A DNA stretch of 34,795 nucleotides from a virus, in the IMG/VR virus record IMGVR_UViG_3300017719_000067, positions 1-34,795 of that record; one strand, written 5' to 3'. The notes beneath the pieces were generated by a model. The model worked only from the letters and a program-made list of their open reading frames with translations, did not search any database and had not been told where the DNA came from. Position 1 is the first letter of the stretch. Each line of letters starts with the position of its first letter. The position numbers were made by a program, and so were the translations under genes. Positions 1-34,795 of this stretch are shown here, in pieces.

Positions 1-93
1 ATCGTTATTAGATATAACATCTACATAACATCCTAGCTTGACTAATTTAGATAAGTTATCTAGCTTTTCTTCTTGCTCTACTATATAAAACAC
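1..93 (-). CDS. N-terminal fragment of an unidentified protein, GTG start
   Basis: An open frame runs off the left edge of the window. It starts with GTG at 93-91, preceded by a purine-rich AAAAGG about 8 nt upstream, one of the few Shine-Dalgarno-like sequences here. The 31 visible residues begin (M)FYIVEQEEKLDNLSKL and continue with a Cys-Tyr-Val-Asp-Val-Ile stretch, a plausible beta-alpha-beta start. The style recalls the N-terminus of phage exonuclease or polymerase proteins, but 31 residues are too few to name it. It lies downstream of the last baseplate gene and has an AT-rich TATATTA box upstream (about 109-118). Confidence 0.5.
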   Translation of the reverse strand, partial: MFYIVEQEEKLDNLSKLVKLGCYVDVISNND

Positions 94-140
94 TTATAAA
101 ACCTTTTGTATAATATAGTAAAAATATTTTAAACTACAAA

Positions 141-737
141 CTACGAAGGTGAAGGAAGGTCAAAAGTAGTATTAGATTCGGCCGGAGGTGTAGTTTTATC
201 ACCTGAGATATTAGATTCAGGTACAAATTGACTATAACTTTCAATATATTGATCTAAACCTTCAAAAGTTTTGCTTACTTCTTCTATAGTTCTTTTATTT
301 TTAGTTTCAGCTCCTTCAAACTTTACACCGTTAAAAAATACATCTTTAGCCGGAGGAGTTAGTATCCAGTCCACAGCTACAACCTCGCTATAAAGAGTAG
401 GACTAAAATTTTGAAATCTTTGTTTAGTTATTTCAACTATATTTTTATTTGCTTTATCTCTCAAAAAATACCTTTTAAAACTTCCGTTAGCAAGTTCTTT
501 ACCTGTAGGAGGAGTAAATTCTGGTTTAAAGTTATTAGGGTTATTATAAGGACTATTACTTTCAAAAGTATCTTTAGCCTGTAATGGTTGACTGTTAGAG
601 GTTGGTTTATCACCAGAGAAAAATTCTCCTTTGAAAGTTTGAAAAAACTCTCCTAGAAATTCATTACCTTTTGCATCAACTACGTCGGCAATTTCTCCTT
701 TGTTAGGTTTTCTTATTTTTATTTTTGGCAACCACAT
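141..737 (-). CDS. Hypothetical protein of the baseplate cluster
   Basis: This 198-residue protein has a basic N-terminus (MWLPKIKIRKPNKGE), a Ser/Asn/Pro-rich linker around residues 40-85, a folded-looking core with many aromatic residues (about 85-175), and a Ser/Pro-rich tail. No catalytic motif or membrane segment is visible. Its start lies one base after the stop of the hub/peptidase gene, so it is the last gene of the baseplate transcription unit. I do not recognise a family. A small baseplate or hub-associated structural role is inferred from position only. Confidence 0.6.
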   Translation of the reverse strand: MWLPKIKIRKPNKGEIADVVDAKGNEFLGEFFQTFKGEFFSGDKPTSNSQPLQAKDTFESNSPYNNPNNFKPEFTPPTGKELANGSFKRYFLRDKANKNIVEITKQRFQNFSPTLYSEVVAVDWILTPPAKDVFFNGVKFEGAETKNKRTIEEVSKTFEGLDQYIESYSQFVPESNISGDKTTPPAESNTTFDLPSPS

Positions 738-738
738 A

Positions 739-3612
739 TTATTTTAGTATATTAAAAATTTTTTCACTTTTTAAAATTGCTGGGGAAGCAGTATTACTAA
801 AAGCTTTAATATAACCCGGCCAATTTACTGCGGGCCTTCCATCAGGAGCTATTATAGAATAGTCTAAATCTGAGGTTGTTTTGTTTTCTTTTGATTGAAA
901 AAATACTTCTTGTTGAAAAACTTCTCCTAATTGTTTATAATTTATACCGGAATAATCAAAATGAACTGCGTCTTCATTTCCGTTAAAGTACCCGCCCCAT
1001 CTTATACCGTACTGAGATGCAACTTCTGCTATCTGACTAACCTCCCAAAGGTAAAGGTCGCCTCTTTTTCTTAACCTAGTACCACTGGGTAAAACTAAGT
1101 TCATATCTAAAGCTGCTGCATAGTTATGAGCTGAAGAACCAGGTTCGGCATTACCTGTAGAGTAATATGTTTCATCATCATCATATTTAAGTTCAAAAGA
1201 TCTTTCTAAAGATCTAAAGGTAGCATTTATTTCAACTTTATATTGTTGGTACTCTCTAAATAGGTGATCAAAAAATCCTCGGAAAGCTTCTTGTATTCTA
1301 CTATCACTATTTAACCTACCTAATAAAGTTTCTAAAGAGATTTCTCTACCAAAGGTTTCTGGGAATGCGGGTTGATCTTTTACAGTTTCTTGATCTATAA
1401 TCTTAAACGGAATATCAGGATTACCTACTTCTCTATTTTCAGAAATAGCAGACTCTAATGCTCCGGAGCTTAATAAACTATCTTCATCTGATAAAACTCC
1501 TTCACTTCTTTTACCTACGATTATAGTCTGTGCTTTTATATCAGTATTCCATTTATTATTCTGGACTACATGGGAAATACCGGTTATAAGAAAACCTACG
1601 ACACCATTGTACTTTTCTGGAAGTATTCCTTCATTTAAAGTAAAAGCTTGTCCTATTTTTACTCCTCCTATACCGTCTAAAGTTATATCTAAATCGAAAG
1701 GAATAATACCGGCGGGTCCTGCTGGTGCAGTTCTGTTAGTTTCCTCTCGAACTAAATACTGCATAACTTCTTTATGAACGTTTTTCAAGCCGTCTATAGT
1801 ATCTACATTATAGTTTTTAGATCTATTAAATTCCTGGATACCTCTTGAAAGCTGTGTAGCGCTATTAAGTACTCTGTTTTTTTTGATTTCTAACGTTTCT
1901 TTACTTATAACGTTTCTTTCTTTTACTATTCTATCTTCTAAACCTTGATTCCACCTAAACATATTCTCAACATCTTGTCCTACATCGGTACTAGAAGCTT
2001 GAGCAGATATAGCTATCATAGAAGCTATGTTAGGTGAAAGCTTACTAGATAGAGAAATATTAGTAACAGTAGATTTTAAACCAGTTATATTAAGTAAAGA
2101 ATTTGCTAAATTATTTTTGTTAGGTGTTAATCTTCTATCGACTAAGTAATACAAAAATTCTTCTTCTTCATAATGTAGTCCAAACTGATTTATTTCTCCT
2201 AAAGTTGAAGATAAACCGCTAATTAAGGTTTCCACAAAATTTAAAACTGTTCTTTGAGAAGCTGACTGATTATTAACCGTGTCGAGTATTCTTAATACAT
2301 AACTAATTTCAAGATAGATATTTAAAATACTTGTATCACCTCTTTCACCTCTTGTATATACGTACTGCTGTTCTTCATCGTCTTTAGGTCCTAATTTATA
2401 TTTAAGTATACTATTTTTAAATTGATTCTTTTTAGGTAAAAAAGCAATTTTAGGATCTAAAGCAATATGTTCTGAGAAAGTTAAAAATAAGCTTTTATCT
2501 TCTTCTAAACTAAATTTGAAGAGTTTATTACCTTGTTGGTCTTCTAATAAAAAAGCCACATTAATTAAAGCTAGTAAATCACCTATCCTTATGTGCCTTA
2601 ATTTTTTTGATTGCTTACTATCTGAATCTTCTGAGATATTTTCTACTCCTGAAAGATCTGTTCTTAAAACGTAAAATGAAGTTAATCTGGCTTCTTTTTT
2701 ATATCTTTCATATAAAACCGGAGCTTTTTCTTCTAAGTTACCAATGATCTGTTCTTCGTTAGGAGTAGATTGAATAACTTCTAAAAAATTAGTAATAGCT
2801 GTCTTAAGAATCTGAGGTTGTTTATCTACTCCGATTTTTTCGTTTACTTTTTCACCACTTTGAGCAGGACTTAAAGCAACTTGAACTGATTCAATTAGTT
2901 CACCGGCAGATATAATTGTTAACTTACAATCATATCCTCCATCAGTTCTATAAGACCATAAAAAGTTTTTTACGTATCCAAAGACAGCATCGTAGTTTTG
3001 ATTGCTTTCTTTTTTATATTTTTTTATTTCTTCTATTACTTTCTCTTTAGACTTACCGTCAGTAAAGTAATTTTCAACTGTGCTTGGAGGCATTGTTTCG
3101 ACTCTACCTGAGTTAGTTAAATACATAGAATGTCCCCATTCTAGTAGTACAGTAAAGCCTGGTCTTAAATATAACTGCTCTAAATCTGTTAATTGTTCTA
3201 CTGACCAAGCTTGAAAATCTACTGTTGCTTCTCTTAACGTACCGAATCTATTCTTAGAGTCTATGCTAAAGTTTGTAATACCGGGCATTGGTCTAACGCC
3301 CATACTTTCGTATTTGTTATACGCTGTGTTAGAACTTACTCCGTTAAAGTTAATACCGCTTTTAGGAATAGTAGCGTTTTCTTTAAATGAACCGCCAAAC
3401 AGTATATTGTTTTTTGCAAGTGTAGCGCTACCGTCGCTGTTAACTGAAGAAGATAGTTTTACCCATCCGGTTTTAGAATTTAGATAAAGTAACTGTGTAT
3501 TACTTCTACCGGTTCGGGTAGTATATAGTTGTTCACGCTTTTCAAGCTGTTTTAATACATCCGGGTCTAAAGGACCTCCGATTATTGAACTTGCATTGTA
3601 ACCTATAGCCAT
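739..3612 (-). CDS. Baseplate hub protein with C-terminal M15-type peptidoglycan peptidase domain
   Basis: This 957-residue protein combines a long hub-like region with a C-terminal peptidase. The N-terminal part (about 1-740) includes the segment RPMPGITNFSIDSKNRFGTL, followed by TLREATVDFQAW and LRPGFTVLLEWGH, which I associate with gp27/gpD-like hub proteins of marine T4-like phages. A second hub-like stretch near 670-735 contains FLITGISHVVQNNKW. The C-terminal part shows the LD/DD-peptidase (M15) zinc-site pattern: SSAHNYAAALD with His829 and Asp836, then WGG and VHFD with His884. The Gly usual in SxHxxGxAxD is Ala. Such a fusion would parallel the gp27-gp5 lysozyme hub of T4, opening peptidoglycan at injection. 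The gene overlaps the gp53-like gene by one base. The fold call is good; cleavage specificity is inferred. Confidence 0.75.
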   Translation of the reverse strand: MAIGYNASSIIGGPLDPDVLKQLEKREQLYTTRTGRSNTQLLYLNSKTGWVKLSSSVNSDGSATLAKNNILFGGSFKENATIPKSGINFNGVSSNTAYNKYESMGVRPMPGITNFSIDSKNRFGTLREATVDFQAWSVEQLTDLEQLYLRPGFTVLLEWGHSMYLTNSGRVETMPPSTVENYFTDGKSKEKVIEEIKKYKKESNQNYDAVFGYVKNFLWSYRTDGGYDCKLTIISAGELIESVQVALSPAQSGEKVNEKIGVDKQPQILKTAITNFLEVIQSTPNEEQIIGNLEEKAPVLYERYKKEARLTSFYVLRTDLSGVENISEDSDSKQSKKLRHIRIGDLLALINVAFLLEDQQGNKLFKFSLEEDKSLFLTFSEHIALDPKIAFLPKKNQFKNSILKYKLGPKDDEEQQYVYTRGERGDTSILNIYLEISYVLRILDTVNNQSASQRTVLNFVETLISGLSSTLGEINQFGLHYEEEEFLYYLVDRRLTPNKNNLANSLLNITGLKSTVTNISLSSKLSPNIASMIAISAQASSTDVGQDVENMFRWNQGLEDRIVKERNVISKETLEIKKNRVLNSATQLSRGIQEFNRSKNYNVDTIDGLKNVHKEVMQYLVREETNRTAPAGPAGIIPFDLDITLDGIGGVKIGQAFTLNEGILPEKYNGVVGFLITGISHVVQNNKWNTDIKAQTIIVGKRSEGVLSDEDSLLSSGALESAISENREVGNPDIPFKIIDQETVKDQPAFPETFGREISLETLLGRLNSDSRIQEAFRGFFDHLFREYQQYKVEINATFRSLERSFELKYDDDETYYSTGNAEPGSSAHNYAAALDMNLVLPSGTRLRKRGDLYLWEVSQIAEVASQYGIRWGGYFNGNEDAVHFDYSGINYKQLGEVFQQEVFFQSKENKTTSDLDYSIIAPDGRPAVNWPGYIKAFSNTASPAILKSEKIFNILK

Positions 3613-3914
3613 TATCTATTTGCATTTGTAGTATTGAATAGTTGAATTACAGCTTGCTTGTCAGCTGGTATTCGTAACTGAACTCCTGGTTTAACAACTA
3701 AAGAAGCTCTTTCTGAATTATTAGCAGAAGCTATTATCCACCATAGAGAAGAATCACTATAAAACTGTAATGCTAAAGTATCATATCGGTCTCCTCCGGT
3801 AGTCTTAATATAGATATCGTCTTCAGATACAGGAATTTTAGGGTAAATAGGGTTCTTTATATACCTTTTACCTTCTAAACTTGTAGTTCTTTCTATGGTT
3901 TTATATCTGTTCAT
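3612..3914 (-). CDS. 53: T4 gp53-like baseplate wedge protein with LysM-like domain
   Basis: This 100-residue protein opens with a short arm (RYKTIERTTSLEGKRYI) and then carries a compact LysM-like domain at about residues 34-90: GGDRYDTLALQFYSDSSLWW, then IIASANN, then VVKPGVQLRIP. The DRxDxLAxxFYxDxxLWWxIAxAN pattern is characteristic of gp53-type baseplate wedge subunits and phage tail X-like LysM proteins. It would act in baseplate assembly. The gene overlaps the preceding one (stop of the 525-residue protein) by 14 nt and the following hub gene by 1 nt, which suggests translational coupling. The T4 numbering is by motif and context. Confidence 0.75.
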   Translation of the reverse strand: MNRYKTIERTTSLEGKRYIKNPIYPKIPVSEDDIYIKTTGGDRYDTLALQFYSDSSLWWIIASANNSERASLVVKPGVQLRIPADKQAVIQLFNTTNANR

Positions 3915-5478
3915 CTATATCGAATGTTTCATTTTCCTGTTCAAATTCAATATCTCTGTTGATATTTTCTATAATACCATCTATTTGCTGTTGTGGTTGT
4001 AATCTATACTTATATTTATTTTCTGCTGCTACTATAGTACTAGAAGGTAAGGGTTCAGTCTTCTTAATAGTTTTATCACCGCCTTGACCTTCTTCTGCAA
4101 AAAATAGATTAGATTTTGGTTTACCACCAAATCCTGGATTAGTTATGTAGTGGTATAGTCCGGTTTGAGGAGTAAATCGATGTATAGGTCTAAAGTTTAC
4201 TTGACAGTCTAGTACATGAGGTAATTCCTGCATATCATCATCTTGACCTAATCCTTCTGGTTTAGACATTGCTATCTCCCAAGGGTAATCTGTTTGCCAT
4301 GTATAGTTAATCTGCTCAATAAAACCTGGCATGTTATAAACGTAGTCTCCAACGGTAAGATTAACTAAAGTACCTCTCATAAAATTAGCACTGTAAGTAG
4401 GGGCTGTAGACGAAGCTAAAAATACCATCTTTTGATATAGAGGTTGCATTTCATGTCTTGTAGCTGCTGCTATCTTAAACCCTAAGTTAATACTTCTATC
4501 GAACCCTCCATAAGTATAAAATGCTTCACCCCTACCTAAATAACTATTTTTAGACCAATCTGCATTATAACTATCGTCAAACGAATCCAAAAATGCTCTA
4601 AAATAAAGCATAGTATTTTTTTCAGGAGTAATTACTTCAAATCTAAATTTTATCAAATCCCGACCTTTACCTACTCCTATAGCTGGTCTATCGTGTACTT
4701 TTTTACCGTCTACTACACTTCCAACATCGTTAGAAAAATCTATAGGAGGTAGCATATTTATGCCATCTATATCTAATCCGTTTCCTATAGGTTGAGTATA
4801 CCCAGTTATAGGTTTAGTTTTCTGTAGTCCTTGGTCACCTAAATTTATACGGCTTTCTCGTTTTACTGTTTTATCAGTGTAATCTAAACTATAACTATTG
4901 TTGCCGTCTTTTCTAAAATCATCTATAGAAATAGTAGGATTTTCACTACTAACTGTTGTTTCAGAGGTAAGATCTACGAGTTTAGTATCATCATTAGCAG
5001 TATAAAACGTGCTTTCATTTCTAAATCCTCTATAAAAATGTGTACCTGTACCGTTAACAGGAATCTGAGCAAGAGTAGAACCTACTATACTAGTAGCATT
5101 TACTACTGTATCTTCTAAAAGAGCAGCTCCTCCTCTTATAAGATTGCCAATTTTAGTACCGGGTACAGGAGTCTTATCTTTTTTATCCCTTCTTTCATTT
5201 CTTCGAGCTAGCTTACTATCAATACTTTTTTTAAGTCTATCCTGTATGCCGATTGAATTCAATAAAGTCTCATTTCCTAAATACTTCAACCCAGAAGGTG
5301 AAGCAAAGAATTTAGTCATACGCTCTAAATCATCGATTCTACGGCTAGCTTCTAAACCTAAACCTTGTCTGGAAGGAGTTTTATTAATATCCTTCGTTAC
5401 AAGTGGTGTGTTAGCGCCGTACTTTAATGACTTGAGTTTTTTAACCCTACTGTCATCAAGAGACTCTATTAATGCCAT
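3901..5478 (-). CDS. Baseplate/tail-tube cap structural protein (gp48/gp54-like candidate)
   Basis: This 525-residue structural protein has a charged N-terminal third (about 1-110), a low-complexity middle, and a conserved-looking core at about 265-460. The core includes RFEVITPEKNTMLYFRAFLD, a Tyr/Gly-rich GEAFYTYGGFDRSINLGF stretch and a tube-fold-like segment with GDYVYNMPGFIEQINYTW. T4-like gp48/gp54 tube-cap proteins carry a tail-tube-like domain, and the position here (after the tape measure and before gp53 and the hub) fits that role. The C-terminus is Gln/Glu-rich. Assignment to gp48 or gp54 specifically is inference; that it is a virion baseplate protein is more secure. Confidence 0.6.
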   Translation of the reverse strand: MALIESLDDSRVKKLKSLKYGANTPLVTKDINKTPSRQGLGLEASRRIDDLERMTKFFASPSGLKYLGNETLLNSIGIQDRLKKSIDSKLARRNERRDKKDKTPVPGTKIGNLIRGGAALLEDTVVNATSIVGSTLAQIPVNGTGTHFYRGFRNESTFYTANDDTKLVDLTSETTVSSENPTISIDDFRKDGNNSYSLDYTDKTVKRESRINLGDQGLQKTKPITGYTQPIGNGLDIDGINMLPPIDFSNDVGSVVDGKKVHDRPAIGVGKGRDLIKFRFEVITPEKNTMLYFRAFLDSFDDSYNADWSKNSYLGRGEAFYTYGGFDRSINLGFKIAAATRHEMQPLYQKMVFLASSTAPTYSANFMRGTLVNLTVGDYVYNMPGFIEQINYTWQTDYPWEIAMSKPEGLGQDDDMQELPHVLDCQVNFRPIHRFTPQTGLYHYITNPGFGGKPKSNLFFAEEGQGGDKTIKKTEPLPSSTIVAAENKYKYRLQPQQQIDGIIENINRDIEFEQENETFDIDEQI

Positions 5479-5492
5479 TTATAAAAGATTAA

Positions 5493-5714
5493 TTAGCTTT
5501 TAGCTTCTGCTGTTTTAATCGTATCAGTATAATTTACTTCAGGAGTTAATCCATTTAAATCATGTACTGAATGATTAGCTTTCATAGTTCTATTAGGATC
5601 TACTCCTTGTGCATGCAATTGAGAGGTATTTAAAGCTCCTTCTCTTGTTGCAGGTATTTCACCTTTCAAACTATGAATTGATGGATTATTTAAAAATTTT
5701 GTTTTAATTGCCAT
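5493..5714 (-). CDS. Small hypothetical structural-region protein
   Basis: This 73-residue hydrophilic protein begins MAIKTKFLNNPSIHSLKGE. It has no membrane segment or known motif, and it contains two short similar phrases (SIHSLKGEIP and SVHDLNGLTP), which suggests a small internal duplication. It sits between the tape measure and the 525-residue baseplate protein. It has its own CTATTTAT box 16 nt upstream and an A-rich leader without a Shine-Dalgarno sequence. The function is unknown; expression with late genes is inferred from the promoter-like box. Confidence 0.6.
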   Translation of the reverse strand: MAIKTKFLNNPSIHSLKGEIPATREGALNTSQLHAQGVDPNRTMKANHSVHDLNGLTPEVNYTDTIKTAEAKS

Positions 5715-5730
5715 AATTGTTTGTTTTTAT

Positions 5731-5738
5731 ATAAATAG
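5731..5738 (-). promoter_or_regulatory. CTATTTAT late-promoter-like box
   Basis: Exact coding-strand CTATTTAT followed by ATAAAAAC, 16 nt before the ATG of the 73-residue gene. It is one of eight exact copies placed at gene starts in this window. The promoter role is inferred from recurrence and position. Confidence 0.5.
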
Positions 5739-5741
5739 TTG

Positions 5742-7883
5742 TTAGTCAGATCTATACGCTCCAAGATTTAATGCCATACCGGCTTTATTACCATCTATAA
5801 ATACATCACCACCTTCTTTTACTGCTGCTATTAATTCTTTGAGTAAAGTGTTAGTTTCTTCTCCAAATCTTGTACCGCCTGCCATTACCAAAGTATCTTT
5901 AGGGTTGGAGCGGATTGTAAAATCATTTACATTCATCTGATTATTAGATGGTAGTTTACTTTCTAATTCTCTTAATCTAACTCTTGCTTCCTCTATTCCT
6001 GCATTAGTGGCAAATGCTGTATCACTAGTTAACCCAAACGCACCTTTATTTAAAGTAGCTTTTTCAACTAAATCTTGATACTCTTGAGCACTAATCCCCA
6101 TTTTTGCAAAATCAGTAGCAGTACGATTACTAGCTACTTCTAATTGCTTTTGTTTTTGAGTTGCAGAAACTGTATCTACTCCTAAAAAACTACCTGTTTT
6201 ATTAGTAAGTTGAATTATAACATCGACTAATTGATTTAAGGCTCCTGAGTTTACTAAACCAGTAAATTGATCTTTAGCTTTTTCTAAAGCAGCTCCGTAA
6301 CTTTCCTGTATGGTAAGAGTCTTTTTAATTTCTTCATAGGTTGCTCCTTCTAATGCTAGTTGCTCTACTGCGTTTTGCTGTCCTATTTTACCTCCTCTAG
6401 CTAAAAGTTCATTATACTGTTTAGTTTGCATGTTGAGCCGTTCTTGAGTTAGAAAAGCTTTATTAATTTCCGAAACTGAAAGTCCTGTTGATTTAGCAAT
6501 AGACTGCATTATAATAGGACTCTTACGCTGTTCTTTAGTAAGACTTTGCATTTGCTTAAGAACTTCTTGGGTTGCTCCGGATACATCACCGGTCACTGCA
6601 AGAGTTCTAGCTCTCTCAAAGTTAAATTCTTTTCCTGTTAAAAGTTCGGCTTCTAATTCACTTCCTATAGAAGATTCAAAATCTAATAAACTTTTTGCTA
6701 CTGATGTGGCTTGTTCTAAGTTAAGTCCAAATTTACGAACCTGCAAAACTCCTCTGGCCATACTTTCAGCACTAAAACCAAAGTACCCTGCTACTTCAGA
6801 GCTAGTTTTAGATATTTCATTCATTATAGAGCTGAAAGGTACTGCATATCCGTTGGATAGAGCGAATTCTGTGTTTAACCCTATAATATTCTTATGAACT
6901 TCGTCAGCACTTTTACCTGTCGCACTAAGCATTATATTGAAGCTAGCTGCTGCTTCTCCTGATAATCCTAAATTTTTTGTAAGAAATACTTGACTTTCTA
7001 AAAGTTCACCACTAAATTTAACACTTGCACCTAGAGTATTTAGTAAACTACCTTGAGCTTCAACTAAAGATTTTGAATTTACAAGTATATTATCACTAGA
7101 AGAAGCTATTTTAACAAAATCTTTTCTTATATTCTCAGCTGCATCTCTGCTTATATTTAACTGTTTAGCTATCGCTATAGTTCTTTCCTGTGCAGAAACA
7201 AATAGACTTACTACAAACTTTAAAACTTTTACTAATGCACCAAGTGCAACTAGTGCTATAGTTCCTTTTTCTAGATTTTTAAACGCTGAGCTAATTCCTT
7301 TACCCATAAGCTTAAAGCCTGTGGTTCCTTTAGCTGCTTCTTCACGCATTGATTTTAAACCTTCATCGGCGTTAAGTATACTCCCGAAAAATTTATTACC
7401 AGCAAGACGTTTGAAAATTTCTCCAGTAGCACCCATATTTTTATCTATAGCTTGGGTACGTTTTTTATCATTTTTTATCTGTTCTTCTTGTATATCTAAA
7501 GCTTCTTTACTAGCTTTAAGATCTTCTAAATTTATTTCAGCTCCTAATTTTCTTGCTAACATTACTTTTCTTGCAAGAGCTGAACGTTTAACTGCAAGGG
7601 CATCTAGTTGTTTTTGTACATCTTTAGTACCTAAAACCCCTTGTTTTATTTTTGCTTGATTAGATGCTACATCATCAGAAAATTTTGCTGAAGATTTAAA
7701 AGCTCTTGTTAAATCATTGCCGACTGTTTTTAATACTGTGGCATCTACTCCGTCAAAAGCTTCATTTACAGCGTTTCTTAAAGATTCACCTATCTTAGCA
7801 GAAACACTTAAAAGAGTATCCTGTATATAGATTGAAGTATCATCTATTGCTTTCTGACTTCTTTTGTCCATATTATCTGCCAT
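5742..7883 (-). CDS. Tail tape measure protein
   Basis: This 713-residue, largely alpha-helical protein has charged coiled-coil-like N-terminal segments, a hydrophobic stretch at about 207-231 (GTIALVALGALVKVLKFVV), and a long Ala/Ser/Lys-rich helical body. Both the hydrophobic centre and the helicity are usual for tape measure proteins, which set tail length and enter the host envelope. At roughly 0.15 nm per residue, the length corresponds to a tail near 107 nm, in the range of T4-type tails. It lies directly after the gp26-like gene and its frameshift extension, the classic place for a tape measure. The ATG has a CTATTTAT box 17 nt upstream and no Shine-Dalgarno sequence. It corresponds functionally to T4 gp29. 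Confidence 0.8.
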   Translation of the reverse strand: MADNMDKRSQKAIDDTSIYIQDTLLSVSAKIGESLRNAVNEAFDGVDATVLKTVGNDLTRAFKSSAKFSDDVASNQAKIKQGVLGTKDVQKQLDALAVKRSALARKVMLARKLGAEINLEDLKASKEALDIQEEQIKNDKKRTQAIDKNMGATGEIFKRLAGNKFFGSILNADEGLKSMREEAAKGTTGFKLMGKGISSAFKNLEKGTIALVALGALVKVLKFVVSLFVSAQERTIAIAKQLNISRDAAENIRKDFVKIASSSDNILVNSKSLVEAQGSLLNTLGASVKFSGELLESQVFLTKNLGLSGEAAASFNIMLSATGKSADEVHKNIIGLNTEFALSNGYAVPFSSIMNEISKTSSEVAGYFGFSAESMARGVLQVRKFGLNLEQATSVAKSLLDFESSIGSELEAELLTGKEFNFERARTLAVTGDVSGATQEVLKQMQSLTKEQRKSPIIMQSIAKSTGLSVSEINKAFLTQERLNMQTKQYNELLARGGKIGQQNAVEQLALEGATYEEIKKTLTIQESYGAALEKAKDQFTGLVNSGALNQLVDVIIQLTNKTGSFLGVDTVSATQKQKQLEVASNRTATDFAKMGISAQEYQDLVEKATLNKGAFGLTSDTAFATNAGIEEARVRLRELESKLPSNNQMNVNDFTIRSNPKDTLVMAGGTRFGEETNTLLKELIAAVKEGGDVFIDGNKAGMALNLGAYRSD

Positions 7884-7900
7884 AAACTTAGGTATATAAT

Positions 7901-7908
7901 ATAAATAG
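7901..7908 (-). promoter_or_regulatory. CTATTTAT late-promoter-like box before the tape measure gene
   Basis: Exact CTATTTAT followed by ATTATATA on the coding strand, directly downstream of a hairpin and 17 nt before the tape measure ATG. The hairpin-then-box arrangement is repeated at several unit boundaries. Confidence 0.5.
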
Positions 7909-7909
7909 G

Positions 7910-7936
7910 AAAGACCCCTATTTAGGAGAGGTCTTT
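7910..7936 (-). terminator. Hairpin at the end of the frameshift extension ORF
   Basis: The arms AAAGACC (7910-7916) and GGTCTTT (7930-7936) are perfectly complementary, with a possible inner CCT/AGG pairing. The stop codon of the extension ORF (7918-7920) lies inside the hairpin. The trailing U tract is short, so termination may be weak. Confidence 0.45.
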
Positions 7937-8178
7937 GTTGAGTAGCTAGGTCCTACACCCGGCCTTAGTATTTGAGGTTGTTGTGATTTTTTAGCATTTT
8001 GCCATTCTTTTTGTTGTTCGGATTGTTTATCGTAATATTCCTTTAATTTCTGAAAGGTAAATCTACGAATCCATATAGGCATATTATATACTTCAGACCA
8101 AGTATAACCGCCTTGTCCATTAAATACTATTTCGTGAATTTGTGAATATACTTGAAGTTTATACTTAGGCGTCAGGCC
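7918..8178 (-). CDS. Frameshift-expressed C-terminal extension of the gp26-like protein (tail assembly chaperone GT-like)
   Basis: This is an 86-codon frame in the +1 phase (equivalently -2) relative to the preceding gene. It is open only from just after an in-frame TAA at 8196-8194, so its overlap with the upstream gene is confined to the region around a T7 run (8185-8179). Reading through the shift gives GLTPKYKLQVYSQIHEIVFN, then GQGGYTWSEVYNMPIWIRRF and a Lys/Gln-rich helical tail. The IHE-GQGGY-YNMPxWxRxFTF pattern looks like a real conserved domain. There is no good start codon near its beginning; the internal ATG at 8082-8080 would remove most of the domain. The position, directly before the tape measure, matches the G/GT tail-assembly-chaperone layout. 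A fused product would be about 329-330 residues. Confidence 0.65.
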   Translation of the reverse strand, partial: GLTPKYKLQVYSQIHEIVFNGQGGYTWSEVYNMPIWIRRFTFQKLKEYYDKQSEQQKEWQNAKKSQQPQILRPGVGPSYSTKTSPK

Positions 8179-8908
8179 AAAAAAAGTTAATTGTTATCGG
8201 CAGATCGACGTCCTCCTGGCCGCCATCTTCAGTATCAATAGAGATATTCATATCAAGATCTGGAGATATTTGATTGTAGTATTCACGTAATGCTCTTGCA
8301 TCTTTAGCAAGTAGGTATTTGTCTACAAATTCTCTAATATCTTTCTTTTCAGTAATGCCGTTTACTGATGTAAGTGTGTATTTAAGACGAGTTGTAACTT
8401 CCGCTACATTATCTTTATTAATTTTTCTTAAACCTTCGATCTCTCTATCTATATTTTTTTCATCACCATGAGTTAGCAACCTAAAGGTAACTGTGTTATC
8501 TGTATGTGGTAATTTAAAAGCAAATTCATTTTTCTTACCTTCAAGTAAAGTATAGTCAATATCTTTATTCTCTAAAGTAGATAAGTCAACTGTGTGCTCT
8601 TCTCCGGTATATGTAATATTGTAATCTTTTCCGTATGACAAAATACGTGCTGCTATCATTATAGCATTTTTATCTCCTATAAGTAGATCGTTGTAGTTAA
8701 ATCCTTCAGTAACTATTAAGGACTGCAGTAGTTTATCTAATACAACTCCTTTACGTATAAAGTTCTGATTGGTTAAAATGTCCTCTTCCTTGGCAGTCAT
8801 GTACTTCATTTCAATAGTACCTTTGGAAAGAGGACTGTCTTCAGGGTAAAGAAGACCTTTTGATGGTAGTTCCACAACCTCAGTTGGTAACGAAAATTTG
8901 GATTCCAT
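8165..8908 (-). CDS. 26: T4 gp26-like (T4_baseplate family) protein, probable tail assembly chaperone
   Basis: This 247-residue soluble protein begins MESKFSLPTEVVELPSKGLL and contains KYMTAKEEDILTNQNFI, followed by a conserved-looking KNAIMIAARILSYGKDY. The LPSKGxxYP and MTAKEED signatures are those I associate with the T4 gp26-like baseplate/assembly family widespread in marine T4-like phages. The C-terminus in the zero frame is NFFWPDA then stop. The FF codons lie in a T7 run that could shift ribosomes into the downstream +1 frame. It has its own promoter-like box and lies after a strong terminator. Whether it acts as baseplate hub subunit or as chaperone for the tape measure is not settled by sequence; the context favours the latter. 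Confidence 0.65.
   Translation of the reverse strand: MESKFSLPTEVVELPSKGLLYPEDSPLSKGTIEMKYMTAKEEDILTNQNFIRKGVVLDKLLQSLIVTEGFNYNDLLIGDKNAIMIAARILSYGKDYNITYTGEEHTVDLSTLENKDIDYTLLEGKKNEFAFKLPHTDNTVTFRLLTHGDEKNIDREIEGLRKINKDNVAEVTTRLKYTLTSVNGITEKKDIREFVDKYLLAKDARALREYYNQISPDLDMNISIDTEDGGQEDVDLPITINFFWPDA
8179..8185 (-). promoter_or_regulatory. Candidate programmed frameshift site (T7 run)
   Basis: The coding strand reads AAC TTT TTT TGG. A net +1 or -2 slip on this heptameric T run joins the gp26-like frame to the 86-codon extension; a -1 slip would hit TGA after two codons. The two frames overlap only from a few codons upstream of this run to the zero-frame stop five codons downstream. Confidence 0.6.
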
Positions 8909-8939
8909 AAATTTTATTTAGTTATAACTTGTTATAATA

Positions 8940-8947
8940 ATAAATAT
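8940..8947 (-). promoter_or_regulatory. ATATTTAT variant of the late-promoter-like box
   Basis: ATATTTAT followed by TATTATAA, 31 nt before the gp26-like ATG and downstream of the tail-tube terminator. It differs from the main motif only in its first base. Confidence 0.4.
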
Positions 8948-8976
8948 ATGAAAAAATTATTTTTCGACCAACAAAA

Positions 8977-8996
8977 AACCCGGAAAAGTCCGGGTT
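8977..8996 (-). terminator. Rho-independent terminator after the tail tube gene
   Basis: The coding strand shows AACCCGG, a six-base loop, CCGGGTT and then TTTT. The perfect 7-bp GC-rich stem with a U tract is a canonical intrinsic terminator. It ends the sheath-tube unit. Confidence 0.8.
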
Positions 8997-9028
8997 AATT
9001 GAAATTGAGGGTAGGGGTAAAAAATATT

Positions 9029-9520
9029 TTAAAAATTCAATACGCAATAATCCATTGCAACAGTAAGTGAAAGGTCTACTACTTCGTCTGTAGCCCAGTC
9101 AAACTGACCAAAGTCACCATTTACAATAAATGCTCCTTTGATAACCCATTCAGATACTACATCACCTACAGGTCCTAAGACTTGTAACTTAAGATCTTTT
9201 TTGTAGAAGTCTGAATATCCAGCACGTCCTGTTACTGATTCATAAGATAAACGAGCCCATTCCATTACTGCTTGTGCTCCAGATGGAGTAATCGGATCAT
9301 AAAGCACCATATCCATATCTTGCCATTCTCTCTTCCCACGAATCTTTCTATAAGAGTTAATGTGGTCAAGTTTGATAGAGTTATCCTGGAAGGTAGGTGC
9401 TTTTACGTTCTTCACCATAAAGCCCTGGATGCCTGTATCGGCCATGCTGATTATAAATCTATTTTGAACCTTGGGCTCGAAGGCTCTGAACATGATTTCG
9501 CTTGAATCTAATACTGCCAT
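9029..9520 (-). CDS. 19: Tail tube protein (gp19)
   Basis: This 163-residue protein forms the inner tube of the contractile tail. It begins MAVLDSSEIMFRAFEPKVQN and shows the gp19-type order: RFIISMADTG, then VKAPTFQDNSIKLDHINSYR, KIRGKREWQDM, LYDPITPSGAQAVMEWA, and a C-terminal beta-rich half ending SLTVAMDYCVLNF. The length matches T4 gp19 (about 163 residues). It follows the sheath gene at a 34-nt gap containing an ATATTTAT box 14 nt before the ATG, and ends at a strong terminator. Tube subunits are needed in many copies, which fits a separate late promoter. Confidence 0.92.
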   Translation of the reverse strand: MAVLDSSEIMFRAFEPKVQNRFIISMADTGIQGFMVKNVKAPTFQDNSIKLDHINSYRKIRGKREWQDMDMVLYDPITPSGAQAVMEWARLSYESVTGRAGYSDFYKKDLKLQVLGPVGDVVSEWVIKGAFIVNGDFGQFDWATDEVVDLSLTVAMDYCVLNF

Positions 9521-9534
9521 GTTATTTGTTTATT

Positions 9535-9542
9535 ATAAATAT
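9535..9542 (-). promoter_or_regulatory. ATATTTAT variant late-promoter-like box before the tail tube gene
   Basis: ATATTTAT followed by AATAAAC, 14 nt before the tail tube ATG, in the short sheath-tube gap. The A-rich leader lacks a Shine-Dalgarno sequence. Confidence 0.4.
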
Positions 9543-9554
9543 CTTATTATTAAA

Positions 9555-11714
9555 TTATGCATTAAAAGTTGCTCCTGTTGGCTCTACTGTAAAGTCTAAT
9601 ACGATGAATTCTGCAGTTTTAGCTGGCTGAATAAATACTTGACCTACTAGCTGATTTCTATCAATAACATCTGATGTGTTATTAGTATCGTCCATTACTA
9701 CTCGGAAAGAGTAAAGACCTTGTTGCTGTACAACTGACTCTAAGTATGGATTAACGATTGATAAGAATCTGTTACGAGTTGCGATTGTATTTTGTTCGAA
9801 TACTAAGTTACGAGCTTGATCTCCAAAGAACTTCTTAAGTTCGATTAATAGTCTACGAACGTTAATACGATCTAGTGCAGAAGACTTTTTCTGCAATGTT
9901 TTCTGACCGAATGCTGCAATACCTTGACCTGGGAATGTAGCAATTGGATTTACATTTCCATCATATAAAGTATCACGATCGGCTTTAGTTAGTTTTCTTT
10001 CTGCTTGGATTACGTTAGGAATACCTCCTCTTACTAGTCCTGCTGGTGCAAACCATGGAGCTGAAGCACCATCTGTGAATGCATATACACCTGGAATAAC
10101 TACTGAAGGTGGTACGAAAGTATTTTTACCTGTAGCTGATCCTACTTGTACCCATGGCCAGTAAGCAGCTGCATACGAGCTATTGATCTCACCTGCTTCT
10201 GATACTGCATTTGCAAGTGTATCACCGTAACCTACTGGATCTACTACTGCGATAGCATCCCCACGAGTTTCTGCTAATGAAACTACTTTAGATACAGTAG
10301 AGCTATTATTTTGCTGAGTAAGACCCGGTACTGTGATAATATTGAATGCATACTCATCTTTATTTTCTAGAAGAGTAATAGCATCTGTATAATCACCATC
10401 GACTAATCCTTGAGCATCTGTAGCTGCATCTGTAATGCTTCCAAAGTATGCTGCTCCTGCTTGAACATTGCTTCCTACTGCTCCGTGGAATGAACCAGAT
10501 TGTGCGATTGGAAGTGAAGCAGAATAAGAAACACCACTCGAATCTGTTCCTACTGAAAGTCCATCTGTGCCTAAATAGTTAAGGGTAGGAGTATTTACTG
10601 CCGATACTCTAATATAATTTGATTTGTTTACGTAAGATCCTGCTGTTTGTAAATATACAACTCCTGAAGAATCAGTAGCTTTAGTAAGTACTTGATCTCC
10701 AATTACGCTTGCAATATAGCTATCAGAGTTAGGATCTAAAGATAGGTTATTAAATGTTTCTAAAACTATCTTGCTTTTTAGGTTATCATCTCCTCTACGG
10801 ACAGAAAGTGAGAAGGTTCCTTTAGCTTGATTTACATTAGAGATTTGATATCTTAGATTATCTACTGAACCAGATACTAATGAGCTGTCACTGTTTTGTG
10901 AGCCAGCATCAGATACACCTGTTGAAGTATTAAACAATTCTCCTTTACCTAATGTTTCGATAGCAAATGGATTACTTGTTTGAGTAGTAGAATTTGTTCC
11001 TCCTGCTAGGGTAATTAAATTAGCGACAGATGCTGTATCGAATGTACCTGTGGAAGAACCGGTTTGAAAAGTAATTCCGTTTAAACTAGTTCCGGCAGAA
11101 GAACCAGTTAATTGAAGTTCTGCTCCATTTGAGGAAGCTGATACAATGCTCTGTAGAGCAGTTGCTCCGTTAATCTCTAATACTAAGTTTGCTGCTGTTC
11201 CTGCAGCATCAGAACCTGTGCTAAAAAAGTACACATTCCCATCAGTATCATCTAAAGGAATAGGATTCCCTGAGCCAATAAATCTGTAGTCAGTACCGCT
11301 GTAATTAATTCTTGCTTCTTGTCCGTCTACGAAAGCAGCGGCTAATGTACCTGAACCTACTGCTGTTGCGTTTCCTGTGGATACGGTAGTATTAGAAATT
11401 GTTGAGTTAGAAGCAGCTGTCCAGTTTGAAGAACCAGATACAACACGGGTAATCAATGCTGTATTTCCTCCTTGTTGGAAATAAGATTTAACTGCTAAAG
11501 ACGTTAGGTATTCCTGCTTAGTGGAACCTGATTCAAAAGTTTCTCCGAATTTTCTTACATACTCACCGTATGAAGTAATTACGGTAGGAATCTCAACCGG
11601 TCCTTTTACTGTTGGACCAACAAATGCTGCACCGGCTTCAGCGGCTGCAGGTTGAATAAAAGAGATGTCATTTTCTCTTGTAAAGACTCCTGGAGAGATA
11701 ATAGTTTCTGCCAT
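9555..11714 (-). CDS. 18: Contractile tail sheath protein (gp18)
   Basis: This 719-residue sheath protein starts MAETIISPGVFTRENDISFI, the usual gp18 N-terminus. Its C-terminal core is typical of sheaths: PPSVVIPGVYAFTDGASAPW, then a Gly/Pro-rich segment, INVRRLLIELKKFF and a terminal VFIQPAKTAEFIVLDFTVEP. It is somewhat longer than T4 gp18 (659 residues); the extra length lies in a Ser/Thr/Gly/Asn-rich middle (about residues 90-400), probably an exposed surface domain. It polymerises around the gp19 tube and contracts at infection. Two promoter-like boxes precede it (11743 and 11801), consistent with heavy late expression. Confidence 0.95.
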   Translation of the reverse strand: MAETIISPGVFTRENDISFIQPAAAEAGAAFVGPTVKGPVEIPTVITSYGEYVRKFGETFESGSTKQEYLTSLAVKSYFQQGGNTALITRVVSGSSNWTAASNSTISNTTVSTGNATAVGSGTLAAAFVDGQEARINYSGTDYRFIGSGNPIPLDDTDGNVYFFSTGSDAAGTAANLVLEINGATALQSIVSASSNGAELQLTGSSAGTSLNGITFQTGSSTGTFDTASVANLITLAGGTNSTTQTSNPFAIETLGKGELFNTSTGVSDAGSQNSDSSLVSGSVDNLRYQISNVNQAKGTFSLSVRRGDDNLKSKIVLETFNNLSLDPNSDSYIASVIGDQVLTKATDSSGVVYLQTAGSYVNKSNYIRVSAVNTPTLNYLGTDGLSVGTDSSGVSYSASLPIAQSGSFHGAVGSNVQAGAAYFGSITDAATDAQGLVDGDYTDAITLLENKDEYAFNIITVPGLTQQNNSSTVSKVVSLAETRGDAIAVVDPVGYGDTLANAVSEAGEINSSYAAAYWPWVQVGSATGKNTFVPPSVVIPGVYAFTDGASAPWFAPAGLVRGGIPNVIQAERKLTKADRDTLYDGNVNPIATFPGQGIAAFGQKTLQKKSSALDRINVRRLLIELKKFFGDQARNLVFEQNTIATRNRFLSIVNPYLESVVQQQGLYSFRVVMDDTNNTSDVIDRNQLVGQVFIQPAKTAEFIVLDFTVEPTGATFNA

Positions 11715-11742
11715 GTTATAAAAGGTTTATATTCTGTCTTAT

Positions 11743-11750
11743 ATAAATAT
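11743..11750 (-). promoter_or_regulatory. ATATTTAT variant box proximal to the sheath gene
   Basis: ATATTTAT followed by ATAAGAC, 28 nt upstream of the sheath ATG. Confidence 0.35.
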
Positions 11751-11800
11751 CAATTCTTTTTCTAAAACCTTTTCGGTCTAAAAATAGTTTACCGACACAT

Positions 11801-11808
11801 ATAAATAG
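11801..11808 (-). promoter_or_regulatory. CTATTTAT box distal to the sheath gene
   Basis: Exact CTATTTAT followed by ATGTG, placed immediately after the hairpin that ends the preceding unit and 86 nt before the sheath ATG. Confidence 0.5.
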
Positions 11809-11811
11809 GAA

Positions 11812-11831
11812 AGGAGGCTCGAAAACCTCCT
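11812..11831 (-). terminator. Hairpin terminator after the 115-residue gene
   Basis: The coding strand has AGGAGG, an eight-base loop, CCTCCT and then TTCC. The stem is perfect but the U tract is poor. Its position between a stop codon and a promoter-like box supports a transcription boundary. Confidence 0.55.
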
Positions 11832-11856
11832 CACTTATAACACTAAAAACTACTAT

Positions 11857-12204
11857 TTACTTCTTTAAAGTTTTTTTGGTAGGTTTAGTTTCTTTAACCG
11901 GCTCTTCTTTTTCTAATTTAGGTAAAGATACATCAGGTGCTCCGGTTGGAATAGGATCCTCAGAGATAAATTCTCCTGTTTCCATATTTATGTTTCCTCT
12001 ACCGTATTTATCTTCTAACGCTTTAGCTGTATCAGCTTCTGCTTTACGGAGATTTTCTAGAAACGTTTCAGCATTTTCTCTACGTTTATCTAAGTCGAGT
12101 TCTGCTAAAGCAATCTGTCCGAATTCTCGAACGATAGCTTGGTTGTTGCTTTGAATTTGCTGCAATGATTGCAACTCTTCATCTGCTAATTTAATAACGG
12201 CCAT
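11857..12204 (-). CDS. Hypothetical coiled-coil protein upstream of the sheath gene
   Basis: This 115-residue acidic/basic protein has a helical, coiled-coil-like N-terminal two thirds (ADEELQSLQQIQSNNQAIV through the NLRKAEADTAKALEDKYG segment). A GNINMETGEF motif and a Pro/Lys-rich tail ending KKTLKK follow. It has no catalytic motif, signal peptide or membrane segment. Proteins of this build occur next to structural genes in marine T4-like phages, but I cannot give a function. It has its own AT-rich TATATTA-type upstream region (about 12227-12236) and is followed by a hairpin. Confidence 0.65.
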   Translation of the reverse strand: MAVIKLADEELQSLQQIQSNNQAIVREFGQIALAELDLDKRRENAETFLENLRKAEADTAKALEDKYGRGNINMETGEFISEDPIPTGAPDVSLPKLEKEEPVKETKPTKKTLKK

Positions 12205-12241
12205 ATTTAAAATTTAATCGATTTATTATAATATAGTAATT

Positions 12242-12442
12242 TTATTTTTTATTTACAACTTTTTTATCCCAAAATCTTTCGTAACCAAAGTACCCAGCTG
12301 TCTTTATAATAGTATCTAAGCTACCGATAGCTAATCCAAACTTCCAATTACCGCTTACAAACCAGCCGGTACCTATAGTAATTAAGGTAGCTATTACTCT
12401 CCATATAAGAGTCTTTACTAGTGTTTGTTTATAGCTTGCCAT
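12242..12442 (-). CDS. DUF2061-like small membrane protein
   Basis: This 66-residue protein has two hydrophobic helices (about residues 10-29, LIWRVIATLITIGTGWFVSG, and 33-52) and a basic, aromatic C-terminus with GYFGYERFWDKK. The KTLIWRVIAT...IGT pattern followed by GxxIGxxDTIIKTxxYFxYERxW is the signature of DUF2061 inner-membrane proteins. My recollection is that this family is sometimes found beside sulfate-activation genes in bacteria, which would fit the APS kinase two genes upstream, but I could not check it. The start overlaps the end of the nucleotidyltransferase gene by 14 nt, so translation is probably coupled. Its biochemical role is unknown. Confidence 0.75.
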   Translation of the reverse strand: MASYKQTLVKTLIWRVIATLITIGTGWFVSGNWKFGLAIGSLDTIIKTAGYFGYERFWDKKVVNKK

Positions 12443-12779
12443 CTTCTCTCATTTTAGATCTAATTTTAGTAGCAGAGATTTCTTCTATATCCTCAGGAGG
12501 TACATGCTCTATTACTTCGTATCCTACACCTCTTCCGTAGTTGATAGATTCTATATCTGGGATTTTAATTATTTTAATTCTACCTTTGTTTAAAAGGTCT
12601 TTTAACTCTTCGGTTAGATTCAACATTACTTCATCTGAAGTCCAAGGTTGATTTTCATTTGGTTCAACATCTCGGATACAAATTAAAACGTTTTTACCTT
12701 CATTTAAACGCTGATCTATCAACCATCTATGTCCTTCATGCCAGGGTTGCCAGCGACCTATAAACATACTATATTTCAT
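12429..12779 (-). CDS. Nucleotidyltransferase of the cytidylyltransferase-like (HxGH) superfamily
   Basis: This is a minimal 116-residue Rossmann-like nucleotidyltransferase. The nucleotide-binding signature FIGRWQPWHEGHRWLI (residues 6-21) matches the GRFQPxHxGH motif, and the C-terminal ISATKIRSKM (101-110) matches the ISxTxIR motif that contacts the triphosphate. It would transfer an NMP from NTP to a phosphate-bearing (or possibly sulfate) acceptor. NMN adenylyltransferase and ATP sulfurylase belong to the same superfamily. Its position between APS kinase and DUF2061 makes an adenylyl-transfer role in sulfate activation an attractive but unproven idea. The overlaps of 11 nt upstream and 14 nt downstream indicate tight coupling. 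Confidence 0.8.
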   Translation of the reverse strand: MKYSMFIGRWQPWHEGHRWLIDQRLNEGKNVLICIRDVEPNENQPWTSDEVMLNLTEELKDLLNKGRIKIIKIPDIESINYGRGVGYEVIEHVPPEDIEEISATKIRSKMREDGKL

Positions 12780-13200
12780 CTAATATCTTTTTAAATGATT
12801 CTTCAGGTGTATCTTTTGTAGTATCAATATCTATAAAATTTTTTTGGGGTGCTATATACGCTGAAGATTTAAAATGATCACGTTGTCTTGTTTCAGAGGT
12901 ATGTACATATATTTCTTTTATGTTTTCACCTAACAGTTTTTTAAAATCTTCTCTCTGGTCTATATAAGGAGAAACTAAAGCTACAATAACATCTTTACCT
13001 TGATTATGCAAATAATGAGCTATACGTTGAGCTGTGCTTATATTTTCAACCCTTCCTTTGATAGTATAATCTTTATTAGAGAATAATTCTCTCATATCAT
13101 CACCGTCTATCATGTAAATAGATTCCGGTAAATGCTCTTCTAGCATTTTAGCTAGTGTCGTTTTGCCGGCACAAGGCTGTCCTGTAAACCAGTATATCAT
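12769..13200 (-). CDS. cysC: Adenylylsulfate (APS) kinase-like P-loop kinase
   Basis: This 143-residue P-loop kinase carries a Walker A GQPCAGKTT at residues 7-15 and IDGDDMRELFS at about 31-41, the counterpart of the CysC LDGDNxR motif. A GRVENIS segment follows, matching the ENIR-type APS-binding region. It would phosphorylate adenylylsulfate with ATP to make PAPS, the donor used by sulfotransferases. The neighbouring upstream gene is a sulfotransferase whose stop overlaps this start by 4 nt. The protein is shorter than bacterial CysC (about 200 residues), lacking terminal extensions. A related small-molecule kinase role is the alternative; gene context strongly supports APS kinase. Confidence 0.82.
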   Translation of the reverse strand: MIYWFTGQPCAGKTTLAKMLEEHLPESIYMIDGDDMRELFSNKDYTIKGRVENISTAQRIAHYLHNQGKDVIVALVSPYIDQREDFKKLLGENIKEIYVHTSETRQRDHFKSSAYIAPQKNFIDIDTTKDTPEESFKKILDEI

Positions 13201-14015
13201 GTACTATAATTAAAATACTCGTAAAACCAAGGGTAAGTATTAACTATGTTCTGTGATAGTTGTTGACCTAAATATTCATTGTATGATTCGGGAACAGGTT
13301 TAACTTCTTTACGGATTGTATGATCTCCAAAGATACCATGTACTGTATCATCTTCTTGGGTTAACTGTTCTACATTTTGAAAATCATGTTGATATCTTTC
13401 AATCCCAAAAAAATCGTATACTTTATCTAATTCTATTTGAGGATTAGAAGTTAGATCTTCAAATCGTATAAATAAAATATTTTTATCTGTACCTTCATCT
13501 ATTATCTGTTTTAGTCTTTCTACAGCGATTCCAATTGGAGGATTTTGAGCCCAATGATCAACTCTTTTAGCTGTTGTAGTACCTTTCATTTCAGCCCAAT
13601 TTACAATACCGCTATCTTTATCTTGATTCTTCCTAAAGTTTTTCTCCATAGAAGCATAGATAGATCTTAAATCTCTAACCATACACACTATTTTAGGATC
13701 TGAGTAGAATGAGTCTAAAAAGCTATAATGTATTCCCCATCCTCTGGATTTATCTATTACGTACTTCTTATCTGTAATACCGTTAAAAAATCCTTCTACT
13801 CCTTGACGGCAAAAATTAAGCCAGCCTTTTTTCATTAACTCACCATCTTGAGCTTGAAAAGCGTTATCAGAAGTATAGTTTTTACGAGCAGCAAATAATA
13901 ATTCTAAAACACCAGAGGTAGGTGTTACGTAAAAATCAGGATTTTGACCTAAAATATTCTGTAGTAACGTACTACCTGCTCGAGGTAAAGAAGACTGAAA
14001 GAATATTTTTTCCAT
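13197..14015 (-). CDS. PAPS-dependent sulfotransferase
   Basis: This 272-residue protein starts MEKIFFQSSLPRAGSTLLQN, the 5'-phosphosulfate-binding loop (SLPRAGSTLLQ) of the sulfotransferase fold. The second nucleotide-binding element is seen near residues 112-127 as VCMVRDLRSIYASMEK, with the Arg and Ser that contact the 3'-phosphate of PAPS. Later, FIRFEDLTSNPQIELDKVYD is the usual helical segment of this family. It would move sulfate from PAPS to a hydroxyl or amino group on a glycan, lipid or peptide; the acceptor cannot be predicted. It lies between a glycosyltransferase and the APS kinase, with a 1-nt and a 4-nt overlap, so donor supply and transfer are encoded together. Confidence 0.9.
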   Translation of the reverse strand: MEKIFFQSSLPRAGSTLLQNILGQNPDFYVTPTSGVLELLFAARKNYTSDNAFQAQDGELMKKGWLNFCRQGVEGFFNGITDKKYVIDKSRGWGIHYSFLDSFYSDPKIVCMVRDLRSIYASMEKNFRKNQDKDSGIVNWAEMKGTTTAKRVDHWAQNPPIGIAVERLKQIIDEGTDKNILFIRFEDLTSNPQIELDKVYDFFGIERYQHDFQNVEQLTQEDDTVHGIFGDHTIRKEVKPVPESYNEYLGQQLSQNIVNTYPWFYEYFNYST

Positions 14016-14890
14016 TATAAGTCCTCTATAGCCTGAATAATATCTTTTGAATTAAATACTTCAGTGAGGTCGTTATAAGGAATTGATGAAATGTCTTGTG
14101 CTAAATTAAATGGCTGATAAGCGGCTTGTTCAATTAACGGTTTTTTAGTAAACTTATTTCTTGTAAGATTAGTATGTAAACCGTACCCAAACTGTCCGGG
14201 GTTGGTAGTAACCCATGCGACGACTGATGGTTTATTCATAGCAGCAGCTAGATGCTGTCCAAAACTGTCCATAAGTAATCTCTTTTGAGATAAAGAGATA
14301 AGAATAGCTATACTACGAAAACCATCCATTGCATGTAAAGTATCCGGGTAGACTGGCTGGTCTTGTCTTTTTATATGAGCAATAGTATACTTATCTTTGA
14401 AATGATTTATAACATCTAATACTGTGGGTGTAGGTATATCTCTAGTCCAAGAGTAATTAAAACCTTGATTTTGAGGTCCTCCATTAGGTTGAATAACCAT
14501 TATAGGTTTTTCAGTTTCATAGAAAGGTTTAAAATAATCTATTTCCGGCTGAGTTAAGAATAGTTCCGGGCTTTCTCCTTGATACTTTAAACCGAACATA
14601 TTACACCATACTTCAAATAGATGTTTCTTTTCTAATATAAAATCAGATTCACGATAAGGTTCTCCGGAAAATACTTTAGCTTCTTTACCTTTTATATATT
14701 TGAGGTAAACACCATTTATTTCATCTGAACGAAAAATCTGTTTAACGTCAGGGTTATTAAGGAATACATCTGGGTATGCAGATACTACGTATAGATTTGC
14801 TTTTTTGTATTTTTTTTTAATTGCTTTTACTATAGCGGTACCCATAATGGATTTACCTAGACCGCCGTCTATTTGAAAGAATATATTCAT
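14015..14890 (-). CDS. Glycosyltransferase family 9-like (heptosyltransferase-type) protein
   Basis: This 291-residue protein has a GT-B layout. The N-terminal Rossmann domain starts NIFFQIDGGLGKSIMGTAIV, with the glycine loop and the VKAIKKKYKKANLYVVSAYP helix-strand typical of ADP-heptose transferases. A C-terminal donor-side motif near 210-230 reads LLMDSFGQHLAAAMNKPSVV, corresponding to the D-S-G-x-x-HLAxAxxKP motif of GT9. QPNGG at the domain junction is also expected. The sugar donor and acceptor are unknown; the acceptor could be host surface polysaccharide or a virion protein. The stop overlaps the sulfotransferase start by one base, making it the first gene of the cassette. Confidence 0.82.
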   Translation of the reverse strand: MNIFFQIDGGLGKSIMGTAIVKAIKKKYKKANLYVVSAYPDVFLNNPDVKQIFRSDEINGVYLKYIKGKEAKVFSGEPYRESDFILEKKHLFEVWCNMFGLKYQGESPELFLTQPEIDYFKPFYETEKPIMVIQPNGGPQNQGFNYSWTRDIPTPTVLDVINHFKDKYTIAHIKRQDQPVYPDTLHAMDGFRSIAILISLSQKRLLMDSFGQHLAAAMNKPSVVAWVTTNPGQFGYGLHTNLTRNKFTKKPLIEQAAYQPFNLAQDISSIPYNDLTEVFNSKDIIQAIEDL

Positions 14891-14928
14891 ATAACTAATA
14901 TAAGAAAACCTTTTGTACTAAACAACTA

Positions 14929-15237
14929 TTACCAGGGAGTACCGTTAGATTCTGTAATAGCTGCTTGTGCTACTATGGTAGAAGCAATTGATGCAGAATT
15001 TTCTGATTCAAAAGAAGATGTATCTACAGAACTTGTAACCCATGCTAGTACGTTTGCTTCAGTAAGAGAATCGTAAGCTATAAAATCCGGATCAGAAGCT
15101 GAACCTGTAACGGTTAGTTCGCCAATTTTTCTAGTACCGTATCCGCTATCCTCAGATTCACAAGCATAAGTAATTAACTTAACTACTCCGTCTGCGGTAG
15201 TTCTTTTAAGATCGTATATTTTCCAATTGTGATTCAT
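14929..15237 (-). CDS. Small conserved structural-type protein ending in GTPW
   Basis: This 102-residue beta-rich protein begins MNHNWKIYDLKRTTADGVVK, contains ITYACESEDSGYGTRKIGEL and an FIAYDSLTEANVLAWV segment, and ends TESNGTPW. This build (tryptophan-rich start, y-x-e-x-v-l-x-W-v helix, terminal Gly-Thr-Pro-Trp) is shared by small proteins common in marine phage structural regions (DUF7936-like, from memory). Function is unknown; a small virion or scaffold role is possible. A CTATTTAT box lies 14 nt upstream of the ATG, so it probably has its own late transcript after the oxygenase block. Confidence 0.65.
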   Translation of the reverse strand: MNHNWKIYDLKRTTADGVVKLITYACESEDSGYGTRKIGELTVTGSASDPDFIAYDSLTEANVLAWVTSSVDTSSFESENSASIASTIVAQAAITESNGTPW

Positions 15238-15251
15238 TGTTAATGTTTTTA

Positions 15252-15259
15252 ATAAATAG
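15252..15259 (-). promoter_or_regulatory. CTATTTAT late-promoter-like box
   Basis: Exact CTATTTAT followed by TAAAAAC, 14 nt upstream of the 102-residue gene and just after the stop of the last oxygenase gene. Confidence 0.5.
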
Positions 15260-15261
15260 TT

Positions 15262-15924
15262 TTAAAATTTCAATTCAGTCAATTCTCCTTCATCCCCAAA
15301 TCCTACCTTAGGTACGCTATTAAAAGCTAAACTACATCTTACGGTTTCAGTTTTATTTAAAGGAACAGAATGACTTAGATGAGAAGGAAATAATAAAAGT
15401 AAGCCAGGAGAAAAATCTATATCAAAATTATTCCATGCATACTTTAAATCTTTTTTGTTTAAAACTTGTTTAGGCATTAGATAAGATACATTATGCCCTC
15501 CGTAAGTTTTATGAAATCTAATAGCTGGTGTTTTTTCTTCTGATTGACCAAAATAGAGTATTCCTGAGATTAAACTGTTAGGGTGGGTATGCTGTGTATG
15601 ATGTTGGCCAGGGTGTTTGTAAGAAAGCCATGATTGACCAAATTTATATCCATCATAATCATACCCTAACATATTACCGTATTCTTGAACTAGTGCTAAA
15701 ATAAGACTTTTTAAATCACCACATTCAGGTTCATCTAATATATACGAATTAACTGATCTGTCTCCATAATTAATATGATCTACTCTTTTTTCATCAATCT
15801 CAGTAAGCATCTGTTGTTCTGTAAACCATTTAGCTACATGTCCAAATTTATCCGGTAGATTGACAGCCATTACCGGAGTAGGAAAAAGCTCTAATACACT
15901 AAAATCTATTTTATTGTTTTCCAT
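15262..15924 (-). CDS. Putative 2OG-Fe(II) oxygenase, TIGR02466-like (fourth of four)
   Basis: This 220-residue double-stranded beta-helix protein opens ELFPTPVMAVNLPDKFGHVA, the usual 'lFptpv' start of TIGR02466-type putative oxygenases. The metal-site region is HTQHTHPNSLISGILYF (His112 and His114), with a distal His185 in FPSHLSHSV and RCSLAFN near the C-terminus. The first motif is HxH rather than the canonical HxD, as I recall for this family, so the identity of the third iron ligand is uncertain. If active, it would hydroxylate an unknown substrate using 2-oxoglutarate and oxygen. It is the last of four adjacent genes of this fold, 6 nt after the third. Confidence 0.78.
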   Translation of the reverse strand: MENNKIDFSVLELFPTPVMAVNLPDKFGHVAKWFTEQQMLTEIDEKRVDHINYGDRSVNSYILDEPECGDLKSLILALVQEYGNMLGYDYDGYKFGQSWLSYKHPGQHHTQHTHPNSLISGILYFGQSEEKTPAIRFHKTYGGHNVSYLMPKQVLNKKDLKYAWNNFDIDFSPGLLLLFPSHLSHSVPLNKTETVRCSLAFNSVPKVGFGDEGELTELKF

Positions 15925-15930
15925 AACTTA

Positions 15931-16524
15931 TTAATTATTTTGAATAAAATTAAAAGCAATTGATATTCTTTCTTTATCGCTCTCATTTCTTTCTACTGAA
16001 TGTTTAACCCACGAAGGAAAAAGAAAAAATTTAGACTCTTCTGCTTTACACACTACTGCTGTTGTATTAGCTAAAGTTTCTTCTCTTCTAATTTTTGATG
16101 TCATAAAAAATTCAGCATTATCTCCTCGATGTAAAACTAAATTTCCCATATTATTATCCGGTACGGATACATAGTAAGTACCAGATAGTATACTGTTTTG
16201 ATGATCGTGTTCTGTATTATAATCGTGCTTACCGTTTATATTAATCCACCAGTTACCTAGTTGTAAATCAGATATACCAGTATGTCTTTTAGGAATATCA
16301 TTAACAAATAAAGTAAGATCGTCAAATAACTTTTGTAAAGATTCTGGTATCGGTAGTATTAACTCTTTACTGTGCCATCCTCCTCTATTAGATATATTTA
16401 CTCCTGGTTTTTGTTCTCTTACTTTAAGGCAGTATTCTTTAATAGACTTATTATCTATACCCACTACCGGACATTCCCATAAAGGAATACTCCAAAGTAA
16501 TTTTTCAAAAACTTTAAATTCCAT
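15931..16524 (-). CDS. Putative 2OG-Fe(II) oxygenase, TIGR02466-like (third of four)
   Basis: This 197-residue protein has the same architecture as its downstream neighbour. A short N-terminal part (FEKLLWSIPLWECPV) is followed by the metal-site region YNTEHDHQNSILSGTYYV (His106, Asp107, His108), a distal His175 in FPSWVKHSV, and ERISIAFNFI at the end. The paired 'HxHxNSxLSGxYY' and 'FPSxxxHSV' motifs support the oxygenase fold; the substrate is unknown. The sequence differs clearly from the fourth copy, so the pair is not a recent duplication. It lies 5 nt downstream of the PKHD-type gene. Confidence 0.78.
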   Translation of the reverse strand: MEFKVFEKLLWSIPLWECPVVGIDNKSIKEYCLKVREQKPGVNISNRGGWHSKELILPIPESLQKLFDDLTLFVNDIPKRHTGISDLQLGNWWININGKHDYNTEHDHQNSILSGTYYVSVPDNNMGNLVLHRGDNAEFFMTSKIRREETLANTTAVVCKAEESKFFLFPSWVKHSVERNESDKERISIAFNFIQNN

Positions 16525-16529
16525 ACTTT

Positions 16530-17150
16530 TTATCTAAAAGGACGTCCTCCGGTCCAAAATACCAAACATCTTCTCTCTCCTCTTGTAATAGGAGTTACTC
16601 TATGCATACAAAATGAAGGAAATACTATAACGTCTCCTTTTTCTCTAGGAACTGTTAAATAGTCTTCACCCCCCATCCAAATCTGAAAGTCTCCTCCTTC
16701 ATAATCAGATGAGTCGGATAATTGAACAGTCATAGCAAGTTTACGTTTATTAACCCCATGAGCACCTACATCCATATGCCAATCTAAATGACCTCCGTCT
16801 TCTGGGTATATAACATAATGTATTGAGTCAGTAACTATATCTATATCAAAATGAAACGCTTTTTCGTTTGCTTCTAAAGCAAGTGGAAATAGTAAATCGT
16901 ATAACCATTTAGAATGAGGTTGAGGATTAATATAAGCAATATCTCTATTATTAGTTCTATATGAATCAGTTACATTTCCTAATTCTTGAGTTCCTGTTTT
17001 ACCTTTTTCAAATTTATAATTAGCATACACCATATCAGTTAAGTCTTTGATCATTTTGTCATCCAAAACGTTCTTCCAATAGTAAAAACTATTCCAATTA
17101 GACTGTGGGGTAAACTGATTATATGGTATTAACGGAAAACTATTCTTCAT
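16530..17150 (-). CDS. 2OG-Fe(II) oxygenase, PKHD/prolyl-4-hydroxylase type (second of four)
   Basis: This 206-residue protein has a complete iron facial triad. LDWHMDVGAHG supplies His125 and Asp127, and FPSFCMHRVTPI supplies His183, followed by an Arg (about 193) in GERRCLVFWTGG that would bind 2-oxoglutarate. The KLAMTVQLSDSSDYEGGDFQ strand is characteristic of PKHD-type (PiuC-like) hydroxylases, related to prolyl 4-hydroxylases. It probably hydroxylates an amino-acid side chain or small molecule. This is the most canonical member of the four-gene block, and its start overlaps the previous gene by 11 nt. A protein substrate among the neighbouring fibres is a possibility only. Confidence 0.9.
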   Translation of the reverse strand: MKNSFPLIPYNQFTPQSNWNSFYYWKNVLDDKMIKDLTDMVYANYKFEKGKTGTQELGNVTDSYRTNNRDIAYINPQPHSKWLYDLLFPLALEANEKAFHFDIDIVTDSIHYVIYPEDGGHLDWHMDVGAHGVNKRKLAMTVQLSDSSDYEGGDFQIWMGGEDYLTVPREKGDVIVFPSFCMHRVTPITRGERRCLVFWTGGRPFR

Positions 17151-17730
17151 CTCTTCTTTCTATATGTGTGAACCATCCTGTTAGTATATATTTAGTTTGG
17201 GTTGGGGATACAACTCCTCTATGCATATATAACCAATCGGCAGGCCATATAACTAACTTTCCTCGTTTTGGCTCTTCAAAATGGTGTTGATATAAAAACT
17301 CTGTTTCTCCTCTATCAGTTACATCATTTAAGTACACCATCCACACTAGCAATCTTTTAGAGTGTTTTATACCGGCTCTTTCACAATGCCAGGAAGAAAA
17401 ACCTTCACCAGGAAGATATCTCTGCAGATTAAAAGAAAAATCGATATCGAAAGGATCCATTTTTTCCATAGCGGTTCGATGTCTTTCAATATAATCAAAT
17501 TTATTTTTTTCTAATATATCAACTAATGACTGTAAAAGAGGAGCCCAGGTTTTATCTTTGAGATATCCAGGATGAAATGAAATATCTGTTGATTTTTTAC
17601 CAGAATCTGAGCTTTCACCGTTAGGTCCAAAAACTACACCTGGTTTTTTATCATCAGAGGCTTCGAAAGTCTCTATAAAAGCTCTGCATAACTCAGGAGA
17701 TAAAGCTCCTTCTTTACTGTAAAGAAACAT
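17140..17730 (-). CDS. 2OG-Fe(II) oxygenase with HxE variant metal motif (first of four)
   Basis: This 196-residue protein has the jelly-roll oxygenase pattern: FSSWHCERAG (His115, Glu117), LLVWMVYLNDVTDRGETEFL, then YMHRGVVSP (His170) and QTKYILTGWF (Lys180 where Arg often binds 2-oxoglutarate). The acidic ligand is Glu rather than the usual Asp. The HxD/E...H triad and the YLND...GETEF strand agree with P4H-like 2OG oxygenases of marine phages. Activity is likely but not certain because both the carboxylate ligand and the 2OG anchor are non-canonical. It begins the oxygenase block, one base after the 229-residue gene. Confidence 0.82.
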   Translation of the reverse strand: MFLYSKEGALSPELCRAFIETFEASDDKKPGVVFGPNGESSDSGKKSTDISFHPGYLKDKTWAPLLQSLVDILEKNKFDYIERHRTAMEKMDPFDIDFSFNLQRYLPGEGFSSWHCERAGIKHSKRLLVWMVYLNDVTDRGETEFLYQHHFEEPKRGKLVIWPADWLYMHRGVVSPTQTKYILTGWFTHIERRDEE

Positions 17731-17731
17731 T

Positions 17732-18421
17732 TTACTTATCTTCTTTATTTTTTTGCTCTAATGCTAGTTTAGCTTGTTTGAAGTCTAAAAGATTACCTGA
17801 TTCGGTTTGTAATCTTTCTACGGTTTTTAATGGACCTACAGCATTAATGATTTCTGCTGGTCCTGCGTTTGGTCCTAGTGCTTCAGCTCTATTTCTTAGA
17901 GCATGCCGGTAAGAAGTAGCCTGGTGAGTATCAACATTTTTACTATCGAACGAACCATCATCTAATTCAGACTTAATCTGGGACCATAGTTTTAACTCTC
18001 GTACCCGATCGTGAGCTACTTGTTCCATACTAGCTTTACCGTAAAGGTTTTCATCTAAACTAATTTGAATTTCCCTTTGTTTAAGTTCATCTCCAGATTG
18101 AATCGCTTTTTGCATTTTACGTTCAAGCTTTAATCTTTTGATTTCGTTACGTCTAAGGTCGAATGATAAGCCCATTAAAGCATCAAACATAGCAGACATC
18201 TCTCTAACTGATTGCCAATATTTAGATGCAGATGTTGGATGTTTACCGTCATTAAGTACTGATATTCTCATTTCAGTTTCAGTACGGAATATTTGTTTTT
18301 TAAGCCAGTTATCAGTCAACTCTTCTTTTAGTTCAACTATAGCTTTAGCATCTTCTTGTTTAAGTACCTCTAGTATAGGTTTGAGGTCTTCTGTTACTGT
18401 TAAATCTTTATTTTCAGACAT
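17732..18421 (-). CDS. Conserved hypothetical helical protein
   Basis: This 229-residue, charged, mainly alpha-helical protein has no membrane segment. Notable stretches are ASKYWQSVREMSAMFDALMG, LSFDLRRNEIKRLKLERKM (coiled-coil-like), and DRVRELKLWSQIKSELDDGS followed by FDSKNVDTHQ. I recall closely similar patterns in uncharacterised proteins of T4-like marine phages. It precedes the oxygenase block by one base and follows a TATATTAG box and an A-rich leader. Function is unknown; the helical, soluble character would suit an assembly factor or scaffold. Confidence 0.65.
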   Translation of the reverse strand: MSENKDLTVTEDLKPILEVLKQEDAKAIVELKEELTDNWLKKQIFRTETEMRISVLNDGKHPTSASKYWQSVREMSAMFDALMGLSFDLRRNEIKRLKLERKMQKAIQSGDELKQREIQISLDENLYGKASMEQVAHDRVRELKLWSQIKSELDDGSFDSKNVDTHQATSYRHALRNRAEALGPNAGPAEIINAVGPLKTVERLQTESGNLLDFKQAKLALEQKNKEDK

Positions 18422-18476
18422 TTACAACTTTTCTTTATTACTAATATAAAACTTTTTCTTTTAATAAACAACTTTT

Positions 18477-18752
18477 TTACATAGAACCTGTCGGTAAAGT
18501 GTACACTAAAGGCTGACCGCGTAATGAGTCATCTTCATGATCCTCAGGGTATACTAATTCTTCAGCATCAATAAAATCGTCGATATGCTCTTGAGCTATT
18601 TCTACTGTTACTTCTAAAGCACCTACTCTACGAGCCCATGCTTCATTATCGGTCGTGTATATATCTGCAATATGTCCTTGAATATGGGACTCTTCGTTTT
18701 CTTCGTAGGTTATAAACCCTTTTCCTGTGTTTGTAGCTTTAAAGTATCTCAT
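18477..18752 (-). CDS. Small conserved hypothetical protein
   Basis: This 91-residue acidic protein begins MRYFKATNTGKGFITYEENE and contains NEAWARRVGALEVTVEIAQE and an acidic Asp/Glu-rich stretch near 60-75. The RYFxATxTGKGFxTYE opening is familiar from small proteins in marine phage tail-fibre regions. No enzymatic motif, signal or membrane helix is seen. It follows the second kelch gene by 10 nt, with an A-rich leader (AAAAAATAAAAA) in place of a Shine-Dalgarno sequence. A role with the preceding fibre proteins, for example assembly, is inferred only from order. Confidence 0.6.
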   Translation of the reverse strand: MRYFKATNTGKGFITYEENEESHIQGHIADIYTTDNEAWARRVGALEVTVEIAQEHIDDFIDAEELVYPEDHEDDSLRGQPLVYTLPTGSM

Positions 18753-18762
18753 TTTTTATTTT

Positions 18763-19809
18763 TTATACATGTATGTGAACAACTGATGATGTATTAGGTG
18801 TTGCAGGGGTCCCAGGACCTGATGTATATTCTTCAGTACAGGAGTAAAACAGACATGAAGGAGTTCTTTGAGCTCCACCTACTAAAATACCGTTACCTGC
18901 TGTCCCGTCACTTCCTACTCTACATCTTCTTACATTAGTAGAGGTAGTAGTAGACCAAGTAGAGCCGTTATAAAGCTCACTGGTAGTATGAGATATAGAT
19001 GTAGTATTGTTATACCCTGACATAGCTATGGTGCCATTTTGTGTACCTGCACCGCCATGCCCCATTCTCGGCTGGCTCATGTTTCCTCCGGTAGACCAGG
19101 AACTACCATTATATTCTTCAGTACTAATTACAGTAGATGGGTTTTGTCCTCCAAATATTAACCCTGAGTTTTGAGTGCCTGTTACTGCTGAATTATACCT
19201 ATTAATAGATGTGTTTCCTCCGTTAGACCAAGAACTACCGTTATACTCCTTTGTACAATTATCATAGGTAGAAGGAAAACCTCCTGCGCTTAAACCAGAA
19301 TTCTGTGTTCCAGTACCTTGTGAACCTTGCTGTGAGTTAGGGTAACTACCGCCTGTAGACCAAGAACTACCATTGTATTCTTCAGTTCGATTCTGGTTAG
19401 AAGGAGTTGCACCAGTAAAACCTAAAGCAGCATTTTGAGTTCCAAAACCTCCTAGATCTCTTCTAGATACAGACATAGCAGATACATTAGTCCAAGAGGT
19501 TCCATTATATTCTTCAGTACAACTAGTAACAATACTGGGAGACCGCAAACCACCAAACGCTACAGCTGATGTTGAATTTCCTGCTGTACCTAAAGATCTT
19601 CTAGCATTATTCATAGCTCCGCCAATAGTCCATACTGCTGCTCCTGGACCTGCAGGTTGACCTCCGCCAAACTCTAGTTTAGAAATTACTATTTGGTTAC
19701 TACCGGTATCGAACCACATATAACTATCTCCAGGAGCAGTAGAAGCTGATGGAGGATTAAGTGGAAGCCTTAATGAACCGGTAATAAAAGTTGTCTGTAA
19801 CTGTGCCAT
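18763..19809 (-). CDS. Kelch-type six-bladed beta-propeller fibre protein (copy 2)
   Basis: This 348-residue protein consists of an N-terminal anchor (residues 1-48, with ITGSL and YMWFDTGSNQ) and six kelch-like repeats of about 45-50 residues. Each repeat follows the pattern EEYNGSSWSxGG, a short Arg-containing loop, then GTQNxxLxFGG. A short Gly/Pro/Thr-rich tail (SGPGTPATPNTS) ends in VVHIHV. Six repeats suggest one closed six-bladed propeller. The anchor is shared with the two genes upstream, so it probably docks on a common fibre or spike base while the propeller binds a host receptor. Cys often precedes the EEY of a blade. The gene starts one base after copy 1. Fold confidence is good; receptor binding is inferred. 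Confidence 0.8.
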   Translation of the reverse strand: MAQLQTTFITGSLRLPLNPPSASTAPGDSYMWFDTGSNQIVISKLEFGGGQPAGPGAAVWTIGGAMNNARRSLGTAGNSTSAVAFGGLRSPSIVTSCTEEYNGTSWTNVSAMSVSRRDLGGFGTQNAALGFTGATPSNQNRTEEYNGSSWSTGGSYPNSQQGSQGTGTQNSGLSAGGFPSTYDNCTKEYNGSSWSNGGNTSINRYNSAVTGTQNSGLIFGGQNPSTVISTEEYNGSSWSTGGNMSQPRMGHGGAGTQNGTIAMSGYNNTTSISHTTSELYNGSTWSTTTSTNVRRCRVGSDGTAGNGILVGGAQRTPSCLFYSCTEEYTSGPGTPATPNTSSVVHIHV

Positions 19810-19810
19810 A

Positions 19811-20884
19811 TTATATAGATATTGACCCTGATCCCATTATGTACGAATCTGATGTTCCTGGTGTTGCAGGTCCTGCGTTATATTCGTAAGTGCTACTAGC
19901 ATTAACATTAGACGGCCAAGACTTACCGCCGGAAGCTACAGCAGCGTTTTGAGTACCGAATCCATCTATACAGCGTCTAGTAGCAGGTAAATTTGAGGTA
20001 TTAGCCCAAGAAGTACCGTTATAAGTTTCACTAGATCTTTGAGAGTTAGTTTGGTTCCCGGGATAAAATCCTCCAAAAGCTAAAGCTGAGTTCACCTCTC
20101 CTGCTCCTCCCAATCCGCTCCTTAGTACATTCATATTACCTCCTGATGACCAAGTAGTACCGTTGTATTCTTCTGTCTGACACGTATAGTAAGGTGCTAT
20201 ATTCCCGCAGATACTGCCACCAAAAGATAAAGCGGCATTCTGAGATGATCCTGCATAACCTACATACCACTTATTATAACCGGACATAGCGTTTGCTGAG
20301 GTCCAGGAAGTACCGTTATACTCATCAGTACAGGTACCGCCTGCGTTTGTTGTACCTGCAAAACCTACTGCTGCGTTTTGAGTTCCTGCGAGACCGGGTT
20401 TACCTACAGTAGTTCGAGGTACTGTACCTCCAAAACTCCAAGTACTTCCGTTATACTCTTCAGTGCATGTCCCATTAGGTGAACCTCCAAAGACTAATGC
20501 AGAATTCTGTGTCCCTGTTCCTGCTAATCCATTCCTAGCTCTATTTAATGCTCCTCCAGCTGAATAGCTTGTTCCGTTGTATTCATCAGTACAGCTTAGA
20601 TCCCATGGAGTTGTTGGATACTGTCTACCTCCTGTTACTAACCCTGCATTTTGAACACCTGCTCCTGCTAAATTATAACGACCAACAGGTACACTCCCCG
20701 CACTAGACCAAGTACCGTTTCCTCCAGGAGTGCCAGGTGTACCTGGAACTAAGATACATTTGGTAAAGTGTAGTTTTGCGCTTCCACTATCATACCACAT
20801 CATTCCGGTATGTGAAGTATCCGGTGTTCGTCCTAATTTAATCGAACCTGAAGCGTGTACTGTAGTTGCTTGTAACTGTGCCAT
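19811..20884 (-). CDS. Kelch-type six-bladed beta-propeller fibre protein (copy 1)
   Basis: This 357-residue paralogue of the next gene has the same plan: an N-terminal anchor (MAQLQATTVHASGSIKLG... MMWYDSGSAKLHF), a PGTPGTPGG linker, six kelch-like repeats with DEYNGTSWT/EEYNGTTWS strands alternating with GTQNAAxxFGG strands, and a Pro/Gly tail ending YIMGSGSISI. Blade loops differ strongly between copies while the strand motifs are kept, as expected for paralogous binding proteins diversified at exposed surfaces. Cys at the strand before DEY/EEY recurs in several blades. The host partner is unknown. The gene lies 3 nt after the MAM-like protein and 1 nt before copy 2. Confidence 0.8.
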   Translation of the reverse strand: MAQLQATTVHASGSIKLGRTPDTSHTGMMWYDSGSAKLHFTKCILVPGTPGTPGGNGTWSSAGSVPVGRYNLAGAGVQNAGLVTGGRQYPTTPWDLSCTDEYNGTSYSAGGALNRARNGLAGTGTQNSALVFGGSPNGTCTEEYNGSTWSFGGTVPRTTVGKPGLAGTQNAAVGFAGTTNAGGTCTDEYNGTSWTSANAMSGYNKWYVGYAGSSQNAALSFGGSICGNIAPYYTCQTEEYNGTTWSSGGNMNVLRSGLGGAGEVNSALAFGGFYPGNQTNSQRSSETYNGTSWANTSNLPATRRCIDGFGTQNAAVASGGKSWPSNVNASSTYEYNAGPATPGTSDSYIMGSGSISI

Positions 20885-20887
20885 AAT

Positions 20888-21601
20888 TTAAGATATTACA
20901 TCAACATATACTTTATAATCTCCTACATTTGAACCTAAATGAGCTTTATAGTACTTTATATCAAAATTACTTGAAATAGTAATTTGAGGACTTCTAAGCC
21001 AATACTTCTGACCGGAAGTACCGGAAGTTTCGGCATAATAGTAATAAGTGCCTGTATTCCCAGATGTTAGACCGGTACCGGATGAACCTGTTCCTGATGG
21101 ATCTCTATTCCAACGGTTTGTGCTGGTACCGTTCGCTAACGCATACCAAGTGACAGAGGTGTAAGAGGGGGTATTAGTTCTAGATGATTGCCAGCCAGAG
21201 GATATACCGCTTTGGGGGTCGTAACTAGTACCGAATAAAGTAAAATCATCTAATTGAAAATCTCCTCTAAAAGAAGGTCCATTATTATATTCCCAAACTA
21301 CTCTTACCGAGTTACCGCTATAATTGCTTTCTAAAGTATGGTTATTATAAGACCAGGCAGGTGATGGACTTAAATTTTGCGAATATATAACATCTGATAA
21401 TCCTAAAGGTACGGGAATAGAACCTGAAGCAGTAGCACTAGAGTTACCTAATTCTTTTGCAACTATACCAGTACCTACCCAACCGCTATATTTTACACAA
21501 TCGTATTCAGTATCATACCACATGTAACCTACGTCACTAGTAGTAGAACCAGAGCCTGGGTATAAAGAACCGGTAATATCCATCGACTGTAAAGTTGCCA
21601 T
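20888..21601 (-). CDS. Fibre-associated protein with shared anchor and MAM/jelly-roll-like domain
   Basis: This 237-residue protein has the same N-terminal anchor as the kelch proteins (ATLQSMDITGSLYPGSGS then GYMWYDTEYDCV). The C-terminal part (about 85-237) resembles a lectin-like jelly roll or MAM domain: RGDFQLDDFTLFG, a YYYYAETSG strand, KYWLRSPQITI, and GDYKVYVDV near the end. The DDFTLFG and YAETSG...LRSPxI pattern is what I would expect of MAM-type beta sandwiches. It probably binds a carbohydrate or protein on the cell surface. It follows the giant spike by a single base and starts the three-gene anchor set. The domain name is a fold-level inference. Confidence 0.6.
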   Translation of the reverse strand: MATLQSMDITGSLYPGSGSTTSDVGYMWYDTEYDCVKYSGWVGTGIVAKELGNSSATASGSIPVPLGLSDVIYSQNLSPSPAWSYNNHTLESNYSGNSVRVVWEYNNGPSFRGDFQLDDFTLFGTSYDPQSGISSGWQSSRTNTPSYTSVTWYALANGTSTNRWNRDPSGTGSSGTGLTSGNTGTYYYYAETSGTSGQKYWLRSPQITISSNFDIKYYKAHLGSNVGDYKVYVDVIS

Positions 21602-21602
21602 A

Positions 21603-24600
21603 CTACTTTTGTTTTAAAACTTTTATTTCTTCTTTCAATTCATTTATCTGTTCTTGTTGTTGTTGTAAAGCTTTTACGAGAACGGTTGTTAATTTAGAAT
21701 ACTGTACACCATGTATTTCTCCATCTTCTTCATATGATACTAGGTTAGGGAATACTTTTTCAACTTCTTCAGCGATAAATCCAATGTCTTTTGTTTTATC
21801 TTGTTTCCATTGGAATTCTACTGGTTCAAGTTGCTTTATATTTTCAATTTGATCCTGTAGAGGTAAAATACATTCTTTATGTTTTCTAGCTGATGTTTCT
21901 ACTAATGTTGTAGTACGTGTTGTACCTGACACACAAGCATTATTCATAAAGGTGTAATTGTCAGCAGTTGAGGTTAAGCTTTTACCTACAATAAACGAAC
22001 ACTTATGACCATTAATATAATTATTTGATCCACCTAAAATAGCTGAGCTGCAAGCGCCGTTACATATACAGTTGCAGAGACCACCTGCTATAGTATTAAA
22101 AGACTCATTGGTAGAACCGATAATATTATTACATTGGCCCCCTGCTATCGTATTAGCAGTTCCATACTGAGTAGCTACAATACAGTTTAATGTTCCACCC
22201 CCGACAGTATTATAAACACATCCTTGCACCACATTACAACAACCACCTGCTATAACAGAAAAGTTAGTGTTATTACAAACTCTATTACATTGACCACCAC
22301 CTACAGAAGAAAGATAACCACAAACTACATTACTACATCCACCTCCAATAAAAGAACAATCTCCATCTACTTGGTTGGCACGCCCACCACCTATTACAGC
22401 AAAAATTTCTCCACTACATATTGTGTTTTGACAACCTCCCCCAATAACTCCACAGTGACCTCCAATGGTATTAAGTCTACCAGCTCCGATAAATCCATAA
22501 CAACCTGAGACTGTATTTGTATCGCCTCCTACAATAACACCTTGATATGCAGATACTGTGTGGTTAGTACCACCTGCTATAACTGATCCTCCATGAGTAA
22601 TACAGTTATTGTATCCTCCTCCAATAGCAGAAACTGCTGCACTTGGCTGGTTACCGTCTGTTACTACTATATCATTATTAGAGCCTCCTGCTATAACATG
22701 GTTTGATGAAGCTGCTGACCCGCTAATATTATTGTTAGTTCCTCCTCCGATAAATGCTCCACATGTGTTGCAAATATCATTATTAGTACCTGAACCTACA
22801 AAACTTCGTTGACCAGAAACAAAGTTAGAACAGCCACCACCTATCACACTACTACCGGAAGTTACACAGTTTGCTTGACCCCCGCCTACCACACTTAGTT
22901 CGTCTGTAACTGTATTACCGCATCCACCTAAAATGGCTGAACAATTACCTTCTGCATTATTTGATTTACCTCCTGCTATTACAACGTAAGGGGCTGAACC
23001 TGTATTACATGCTCCTCCTCCCATAAAACTAAAACAAGTAGAACCTATTAAACAGTTTGAAGCTCCTCCTGCAATTGTTGATCCATAATCAAAACCAGAT
23101 GTTCTGCAAATTAAATTAGTTGCTCCACCGGCAATAGTTGAATTAGCAATGTTACATAATATTTTATTGTTTTGACCTCCTCCGATTGTATTAATATTGT
23201 GAGCAGTGCAGATACAGTTCCCCATACCGCCGGTTAATGTGTGTCCATAACAAGTACCACCTATATCATTTTGACATCCTCCACCTATAAAAGATAGTCT
23301 ACCAGTAATACAATGATCACGTCCACCTACTATAACATTACAGTTACATTGAGCAATAATGTTTCTACAACCGCCTCCAATAAAACTATAATCTGAGTCT
23401 ATTATGTTGCAATAACCACCTACTATAGCACCATAGCTTTCGCCTGAACAAATTTCATGATTGTATCCACCCCCTATTACACCATATTGTCCTGCTGCAT
23501 TATTATGGTAACCACCTCCTATGAAAACATGACTATTAGCAATACAGTTAGTGCATCCTCCTACTATAGATGAAAAGTCTCCATCTACACAATTTCCTTT
23601 ACCACCTCCTATGAAAGCAAGGGTCTCTCCACTACATATATCATTTCCACAACCTCCTCCTATAAACCCACAATCACCACATGTTCTATTTAGTCTACCT
23701 CCTCCAACAAATCCATAGCACCCAGAAACAGAGTTAGAATCTCCTGATAAAACAGCAGCTTGGTATGCAGATACAGTACTATTAGTAGCAACACCTATAA
23801 ATCCAGTACCGGCAGAAACTAAGTTATTGTACCCACTTATTACTACCCCTCCGGTATCTAAAGTGGATAAACTTTCGTTCATCTTAATACAACTCTGTAA
23901 CCCGCCAATAATCATATGGTAAGCTGAGTTTGTATTACCTGAACCGCTAATAAAATTATTTTTACCTCCTAAGATTGAAGAACATTTAGCACTACATATA
24001 CGGTTGGTAATACCTCCTACTATATTACTATGAGAACCTGAGTTGATAACGTTGCATTGTCCTCCTACAATATTAGCATAAATACTACTATTTACAGCTG
24101 AATTTAAACATCCACCTCCTATAAATCCGCATGCTCCTGAGCCTGTGTTTTTGGTTCCTCCTGCTATAACTGCTATATTAGCTGCAATACAGTTGTAAGC
24201 ACCACCGGCAATAGTTGAACAGTCTCCGTCTACTATATGATTACGTCCACCGCCGATAGTAGCATAATCTTCAGCATTACATATAATATTAGATCGTCCA
24301 CCACCTATAGTTCCTGCTTCACCACAAACACAGTTTCCTCTACCTCCACCTACAGTTCCTGCCTTGTCTGTAATTTTATTATTACAGCCACCGGCTATAG
24401 TTTGATAACTTGAATAAGTTCCGGAAAGTGAATTATCTCTACCCCCACCTATGGTATTATATCCTGAGTATGTACCAGAAATAGTGTTAGTACATCCTCC
24501 TCCGATGACGTTATACCAATAGTCGGAATTAGTACAGTTATCCTCTCCTCCTGCGATAACACTGAATCTATCTCTAACACAGTTACTACACCCACCGCCT

Positions 24601-27458
24601 ATAGTTGAAAATATGTTTTCAATCTTATTAATATACCCTCCTCCAATAAAACTACATGCACCTGCCGACGTTATACAGTTGTCTCTACCTCCGGCTATAG
24701 CTGTTACTGTTGCTGAAAGGCTGTTGTTATAACCACCTGCTATAATAGAACAGGCACTAAGTACGTCATTTAGTCTACCACCTCCTACAAAACTACAGTT
24801 ACCTGTTATACAGTTGTCACATCCTCCTCCGATAAAACTACAGTTACCAGTAATGGTATGATTTATACCACCTCCTATAGAAGACTTAGTACCGGATAAT
24901 GTATGACCTGTTCCTATCTGTATACATCCACTACCGCTTATATTACCGCCTACTGTTAAATTTGTACCGTCAAAAATAAGATTTGAACTACCTGCAAAAC
25001 TACCACCGTTATTATACTGTACTTGAGTATCAGAACCGCCTGGAGATCCTCCTACTCCTGTTAGGTTGCTACCATCACCCACAAAGGACCCGCTAAATGT
25101 AGAAGCAGAGACTGAACCTTGTAGGTGTGTGCTAGTAATATCACTATGCCCGATAACTACTGTATTGGATCCTTTGCCTACAGCACAACAACCAATTACT
25201 ATTGAGTTAGAATCATTAGAATTTAATGTTCCGGCTTTATACCCTACTAAAGTGTTGCCGCCGCCTGTTGTTAAAGTACCTACACCAGTACAGTAACCGA
25301 TTAAAACGTTATTACCTCCTGATTGAATACTATTACCTGCGTTATAACCTACTGCAACATTATTAGAATGGGCAGAACCGTTATGAAGTGCTGCATAACC
25401 GATTGCAACAGAACTTTGAGGGCCTGGGAAGGTATAGTTAGAACTGTACAATGCTTGATATCCTACAGCTGTGTTTGTTCCTCCTCTTTGATTTTTTTCT
25501 CCTGCGCTATAGCCGATAAGTACTTGGCGTTGCCCAGAAACGCTTAGATCTTTTCCTGCATTAACACCGATTACAACGTTTGCATCAGGTGATGTTGCAT
25601 TAAGAAATGCATCTTTACCTATTACAACGTTATTTAATGTATTTGTACTCCTAGTACACCCTGCATTAACTCCAATACTAGTAGATGTTCCTTCAAAATT
25701 TAATACACTAGCAGTAACTCCTCCAGTAAGCTCTAACTCACCACTAGCGCTTATATTACCTTCTACGGTTAGTTTTTGGGATGGACTGGTTGTACCGATT
25801 CCTAATCTGTCATTTGAAGTGTCCCAATGTAGATTTGTATCTGAGGTTAGTTCTGTTCCTGAGTTCCAAATAGCAAGTTTATTAGCAGCTCCTGTGCCAG
25901 TTACAGTACCGGTACAAGTAGTAGCTCCAATATCCGATAATACATTAGCTCCTGTTCTAAAGTCTACATTACCAGATGAATCTAATACTAGGAATTTATC
26001 TGTGTCGGTTCCTGCATTTACTACTGAGGATAGATTTAGAGATCCTGTAACATTAATAGATCCTGTAAATGTATGTGTATCAGATATTTCATCTCCAAAT
26101 CTGTTCGAACCAGTTGCAAAAGATATAGATTGACTAACTACATTAGTTACGATTTCAGTTGCTGTTACTTTACCCCCTACTGTTAAGTTTGTACCGTCAA
26201 AAGTAAGATTCGAACTACCGGCAAAGTTACCACCGTTATTATATTGTACTTGAGTATTAGAACCGCCTGGGGATCCTCCTACTCCTGTTAAGTTACTACC
26301 ATCGCCTACAAAAGAGCCGCTAAATGCAGAAGCAGAAACTGTTCCTTCAACATCTAAATTATTCATAAATGTAGTACAAGAAGCAGAGGAAGTTAAATTT
26401 GAACCTACTATAAATGAATTATCATGTATTACACAGTTAGAATTTCCTCCTAGAATACCTGAATTGTCACCATCTAGTATATTAAGCTGTCCTCCTCCGA
26501 TTACACTGTATTGTTCAAGACTACATATTGAATTAGAACAGCCACCCCCTATAAAGCCGTAATTTCCATAGATTGCGTTAGATCTACCACCACCGATAAG
26601 ACCGTACCAGGCGGCTGCTGATATACAATGATCGCGACCACCTACTATACTTGAAAGAAGTCCGGAAATAGAGTTGTTACATCCTCCTACTACAACTGTA
26701 CAGTTAGCAAGAGCGTCATTTTGTGTACCCCCACCTACAAAGCTTAGGTTTCCAGATACGCAGTTGGTGCTACCACCCCCAATAAAAGAACAAGTACCTG
26801 ATATAGTATTTAAAGTGCCTCCTACAATAGAAGATAAAGTACCAGAGTTAGTATGTCCTGTTCCTATCTGTATACACCCACTGCTGCTTATATTACCCTC
26901 TATGGTTAATTTTTCTTCAGGATTAGTAGTTCCTATTCCTAGCCCTGTAGAGTCAAGGCGCATTCTTTCACTTCCGTTAGTGTCAAAAGAAATTTGTGTT
27001 CCGCCGGCTTCTAAAGCCATTTTACCTTGTACGGTTTTGATAATACTATTAGCGTTAGTATCTACAAATTTAAGAGTACTTGTATTTGTTGAACTTTCAA
27101 GCCTTAACATTTCTCCTGAGCTTGAAATATGCAATGCTTTCTGAGGACTAGACGTACCAACACCTAATCTATTATTAGCTGTATCGAAAAATATACTATT
27201 AGAACCTGATATAGCTGTACCTGAAGACCAAACTGCTACTTCACCGGTTGCTCCTCCATCATCTGTTACGTAAGTACCACTAGCCTGACCTCCGATATCA
27301 GAAAGCACATTTGCTCCTGTTCGGAAATCTACATTACCACTACCATCTAATACTAGGAATTTGTCGGTATCAGTACCGGCATTAACTACTGAGGATAAGT
27401 TAAGAGAATTTAATGAAGCGTCAGAACCGCTCGTGATCAGTTTTTTCCAGTTCGGCAT
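21603..27458 (-). CDS. Giant cysteine-rich YadA-head-like repeat spike with C-terminal S74 intramolecular chaperone
   Basis: This 1951-residue tail spike or fibre is the largest gene here. Order: N-terminal segment PNWKKLITSGSDASLNSL, shared in style with the 369-residue fibre protein; beta-rich linkers; repeat array A (nine GGGxxNxI repeats); a duplicated linker with SGSFVGDGSNLTGVGG; a YadA-head-like stretch (SVAIGYAAL, NNVAVGYNAG); the same linker again; repeat array B (about 59 repeats); then a peptidase S74 domain from Ser1856 (TSARKHKECI) through DIGFIAEEV to a C-terminal coiled coil. S74 domains trimerise beta-helical fibres and cleave themselves off at the Ser. By hand count it holds about 90 Cys, which is extraordinary for a fibre. 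The CTATTTAT box lies 66 nt upstream, after a terminator. Confidence 0.88.
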   Translation of the reverse strand: MPNWKKLITSGSDASLNSLNLSSVVNAGTDTDKFLVLDGSGNVDFRTGANVLSDIGGQASGTYVTDDGGATGEVAVWSSGTAISGSNSIFFDTANNRLGVGTSSPQKALHISSSGEMLRLESSTNTSTLKFVDTNANSIIKTVQGKMALEAGGTQISFDTNGSERMRLDSTGLGIGTTNPEEKLTIEGNISSSGCIQIGTGHTNSGTLSSIVGGTLNTISGTCSFIGGGSTNCVSGNLSFVGGGTQNDALANCTVVVGGCNNSISGLLSSIVGGRDHCISAAAWYGLIGGGRSNAIYGNYGFIGGGCSNSICSLEQYSVIGGGQLNILDGDNSGILGGNSNCVIHDNSFIVGSNLTSSASCTTFMNNLDVEGTVSASAFSGSFVGDGSNLTGVGGSPGGSNTQVQYNNGGNFAGSSNLTFDGTNLTVGGKVTATEIVTNVVSQSISFATGSNRFGDEISDTHTFTGSINVTGSLNLSSVVNAGTDTDKFLVLDSSGNVDFRTGANVLSDIGATTCTGTVTGTGAANKLAIWNSGTELTSDTNLHWDTSNDRLGIGTTSPSQKLTVEGNISASGELELTGGVTASVLNFEGTSTSIGVNAGCTRSTNTLNNVVIGKDAFLNATSPDANVVIGVNAGKDLSVSGQRQVLIGYSAGEKNQRGGTNTAVGYQALYSSNYTFPGPQSSVAIGYAALHNGSAHSNNVAVGYNAGNSIQSGGNNVLIGYCTGVGTLTTGGGNTLVGYKAGTLNSNDSNSIVIGCCAVGKGSNTVVIGHSDITSTHLQGSVSASTFSGSFVGDGSNLTGVGGSPGGSDTQVQYNNGGSFAGSSNLIFDGTNLTVGGNISGSGCIQIGTGHTLSGTKSSIGGGINHTITGNCSFIGGGCDNCITGNCSFVGGGRLNDVLSACSIIAGGYNNSLSATVTAIAGGRDNCITSAGACSFIGGGYINKIENIFSTIGGGCSNCVRDRFSVIAGGEDNCTNSDYWYNVIGGGCTNTISGTYSGYNTIGGGRDNSLSGTYSSYQTIAGGCNNKITDKAGTVGGGRGNCVCGEAGTIGGGRSNIICNAEDYATIGGGRNHIVDGDCSTIAGGAYNCIAANIAVIAGGTKNTGSGACGFIGGGCLNSAVNSSIYANIVGGQCNVINSGSHSNIVGGITNRICSAKCSSILGGKNNFISGSGNTNSAYHMIIGGLQSCIKMNESLSTLDTGGVVISGYNNLVSAGTGFIGVATNSTVSAYQAAVLSGDSNSVSGCYGFVGGGRLNRTCGDCGFIGGGCGNDICSGETLAFIGGGKGNCVDGDFSSIVGGCTNCIANSHVFIGGGYHNNAAGQYGVIGGGYNHEICSGESYGAIVGGYCNIIDSDYSFIGGGCRNIIAQCNCNVIVGGRDHCITGRLSFIGGGCQNDIGGTCYGHTLTGGMGNCICTAHNINTIGGGQNNKILCNIANSTIAGGATNLICRTSGFDYGSTIAGGASNCLIGSTCFSFMGGGACNTGSAPYVVIAGGKSNNAEGNCSAILGGCGNTVTDELSVVGGGQANCVTSGSSVIGGGCSNFVSGQRSFVGSGTNNDICNTCGAFIGGGTNNNISGSAASSNHVIAGGSNNDIVVTDGNQPSAAVSAIGGGYNNCITHGGSVIAGGTNHTVSAYQGVIVGGDTNTVSGCYGFIGAGRLNTIGGHCGVIGGGCQNTICSGEIFAVIGGGRANQVDGDCSFIGGGCSNVVCGYLSSVGGGQCNRVCNNTNFSVIAGGCCNVVQGCVYNTVGGGTLNCIVATQYGTANTIAGGQCNNIIGSTNESFNTIAGGLCNCICNGACSSAILGGSNNYINGHKCSFIVGKSLTSTADNYTFMNNACVSGTTRTTTLVETSARKHKECILPLQDQIENIKQLEPVEFQWKQDKTKDIGFIAEEVEKVFPNLVSYEEDGEIHGVQYSKLTTVLVKALQQQQEQINELKEEIKVLKQK
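21975..24894 (-). repeat. Array B: about 59 degenerate GGGxxNxI beta-roll repeats
   Basis: Roughly 970 residues of 16-17-residue repeats with core (F/T/V)IGGG-x-x-N-x-I and frequent Cys after GGG, before I, and before SF. It contains higher-order repeats: the block around SGCYGFVGGGRLN...CSGETLAFIGGG near 23570-23770 recurs near 22310-22510. It ends in the cap FIVGxxLTSxAxxxTFMNN. Confidence 0.8.
26385..26845 (-). repeat. Array A: nine GGGxxNxI beta-roll repeats
   Basis: About 150 residues of the same repeat type as array B. Its first six repeats align one-to-one with the first six of array B, and it ends in the same cap (FIVGSNLTSSASCTTFMNN). This indicates an ancient duplication of array plus cap. 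Confidence 0.75.
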
Positions 27459-27524
27459 AGTTTTACAATTACGGTTGGTTACTCAAAGAGCCCACTTCCT
27501 TTTCAGGCCAATAATAGCTTTCTA

Positions 27525-27532
27525 ATAAATAG
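27525..27532 (-). promoter_or_regulatory. CTATTTAT box upstream of the giant spike gene
   Basis: Exact CTATTTAT followed by TAGAAAG, just downstream of a UUCG-loop terminator and 66 nt before the spike ATG. It is the longest leader among the copies seen. Confidence 0.5.
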
Positions 27533-27536
27533 CAAA

Positions 27537-27554
27537 AAGAGCCCGAAGGCTCTT
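27537..27554 (-). terminator. Terminator with UUCG loop after the 55-residue gene
   Basis: The coding strand has AAGAGCC, TTCG, GGCTCTT and then TTT. The C(UUCG)G tetraloop on a perfect 7-bp stem is typical of T4-type phage terminators. Confidence 0.8.
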
Positions 27555-27561
27555 CTTTTTT

Positions 27562-27729
27562 CTAATCCATTAATTTAAGAGAATCGGAAACTTTTTTAAC
27601 GATCGAGAAGTATATTTCGAATTCGTCTCCTTTGTAATTTGCCGATCGTAACTTTGCTAGTAAAAATTCTAGCTCTTGTTTGGTAAGTTCTTGACTTTGA
27701 ACTTGCTTTGATTTACTCACTAGTCCCAT
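27562..27729 (-). CDS. Small 55-residue conserved-type protein
   Basis: A complete frame from ATG (27729-27727) to TAG (27564-27562) encodes 55 residues starting MGLVSKSKQVQSQELTKQEL. The core LTKQELEFLLAKLRSANYKG followed by DEFEIYFSIVKKV gives two amphipathic helices joined by a NYKGDE turn, a pattern I have seen in tiny proteins of T4-like marine phage structural regions. It has a TATATTAG box 19 nt upstream and a strong terminator 8 nt after its stop, so it looks like a real short transcription unit. No function can be assigned. Confidence 0.65.
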   Translation of the reverse strand: MGLVSKSKQVQSQELTKQELEFLLAKLRSANYKGDEFEIYFSIVKKVSDSLKLMD

Positions 27730-27779
27730 AAAACGTTTTATAATATAACTAATATATGAATTTTTTTTTAAATATCAAA

Positions 27780-28889
27780 TTATACGTAAATGAATATATC
27801 TGATCCTTCTACTCTAATGTTTCCAGGATGATCAGCTTTTGCAGTTGCTGCATTTCCTGAAGTTCCTAAATAAACACCGCCTACATAGTAATTTACTGCA
27901 GCTGTAGTAGCATCGGCATTAACACTATCGGCGATAGCAAGACGACCGTCATTTCCGTTGTAATCTCCGTTCCAAATAAGAGCTGCACCGTTATTTGCTG
28001 CTCCTCTTGAACCTCCAAAGATAATACCAGATTCATCAGTTGCTGTAGAAGAACCTGAGTTGATGAGTATAAATTTATCTTCAACTGCTAAATTAGCTGT
28101 ATCTATTGTTACTGTAGAACCTTGAACGTTTAAGTCTCCTGTTACTGTTAAATTGTTTCCAATAGTAACATCATCTGGTAATCCAATACTTACTTTAACA
28201 TCATTACCTACTTTAGTTACTGCTGTTACAATTTCGTTAGCATCAGCTGAGATAATTTGTAGATCATCATCTGTTAAGCTTACATCTTGAGTGCCTGTGT
28301 CACCATCTACTGTTAGTGTGGTAGCTAATCCGGTTAATCCTGTACCGTCTCCTACAAATGAACCAGTAAATGAACCTGTGAATGGAGTAGTAAGGTCATT
28401 AAACTGTAGTGAGCTTGATACAATACCGGCCGGCAATTGTGCTGATCCTGATATAGTTCCTGCTGGCAAAATAGCTGAAACATTACCTGTTGTAACAGTA
28501 CCTACTGTGGTAATAGCTGATTGAAGAAAGTGTTCTCCTGCTACAAAGTTAGTTGTCTGATCATGATCTATTTGAGCAGATGAAGAAACTAATGTTGGTT
28601 TACCTGTAATATTTGTAAACGCTACAGAATCAGCTGTTAGGCCTGTAAGGCCTGTACCGTCACCTGAAAATGAACCTGAGAAAGAACCTGAAAGTAAAGA
28701 GGTTGCTCCTGTTGAAGTAATTACTGAGGTTCCTAATCCTAATGTTGATCCATTGTATGTTATACCAGAGCTTTCTACAGCACCGCCAGTTCCTGCTACT
28801 AGTATGTTATCGTTTGTTAAGTTAGAGGCTGTTACCGACGCCAGGTGAGCGTCTGAACCACTAACTATTATCTTTTTCCATTCTGCCAT
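27780..28889 (-). CDS. Fibre-like virion structural protein with SGSFxGDGTGLTGL repeats
   Basis: This 369-residue, Ser/Thr/Gly-rich, beta-structured protein starts MAEWKKIIVSGSDAHLASVT, parallel to the start of the giant spike (PNWKKLITSGSDASLNSL). It contains two SGSFxGDGTGLTGL units and a central NNLTVTGDLNVQGSTVTIDT segment. The C-terminal domain (about 255-369) includes NLAVEDKFILINSGSS, typical of phage structural proteins that display or cap fibres. It has no S74 domain. With the 371-residue gene upstream it probably builds fibre segments that join the baseplate or neck to the spike. It has its own CTATTTAT box 24 nt upstream. Confidence 0.75.
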   Translation of the reverse strand: MAEWKKIIVSGSDAHLASVTASNLTNDNILVAGTGGAVESSGITYNGSTLGLGTSVITSTGATSLLSGSFSGSFSGDGTGLTGLTADSVAFTNITGKPTLVSSSAQIDHDQTTNFVAGEHFLQSAITTVGTVTTGNVSAILPAGTISGSAQLPAGIVSSSLQFNDLTTPFTGSFTGSFVGDGTGLTGLATTLTVDGDTGTQDVSLTDDDLQIISADANEIVTAVTKVGNDVKVSIGLPDDVTIGNNLTVTGDLNVQGSTVTIDTANLAVEDKFILINSGSSTATDESGIIFGGSRGAANNGAALIWNGDYNGNDGRLAIADSVNADATTAAVNYYVGGVYLGTSGNAATAKADHPGNIRVEGSDIFIYV

Positions 28890-28913
28890 AATTGTATACT
28901 AAAAGAGTTTATA

Positions 28914-28921
28914 ATAAATAG
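28914..28921 (-). promoter_or_regulatory. CTATTTAT late-promoter-like box
   Basis: Exact CTATTTAT followed by TATAAAC, 24 nt before the 369-residue fibre gene and directly after the stop of the preceding fibre gene. Confidence 0.5.
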
Positions 28922-28924
28922 GTT

Positions 28925-30040
28925 TTAATTTTGAAATCCTAAATAGAAAGCGTCTGTTTGGTCATAGTACATTCCTCCTGCAACTGCATTAGGAGTACTT
29001 GACTGTGATGTAAACTGTATGACACCGTCTTCATTTAGTTTAAATTTTTCTTCTCCATTTTTCGCTATAGTAAATTCATTACCTGAACCGGTTACGTTTA
29101 CATCAAAAGAGCCTGTTATTTTTATGCTATTGGATGTCGACCAATGTGAGCCTGTTTGTCTAAATAGACCTGAATCTAATACTCCTTGTATAAAATAAGA
29201 TGAACCGGTATCTATTGCAATATAGTCATTTATAATAGAAGTACCGTAAATACTAGAAACATCAGCTGATACTGTGTAGGTATTTGTACCTACATTATAA
29301 TCTACATCTATTCCTGCTCCACCAGCTACTGTAGTACTACCAGCTCCTCCTCCTGCTAACGAGCTTAAATCTATAGCGTAATTTTGATCGTCAGAGAATA
29401 AAGTTAAAATACCGCTTGATTCGTCATAACTACCGCTATTAAGTAAAGAACCAGTTGGTGTGGAAGGTACTATAGCTCCAAGATCAACTGCATCTGAACC
29501 TCCGTTTAGTCTAGTAAAAGATAGTAAATTACCATTAACTGATGAATCAATATAGGCTTGGCCGGCTGAGCTAGAAACTATACCTTGATTAAAATTAGTA
29601 ATAGAAGATGTGGTAATAGAAATGTTAGTAAGGCCACTTGCATCCCCGGTAAAACTCCCAGTAAAAGAACCTGTAAACGGTTCAATTAAAGATACAAACT
29701 GTAAAGAGCTAGAAACTATATTAGCAGGTATGTCAGTTAACGAAGTATAACTTGTAGCAGCTGATCCTGATATTTCTACTGTTTGACCGGTTTGATTTAT
29801 AGTTATATTCGGACCTGCTAAAAAACTACCAGAAAATATATTAGATGGTACGTTAGACAGTTGATCATAGTCTGTTGAAGCAGATAATGCTCTTTGATCT
29901 ACAAAGTCTTCTAAAGACTGGCCGTTTATAATAAAAGAACCAGAAGTTGTTAAAGAACCGGATATATTAAGACTTCCGGTAAGATATTCTCCTCCGGAAG
30001 GTAATAAGTTTCGTATCTGTTCCCAAAAAATCTGTGCCAT
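28925..30040 (-). CDS. Fibre-like virion structural protein
   Basis: This 371-residue protein starts MAQIFWEQIRNLLPSGGEYL and continues with Ser/Gly repeats (TGSLNISGSLTTSGSFIING). Further on it has FTGSFTGSFTGDASGLTNIS, the same linker type as the downstream fibre and the giant spike. The middle is a Ser/Asp/Gly-rich beta region, and the end carries GGMYYDQTDAFYLGF, similar to the YMWYD segment in the anchor of the kelch proteins. It is likely a trimeric fibre component. Its start overlaps the stop of the gp15-like gene by one base, so it is expressed with the neck module. Confidence 0.72.
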   Translation of the reverse strand: MAQIFWEQIRNLLPSGGEYLTGSLNISGSLTTSGSFIINGQSLEDFVDQRALSASTDYDQLSNVPSNIFSGSFLAGPNITINQTGQTVEISGSAATSYTSLTDIPANIVSSSLQFVSLIEPFTGSFTGSFTGDASGLTNISITTSSITNFNQGIVSSSAGQAYIDSSVNGNLLSFTRLNGGSDAVDLGAIVPSTPTGSLLNSGSYDESSGILTLFSDDQNYAIDLSSLAGGGAGSTTVAGGAGIDVDYNVGTNTYTVSADVSSIYGTSIINDYIAIDTGSSYFIQGVLDSGLFRQTGSHWSTSNSIKITGSFDVNVTGSGNEFTIAKNGEEKFKLNEDGVIQFTSQSSTPNAVAGGMYYDQTDAFYLGFQN

Positions 30041-31326
30041 TAGAATTTAAATTTACCTACTGCTGTTATTTCAAACTCACTATTCAAACTATAACCTAAC
30101 TCTGATATATTAAATGTTATAACTGTATTACCTGAGTCTTCAGCTATTGAAGATATAGCAGTCGGTTCTATGTTAAGACCGTTAATAAATACTGTAAAAT
30201 CATCTACTGTTAATGCCGGGAAACCTGATGGTGTGTCTGCTATAGTTACTCCTATATAAGTCACTTTATCGTTACCTACATCTATGGTACTAGTATAAGC
30301 AGACGTTTCATTTGTATCAATAAGTACATTTAAAGAAGCATAGTTTCTTTCATCATCTGTCATACCGCTACCGGATATAATAGTTTGATTAATAGTTTGA
30401 TTTATAGTAGTCTTATCTCTTGGCCCGTCAAACTGTCTTACCTTAGCTTCTCTTGCTGGAGTGCTTGCTAATGCTGCTAATGTTTCTTCTGATCCTGCTG
30501 TCTCTAAAGTAAAAGTAACTGCTGATTTAGAATAAAATTTATTCATATTAGCTATAGAGGTGTTGATAGAATCCGGTACTATATGCCCTAAAAGGTTAAT
30601 AGTAAAGTTAGTTTTTATCATTCTATCTTGACCCTGTACCATCTCTGTTGTGGTAGTATAGGTATCGATCATAGCTCTAAACTTAAACTTCTCAGGATCA
30701 CCCCAATAGGAATCAGAAGCAAAATTTATAGATTCTACTACCTTATTCATTTGCTCTACATACTCGGTAAAGATAACACAAGAGTAAACTATGTTAACGT
30801 AATCTGGTATTATTACTCCGTAGTATTCATCTACAGTTTCCCTGTTAGTTAAAGCAGAAAATCGATCGTAAACGTTCTTTTTAGAAAATTTCTTTTTAAA
30901 TATACCAAAATTAGTTGGCAAGTTAGCATCGAGTTTATTACCTAATTGACGATTCTTTTCAACACTATCTCTCTTAAACATAATAAGAGGAGTTTGAATC
31001 TTACCGTTCTTGTCTCTATAAAATCCATCTTTTTGTACTGATGCCCATCTTTCAGGAGAGCCGTATAGTATTGGAACGTTTACTCTTTTACCGTTCCTAA
31101 CTACTGAGGGTTTAATAACTTCGTTAAAGTAGTATACGATAGTTTCATCTATATCTCTAAGACCTATATTAAACTGCTTTACATCATCATTTTTAACTGA
31201 TCTTATTTCACCTCTCTTTTTAGGAGTTCTTAAAGGAACTTTTCCTTGATTAAGTTTGTCGTAAGGAGTTATAGTAGCCTGTGATAGCTGTGCTTGAGTC
31301 TTAGGAAGTATCTTTTTATTTGCCAT
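30040..31326 (-). CDS. 15: Tail sheath stabiliser / tail completion protein gp15-like, with C-terminal extension
   Basis: This 428-residue protein's residues about 60-270 follow the T4 gp15 plan: VPILYGSPERWASVQKDGF, then IMFKRDSVEKNR, a central VNIVYSCVIFTEYVEQMNKV, and DRMIKTNFTINLLGHIVPDS. gp15 caps the finished tail and joins it to the neck. T4 gp15 is 272 residues; the extra C-terminal stretch (about 290-428) is Thr/Asn-rich and contains an Ig-like strand run (DDFTVFINGLNIEPTAISSI). The N-terminal arm is basic. It lies 1 nt downstream of the gp14-like gene. Confidence 0.75.
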   Translation of the reverse strand: MANKKILPKTQAQLSQATITPYDKLNQGKVPLRTPKKRGEIRSVKNDDVKQFNIGLRDIDETIVYYFNEVIKPSVVRNGKRVNVPILYGSPERWASVQKDGFYRDKNGKIQTPLIMFKRDSVEKNRQLGNKLDANLPTNFGIFKKKFSKKNVYDRFSALTNRETVDEYYGVIIPDYVNIVYSCVIFTEYVEQMNKVVESINFASDSYWGDPEKFKFRAMIDTYTTTTEMVQGQDRMIKTNFTINLLGHIVPDSINTSIANMNKFYSKSAVTFTLETAGSEETLAALASTPAREAKVRQFDGPRDKTTINQTINQTIISGSGMTDDERNYASLNVLIDTNETSAYTSTIDVGNDKVTYIGVTIADTPSGFPALTVDDFTVFINGLNIEPTAISSIAEDSGNTVITFNISELGYSLNSEFEITAVGKFKF

Positions 31327-31327
31327 T

Positions 31328-31813
31328 TTATCTTGCTCTTACTATACCTACTTTTTCTGTACGTGTTAGGTGACAATCTACAATAATAGAAACAGAAGAA
31401 CCAAAGTTTTCAGCATACGAGGCTATATTATAAGACTTGTCTCTCCCTAAGAATAGCTGGTTCTCTCTTACTGTATCTACTTCATAGTAGTCTTCATGCC
31501 ATAGCACTATATCACCTACTTCAGGGACGACTACTGCATCAGCTAGATCTTCTCTTAAAAATGCAAAGGATGCTTCTCTTCCTAGATCAGGGCCAAATTC
31601 GTCAACGTTTATTACTTGATCTCCTCTAGTTATTAAACAGTTTAGTTTGACTGGGTCGAGATAAATCTTTTCAGTTGCTTCACCGTATATATTAGCTTGA
31701 GTATCGTCTAGAGATAGTTTATAGTAACCGATTTCCTGTTCTACAATATCCTGCAGCAGTTCACGATTAATATTAACCAGTAAGTCGAAGTCTCTATTGG
31801 ATCCAAACAGCAT
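31328..31813 (-). CDS. 14: Neck protein gp14-like
   Basis: This 161-residue protein starts MLFGSNRDFDLLVNINRELL. It has a beta-rich centre with IYLDPVKLNCLITRGDQ and the segment PEVGDIVLWHEDYYEVDTV, which corresponds to the GDxVxFxxxxxxFEI pattern of gp14-type neck proteins, plus a C-terminal SIIVDCHLTRTEKVGI strand. It is shorter than T4 gp14 (about 256 residues). It sits between gp13-like and gp15-like genes, as in T4, apart from one small intervening gene. The assignment relies on motif style and order. A one-base gap before the next gene suggests coupled translation. Confidence 0.65.
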   Translation of the reverse strand: MLFGSNRDFDLLVNINRELLQDIVEQEIGYYKLSLDDTQANIYGEATEKIYLDPVKLNCLITRGDQVINVDEFGPDLGREASFAFLREDLADAVVVPEVGDIVLWHEDYYEVDTVRENQLFLGRDKSYNIASYAENFGSSVSIIVDCHLTRTEKVGIVRAR

Positions 31814-32119
31814 TTATTTTTTCTTTTCTATAGTTTTATCTGCAACCTCAAGTTTTTTAACTTCAGGTATACGTTTAATAGCATTTGTTTTAAGAGCTGC
31901 AAATCCTGTAGCAGCATCTTTTGTAGTTAATATCTTCATCTTCATCGTAGCAGTATGTTTTTCAGCATCATGAGAAAGCTGTGTTACAGTAACAACCCCC
32001 GGTAATGCTCTAAATAACTCAGAGACATCCTGTACGTTAATGTCTTTGGAGTGAGTTATTCGTACAATACCCTGGTACATACTGTACTGAATTTCTGATA
32101 TGATATCAAATAATTTCAT
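31814..32119 (-). CDS. Small ferredoxin-fold-like protein between gp13 and gp14
   Basis: This 101-residue protein has a likely beta-alpha-beta-beta-alpha-beta order (GIVRITHSKDINVQDVSELF, then PGVVTVTQLSHD, then ATMKMKILTT, and a C-terminal helix and strand), i.e. a ferredoxin/ACT-like fold. The tail is Lys-rich. There are no catalytic residues. It overlaps the gp13-like stop by one base and ends directly before the gp14-like start, so it is embedded in the neck operon. A small neck or assembly factor is a reasonable guess; the family is not identified. Confidence 0.65.
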   Translation of the reverse strand: MKLFDIISEIQYSMYQGIVRITHSKDINVQDVSELFRALPGVVTVTQLSHDAEKHTATMKMKILTTKDAATGFAALKTNAIKRIPEVKKLEVADKTIEKKK

Positions 32120-33264
32120 TAACCAATATAAATTGTATAAGGTACTCCTGAAAGTACTTTGTTTAGATTTTCTGTTTCACTAGCTTTTCTTTCTAACTGC
32201 GATTGTCTGGATGTTTGATCTAACATCTCTCTAAGATTTGTAATTAAACCATCTTTTTCTGTTCTTGCATCTGCCAAAAGATCAGCTTGATTTAAAGTTG
32301 CTTCTGAGCCGGGTACCGGGACTGTTGTGTACTTTCCTCTAATATACCCTAGTAACTCTCTTGCTAGAGCTAAAGTATATCTAAATATCCATTGACGTCC
32401 TACACTATTAATGTTAGTATAAGTAGGATTTGAGTAAGGTACGTCTGCTATATTTGTGACTAACCCACCGGTATCATTAGGTGAGACATTTTTCTTATCT
32501 GATAATTTTATATAATCAAATCTTATACTACCACCGCTTACTGTAGGTATCGGAAATAATTTTAACTTATTATTTATAATTTCAAAACTATAAGAAGATC
32601 TACGGATTTGATCGTTAAACTCTATAGCTTGTATTTTAAGTACGTCATAAGATGCAGGCATTAAAAGAAAGTTTACTCCTGGTGAAAAACTACCAAAGTC
32701 AAAAGCATCCATTAAAGACTGTACTCCTGTTCCTGTTCCTGCATACGGATCAAAGTAACGTAAGATAGCAGGAGGTGCTTGATAAAATACTTTTCTTATT
32801 TCTATACCTCCTTCAATACCTTGAGAAGCAGCCCAGGCATCTAAATCATAATTTTGAACACTTCCGGTTAGTATTAATGATCCTGTATACTGTGTTATAT
32901 TACCTCCTACATCTGCTTCTGTACCGTACGATTTAGCTATCTGTATTGTTCGATTTAAAGTAGGGTCTACTAAAGAAGTATTTAGGTTGCTGCCAGTTTC
33001 AGCACCTTCTAAAGACATATAATTTTCTCTAATTTTATATTGAAATACTTCGTTTCCGTAAGTTGTTACAGCTTCTTCAAAGCAGGCATAAAAAGAACCT
33101 GATTGGAGCTCTACATCCATCAAAGGAAATCCAAGGCGGGTACCGCAGAATTTAGCTACTTTATCAGCATCTGTCTGAAATTCAGAATCGCTATCATAGA
33201 AACCGAATGGAGTAGATCCGGTAGCAAATGTAGAACTACCACCCCAAATAGATATATTGGCCAT
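32119..33264 (-). CDS. 13: Neck protein gp13-like
   Basis: This 381-residue protein has an N-terminal domain with a long FYACFEEAVTTYGNEVFQYK helix and a C-terminal region that matches T4 gp13 closely in pattern: WIFRYTLALARELLGYIRGK, then YTTVPVPGSEATLNQADLL, then an EKDGLITNLREML helix. gp13 forms the neck ring below the portal, to which gp14 and then the tail bind. It is longer than T4 gp13 (309 residues), mainly through a Thr/Gly-rich insert (about 95-180). A CTATTTAT box lies 14 nt upstream. Confidence 0.85.
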   Translation of the reverse strand: MANISIWGGSSTFATGSTPFGFYDSDSEFQTDADKVAKFCGTRLGFPLMDVELQSGSFYACFEEAVTTYGNEVFQYKIRENYMSLEGAETGSNLNTSLVDPTLNRTIQIAKSYGTEADVGGNITQYTGSLILTGSVQNYDLDAWAASQGIEGGIEIRKVFYQAPPAILRYFDPYAGTGTGVQSLMDAFDFGSFSPGVNFLLMPASYDVLKIQAIEFNDQIRRSSYSFEIINNKLKLFPIPTVSGGSIRFDYIKLSDKKNVSPNDTGGLVTNIADVPYSNPTYTNINSVGRQWIFRYTLALARELLGYIRGKYTTVPVPGSEATLNQADLLADARTEKDGLITNLREMLDQTSRQSQLERKASETENLNKVLSGVPYTIYIG

Positions 33265-33278
33265 ACGTACAGTTTAAT

Positions 33279-33286
33279 ATAAATAG
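33279..33286 (-). promoter_or_regulatory. CTATTTAT late-promoter-like box before gp13
   Basis: Exact CTATTTAT followed by ATTAAAC, 14 nt before the gp13-like ATG, filling the 25-nt phoH-gp13 gap. Confidence 0.5.
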
Positions 33287-33289
33287 TTC

Positions 33290-33976
33290 CTAATCTCTAA
33301 AGGTTTTATATACATTTAGAATAGGTGCAACTATATCATGTCTATGGTTAGCTTCTAGTGATGCTGTTCTAAATCCTTCTACTGCCTCTTCAAGACGTGC
33401 TAGAAAAGAAAACCCGGTATCTCTTTTATCTTTTAGATCGATTTGTGCTAAATCACCACATATTACAAGTTTACTACCTTTACCTAACCTGCCAATAACA
33501 GTCTCCATTTGCGTATGAGTAACATTCTGAGCCTCATCTACTATTACAAATGAGTTTACAAATGTTCTACCTCTCATAAAAGCAAAGGGTACTATTTCTA
33601 TATTACCTAGCTCTATTTCCTTATCTACCTTATCCTTACGGTAAAGCATATATAAGTTGTGATATATTGGAGCTAACCACGGATCCATCTTTTCTCTTAT
33701 ATCTCCTGGTAGAAAGCCTATTTCTTCTTTAGACACGGTAGGTCTTGTGATTATAATCTTCTCAACCTGTTTGGTAAATAGTAAATCTAATCCGCATTGA
33801 GTAGCAACAAGTGTTTTTCCGCTACCGGCAGCTCCTTTTAAAACTGTTACTGGGTTTTCTAAGATAAGGGCTTTAGCTTCTTTTTGCTCATCGTTAAGTT
33901 GTACTTGAAATTTTATTGGGTTTTTCGGTCTTCTCTTTTGGACGAATACTTCATCCTTGTGGGAAACTTTGTACAT
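33290..33976 (-). CDS. phoH: PhoH-like P-loop ATPase
   Basis: This 228-residue PhoH-family protein has Walker A KGAAGSGKT at residues 47-55, IIITRPTVSKEEIGFLPGD at about 74-92, Walker B FVIVDEAQN at 143-151, and the ANHRHDIVAPIL C-terminal arginine/sensor region. PhoH-like ATPases are common in marine phages; in bacteria they are linked to phosphate stress or RNA metabolism, but their phage role is not settled. Its place among capsid and neck genes, instead of with metabolic genes, is noteworthy. It has a CTATTTAT box 23 nt upstream, after the gp23 terminator, and no Shine-Dalgarno sequence. Confidence 0.93.
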   Translation of the reverse strand: MYKVSHKDEVFVQKRRPKNPIKFQVQLNDEQKEAKALILENPVTVLKGAAGSGKTLVATQCGLDLLFTKQVEKIIITRPTVSKEEIGFLPGDIREKMDPWLAPIYHNLYMLYRKDKVDKEIELGNIEIVPFAFMRGRTFVNSFVIVDEAQNVTHTQMETVIGRLGKGSKLVICGDLAQIDLKDKRDTGFSFLARLEEAVEGFRTASLEANHRHDIVAPILNVYKTFRD

Positions 33977-33999
33977 ATATAGACGTATTTGTTCTATAA

Positions 34000-34007
34000 A
34001 TAAATAG
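34000..34007 (-). promoter_or_regulatory. CTATTTAT late-promoter-like box before phoH
   Basis: Exact CTATTTAT followed by TTATAGAA on the coding strand, 23 nt before the phoH ATG and downstream of the capsid terminator. Confidence 0.5.
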
Positions 34008-34036
34008 GAATAAACTTTACATTTGTATATAAAAAA

Positions 34037-34054
34037 AGAGGCCCGAAGGCCTCT
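34037..34054 (-). terminator. Rho-independent terminator after the major capsid gene
   Basis: The coding strand shows AGAGGCC, TTCG, GGCCTCT and then TTTTTT: a perfect 7-bp GC-rich stem with a UUCG loop and a U tract. Confidence 0.9.
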
Positions 34055-34081
34055 CTTTCTTAATTAAAATCTAAGATTAGA

Positions 34082-34795
34082 TTATACAGTACCTAAATCA
34101 CTAACGAAAATCTTACCGTAGAATTCAGGACGAATCATCTGCTTAGCATAACGAGTCATGATACCTTTACGTGGTGTGAAGGTAGTTGGATCGTATACTA
34201 GAGGAGTCATGATTAATGGAATGTAAGGAGCATACACAGCACCAGTTTCAAGGAACTGAGAACCTCTATATCCAAGAAGGATTGTGTTTTCAGTCATGTA
34301 CGGGTTTTTGTATACTTTGTAACGACCATTCAATTGTCCTACTTTTTGTACACCAAATGCAAAGTCCATTTTGTCGCCGTCAGTGTTAGCAGCATATCCA
34401 GGAATAGACTCTAGAATAGTTGCAACTGTTGGAGAACATACTAGGAAGTTAGCACCACCGCGAAGTGTTTTTTGGTGAATCTTGTTAGATACTTTTTGGA
34501 TTTTAGTTCCTAAAGTTTGGAACCACTGTCCTTGAGTATTATAGAATCCTCCATCGGCAACACCTGGTGTATTCCAAGCAGTACCAGTCCAGCTTTTGTT
34601 AGATACAGCTGACCATTGCTCTTCTGTAACAGCGTCTTTAATAAGCATGTCAAGAATCTCAAGATCAATCTCCATAGAGATATACTCACTCAATAAAGAA
34701 GTCAACTCAGCCTCAGCATCAATGCTGTGGTATGCGTTAAGATCTTGAGCGAATTCTGGAGTCCACTGAGCTTTCAACTTACGAGTCTTAGCAAC
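34082..34795 (-). CDS. 23: Major capsid protein gp23 (C-terminal part; 5' end beyond window)
   Basis: The frame is open to the right edge, so the N-terminal part is missing; 237 residues are visible. They start VAKTRKLKAQWTPEFAQDLN and continue with IDAEAELTSLLSEYISMEID, the T4 gp23 helix region. The C-terminal part is diagnostic: YAPYIPLIMTPLVYDPTTFT, then PRKGIMTRYAKQMIRPEFYG, and KIFVSDLGTV. The fold is the HK97-type capsid. It forms the head lattice and would be the most abundant virion protein, which agrees with a strong terminator isolating its transcript. The TTG at 34777 is not a start: the frame and homology continue upstream. Confidence 0.95.
   Translation of the reverse strand, partial: VAKTRKLKAQWTPEFAQDLNAYHSIDAEAELTSLLSEYISMEIDLEILDMLIKDAVTEEQWSAVSNKSWTGTAWNTPGVADGGFYNTQGQWFQTLGTKIQKVSNKIHQKTLRGGANFLVCSPTVATILESIPGYAANTDGDKMDFAFGVQKVGQLNGRYKVYKNPYMTENTILLGYRGSQFLETGAVYAPYIPLIMTPLVYDPTTFTPRKGIMTRYAKQMIRPEFYGKIFVSDLGTV

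Follow-up and report, generated by a model that had tools for sequence, protein, structure and literature searches.

A probable +1 frameshift at the end of the gp26-like tail assembly chaperone gene in a T4-like phage and its relatives

The viral DNA analysed here (called the window) is the whole 34,795-nucleotide stretch of IMG/VR virus record IMGVR_UViG_3300017719_000067. With a probability of roughly 0.92, it encodes two tail assembly chaperones from one start site: TAC-N, which is gp26-like, and TAC-NC, which is gp51-like and would be produced by +1 frameshifting. The majority of ribosomes would terminate where the gp26-like gene ends and release TAC-N. A minority would slip one base forward at TTT-T, where tRNA-Phe can move from UUU to UUU, and would continue in the +1 frame to give TAC-NC, which ends in a helical domain of 86 residues. 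By analogy with lambda gpG and gpGT (PMC5009743), the probable role of the N part is to coat the tape measure protein, and that of the C part of TAC-NC to recruit tail tube subunits. We infer that both products are made, and likewise their ratio and their binding partners. We prefer this reading because of the modest fold matches, the profile links of the C-domain and the gene order.

On the minus strand the order is sheath, tail tube, gp26-like gene, an unannotated stretch and the presumed tape measure gene (Table 1). In the annotations of phages immuto, Mel-JY01 and SP-15, too, tail tube and tape measure are the neighbours of the TAC-N gene. In immuto, the counterpart of the tail tube gene (L001:3404-3892) is named 'tail completion protein' in one record and tail tube in RefSeq. 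Family searches with profiles gave no match for the presumed tape measure gene of the window (5742..7883). TAC-N matched PF12322 with 30.4 bits (curated cut-off 24.5), and its phrog_150 label reads 'baseplate hub'.

Table 1. Features of the putative chaperone locus and its neighbours in the window
Feature	Position	Strand	Remarks
TAC-N gene, gp26-like (PF12322 / phrog_150)	8165..8908	-	zero frame, 247 aa; conserved in all relatives
T7 run	8185-8179	-	inside slip block
Slip block TTT TTT TGG CCT GAC	8171..8185	-	hardly varies among 58 representatives, even at wobble positions
AGGAGG	8212..8217	-	26 nt 5' of T run; Shine-Dalgarno-like, putative role
Putative TAC-NC C-domain, +1 frame	7918..8178	-	GGC at 8178, stop TAG 7920-7918, 86 aa
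TAA ending TAC-N, zero frame	8165..8167	-	read from sequence
TAA closing +1 frame 5' of slip site	8194..8196	-	read from sequence
Presumed tape measure gene, 713 aa	5742..7883	-	directly downstream; position, and annotation in immuto and SP-15
Tail tube protein, gp19-like	9029..9520	-	directly upstream; phrog_4542, E 8e-22
Sheath	11714-9555	-	gene order of the window

An earlier note on this DNA had described a gp26-like frame ending NFFWPDA-stop with its two Phe codons in the T7 run, and the sequence from 8908 to 8165 agrees, the gene terminating in AAC TTT TTT TGG CCT GAC GCC TAA. Also as described there, the frame that is +1 or -2 to this gene is shut by the upstream TAA (8196-8194) and then open across the T7 run to the TAG at 7920-7918, while a -1 shift would fail because TGA is reached within three codons. 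The 86 residues that follow the slip (8178-7921) therefore predict a fused product of 329 aa. The same note had proposed that these residues form a cryptic domain without a usable start, and this is borne out in the window, where the +1 frame holds no ATG, GTG or TTG between the closing TAA and an internal ATG at 8082. That ATG sits within the conserved C-domain. Since the TAA shuts the +1 frame, the C-domain has no start further upstream.

It might be thought that the C-domain is simply a separate gene with a start of its own, its frame relation to the TAC-N gene being accidental or a matter of translational coupling. The internal ATG at 8082 could serve such a gene, and in a few derived contigs (L100 and L105 among them) the C-domain does begin with an ATG. 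We consider this explanation extremely unlikely, however, because the part of the domain ahead of 8082 has no start codon in the +1 frame of the window; likewise, ATG, GTG and TTG are missing from the +1 frame ahead of the conserved GGY motif in 32 of 83 close relatives. Nor would a free gene be expected to keep to the +1 frame as faithfully as the C-domain does.

The extent of this conservation became clear from homologous loci, whose alignment the earlier note had proposed. In tblastn searches the two parts adjoined, always in a mutual +1 relation, in immuto, Mel-JY01 and an uncultured large phage. A set of 83 close relatives (80 IMG/VR contigs, Flavobacterium phage immuto, Microcystis phage Mel-JY01 and the uncultured LR756508) had the C-domain in the +1 frame without exception; one of them, L038, had been scored as -1 in a first tally by ORF length alone, but its C-domain actually lies in +1. 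A wider set, which contains a few contigs twice, gave 267 loci with the C-domain beside the N gene; of these, 254 have it in +1 and 13 in -1. Some of the later wide scans were run without any peptide pattern for the slip site, so the conservation of the slip codons is not an artefact of the search. Homologues in which the homopolymer leaves one uninterrupted frame, or in which the two regions start independently, would tell against a frameshift; what we found is only a few derived contigs in which the slip codons are lost and an ATG is present instead.

The frame relation is thus neither a sequencing error nor a product of chance. Homopolymers are error-prone, and an error of sequencing or assembly in the T run would create an apparent frameshift from a continuous gene. 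The relation recurs, however, in isolated phages (immuto, Mel-JY01, SP-15, LIS04 and GXN1) and in over 250 loci altogether, with runs of varied length. For the family as a whole sequencing error is excluded, and as an explanation of the window it has a negligible probability.

The codons at the site are as telling as the frames. Among the 254 loci in +1, 213 read TTT TTT TGG, 14 TTC TTT TGG and 10 TTT CTT TGG; the remainder have TTT TTT followed by TAT, TAC, CAC or AGT, or else CTT TTT TGG, TTT CTT TAC, TTT CTA or TTC TTT CGT. A slip codon of the type TTT-T, TTT-C or CTT-T, on which the tRNA can re-pair one base ahead, is present in 253 of the 254. The exception is L144 (IMG/VR 3300006810_003627), which has a premature stop in its N gene and may be a degraded copy or contain a sequencing error. 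Three further phages have suitable sites: BRock and LuckySocke of Streptomyces read CTG TTT C with the +1 frame open, and RM378 of Rhodothermus reads TTT TTT TGG. They are suggestive only, because their C-domains failed the profile search.

These variants also bear on the direction and level of the shift. The earlier note had left the choice between +1 and -2, and a ribosomal shift of two bases backwards, as known from phage Mu (PMC5009743), would enter the same frame with one additional Phe. The T7 run of the window permits both re-pairings. In the 14 relatives with TTC TTT TGG, and at TTC TTT C and AAC TTT C, the tRNA-Phe would face UCU or ACU after a -2 move, whereas a +1 slip can be accommodated at every one of these sites. 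We therefore retain the +1 half of the proposal and drop -2 as a general mechanism; for the window itself it is very unlikely. RNA polymerase is known to slip on homopolymer runs, and the T7 run is such a run, so that mixed mRNAs might be produced and the fusion be translated from an altered transcript. This is highly unlikely, given that the frame relation is kept where only three or four T are present (TTC TTT TGG, TTT CTT TGG, TTC TTT C). Because such sites offer neither -2 re-pairing nor a long T run, +1 ribosomal slippage is the only mechanism that fits them all, and judged from the sequences the shift is +1.

Selection appears to act on the site beyond its codons for Phe. We compared 58 representative relatives with less than 85% nucleotide identity. 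TTT-YTT-TGG-CCT-GA is near-invariant among them, wobble positions included, and so is TTTYTTTGGCCTGA. Coding in two frames explains part of this invariance but neither the first TTT nor the preceding codon. The first Phe codon is TTT in 58/58, against 84% elsewhere. When the codon immediately 5' of the run encodes Asn it is AAC (36/36; background 0.36), and when it encodes Ser it is AGC (10/10; background 0.06). C thus nearly always stands before the run, so that the clade of the window avoids the -1 heptamer. Three codons 5' of the run, Gly is encoded by GGG in 33 of 44 cases (background 0.08).

A second element lies further upstream. AGGAGG stands 26 or 23 nt 5' of the run, with little variation in spacing; it is perfect in 35 of the 58 representatives and has one mismatch in another 15. 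The two Glu codons at this place are GAG 73 times and GAA three times, against 216 GAG and 942 GAA elsewhere (p 1.5e-45, a nominal value because the sequences are related), and synonymous shuffling yielded AGGAGG in at most 10 of the 58. AGGAGG and the codon bias point to selection on the mRNA in addition to that on the protein. The upstream AGGAGG may stimulate the shift, although its distance is, to our knowledge, larger than that of known frameshift stimulators. It is absent from some +1 lineages (the TTT TTT TAT group, GXN1 and LIS04), and L105 retains it though its slip codons are lost.

A contribution of RNA structure found no support in our calculations. Downstream of the site, folding energies were about those of shuffled sequences and similar to those of control stretches, and RNAalifold gave no consensus structure near the site. 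The spacers from AGGAGG to the slip site did fold a little better than synonymous controls (-4.1 against -2.5 kcal/mol), but they have no structure in common, and we do not propose a hairpin there.

The N and C parts were folded separately, not as a fusion. The TAC-N model, with a pLDDT of 92, matched viral proteins of PF12322 type. When 801 PDB chains were re-aligned to it, the best was YqbN (Z 5.6) and the second the HK97 tail assembly chaperone gp13 (Z 4.7), both weak matches with Z below 8. We take YqbN to be a homologue of the PBSX/skin-type tail chaperones. Foldseek of the N model against the PDB gave no match at E below 0.001, and a sequence search of solved structures returned nothing relevant. 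The C-domain was modelled as a three-helix unit with a mean pLDDT of 83. It had no match at E below 0.001 in a viral fold search, where a gp51 and a 'tape measure chaperone' rank low on the list. Four of 46 C-domain members matched phrog_634 ('baseplate hub assembly catalyst') weakly, and a few relatives of the domain weakly match a tail assembly chaperone family. By profile comparison the +1 C-domains are related to those of -1 phages (74%) and the latter to the C-terminus of T4 gp51 (96.5%), whereas the direct comparison of the +1 C-domain with the gp51 C-terminus gave 0.4%, the two being linked only via the -1 relatives. T4 gp26 and gp51 both match the PF12322 model. The suggestion in the earlier note that the locus has the layout of the G/GT chaperones is therefore upheld, by gene position, by the conserved frame relation and slip codons, by PF12322 and, weakly, by the structural matches to YqbN and HK97.

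In a few relatives the slip codons have been lost naturally. L100 (TTC TTG) and L105 (TTC CTT) have the C-domain in another frame, with an ATG of its own just past the stop. In L154, over the region from 2708 to about 3740, and in L155 (IMG/VR 3300031951_000638 and 3300042691_031580) the arrangement differs, and the site reads TTC TTC. An ORF resembling homing endonucleases of the GIY-YIG type lies exactly at the frameshift junction of both contigs, right behind the stop. The C-domain resumes after this ORF, behind an apparent second N-protein end, and there contains in-frame ATG codons that are possible starts. All four contigs nest within the +1 clade in the N-domain tree.

Beyond this clade, T TTT TT[C/T/G] is found at the homologous Phe codons of the cyanophages Bellamy, P-SSM2 and S-CRM01, of Methylophilales phage Melnitz-2, of KVP40, Aeromonas phage P19, Rhizobium phage RHph_I1_9, Agrobacterium phage Atu_ph07, XacN1, Vibrio phage 2.275, Munch and Serratia phage BF, and of two metagenomic phages (loci of the -1 layout: L113, L114, L115, L116, L119-L125, L127, L128, L007 and L110). 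Their -1 frame is open for 56-79 codons, and several have a GAGGG-like stretch 8-9 nt 5' of the site. From these sequence features, a -1 frameshift is likely where the PF12322 gene of cyanophages, KVP40 and jumbo phages ends. In many annotations the -1 'gp51' part is a small gene of its own, and such a gene may represent the shifted tail only. In Vibrio phage D510 (L126), whose PF12322 gene ends CTT TTC AAG TAA, the slip heptamer is missing; an ATG at the stop opens an ORF in the -1 frame, possibly a separately started C-part. In T4, Aeromonas phage 31 and RB43 gp51 is fused in frame, and for T4 and phage 31 a separate gp26 is annotated as well.

Seven changes suffice to explain these four states on the N-domain tree, compared with about 20 when the labels are shuffled. 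How often, and in which direction, +1 and -1 were exchanged is not fixed, as the tree has some deep branches that are long and uncertain. It is possible rather than probable that in a large branch of T4-type phages a dedicated two-part +1 signal, consisting of the ribosome-pairing AGGAGG and C-TTT-YTT-TGG-CCT-GA, sets the ratio of the chaperones, and that the polarity of the shift has changed more than once with the same fusion as outcome.

Where the Adele paper cites Vladimirov et al. 2022, polyT -1 signals in T4-like TAC-N genes are given as known (PMC12846349), and the PRFect paper cites the same work for T4-like phages with a short and a long gene (PMC10885494). The -1 signals in T4-like chaperone genes are probably already known. 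What appears to be new is the +1 version with its conserved signal, as well as the switch of polarity: our literature search, which covered Vladimirov et al. 2022 through citing papers only, found no +1 shift for the PF12322 family. A practical consequence is a correction of annotation, as the C-terminal part is at present 'hypothetical', a separate 'gp51' or missed in many genomes. In immuto the C-domain is annotated (L001:4854-4964) as a hypothetical protein that starts at an internal ATG. For +1 frameshifting, a process for which we know of no general motif, the conserved AGGAGG provides an element that can be tested by experiment.

The arrangement closely resembles that of lambda gpG/gpGT and other long-tailed phages, in which the genes for tail tube and tape measure flank that of the chaperone and a short and a long product are made from one start, the C-domain being reached by a frameshift shortly before the first gene ends (PMC5009743). 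It differs from the lambda type in its PF12322 protein of about 247 aa, in the shift, which is +1 instead of -1, in the site TTT-YTT-TGG and in the AGGAGG at 23-26 nt. The -1 class (lambda, P2, Vandenendeviridae) does not include the window, because its run follows a C and its -1 frame is soon closed by TGA, and the sites TTC TTT TGG and their like show that re-pairing two bases back, as in the Mu-type -2 class, is not family-wide. The same gene, the Phe codons and a related C-domain are shared with the T TTT TTN phages (cyanophages, KVP40, Atu_ph07, Munch and others), but these probably shift -1 on the heptamer, whereas the clade of the window would shift +1 and has a C before the run that avoids the heptamer.

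Among recoding events in general, the +1 frameshift of Escherichia coli prfB at CUU UGA provides a useful comparison. There, as proposed here, the P-site codon re-pairs one base ahead and a Shine-Dalgarno-like element lies upstream; the relatives with TTT CTT TGG would even use the same CUU to UUU re-pairing. Unlike in prfB, the A-site codon is TGG and not a stop, and AGGAGG is much farther away. The system described in PMC3014915 has a Shine-Dalgarno element towards the end of the same gene, 27 nt away from its target, but that element serves an AUG via a hairpin, and in the family of the window no conserved hairpin was found. Forward shifts are not foreign to tail chaperones. The counterpart gene of the Halorubrum myovirus HSTV-2 has a +1 frameshift (PMC5009743), and the training data of PRFect contain 350 forward cases in phage genomes, and most of the joined genes there encode tail assembly chaperones (PMC10274946); HSTV-2 and the SEA-PHAGES cases thus share the polarity of the window.

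T4 has been named as the exception to G/GT frameshifting among long-tailed phages (PMC5009743). T4 gp26 and gp51 are likewise short and long forms of the PF12322 family, but T4 keeps them as two genes, with an in-frame fusion in the long one, and the window has one gene with a probable +1 shift. Our results suggest that the exception is T4 with its near kin and that many of its distant relatives frameshift, -1 or +1, at the same codons. The family therefore presents a set of natural experiments, in which one fusion is reached via +1, via -1 or by gene duplication, alongside contigs with an ATG-started C-domain.

Follow-up and report, generated by a model that had tools for sequence, protein, structure and literature searches.

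Trimeric bacterial adhesins such as UspA1 (Moraxella catarrhalis, 3PR7), YadA, BpaC, and CbpF share a beta-roll fold in which a 15-residue GGGxxN layer is repeated, and for the BpaC roll a rise of 4.8 Å per layer has been reported (PMC9543794). In the BAHT systems TibC and AAH, whose substrates are TibA and AIDA-I, the gene for a GT9/GT-B type glycosyltransferase adjoins that for a beta-solenoid adhesin whose repeats offer many outward acceptors; in the case of TibC, heptose is placed on Ser of a beta-helix, with Asp-110 as a candidate catalytic base (PMC4358343). The enzymatic S-glycosylation of Cys is also established (PMC6405829; PMC12457901). With regard to phages, it has been proposed that glycosyltransferases encoded by mycobacteriophages modify virion proteins (PMC11256854), an extensive disulfide network has been reported in the tail of the Agrobacterium phage Milano (PMC10811340), and the presence of iron in the tails of phages is a well-established topic (PMC11705849).

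The locus described here is present on a 34.8 kb IMG/VR virus record (IMGVR_UViG_3300017719_000067), the whole of which (34,795 nucleotides) is referred to as the window. The window carries genes of the T4-like myovirus type, viz. those for the gp23 capsid protein, PhoH, the sheath, a gp19-like tube protein, and a T4 baseplate protein. Flavobacterium phage immuto_2-6A was identified as a relative, with 83% identity in gp23 and 63% in the sheath protein, and the host of the window phage is therefore likely a member of the Bacteroidota. An ORF of 957 aa in the tail region (739–3612) has an M15 peptidase (VanY-like) domain at its C-terminus and probably encodes a tail-associated lysin.

A single open frame on the minus strand (21603–27458) encodes a protein of 1951 aa, which is interpreted as a Cys-rich trimeric beta-roll tail fibre. 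It consists of an N-terminal MPNWKK anchor, a domain common to many uncultured phage fibres, two GGGxxNxI arrays, and a C-terminal S74 chaperone, all features of this protein being on the minus strand. Array A (residues 195–366; 26361–26876) has about 9 layers with outward Cys, and array B (residues 845–1850; 21909–24926) has about 50 layers and the majority of the Cys; YadA-type (xVIGxxA) layers with few Cys are recognised in the sequence of residues 595–775 (25134–25676). There are about 60 regular GGGxxN layers of 14–20 residues each, in which the layer Gly is invariant by choice of the anchor and the GG pattern is kept throughout. The Peptidase_S74 intramolecular chaperone domain (PF13884; residues 1856–1951; 21606–21893) was matched with an E value of 6.7e-12 and 46 bits against a Pfam cut-off of 22, and from what is known of the S74 family the fibre is expected to cleave itself before Ser1856. 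The best PDB sequence match of the fibre is UspA1 (3PR7, E 4e-11). An AlphaFold2 model of 14 layers of array B (residues 855–1077), obtained for the monomer from an alignment of 27 array segments, has a pLDDT of 94.5. The solved structure closest to it is 3PR7 (Z 25, rmsd 1.5 Å over 208 residues), and the next matches are CbpF and BpaC. The model supports a shaft of the UspA1/YadA-type left-handed parallel beta-roll, and this fold together with the S74 domain points to a homotrimer. The earlier note on this DNA had recognised YadA-head-like GGxxN repeats ending in an S74 domain, and the PF13884 match, the 3PR7 sequence match, and the modelled fold all agree with it. Of the features of type Vc adhesins, no YadA anchor was detected by Pfam, and no signal-like segment was seen upon inspection of the MPNWKKLITSG start. 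Just downstream of the fibre are two adjoining phrog_27227 paralogues (18763–19809 and 19811–20884), in which Cys is raised to 1.4 and 2.0%, respectively.

The fibre contains exactly 90 Cys, as a hand count in the earlier note (about 90 in 1951 residues) had indicated; the 30 other listed ORFs of the window have 39 Cys in total, and Cys makes up 0.4% of the rest of the phage proteome. When layers are numbered with the invariant second G as 0 (an unconstrained anchor being used for the position counts cited), the main outward positions are −5, +2, +3, +5, and +7, with +8 and +9 as turn positions; in terms of the motif, the outward sites are the residue preceding S-F, the two following GGG, the N-C-I position, and the next residue after I. 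Among the 73 layer Cys of the window fibre, 72 face outward and one inward (hypergeometric P = 2e-24). The Cys are thus indeed at fixed repeat positions, as had been claimed, and the examples given at that time (after GGG, in N-C-I, before S-F) were correct but incomplete, there being five main outward positions. In 2,573 layers from 101 Cys-rich arrays, each of these five positions is Cys in 12–15% of the layers, the interior positions −4 and +6 in about 1%, and the trimer-core position −3 in none. Cys usually favours buried sites, and the distribution found here is the opposite of that. The outward Cys sites are distributed among several positions and are not marked by a sharp motif, which speaks against the modification proposed below. 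The most extreme array observed is that of L111 (IMGVR_UViG_3300017780_009425), where an ORF of 1074 aa from about 11729 has 105 Cys and 2.15 outward Cys per layer; the glycosyltransferase described below was not found in its 26.8 kb record.

Using a pattern without Cys, 92 viral GGG arrays were recruited, about one-third of which are almost without Cys and about two-thirds of which have 0.3–1.3 Cys per layer. The comparison with other GGxxN repeat proteins that the earlier note had suggested gave a Cys-rich class, to which the window fibre conforms, together with an almost Cys-free one. Arrays sharing a contig were of the same class in all 14 contigs with at least two arrays. Judged by the origins of their contigs, many of the phages with Cys-rich arrays are presumably marine. 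At the outward positions, Cys increases from 0.3% in the Cys-free to 13% in the Cys-rich class, and acidic residues are reduced from 9.1 to 4.4%, Ser, Thr, and basic residues being alike in both; the halving of acidic residues would fit a negatively charged coat. A loose drift of TGN codons does not account for the Cys, because the Cys-free arrays occur at the same low GC and Trp is steady at 0.6%; hypermutation by a diversity-generating retroelement was also set aside, as the array spans 3 kb and Q, K, and E are likewise found at the outward positions. No GGG arrays were detected in 398 sampled Pseudomonadota genomes, in a search that had no positive control, and nothing relevant on Cys-rich phage rolls was found in the literature covered, which did not extend to subscription journals.

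Downstream of the fibre, also on the minus strand, is a gene (14015–14890) for a GT9-like glycosyltransferase of 291 aa, which based upon its model, profile alignment, and genomic association is a putative fibre S-glycosyltransferase. The model of this protein (pLDDT 93.8) matched 3TOV (Z 23.1), WaaF (20.9), WaaC (20.1), and TibC (19.9 over 258 residues); below these GT9 proteins came a plant NDH-complex subunit at Z 18 and the remainder at 11. Alignment of the enzyme family to canonical GT9 by hhalign gave 95.6%. In contrast to these comparisons, by which alone the kinship to GT9 is visible, the Pfam GT9 match is below the cut-off (E 0.014), the BAHT family models of NCBIfam gave no match to the enzyme, and no GT9 came up when PDB sequences were searched with a profile. 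On the strength of the model and the profile alignment, a GT9 fold is predicted for this enzyme. A Lys (Lys13) is invariant in the family (29/29 and 109/109 members) at the site opposite the catalytic Asp of canonical GT9 (GxxGD). Less base activation is required for a thiol than for a hydroxyl, so this replacement is compatible with a Cys acceptor, but it may also indicate some other activity. Residue 1 of the enzyme aligns to residue 97 of TibC and, therefore, the TibC-type beta-barrel is absent. The invariant columns of the family contain no four-Cys cluster that could correspond to a four-Cys iron finger.

The distribution of this enzyme follows that of the Cys-rich arrays. In records recruited without regard to Cys, it was found in 40 of 55 with Cys-rich arrays but in none of 27 with Cys-free arrays (P 3e-11). 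For all recruits the corresponding numbers were 57/88 and 0/27, and for the full set of records exceeding 30 kb they were 44/58 and 0/12; the Cys-agnostic subset takes precedence, because some of the Cys-rich records had been chosen for their similarity to the window protein or for a Cys pattern. The enzyme was not found in 27 of the 88 Cys-rich records with neighbouring loci counted, but many of these are fragments (about 13 exceed 30 kb), and absences from fragmentary virus records carry little weight. In the reverse direction, 80 viral loci chosen by the enzyme included 48 with a Cys-rich GGG array, 4 with a Cys-poor array, and 28, most of them short, with none. In 84 of 85 loci the enzyme gene lay downstream of the array, the median gap being 896 bp. 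Related phages are non-independent samples, and these locus counts may to some extent reflect a shared phage lineage. The special role that had been claimed for the Cys is supported, and, as could not be seen in the earlier note, the Cys go together with a glycosyltransferase gene. Exceptions to this rule are L511, L515, L516, L517, and relatives, a phage group where the GT9-like gene closely follows an MPNWKK fibre without Cys and where there is no protein rich in Cys within 10 kb, and L472, where no Cys-rich roll was seen within the flanks examined. In L472, a Ser/Thr-rich repeat protein (STTTTFNTSRS; 3–1226) is upstream of the glycosyltransferase and is a possible O-linked acceptor. L507/L509 were considered as a counter-example, with the enzyme beside a Cys-free GGG array, but 6 outward Cys were found in the YadA-type roll that the adjacent gene encodes.

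The association is most strongly supported by the fact that it recurs in bacteria, in pelagiphages, and in a cyanophage. In 50,697 public phage records, the enzyme was found only in the cultured pelagiphages HTVC111P and HTVC112P and in the single-cell virus AG-345-L05, a cyanophage. Over 147 layers, the YadA-type rolls of these three show 78 outward Cys, with the core positions free of Cys, in contrast to 2 outward and 11 buried Cys in 231 layers from 11 phages that have such layers but no enzyme. In HTVC112P the genes for the fibre (gp48) and the enzyme overlap by one base. The enzyme was found in a single one of 295 Bacteroidia genomes, in three copies. GGG arrays are present in 16 of the 295; they are Cys-rich in the genome with the enzyme, and those examined from the other genomes are Cys-free or nearly so. 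As the genome with the enzyme was found by means of a Cys pattern, it provides support but is not an independent draw. The Cys-rich, signal-less arrays of Bacteroidota adjoin a 'GGIGKSIAATAV' protein, to which the window enzyme (14015–14890) is 47% identical, and in two of four loci they also adjoin a sulfotransferase, to which the window protein at 13197–14015 is 52% identical. In the Bacteroidota MAG contigs L415 (6526–17720), L416, L417, and L418, a chromosomal cassette surrounds the signal-less Cys-rich array protein, with an NHL-repeat protein bearing a secretion tail, the GT9-like enzyme, and a sulfotransferase as members; in L417 the GT9-like enzyme is fused to an FkbM methyltransferase.

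In the window, the glycosyltransferase gene is followed on the minus strand by genes for sulfate transfer and activation. The end of the glycosyltransferase gene is overlapped by the start of a sulfotransferase gene (13197–14015; Pfam Sulfotransfer_3, 9e-18), and next to it are genes for an APS kinase, which makes the sulfate donor PAPS (12769–13200; Pfam APS_kinase, 2.1e-19), and for a small cytidylyltransferase-like nucleotidyltransferase (12429–12779; Pfam CTP_transf_like, 2.9e-6), for which a role in sugar or sulfate activation is uncertain. The sulfotransferase was found in 15 of 88 Cys-rich loci vs. none of 27 Cys-poor ones. Of 79 viral loci selected by the glycosyltransferase, 26 contain the APS kinase and about one-third contain relatives of the sulfotransferase. 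The gene row of L415, of about 11 kb, is comprised of CysD-like, CysN-like, APS kinase, array, glycosyltransferase, FkbM methyltransferase, and sulfotransferase genes. Four consecutive 2OG-Fe(II) oxygenase genes assigned by Pfam (15262–15924, 15931–16524, 16530–17150, and 17140–17730; minus strand) are placed between the fibre and glycosyltransferase genes of the window; their relatives near other arrays are rare (no more than three loci each), and it is possible that they tailor the glycan or the protein, their place in the module being uncertain.

The explanation that we favour, with moderate confidence, is that the outward Cys are acceptors for S-glycosylation, which are modified in the host cytosol and whose glycan is then sulfated. 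The fibre would be a long homotrimer with a shaft of the UspA1/YadA-type roll, from which the outward Cys project spread out and unpaired. In the reducing cytosol of the host, the GT9-like enzyme would place a sugar on their side chains, the APS kinase would provide PAPS, and the sulfotransferase would use it to sulfate the glycan, which further enzymes, the 2OG oxygenases here and FkbM methyltransferases in relatives, might tailor. The outcome would be a fibre coated with sulfated sugars, a coat that might serve, e.g., host binding (adsorption), hydration, or shielding. This mode would be analogous to that by which TibC/AAH heptosylate Ser on autotransporter beta-helices, except that it acts on Cys. 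Our results suggest that sulfated sugars are added to fibre Cys by virus-encoded enzymes, a chemistry that is undescribed for viral fibres. The broader proposal, that a GT9 clade with Asp replaced by Lys forms a new class of protein S-glycosyltransferases that hyperglycosylate trimeric beta-roll fibres of phages and some proteins of Bacteroidota at dozens of surface Cys in each chain, that phage-encoded PAPS synthesis and sulfotransferase then give the coat its sulfate, and that this system is common in uncultured aquatic phages, is in our judgement as apt to be wrong as right.

The glycosyltransferase could instead modify the roll on Ser, Thr, Asn, or some other residue, and the co-selected Cys could serve, e.g., solubility or metal binding. 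Ser and Thr make up 14 and 10%, respectively, of the outward residues, TibC and AAH act upon Ser (PMC4358343), and enzyme-positive L472 has its Ser/Thr-rich repeat protein in place of a Cys roll. However, the content of Ser and Thr is equal with or without the enzyme, and it is Cys that shifts from 0.3 to 13%; further, the same change in Cys has arisen independently in the YadA-type rolls. We consider this possibility rather unlikely. It is still less likely that the Cys are tolerated and not selected, i.e., that fibres made in the cytosol accumulate surface Cys which secreted bacterial homologues purge. In Bacteroidota genomes the GGG arrays, a good number of which have an evident signal peptide, do show about 0.00 Cys per layer, but phage arrays that lack signal peptides fall into those with about 0 and those with 0.3–2 Cys per layer, this split goes with the presence of the glycosyltransferase, and the low Cys of the rest of the window proteome shows no such accumulation.

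According to the proposal in the earlier note, the Cys would form disulfide ladders or staples, hardening the fibre once it is released into the oxidising outside, taken here as seawater. With a rise of 4.8 Å per layer, stacked outward Cys would be near each other (PMC9543794), and the disulfide network reported for the tail of phage Milano would be a precedent (PMC10811340). Pairing was examined by within-protein shuffles for the same layer and for offsets up to 4 layers, using three layer sets. No consistent excess of Cys pairs was observed at offsets of 0–4 layers in the 2,573 layers of the 101 Cys-rich arrays, although a planted pairing of 10% gives a z of about 4.7 and would have been seen. 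The sole positive same-column signal was +3/+3, at 1.2–1.3 fold (84 vs. 63, and 80 vs. 67 in the unconstrained-anchor set). Within a layer, the combination +3/+5 is avoided, Cys at −5 in adjacent layers are also avoided (13 vs. 35 expected), and the number of Cys per layer is under-dispersed (z −4.0), with at most about one per layer. Under-dispersed and unpaired Cys are what is expected for bulky modified residues and not for disulfides. Between homologues of 50–75% identity, outward Cys are kept in 58% of cases vs. 49% for outward residues overall, being substituted by S, Y, T, I, or N, so that the density is kept but the sites move. Free replacement of Cys in homologues, which by the earlier note would count against its reading, is thus half borne out, Cys being exchanged almost as freely as the other outward residues. 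Disulfide ladders, which also leave the link to the glycosyltransferase unexplained, are very improbable. The least probable explanation, to which we give hardly any weight, is that soft metals or iron are bound by the thiols on the surface, e.g., as a Trojan horse directed at siderophore receptors (a metal-binding or cofactor role had also been raised in the earlier note), since despite the high density of surface thiols, the presumably marine origin of many of these phages, and the established theme of iron in phage tails, His is unenriched at outward positions (1.5 vs. 1.9%), there is no CxxC-like clustering, and close Cys pairs are avoided.

If the S-glycosylation of outward Cys is correct, these phage fibres bear a dense covalent and probably sulfated glycan coat anchored on Cys, and virus-encoded protein S-glycosylation would be one more entry in a very short list. 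It would explain the sulfur-assimilation and sulfotransferase genes in the structural regions of phages, which are often taken as host-metabolism genes, and would revise the picture of host recognition for many aquatic phages. Outward Cys in beta-rolls would then provide a sequence rule for finding substrates, and a direct prediction follows for HTVC111P and HTVC112P, where one base is shared by the fibre gene and the glycosyltransferase gene.

In comparison with the known systems, the window fibre resembles UspA1, YadA, BpaC, and CbpF in its beta-roll fold and GGGxxN layers, but differs from them in its S74 chaperone, its approximately 60 layers, and its Cys-rich outward faces; unlike these trimeric autotransporters, it also has no signal peptide or membrane anchor. 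Glycosylation in mycobacteriophages concerns capsid and tail proteins, and we know of no Cys-laddered beta-roll among these. The glycocin S-glycosyltransferases, SunS, ThgS, and relatives, are GT2-like enzymes that also target Cys, the acceptor proposed here; however, a glycocin is a short peptide that is secreted and has a single site or a few, whereas in the window a GT9 relative would act on tens of sites of a phage fibre. There is a parallel in arrangement with TibC/AAH, where likewise a GT9/GT-B transferase stands beside a repetitive adhesin. In contrast to these, the window enzyme is only 291 aa long, lacks the beta-barrel extension, and has an invariant Lys for the catalytic Asp, and the system as a whole is phage-borne, has Cys and not Ser as its proposed acceptor, and is supplemented by a sulfotransferase and an APS kinase.
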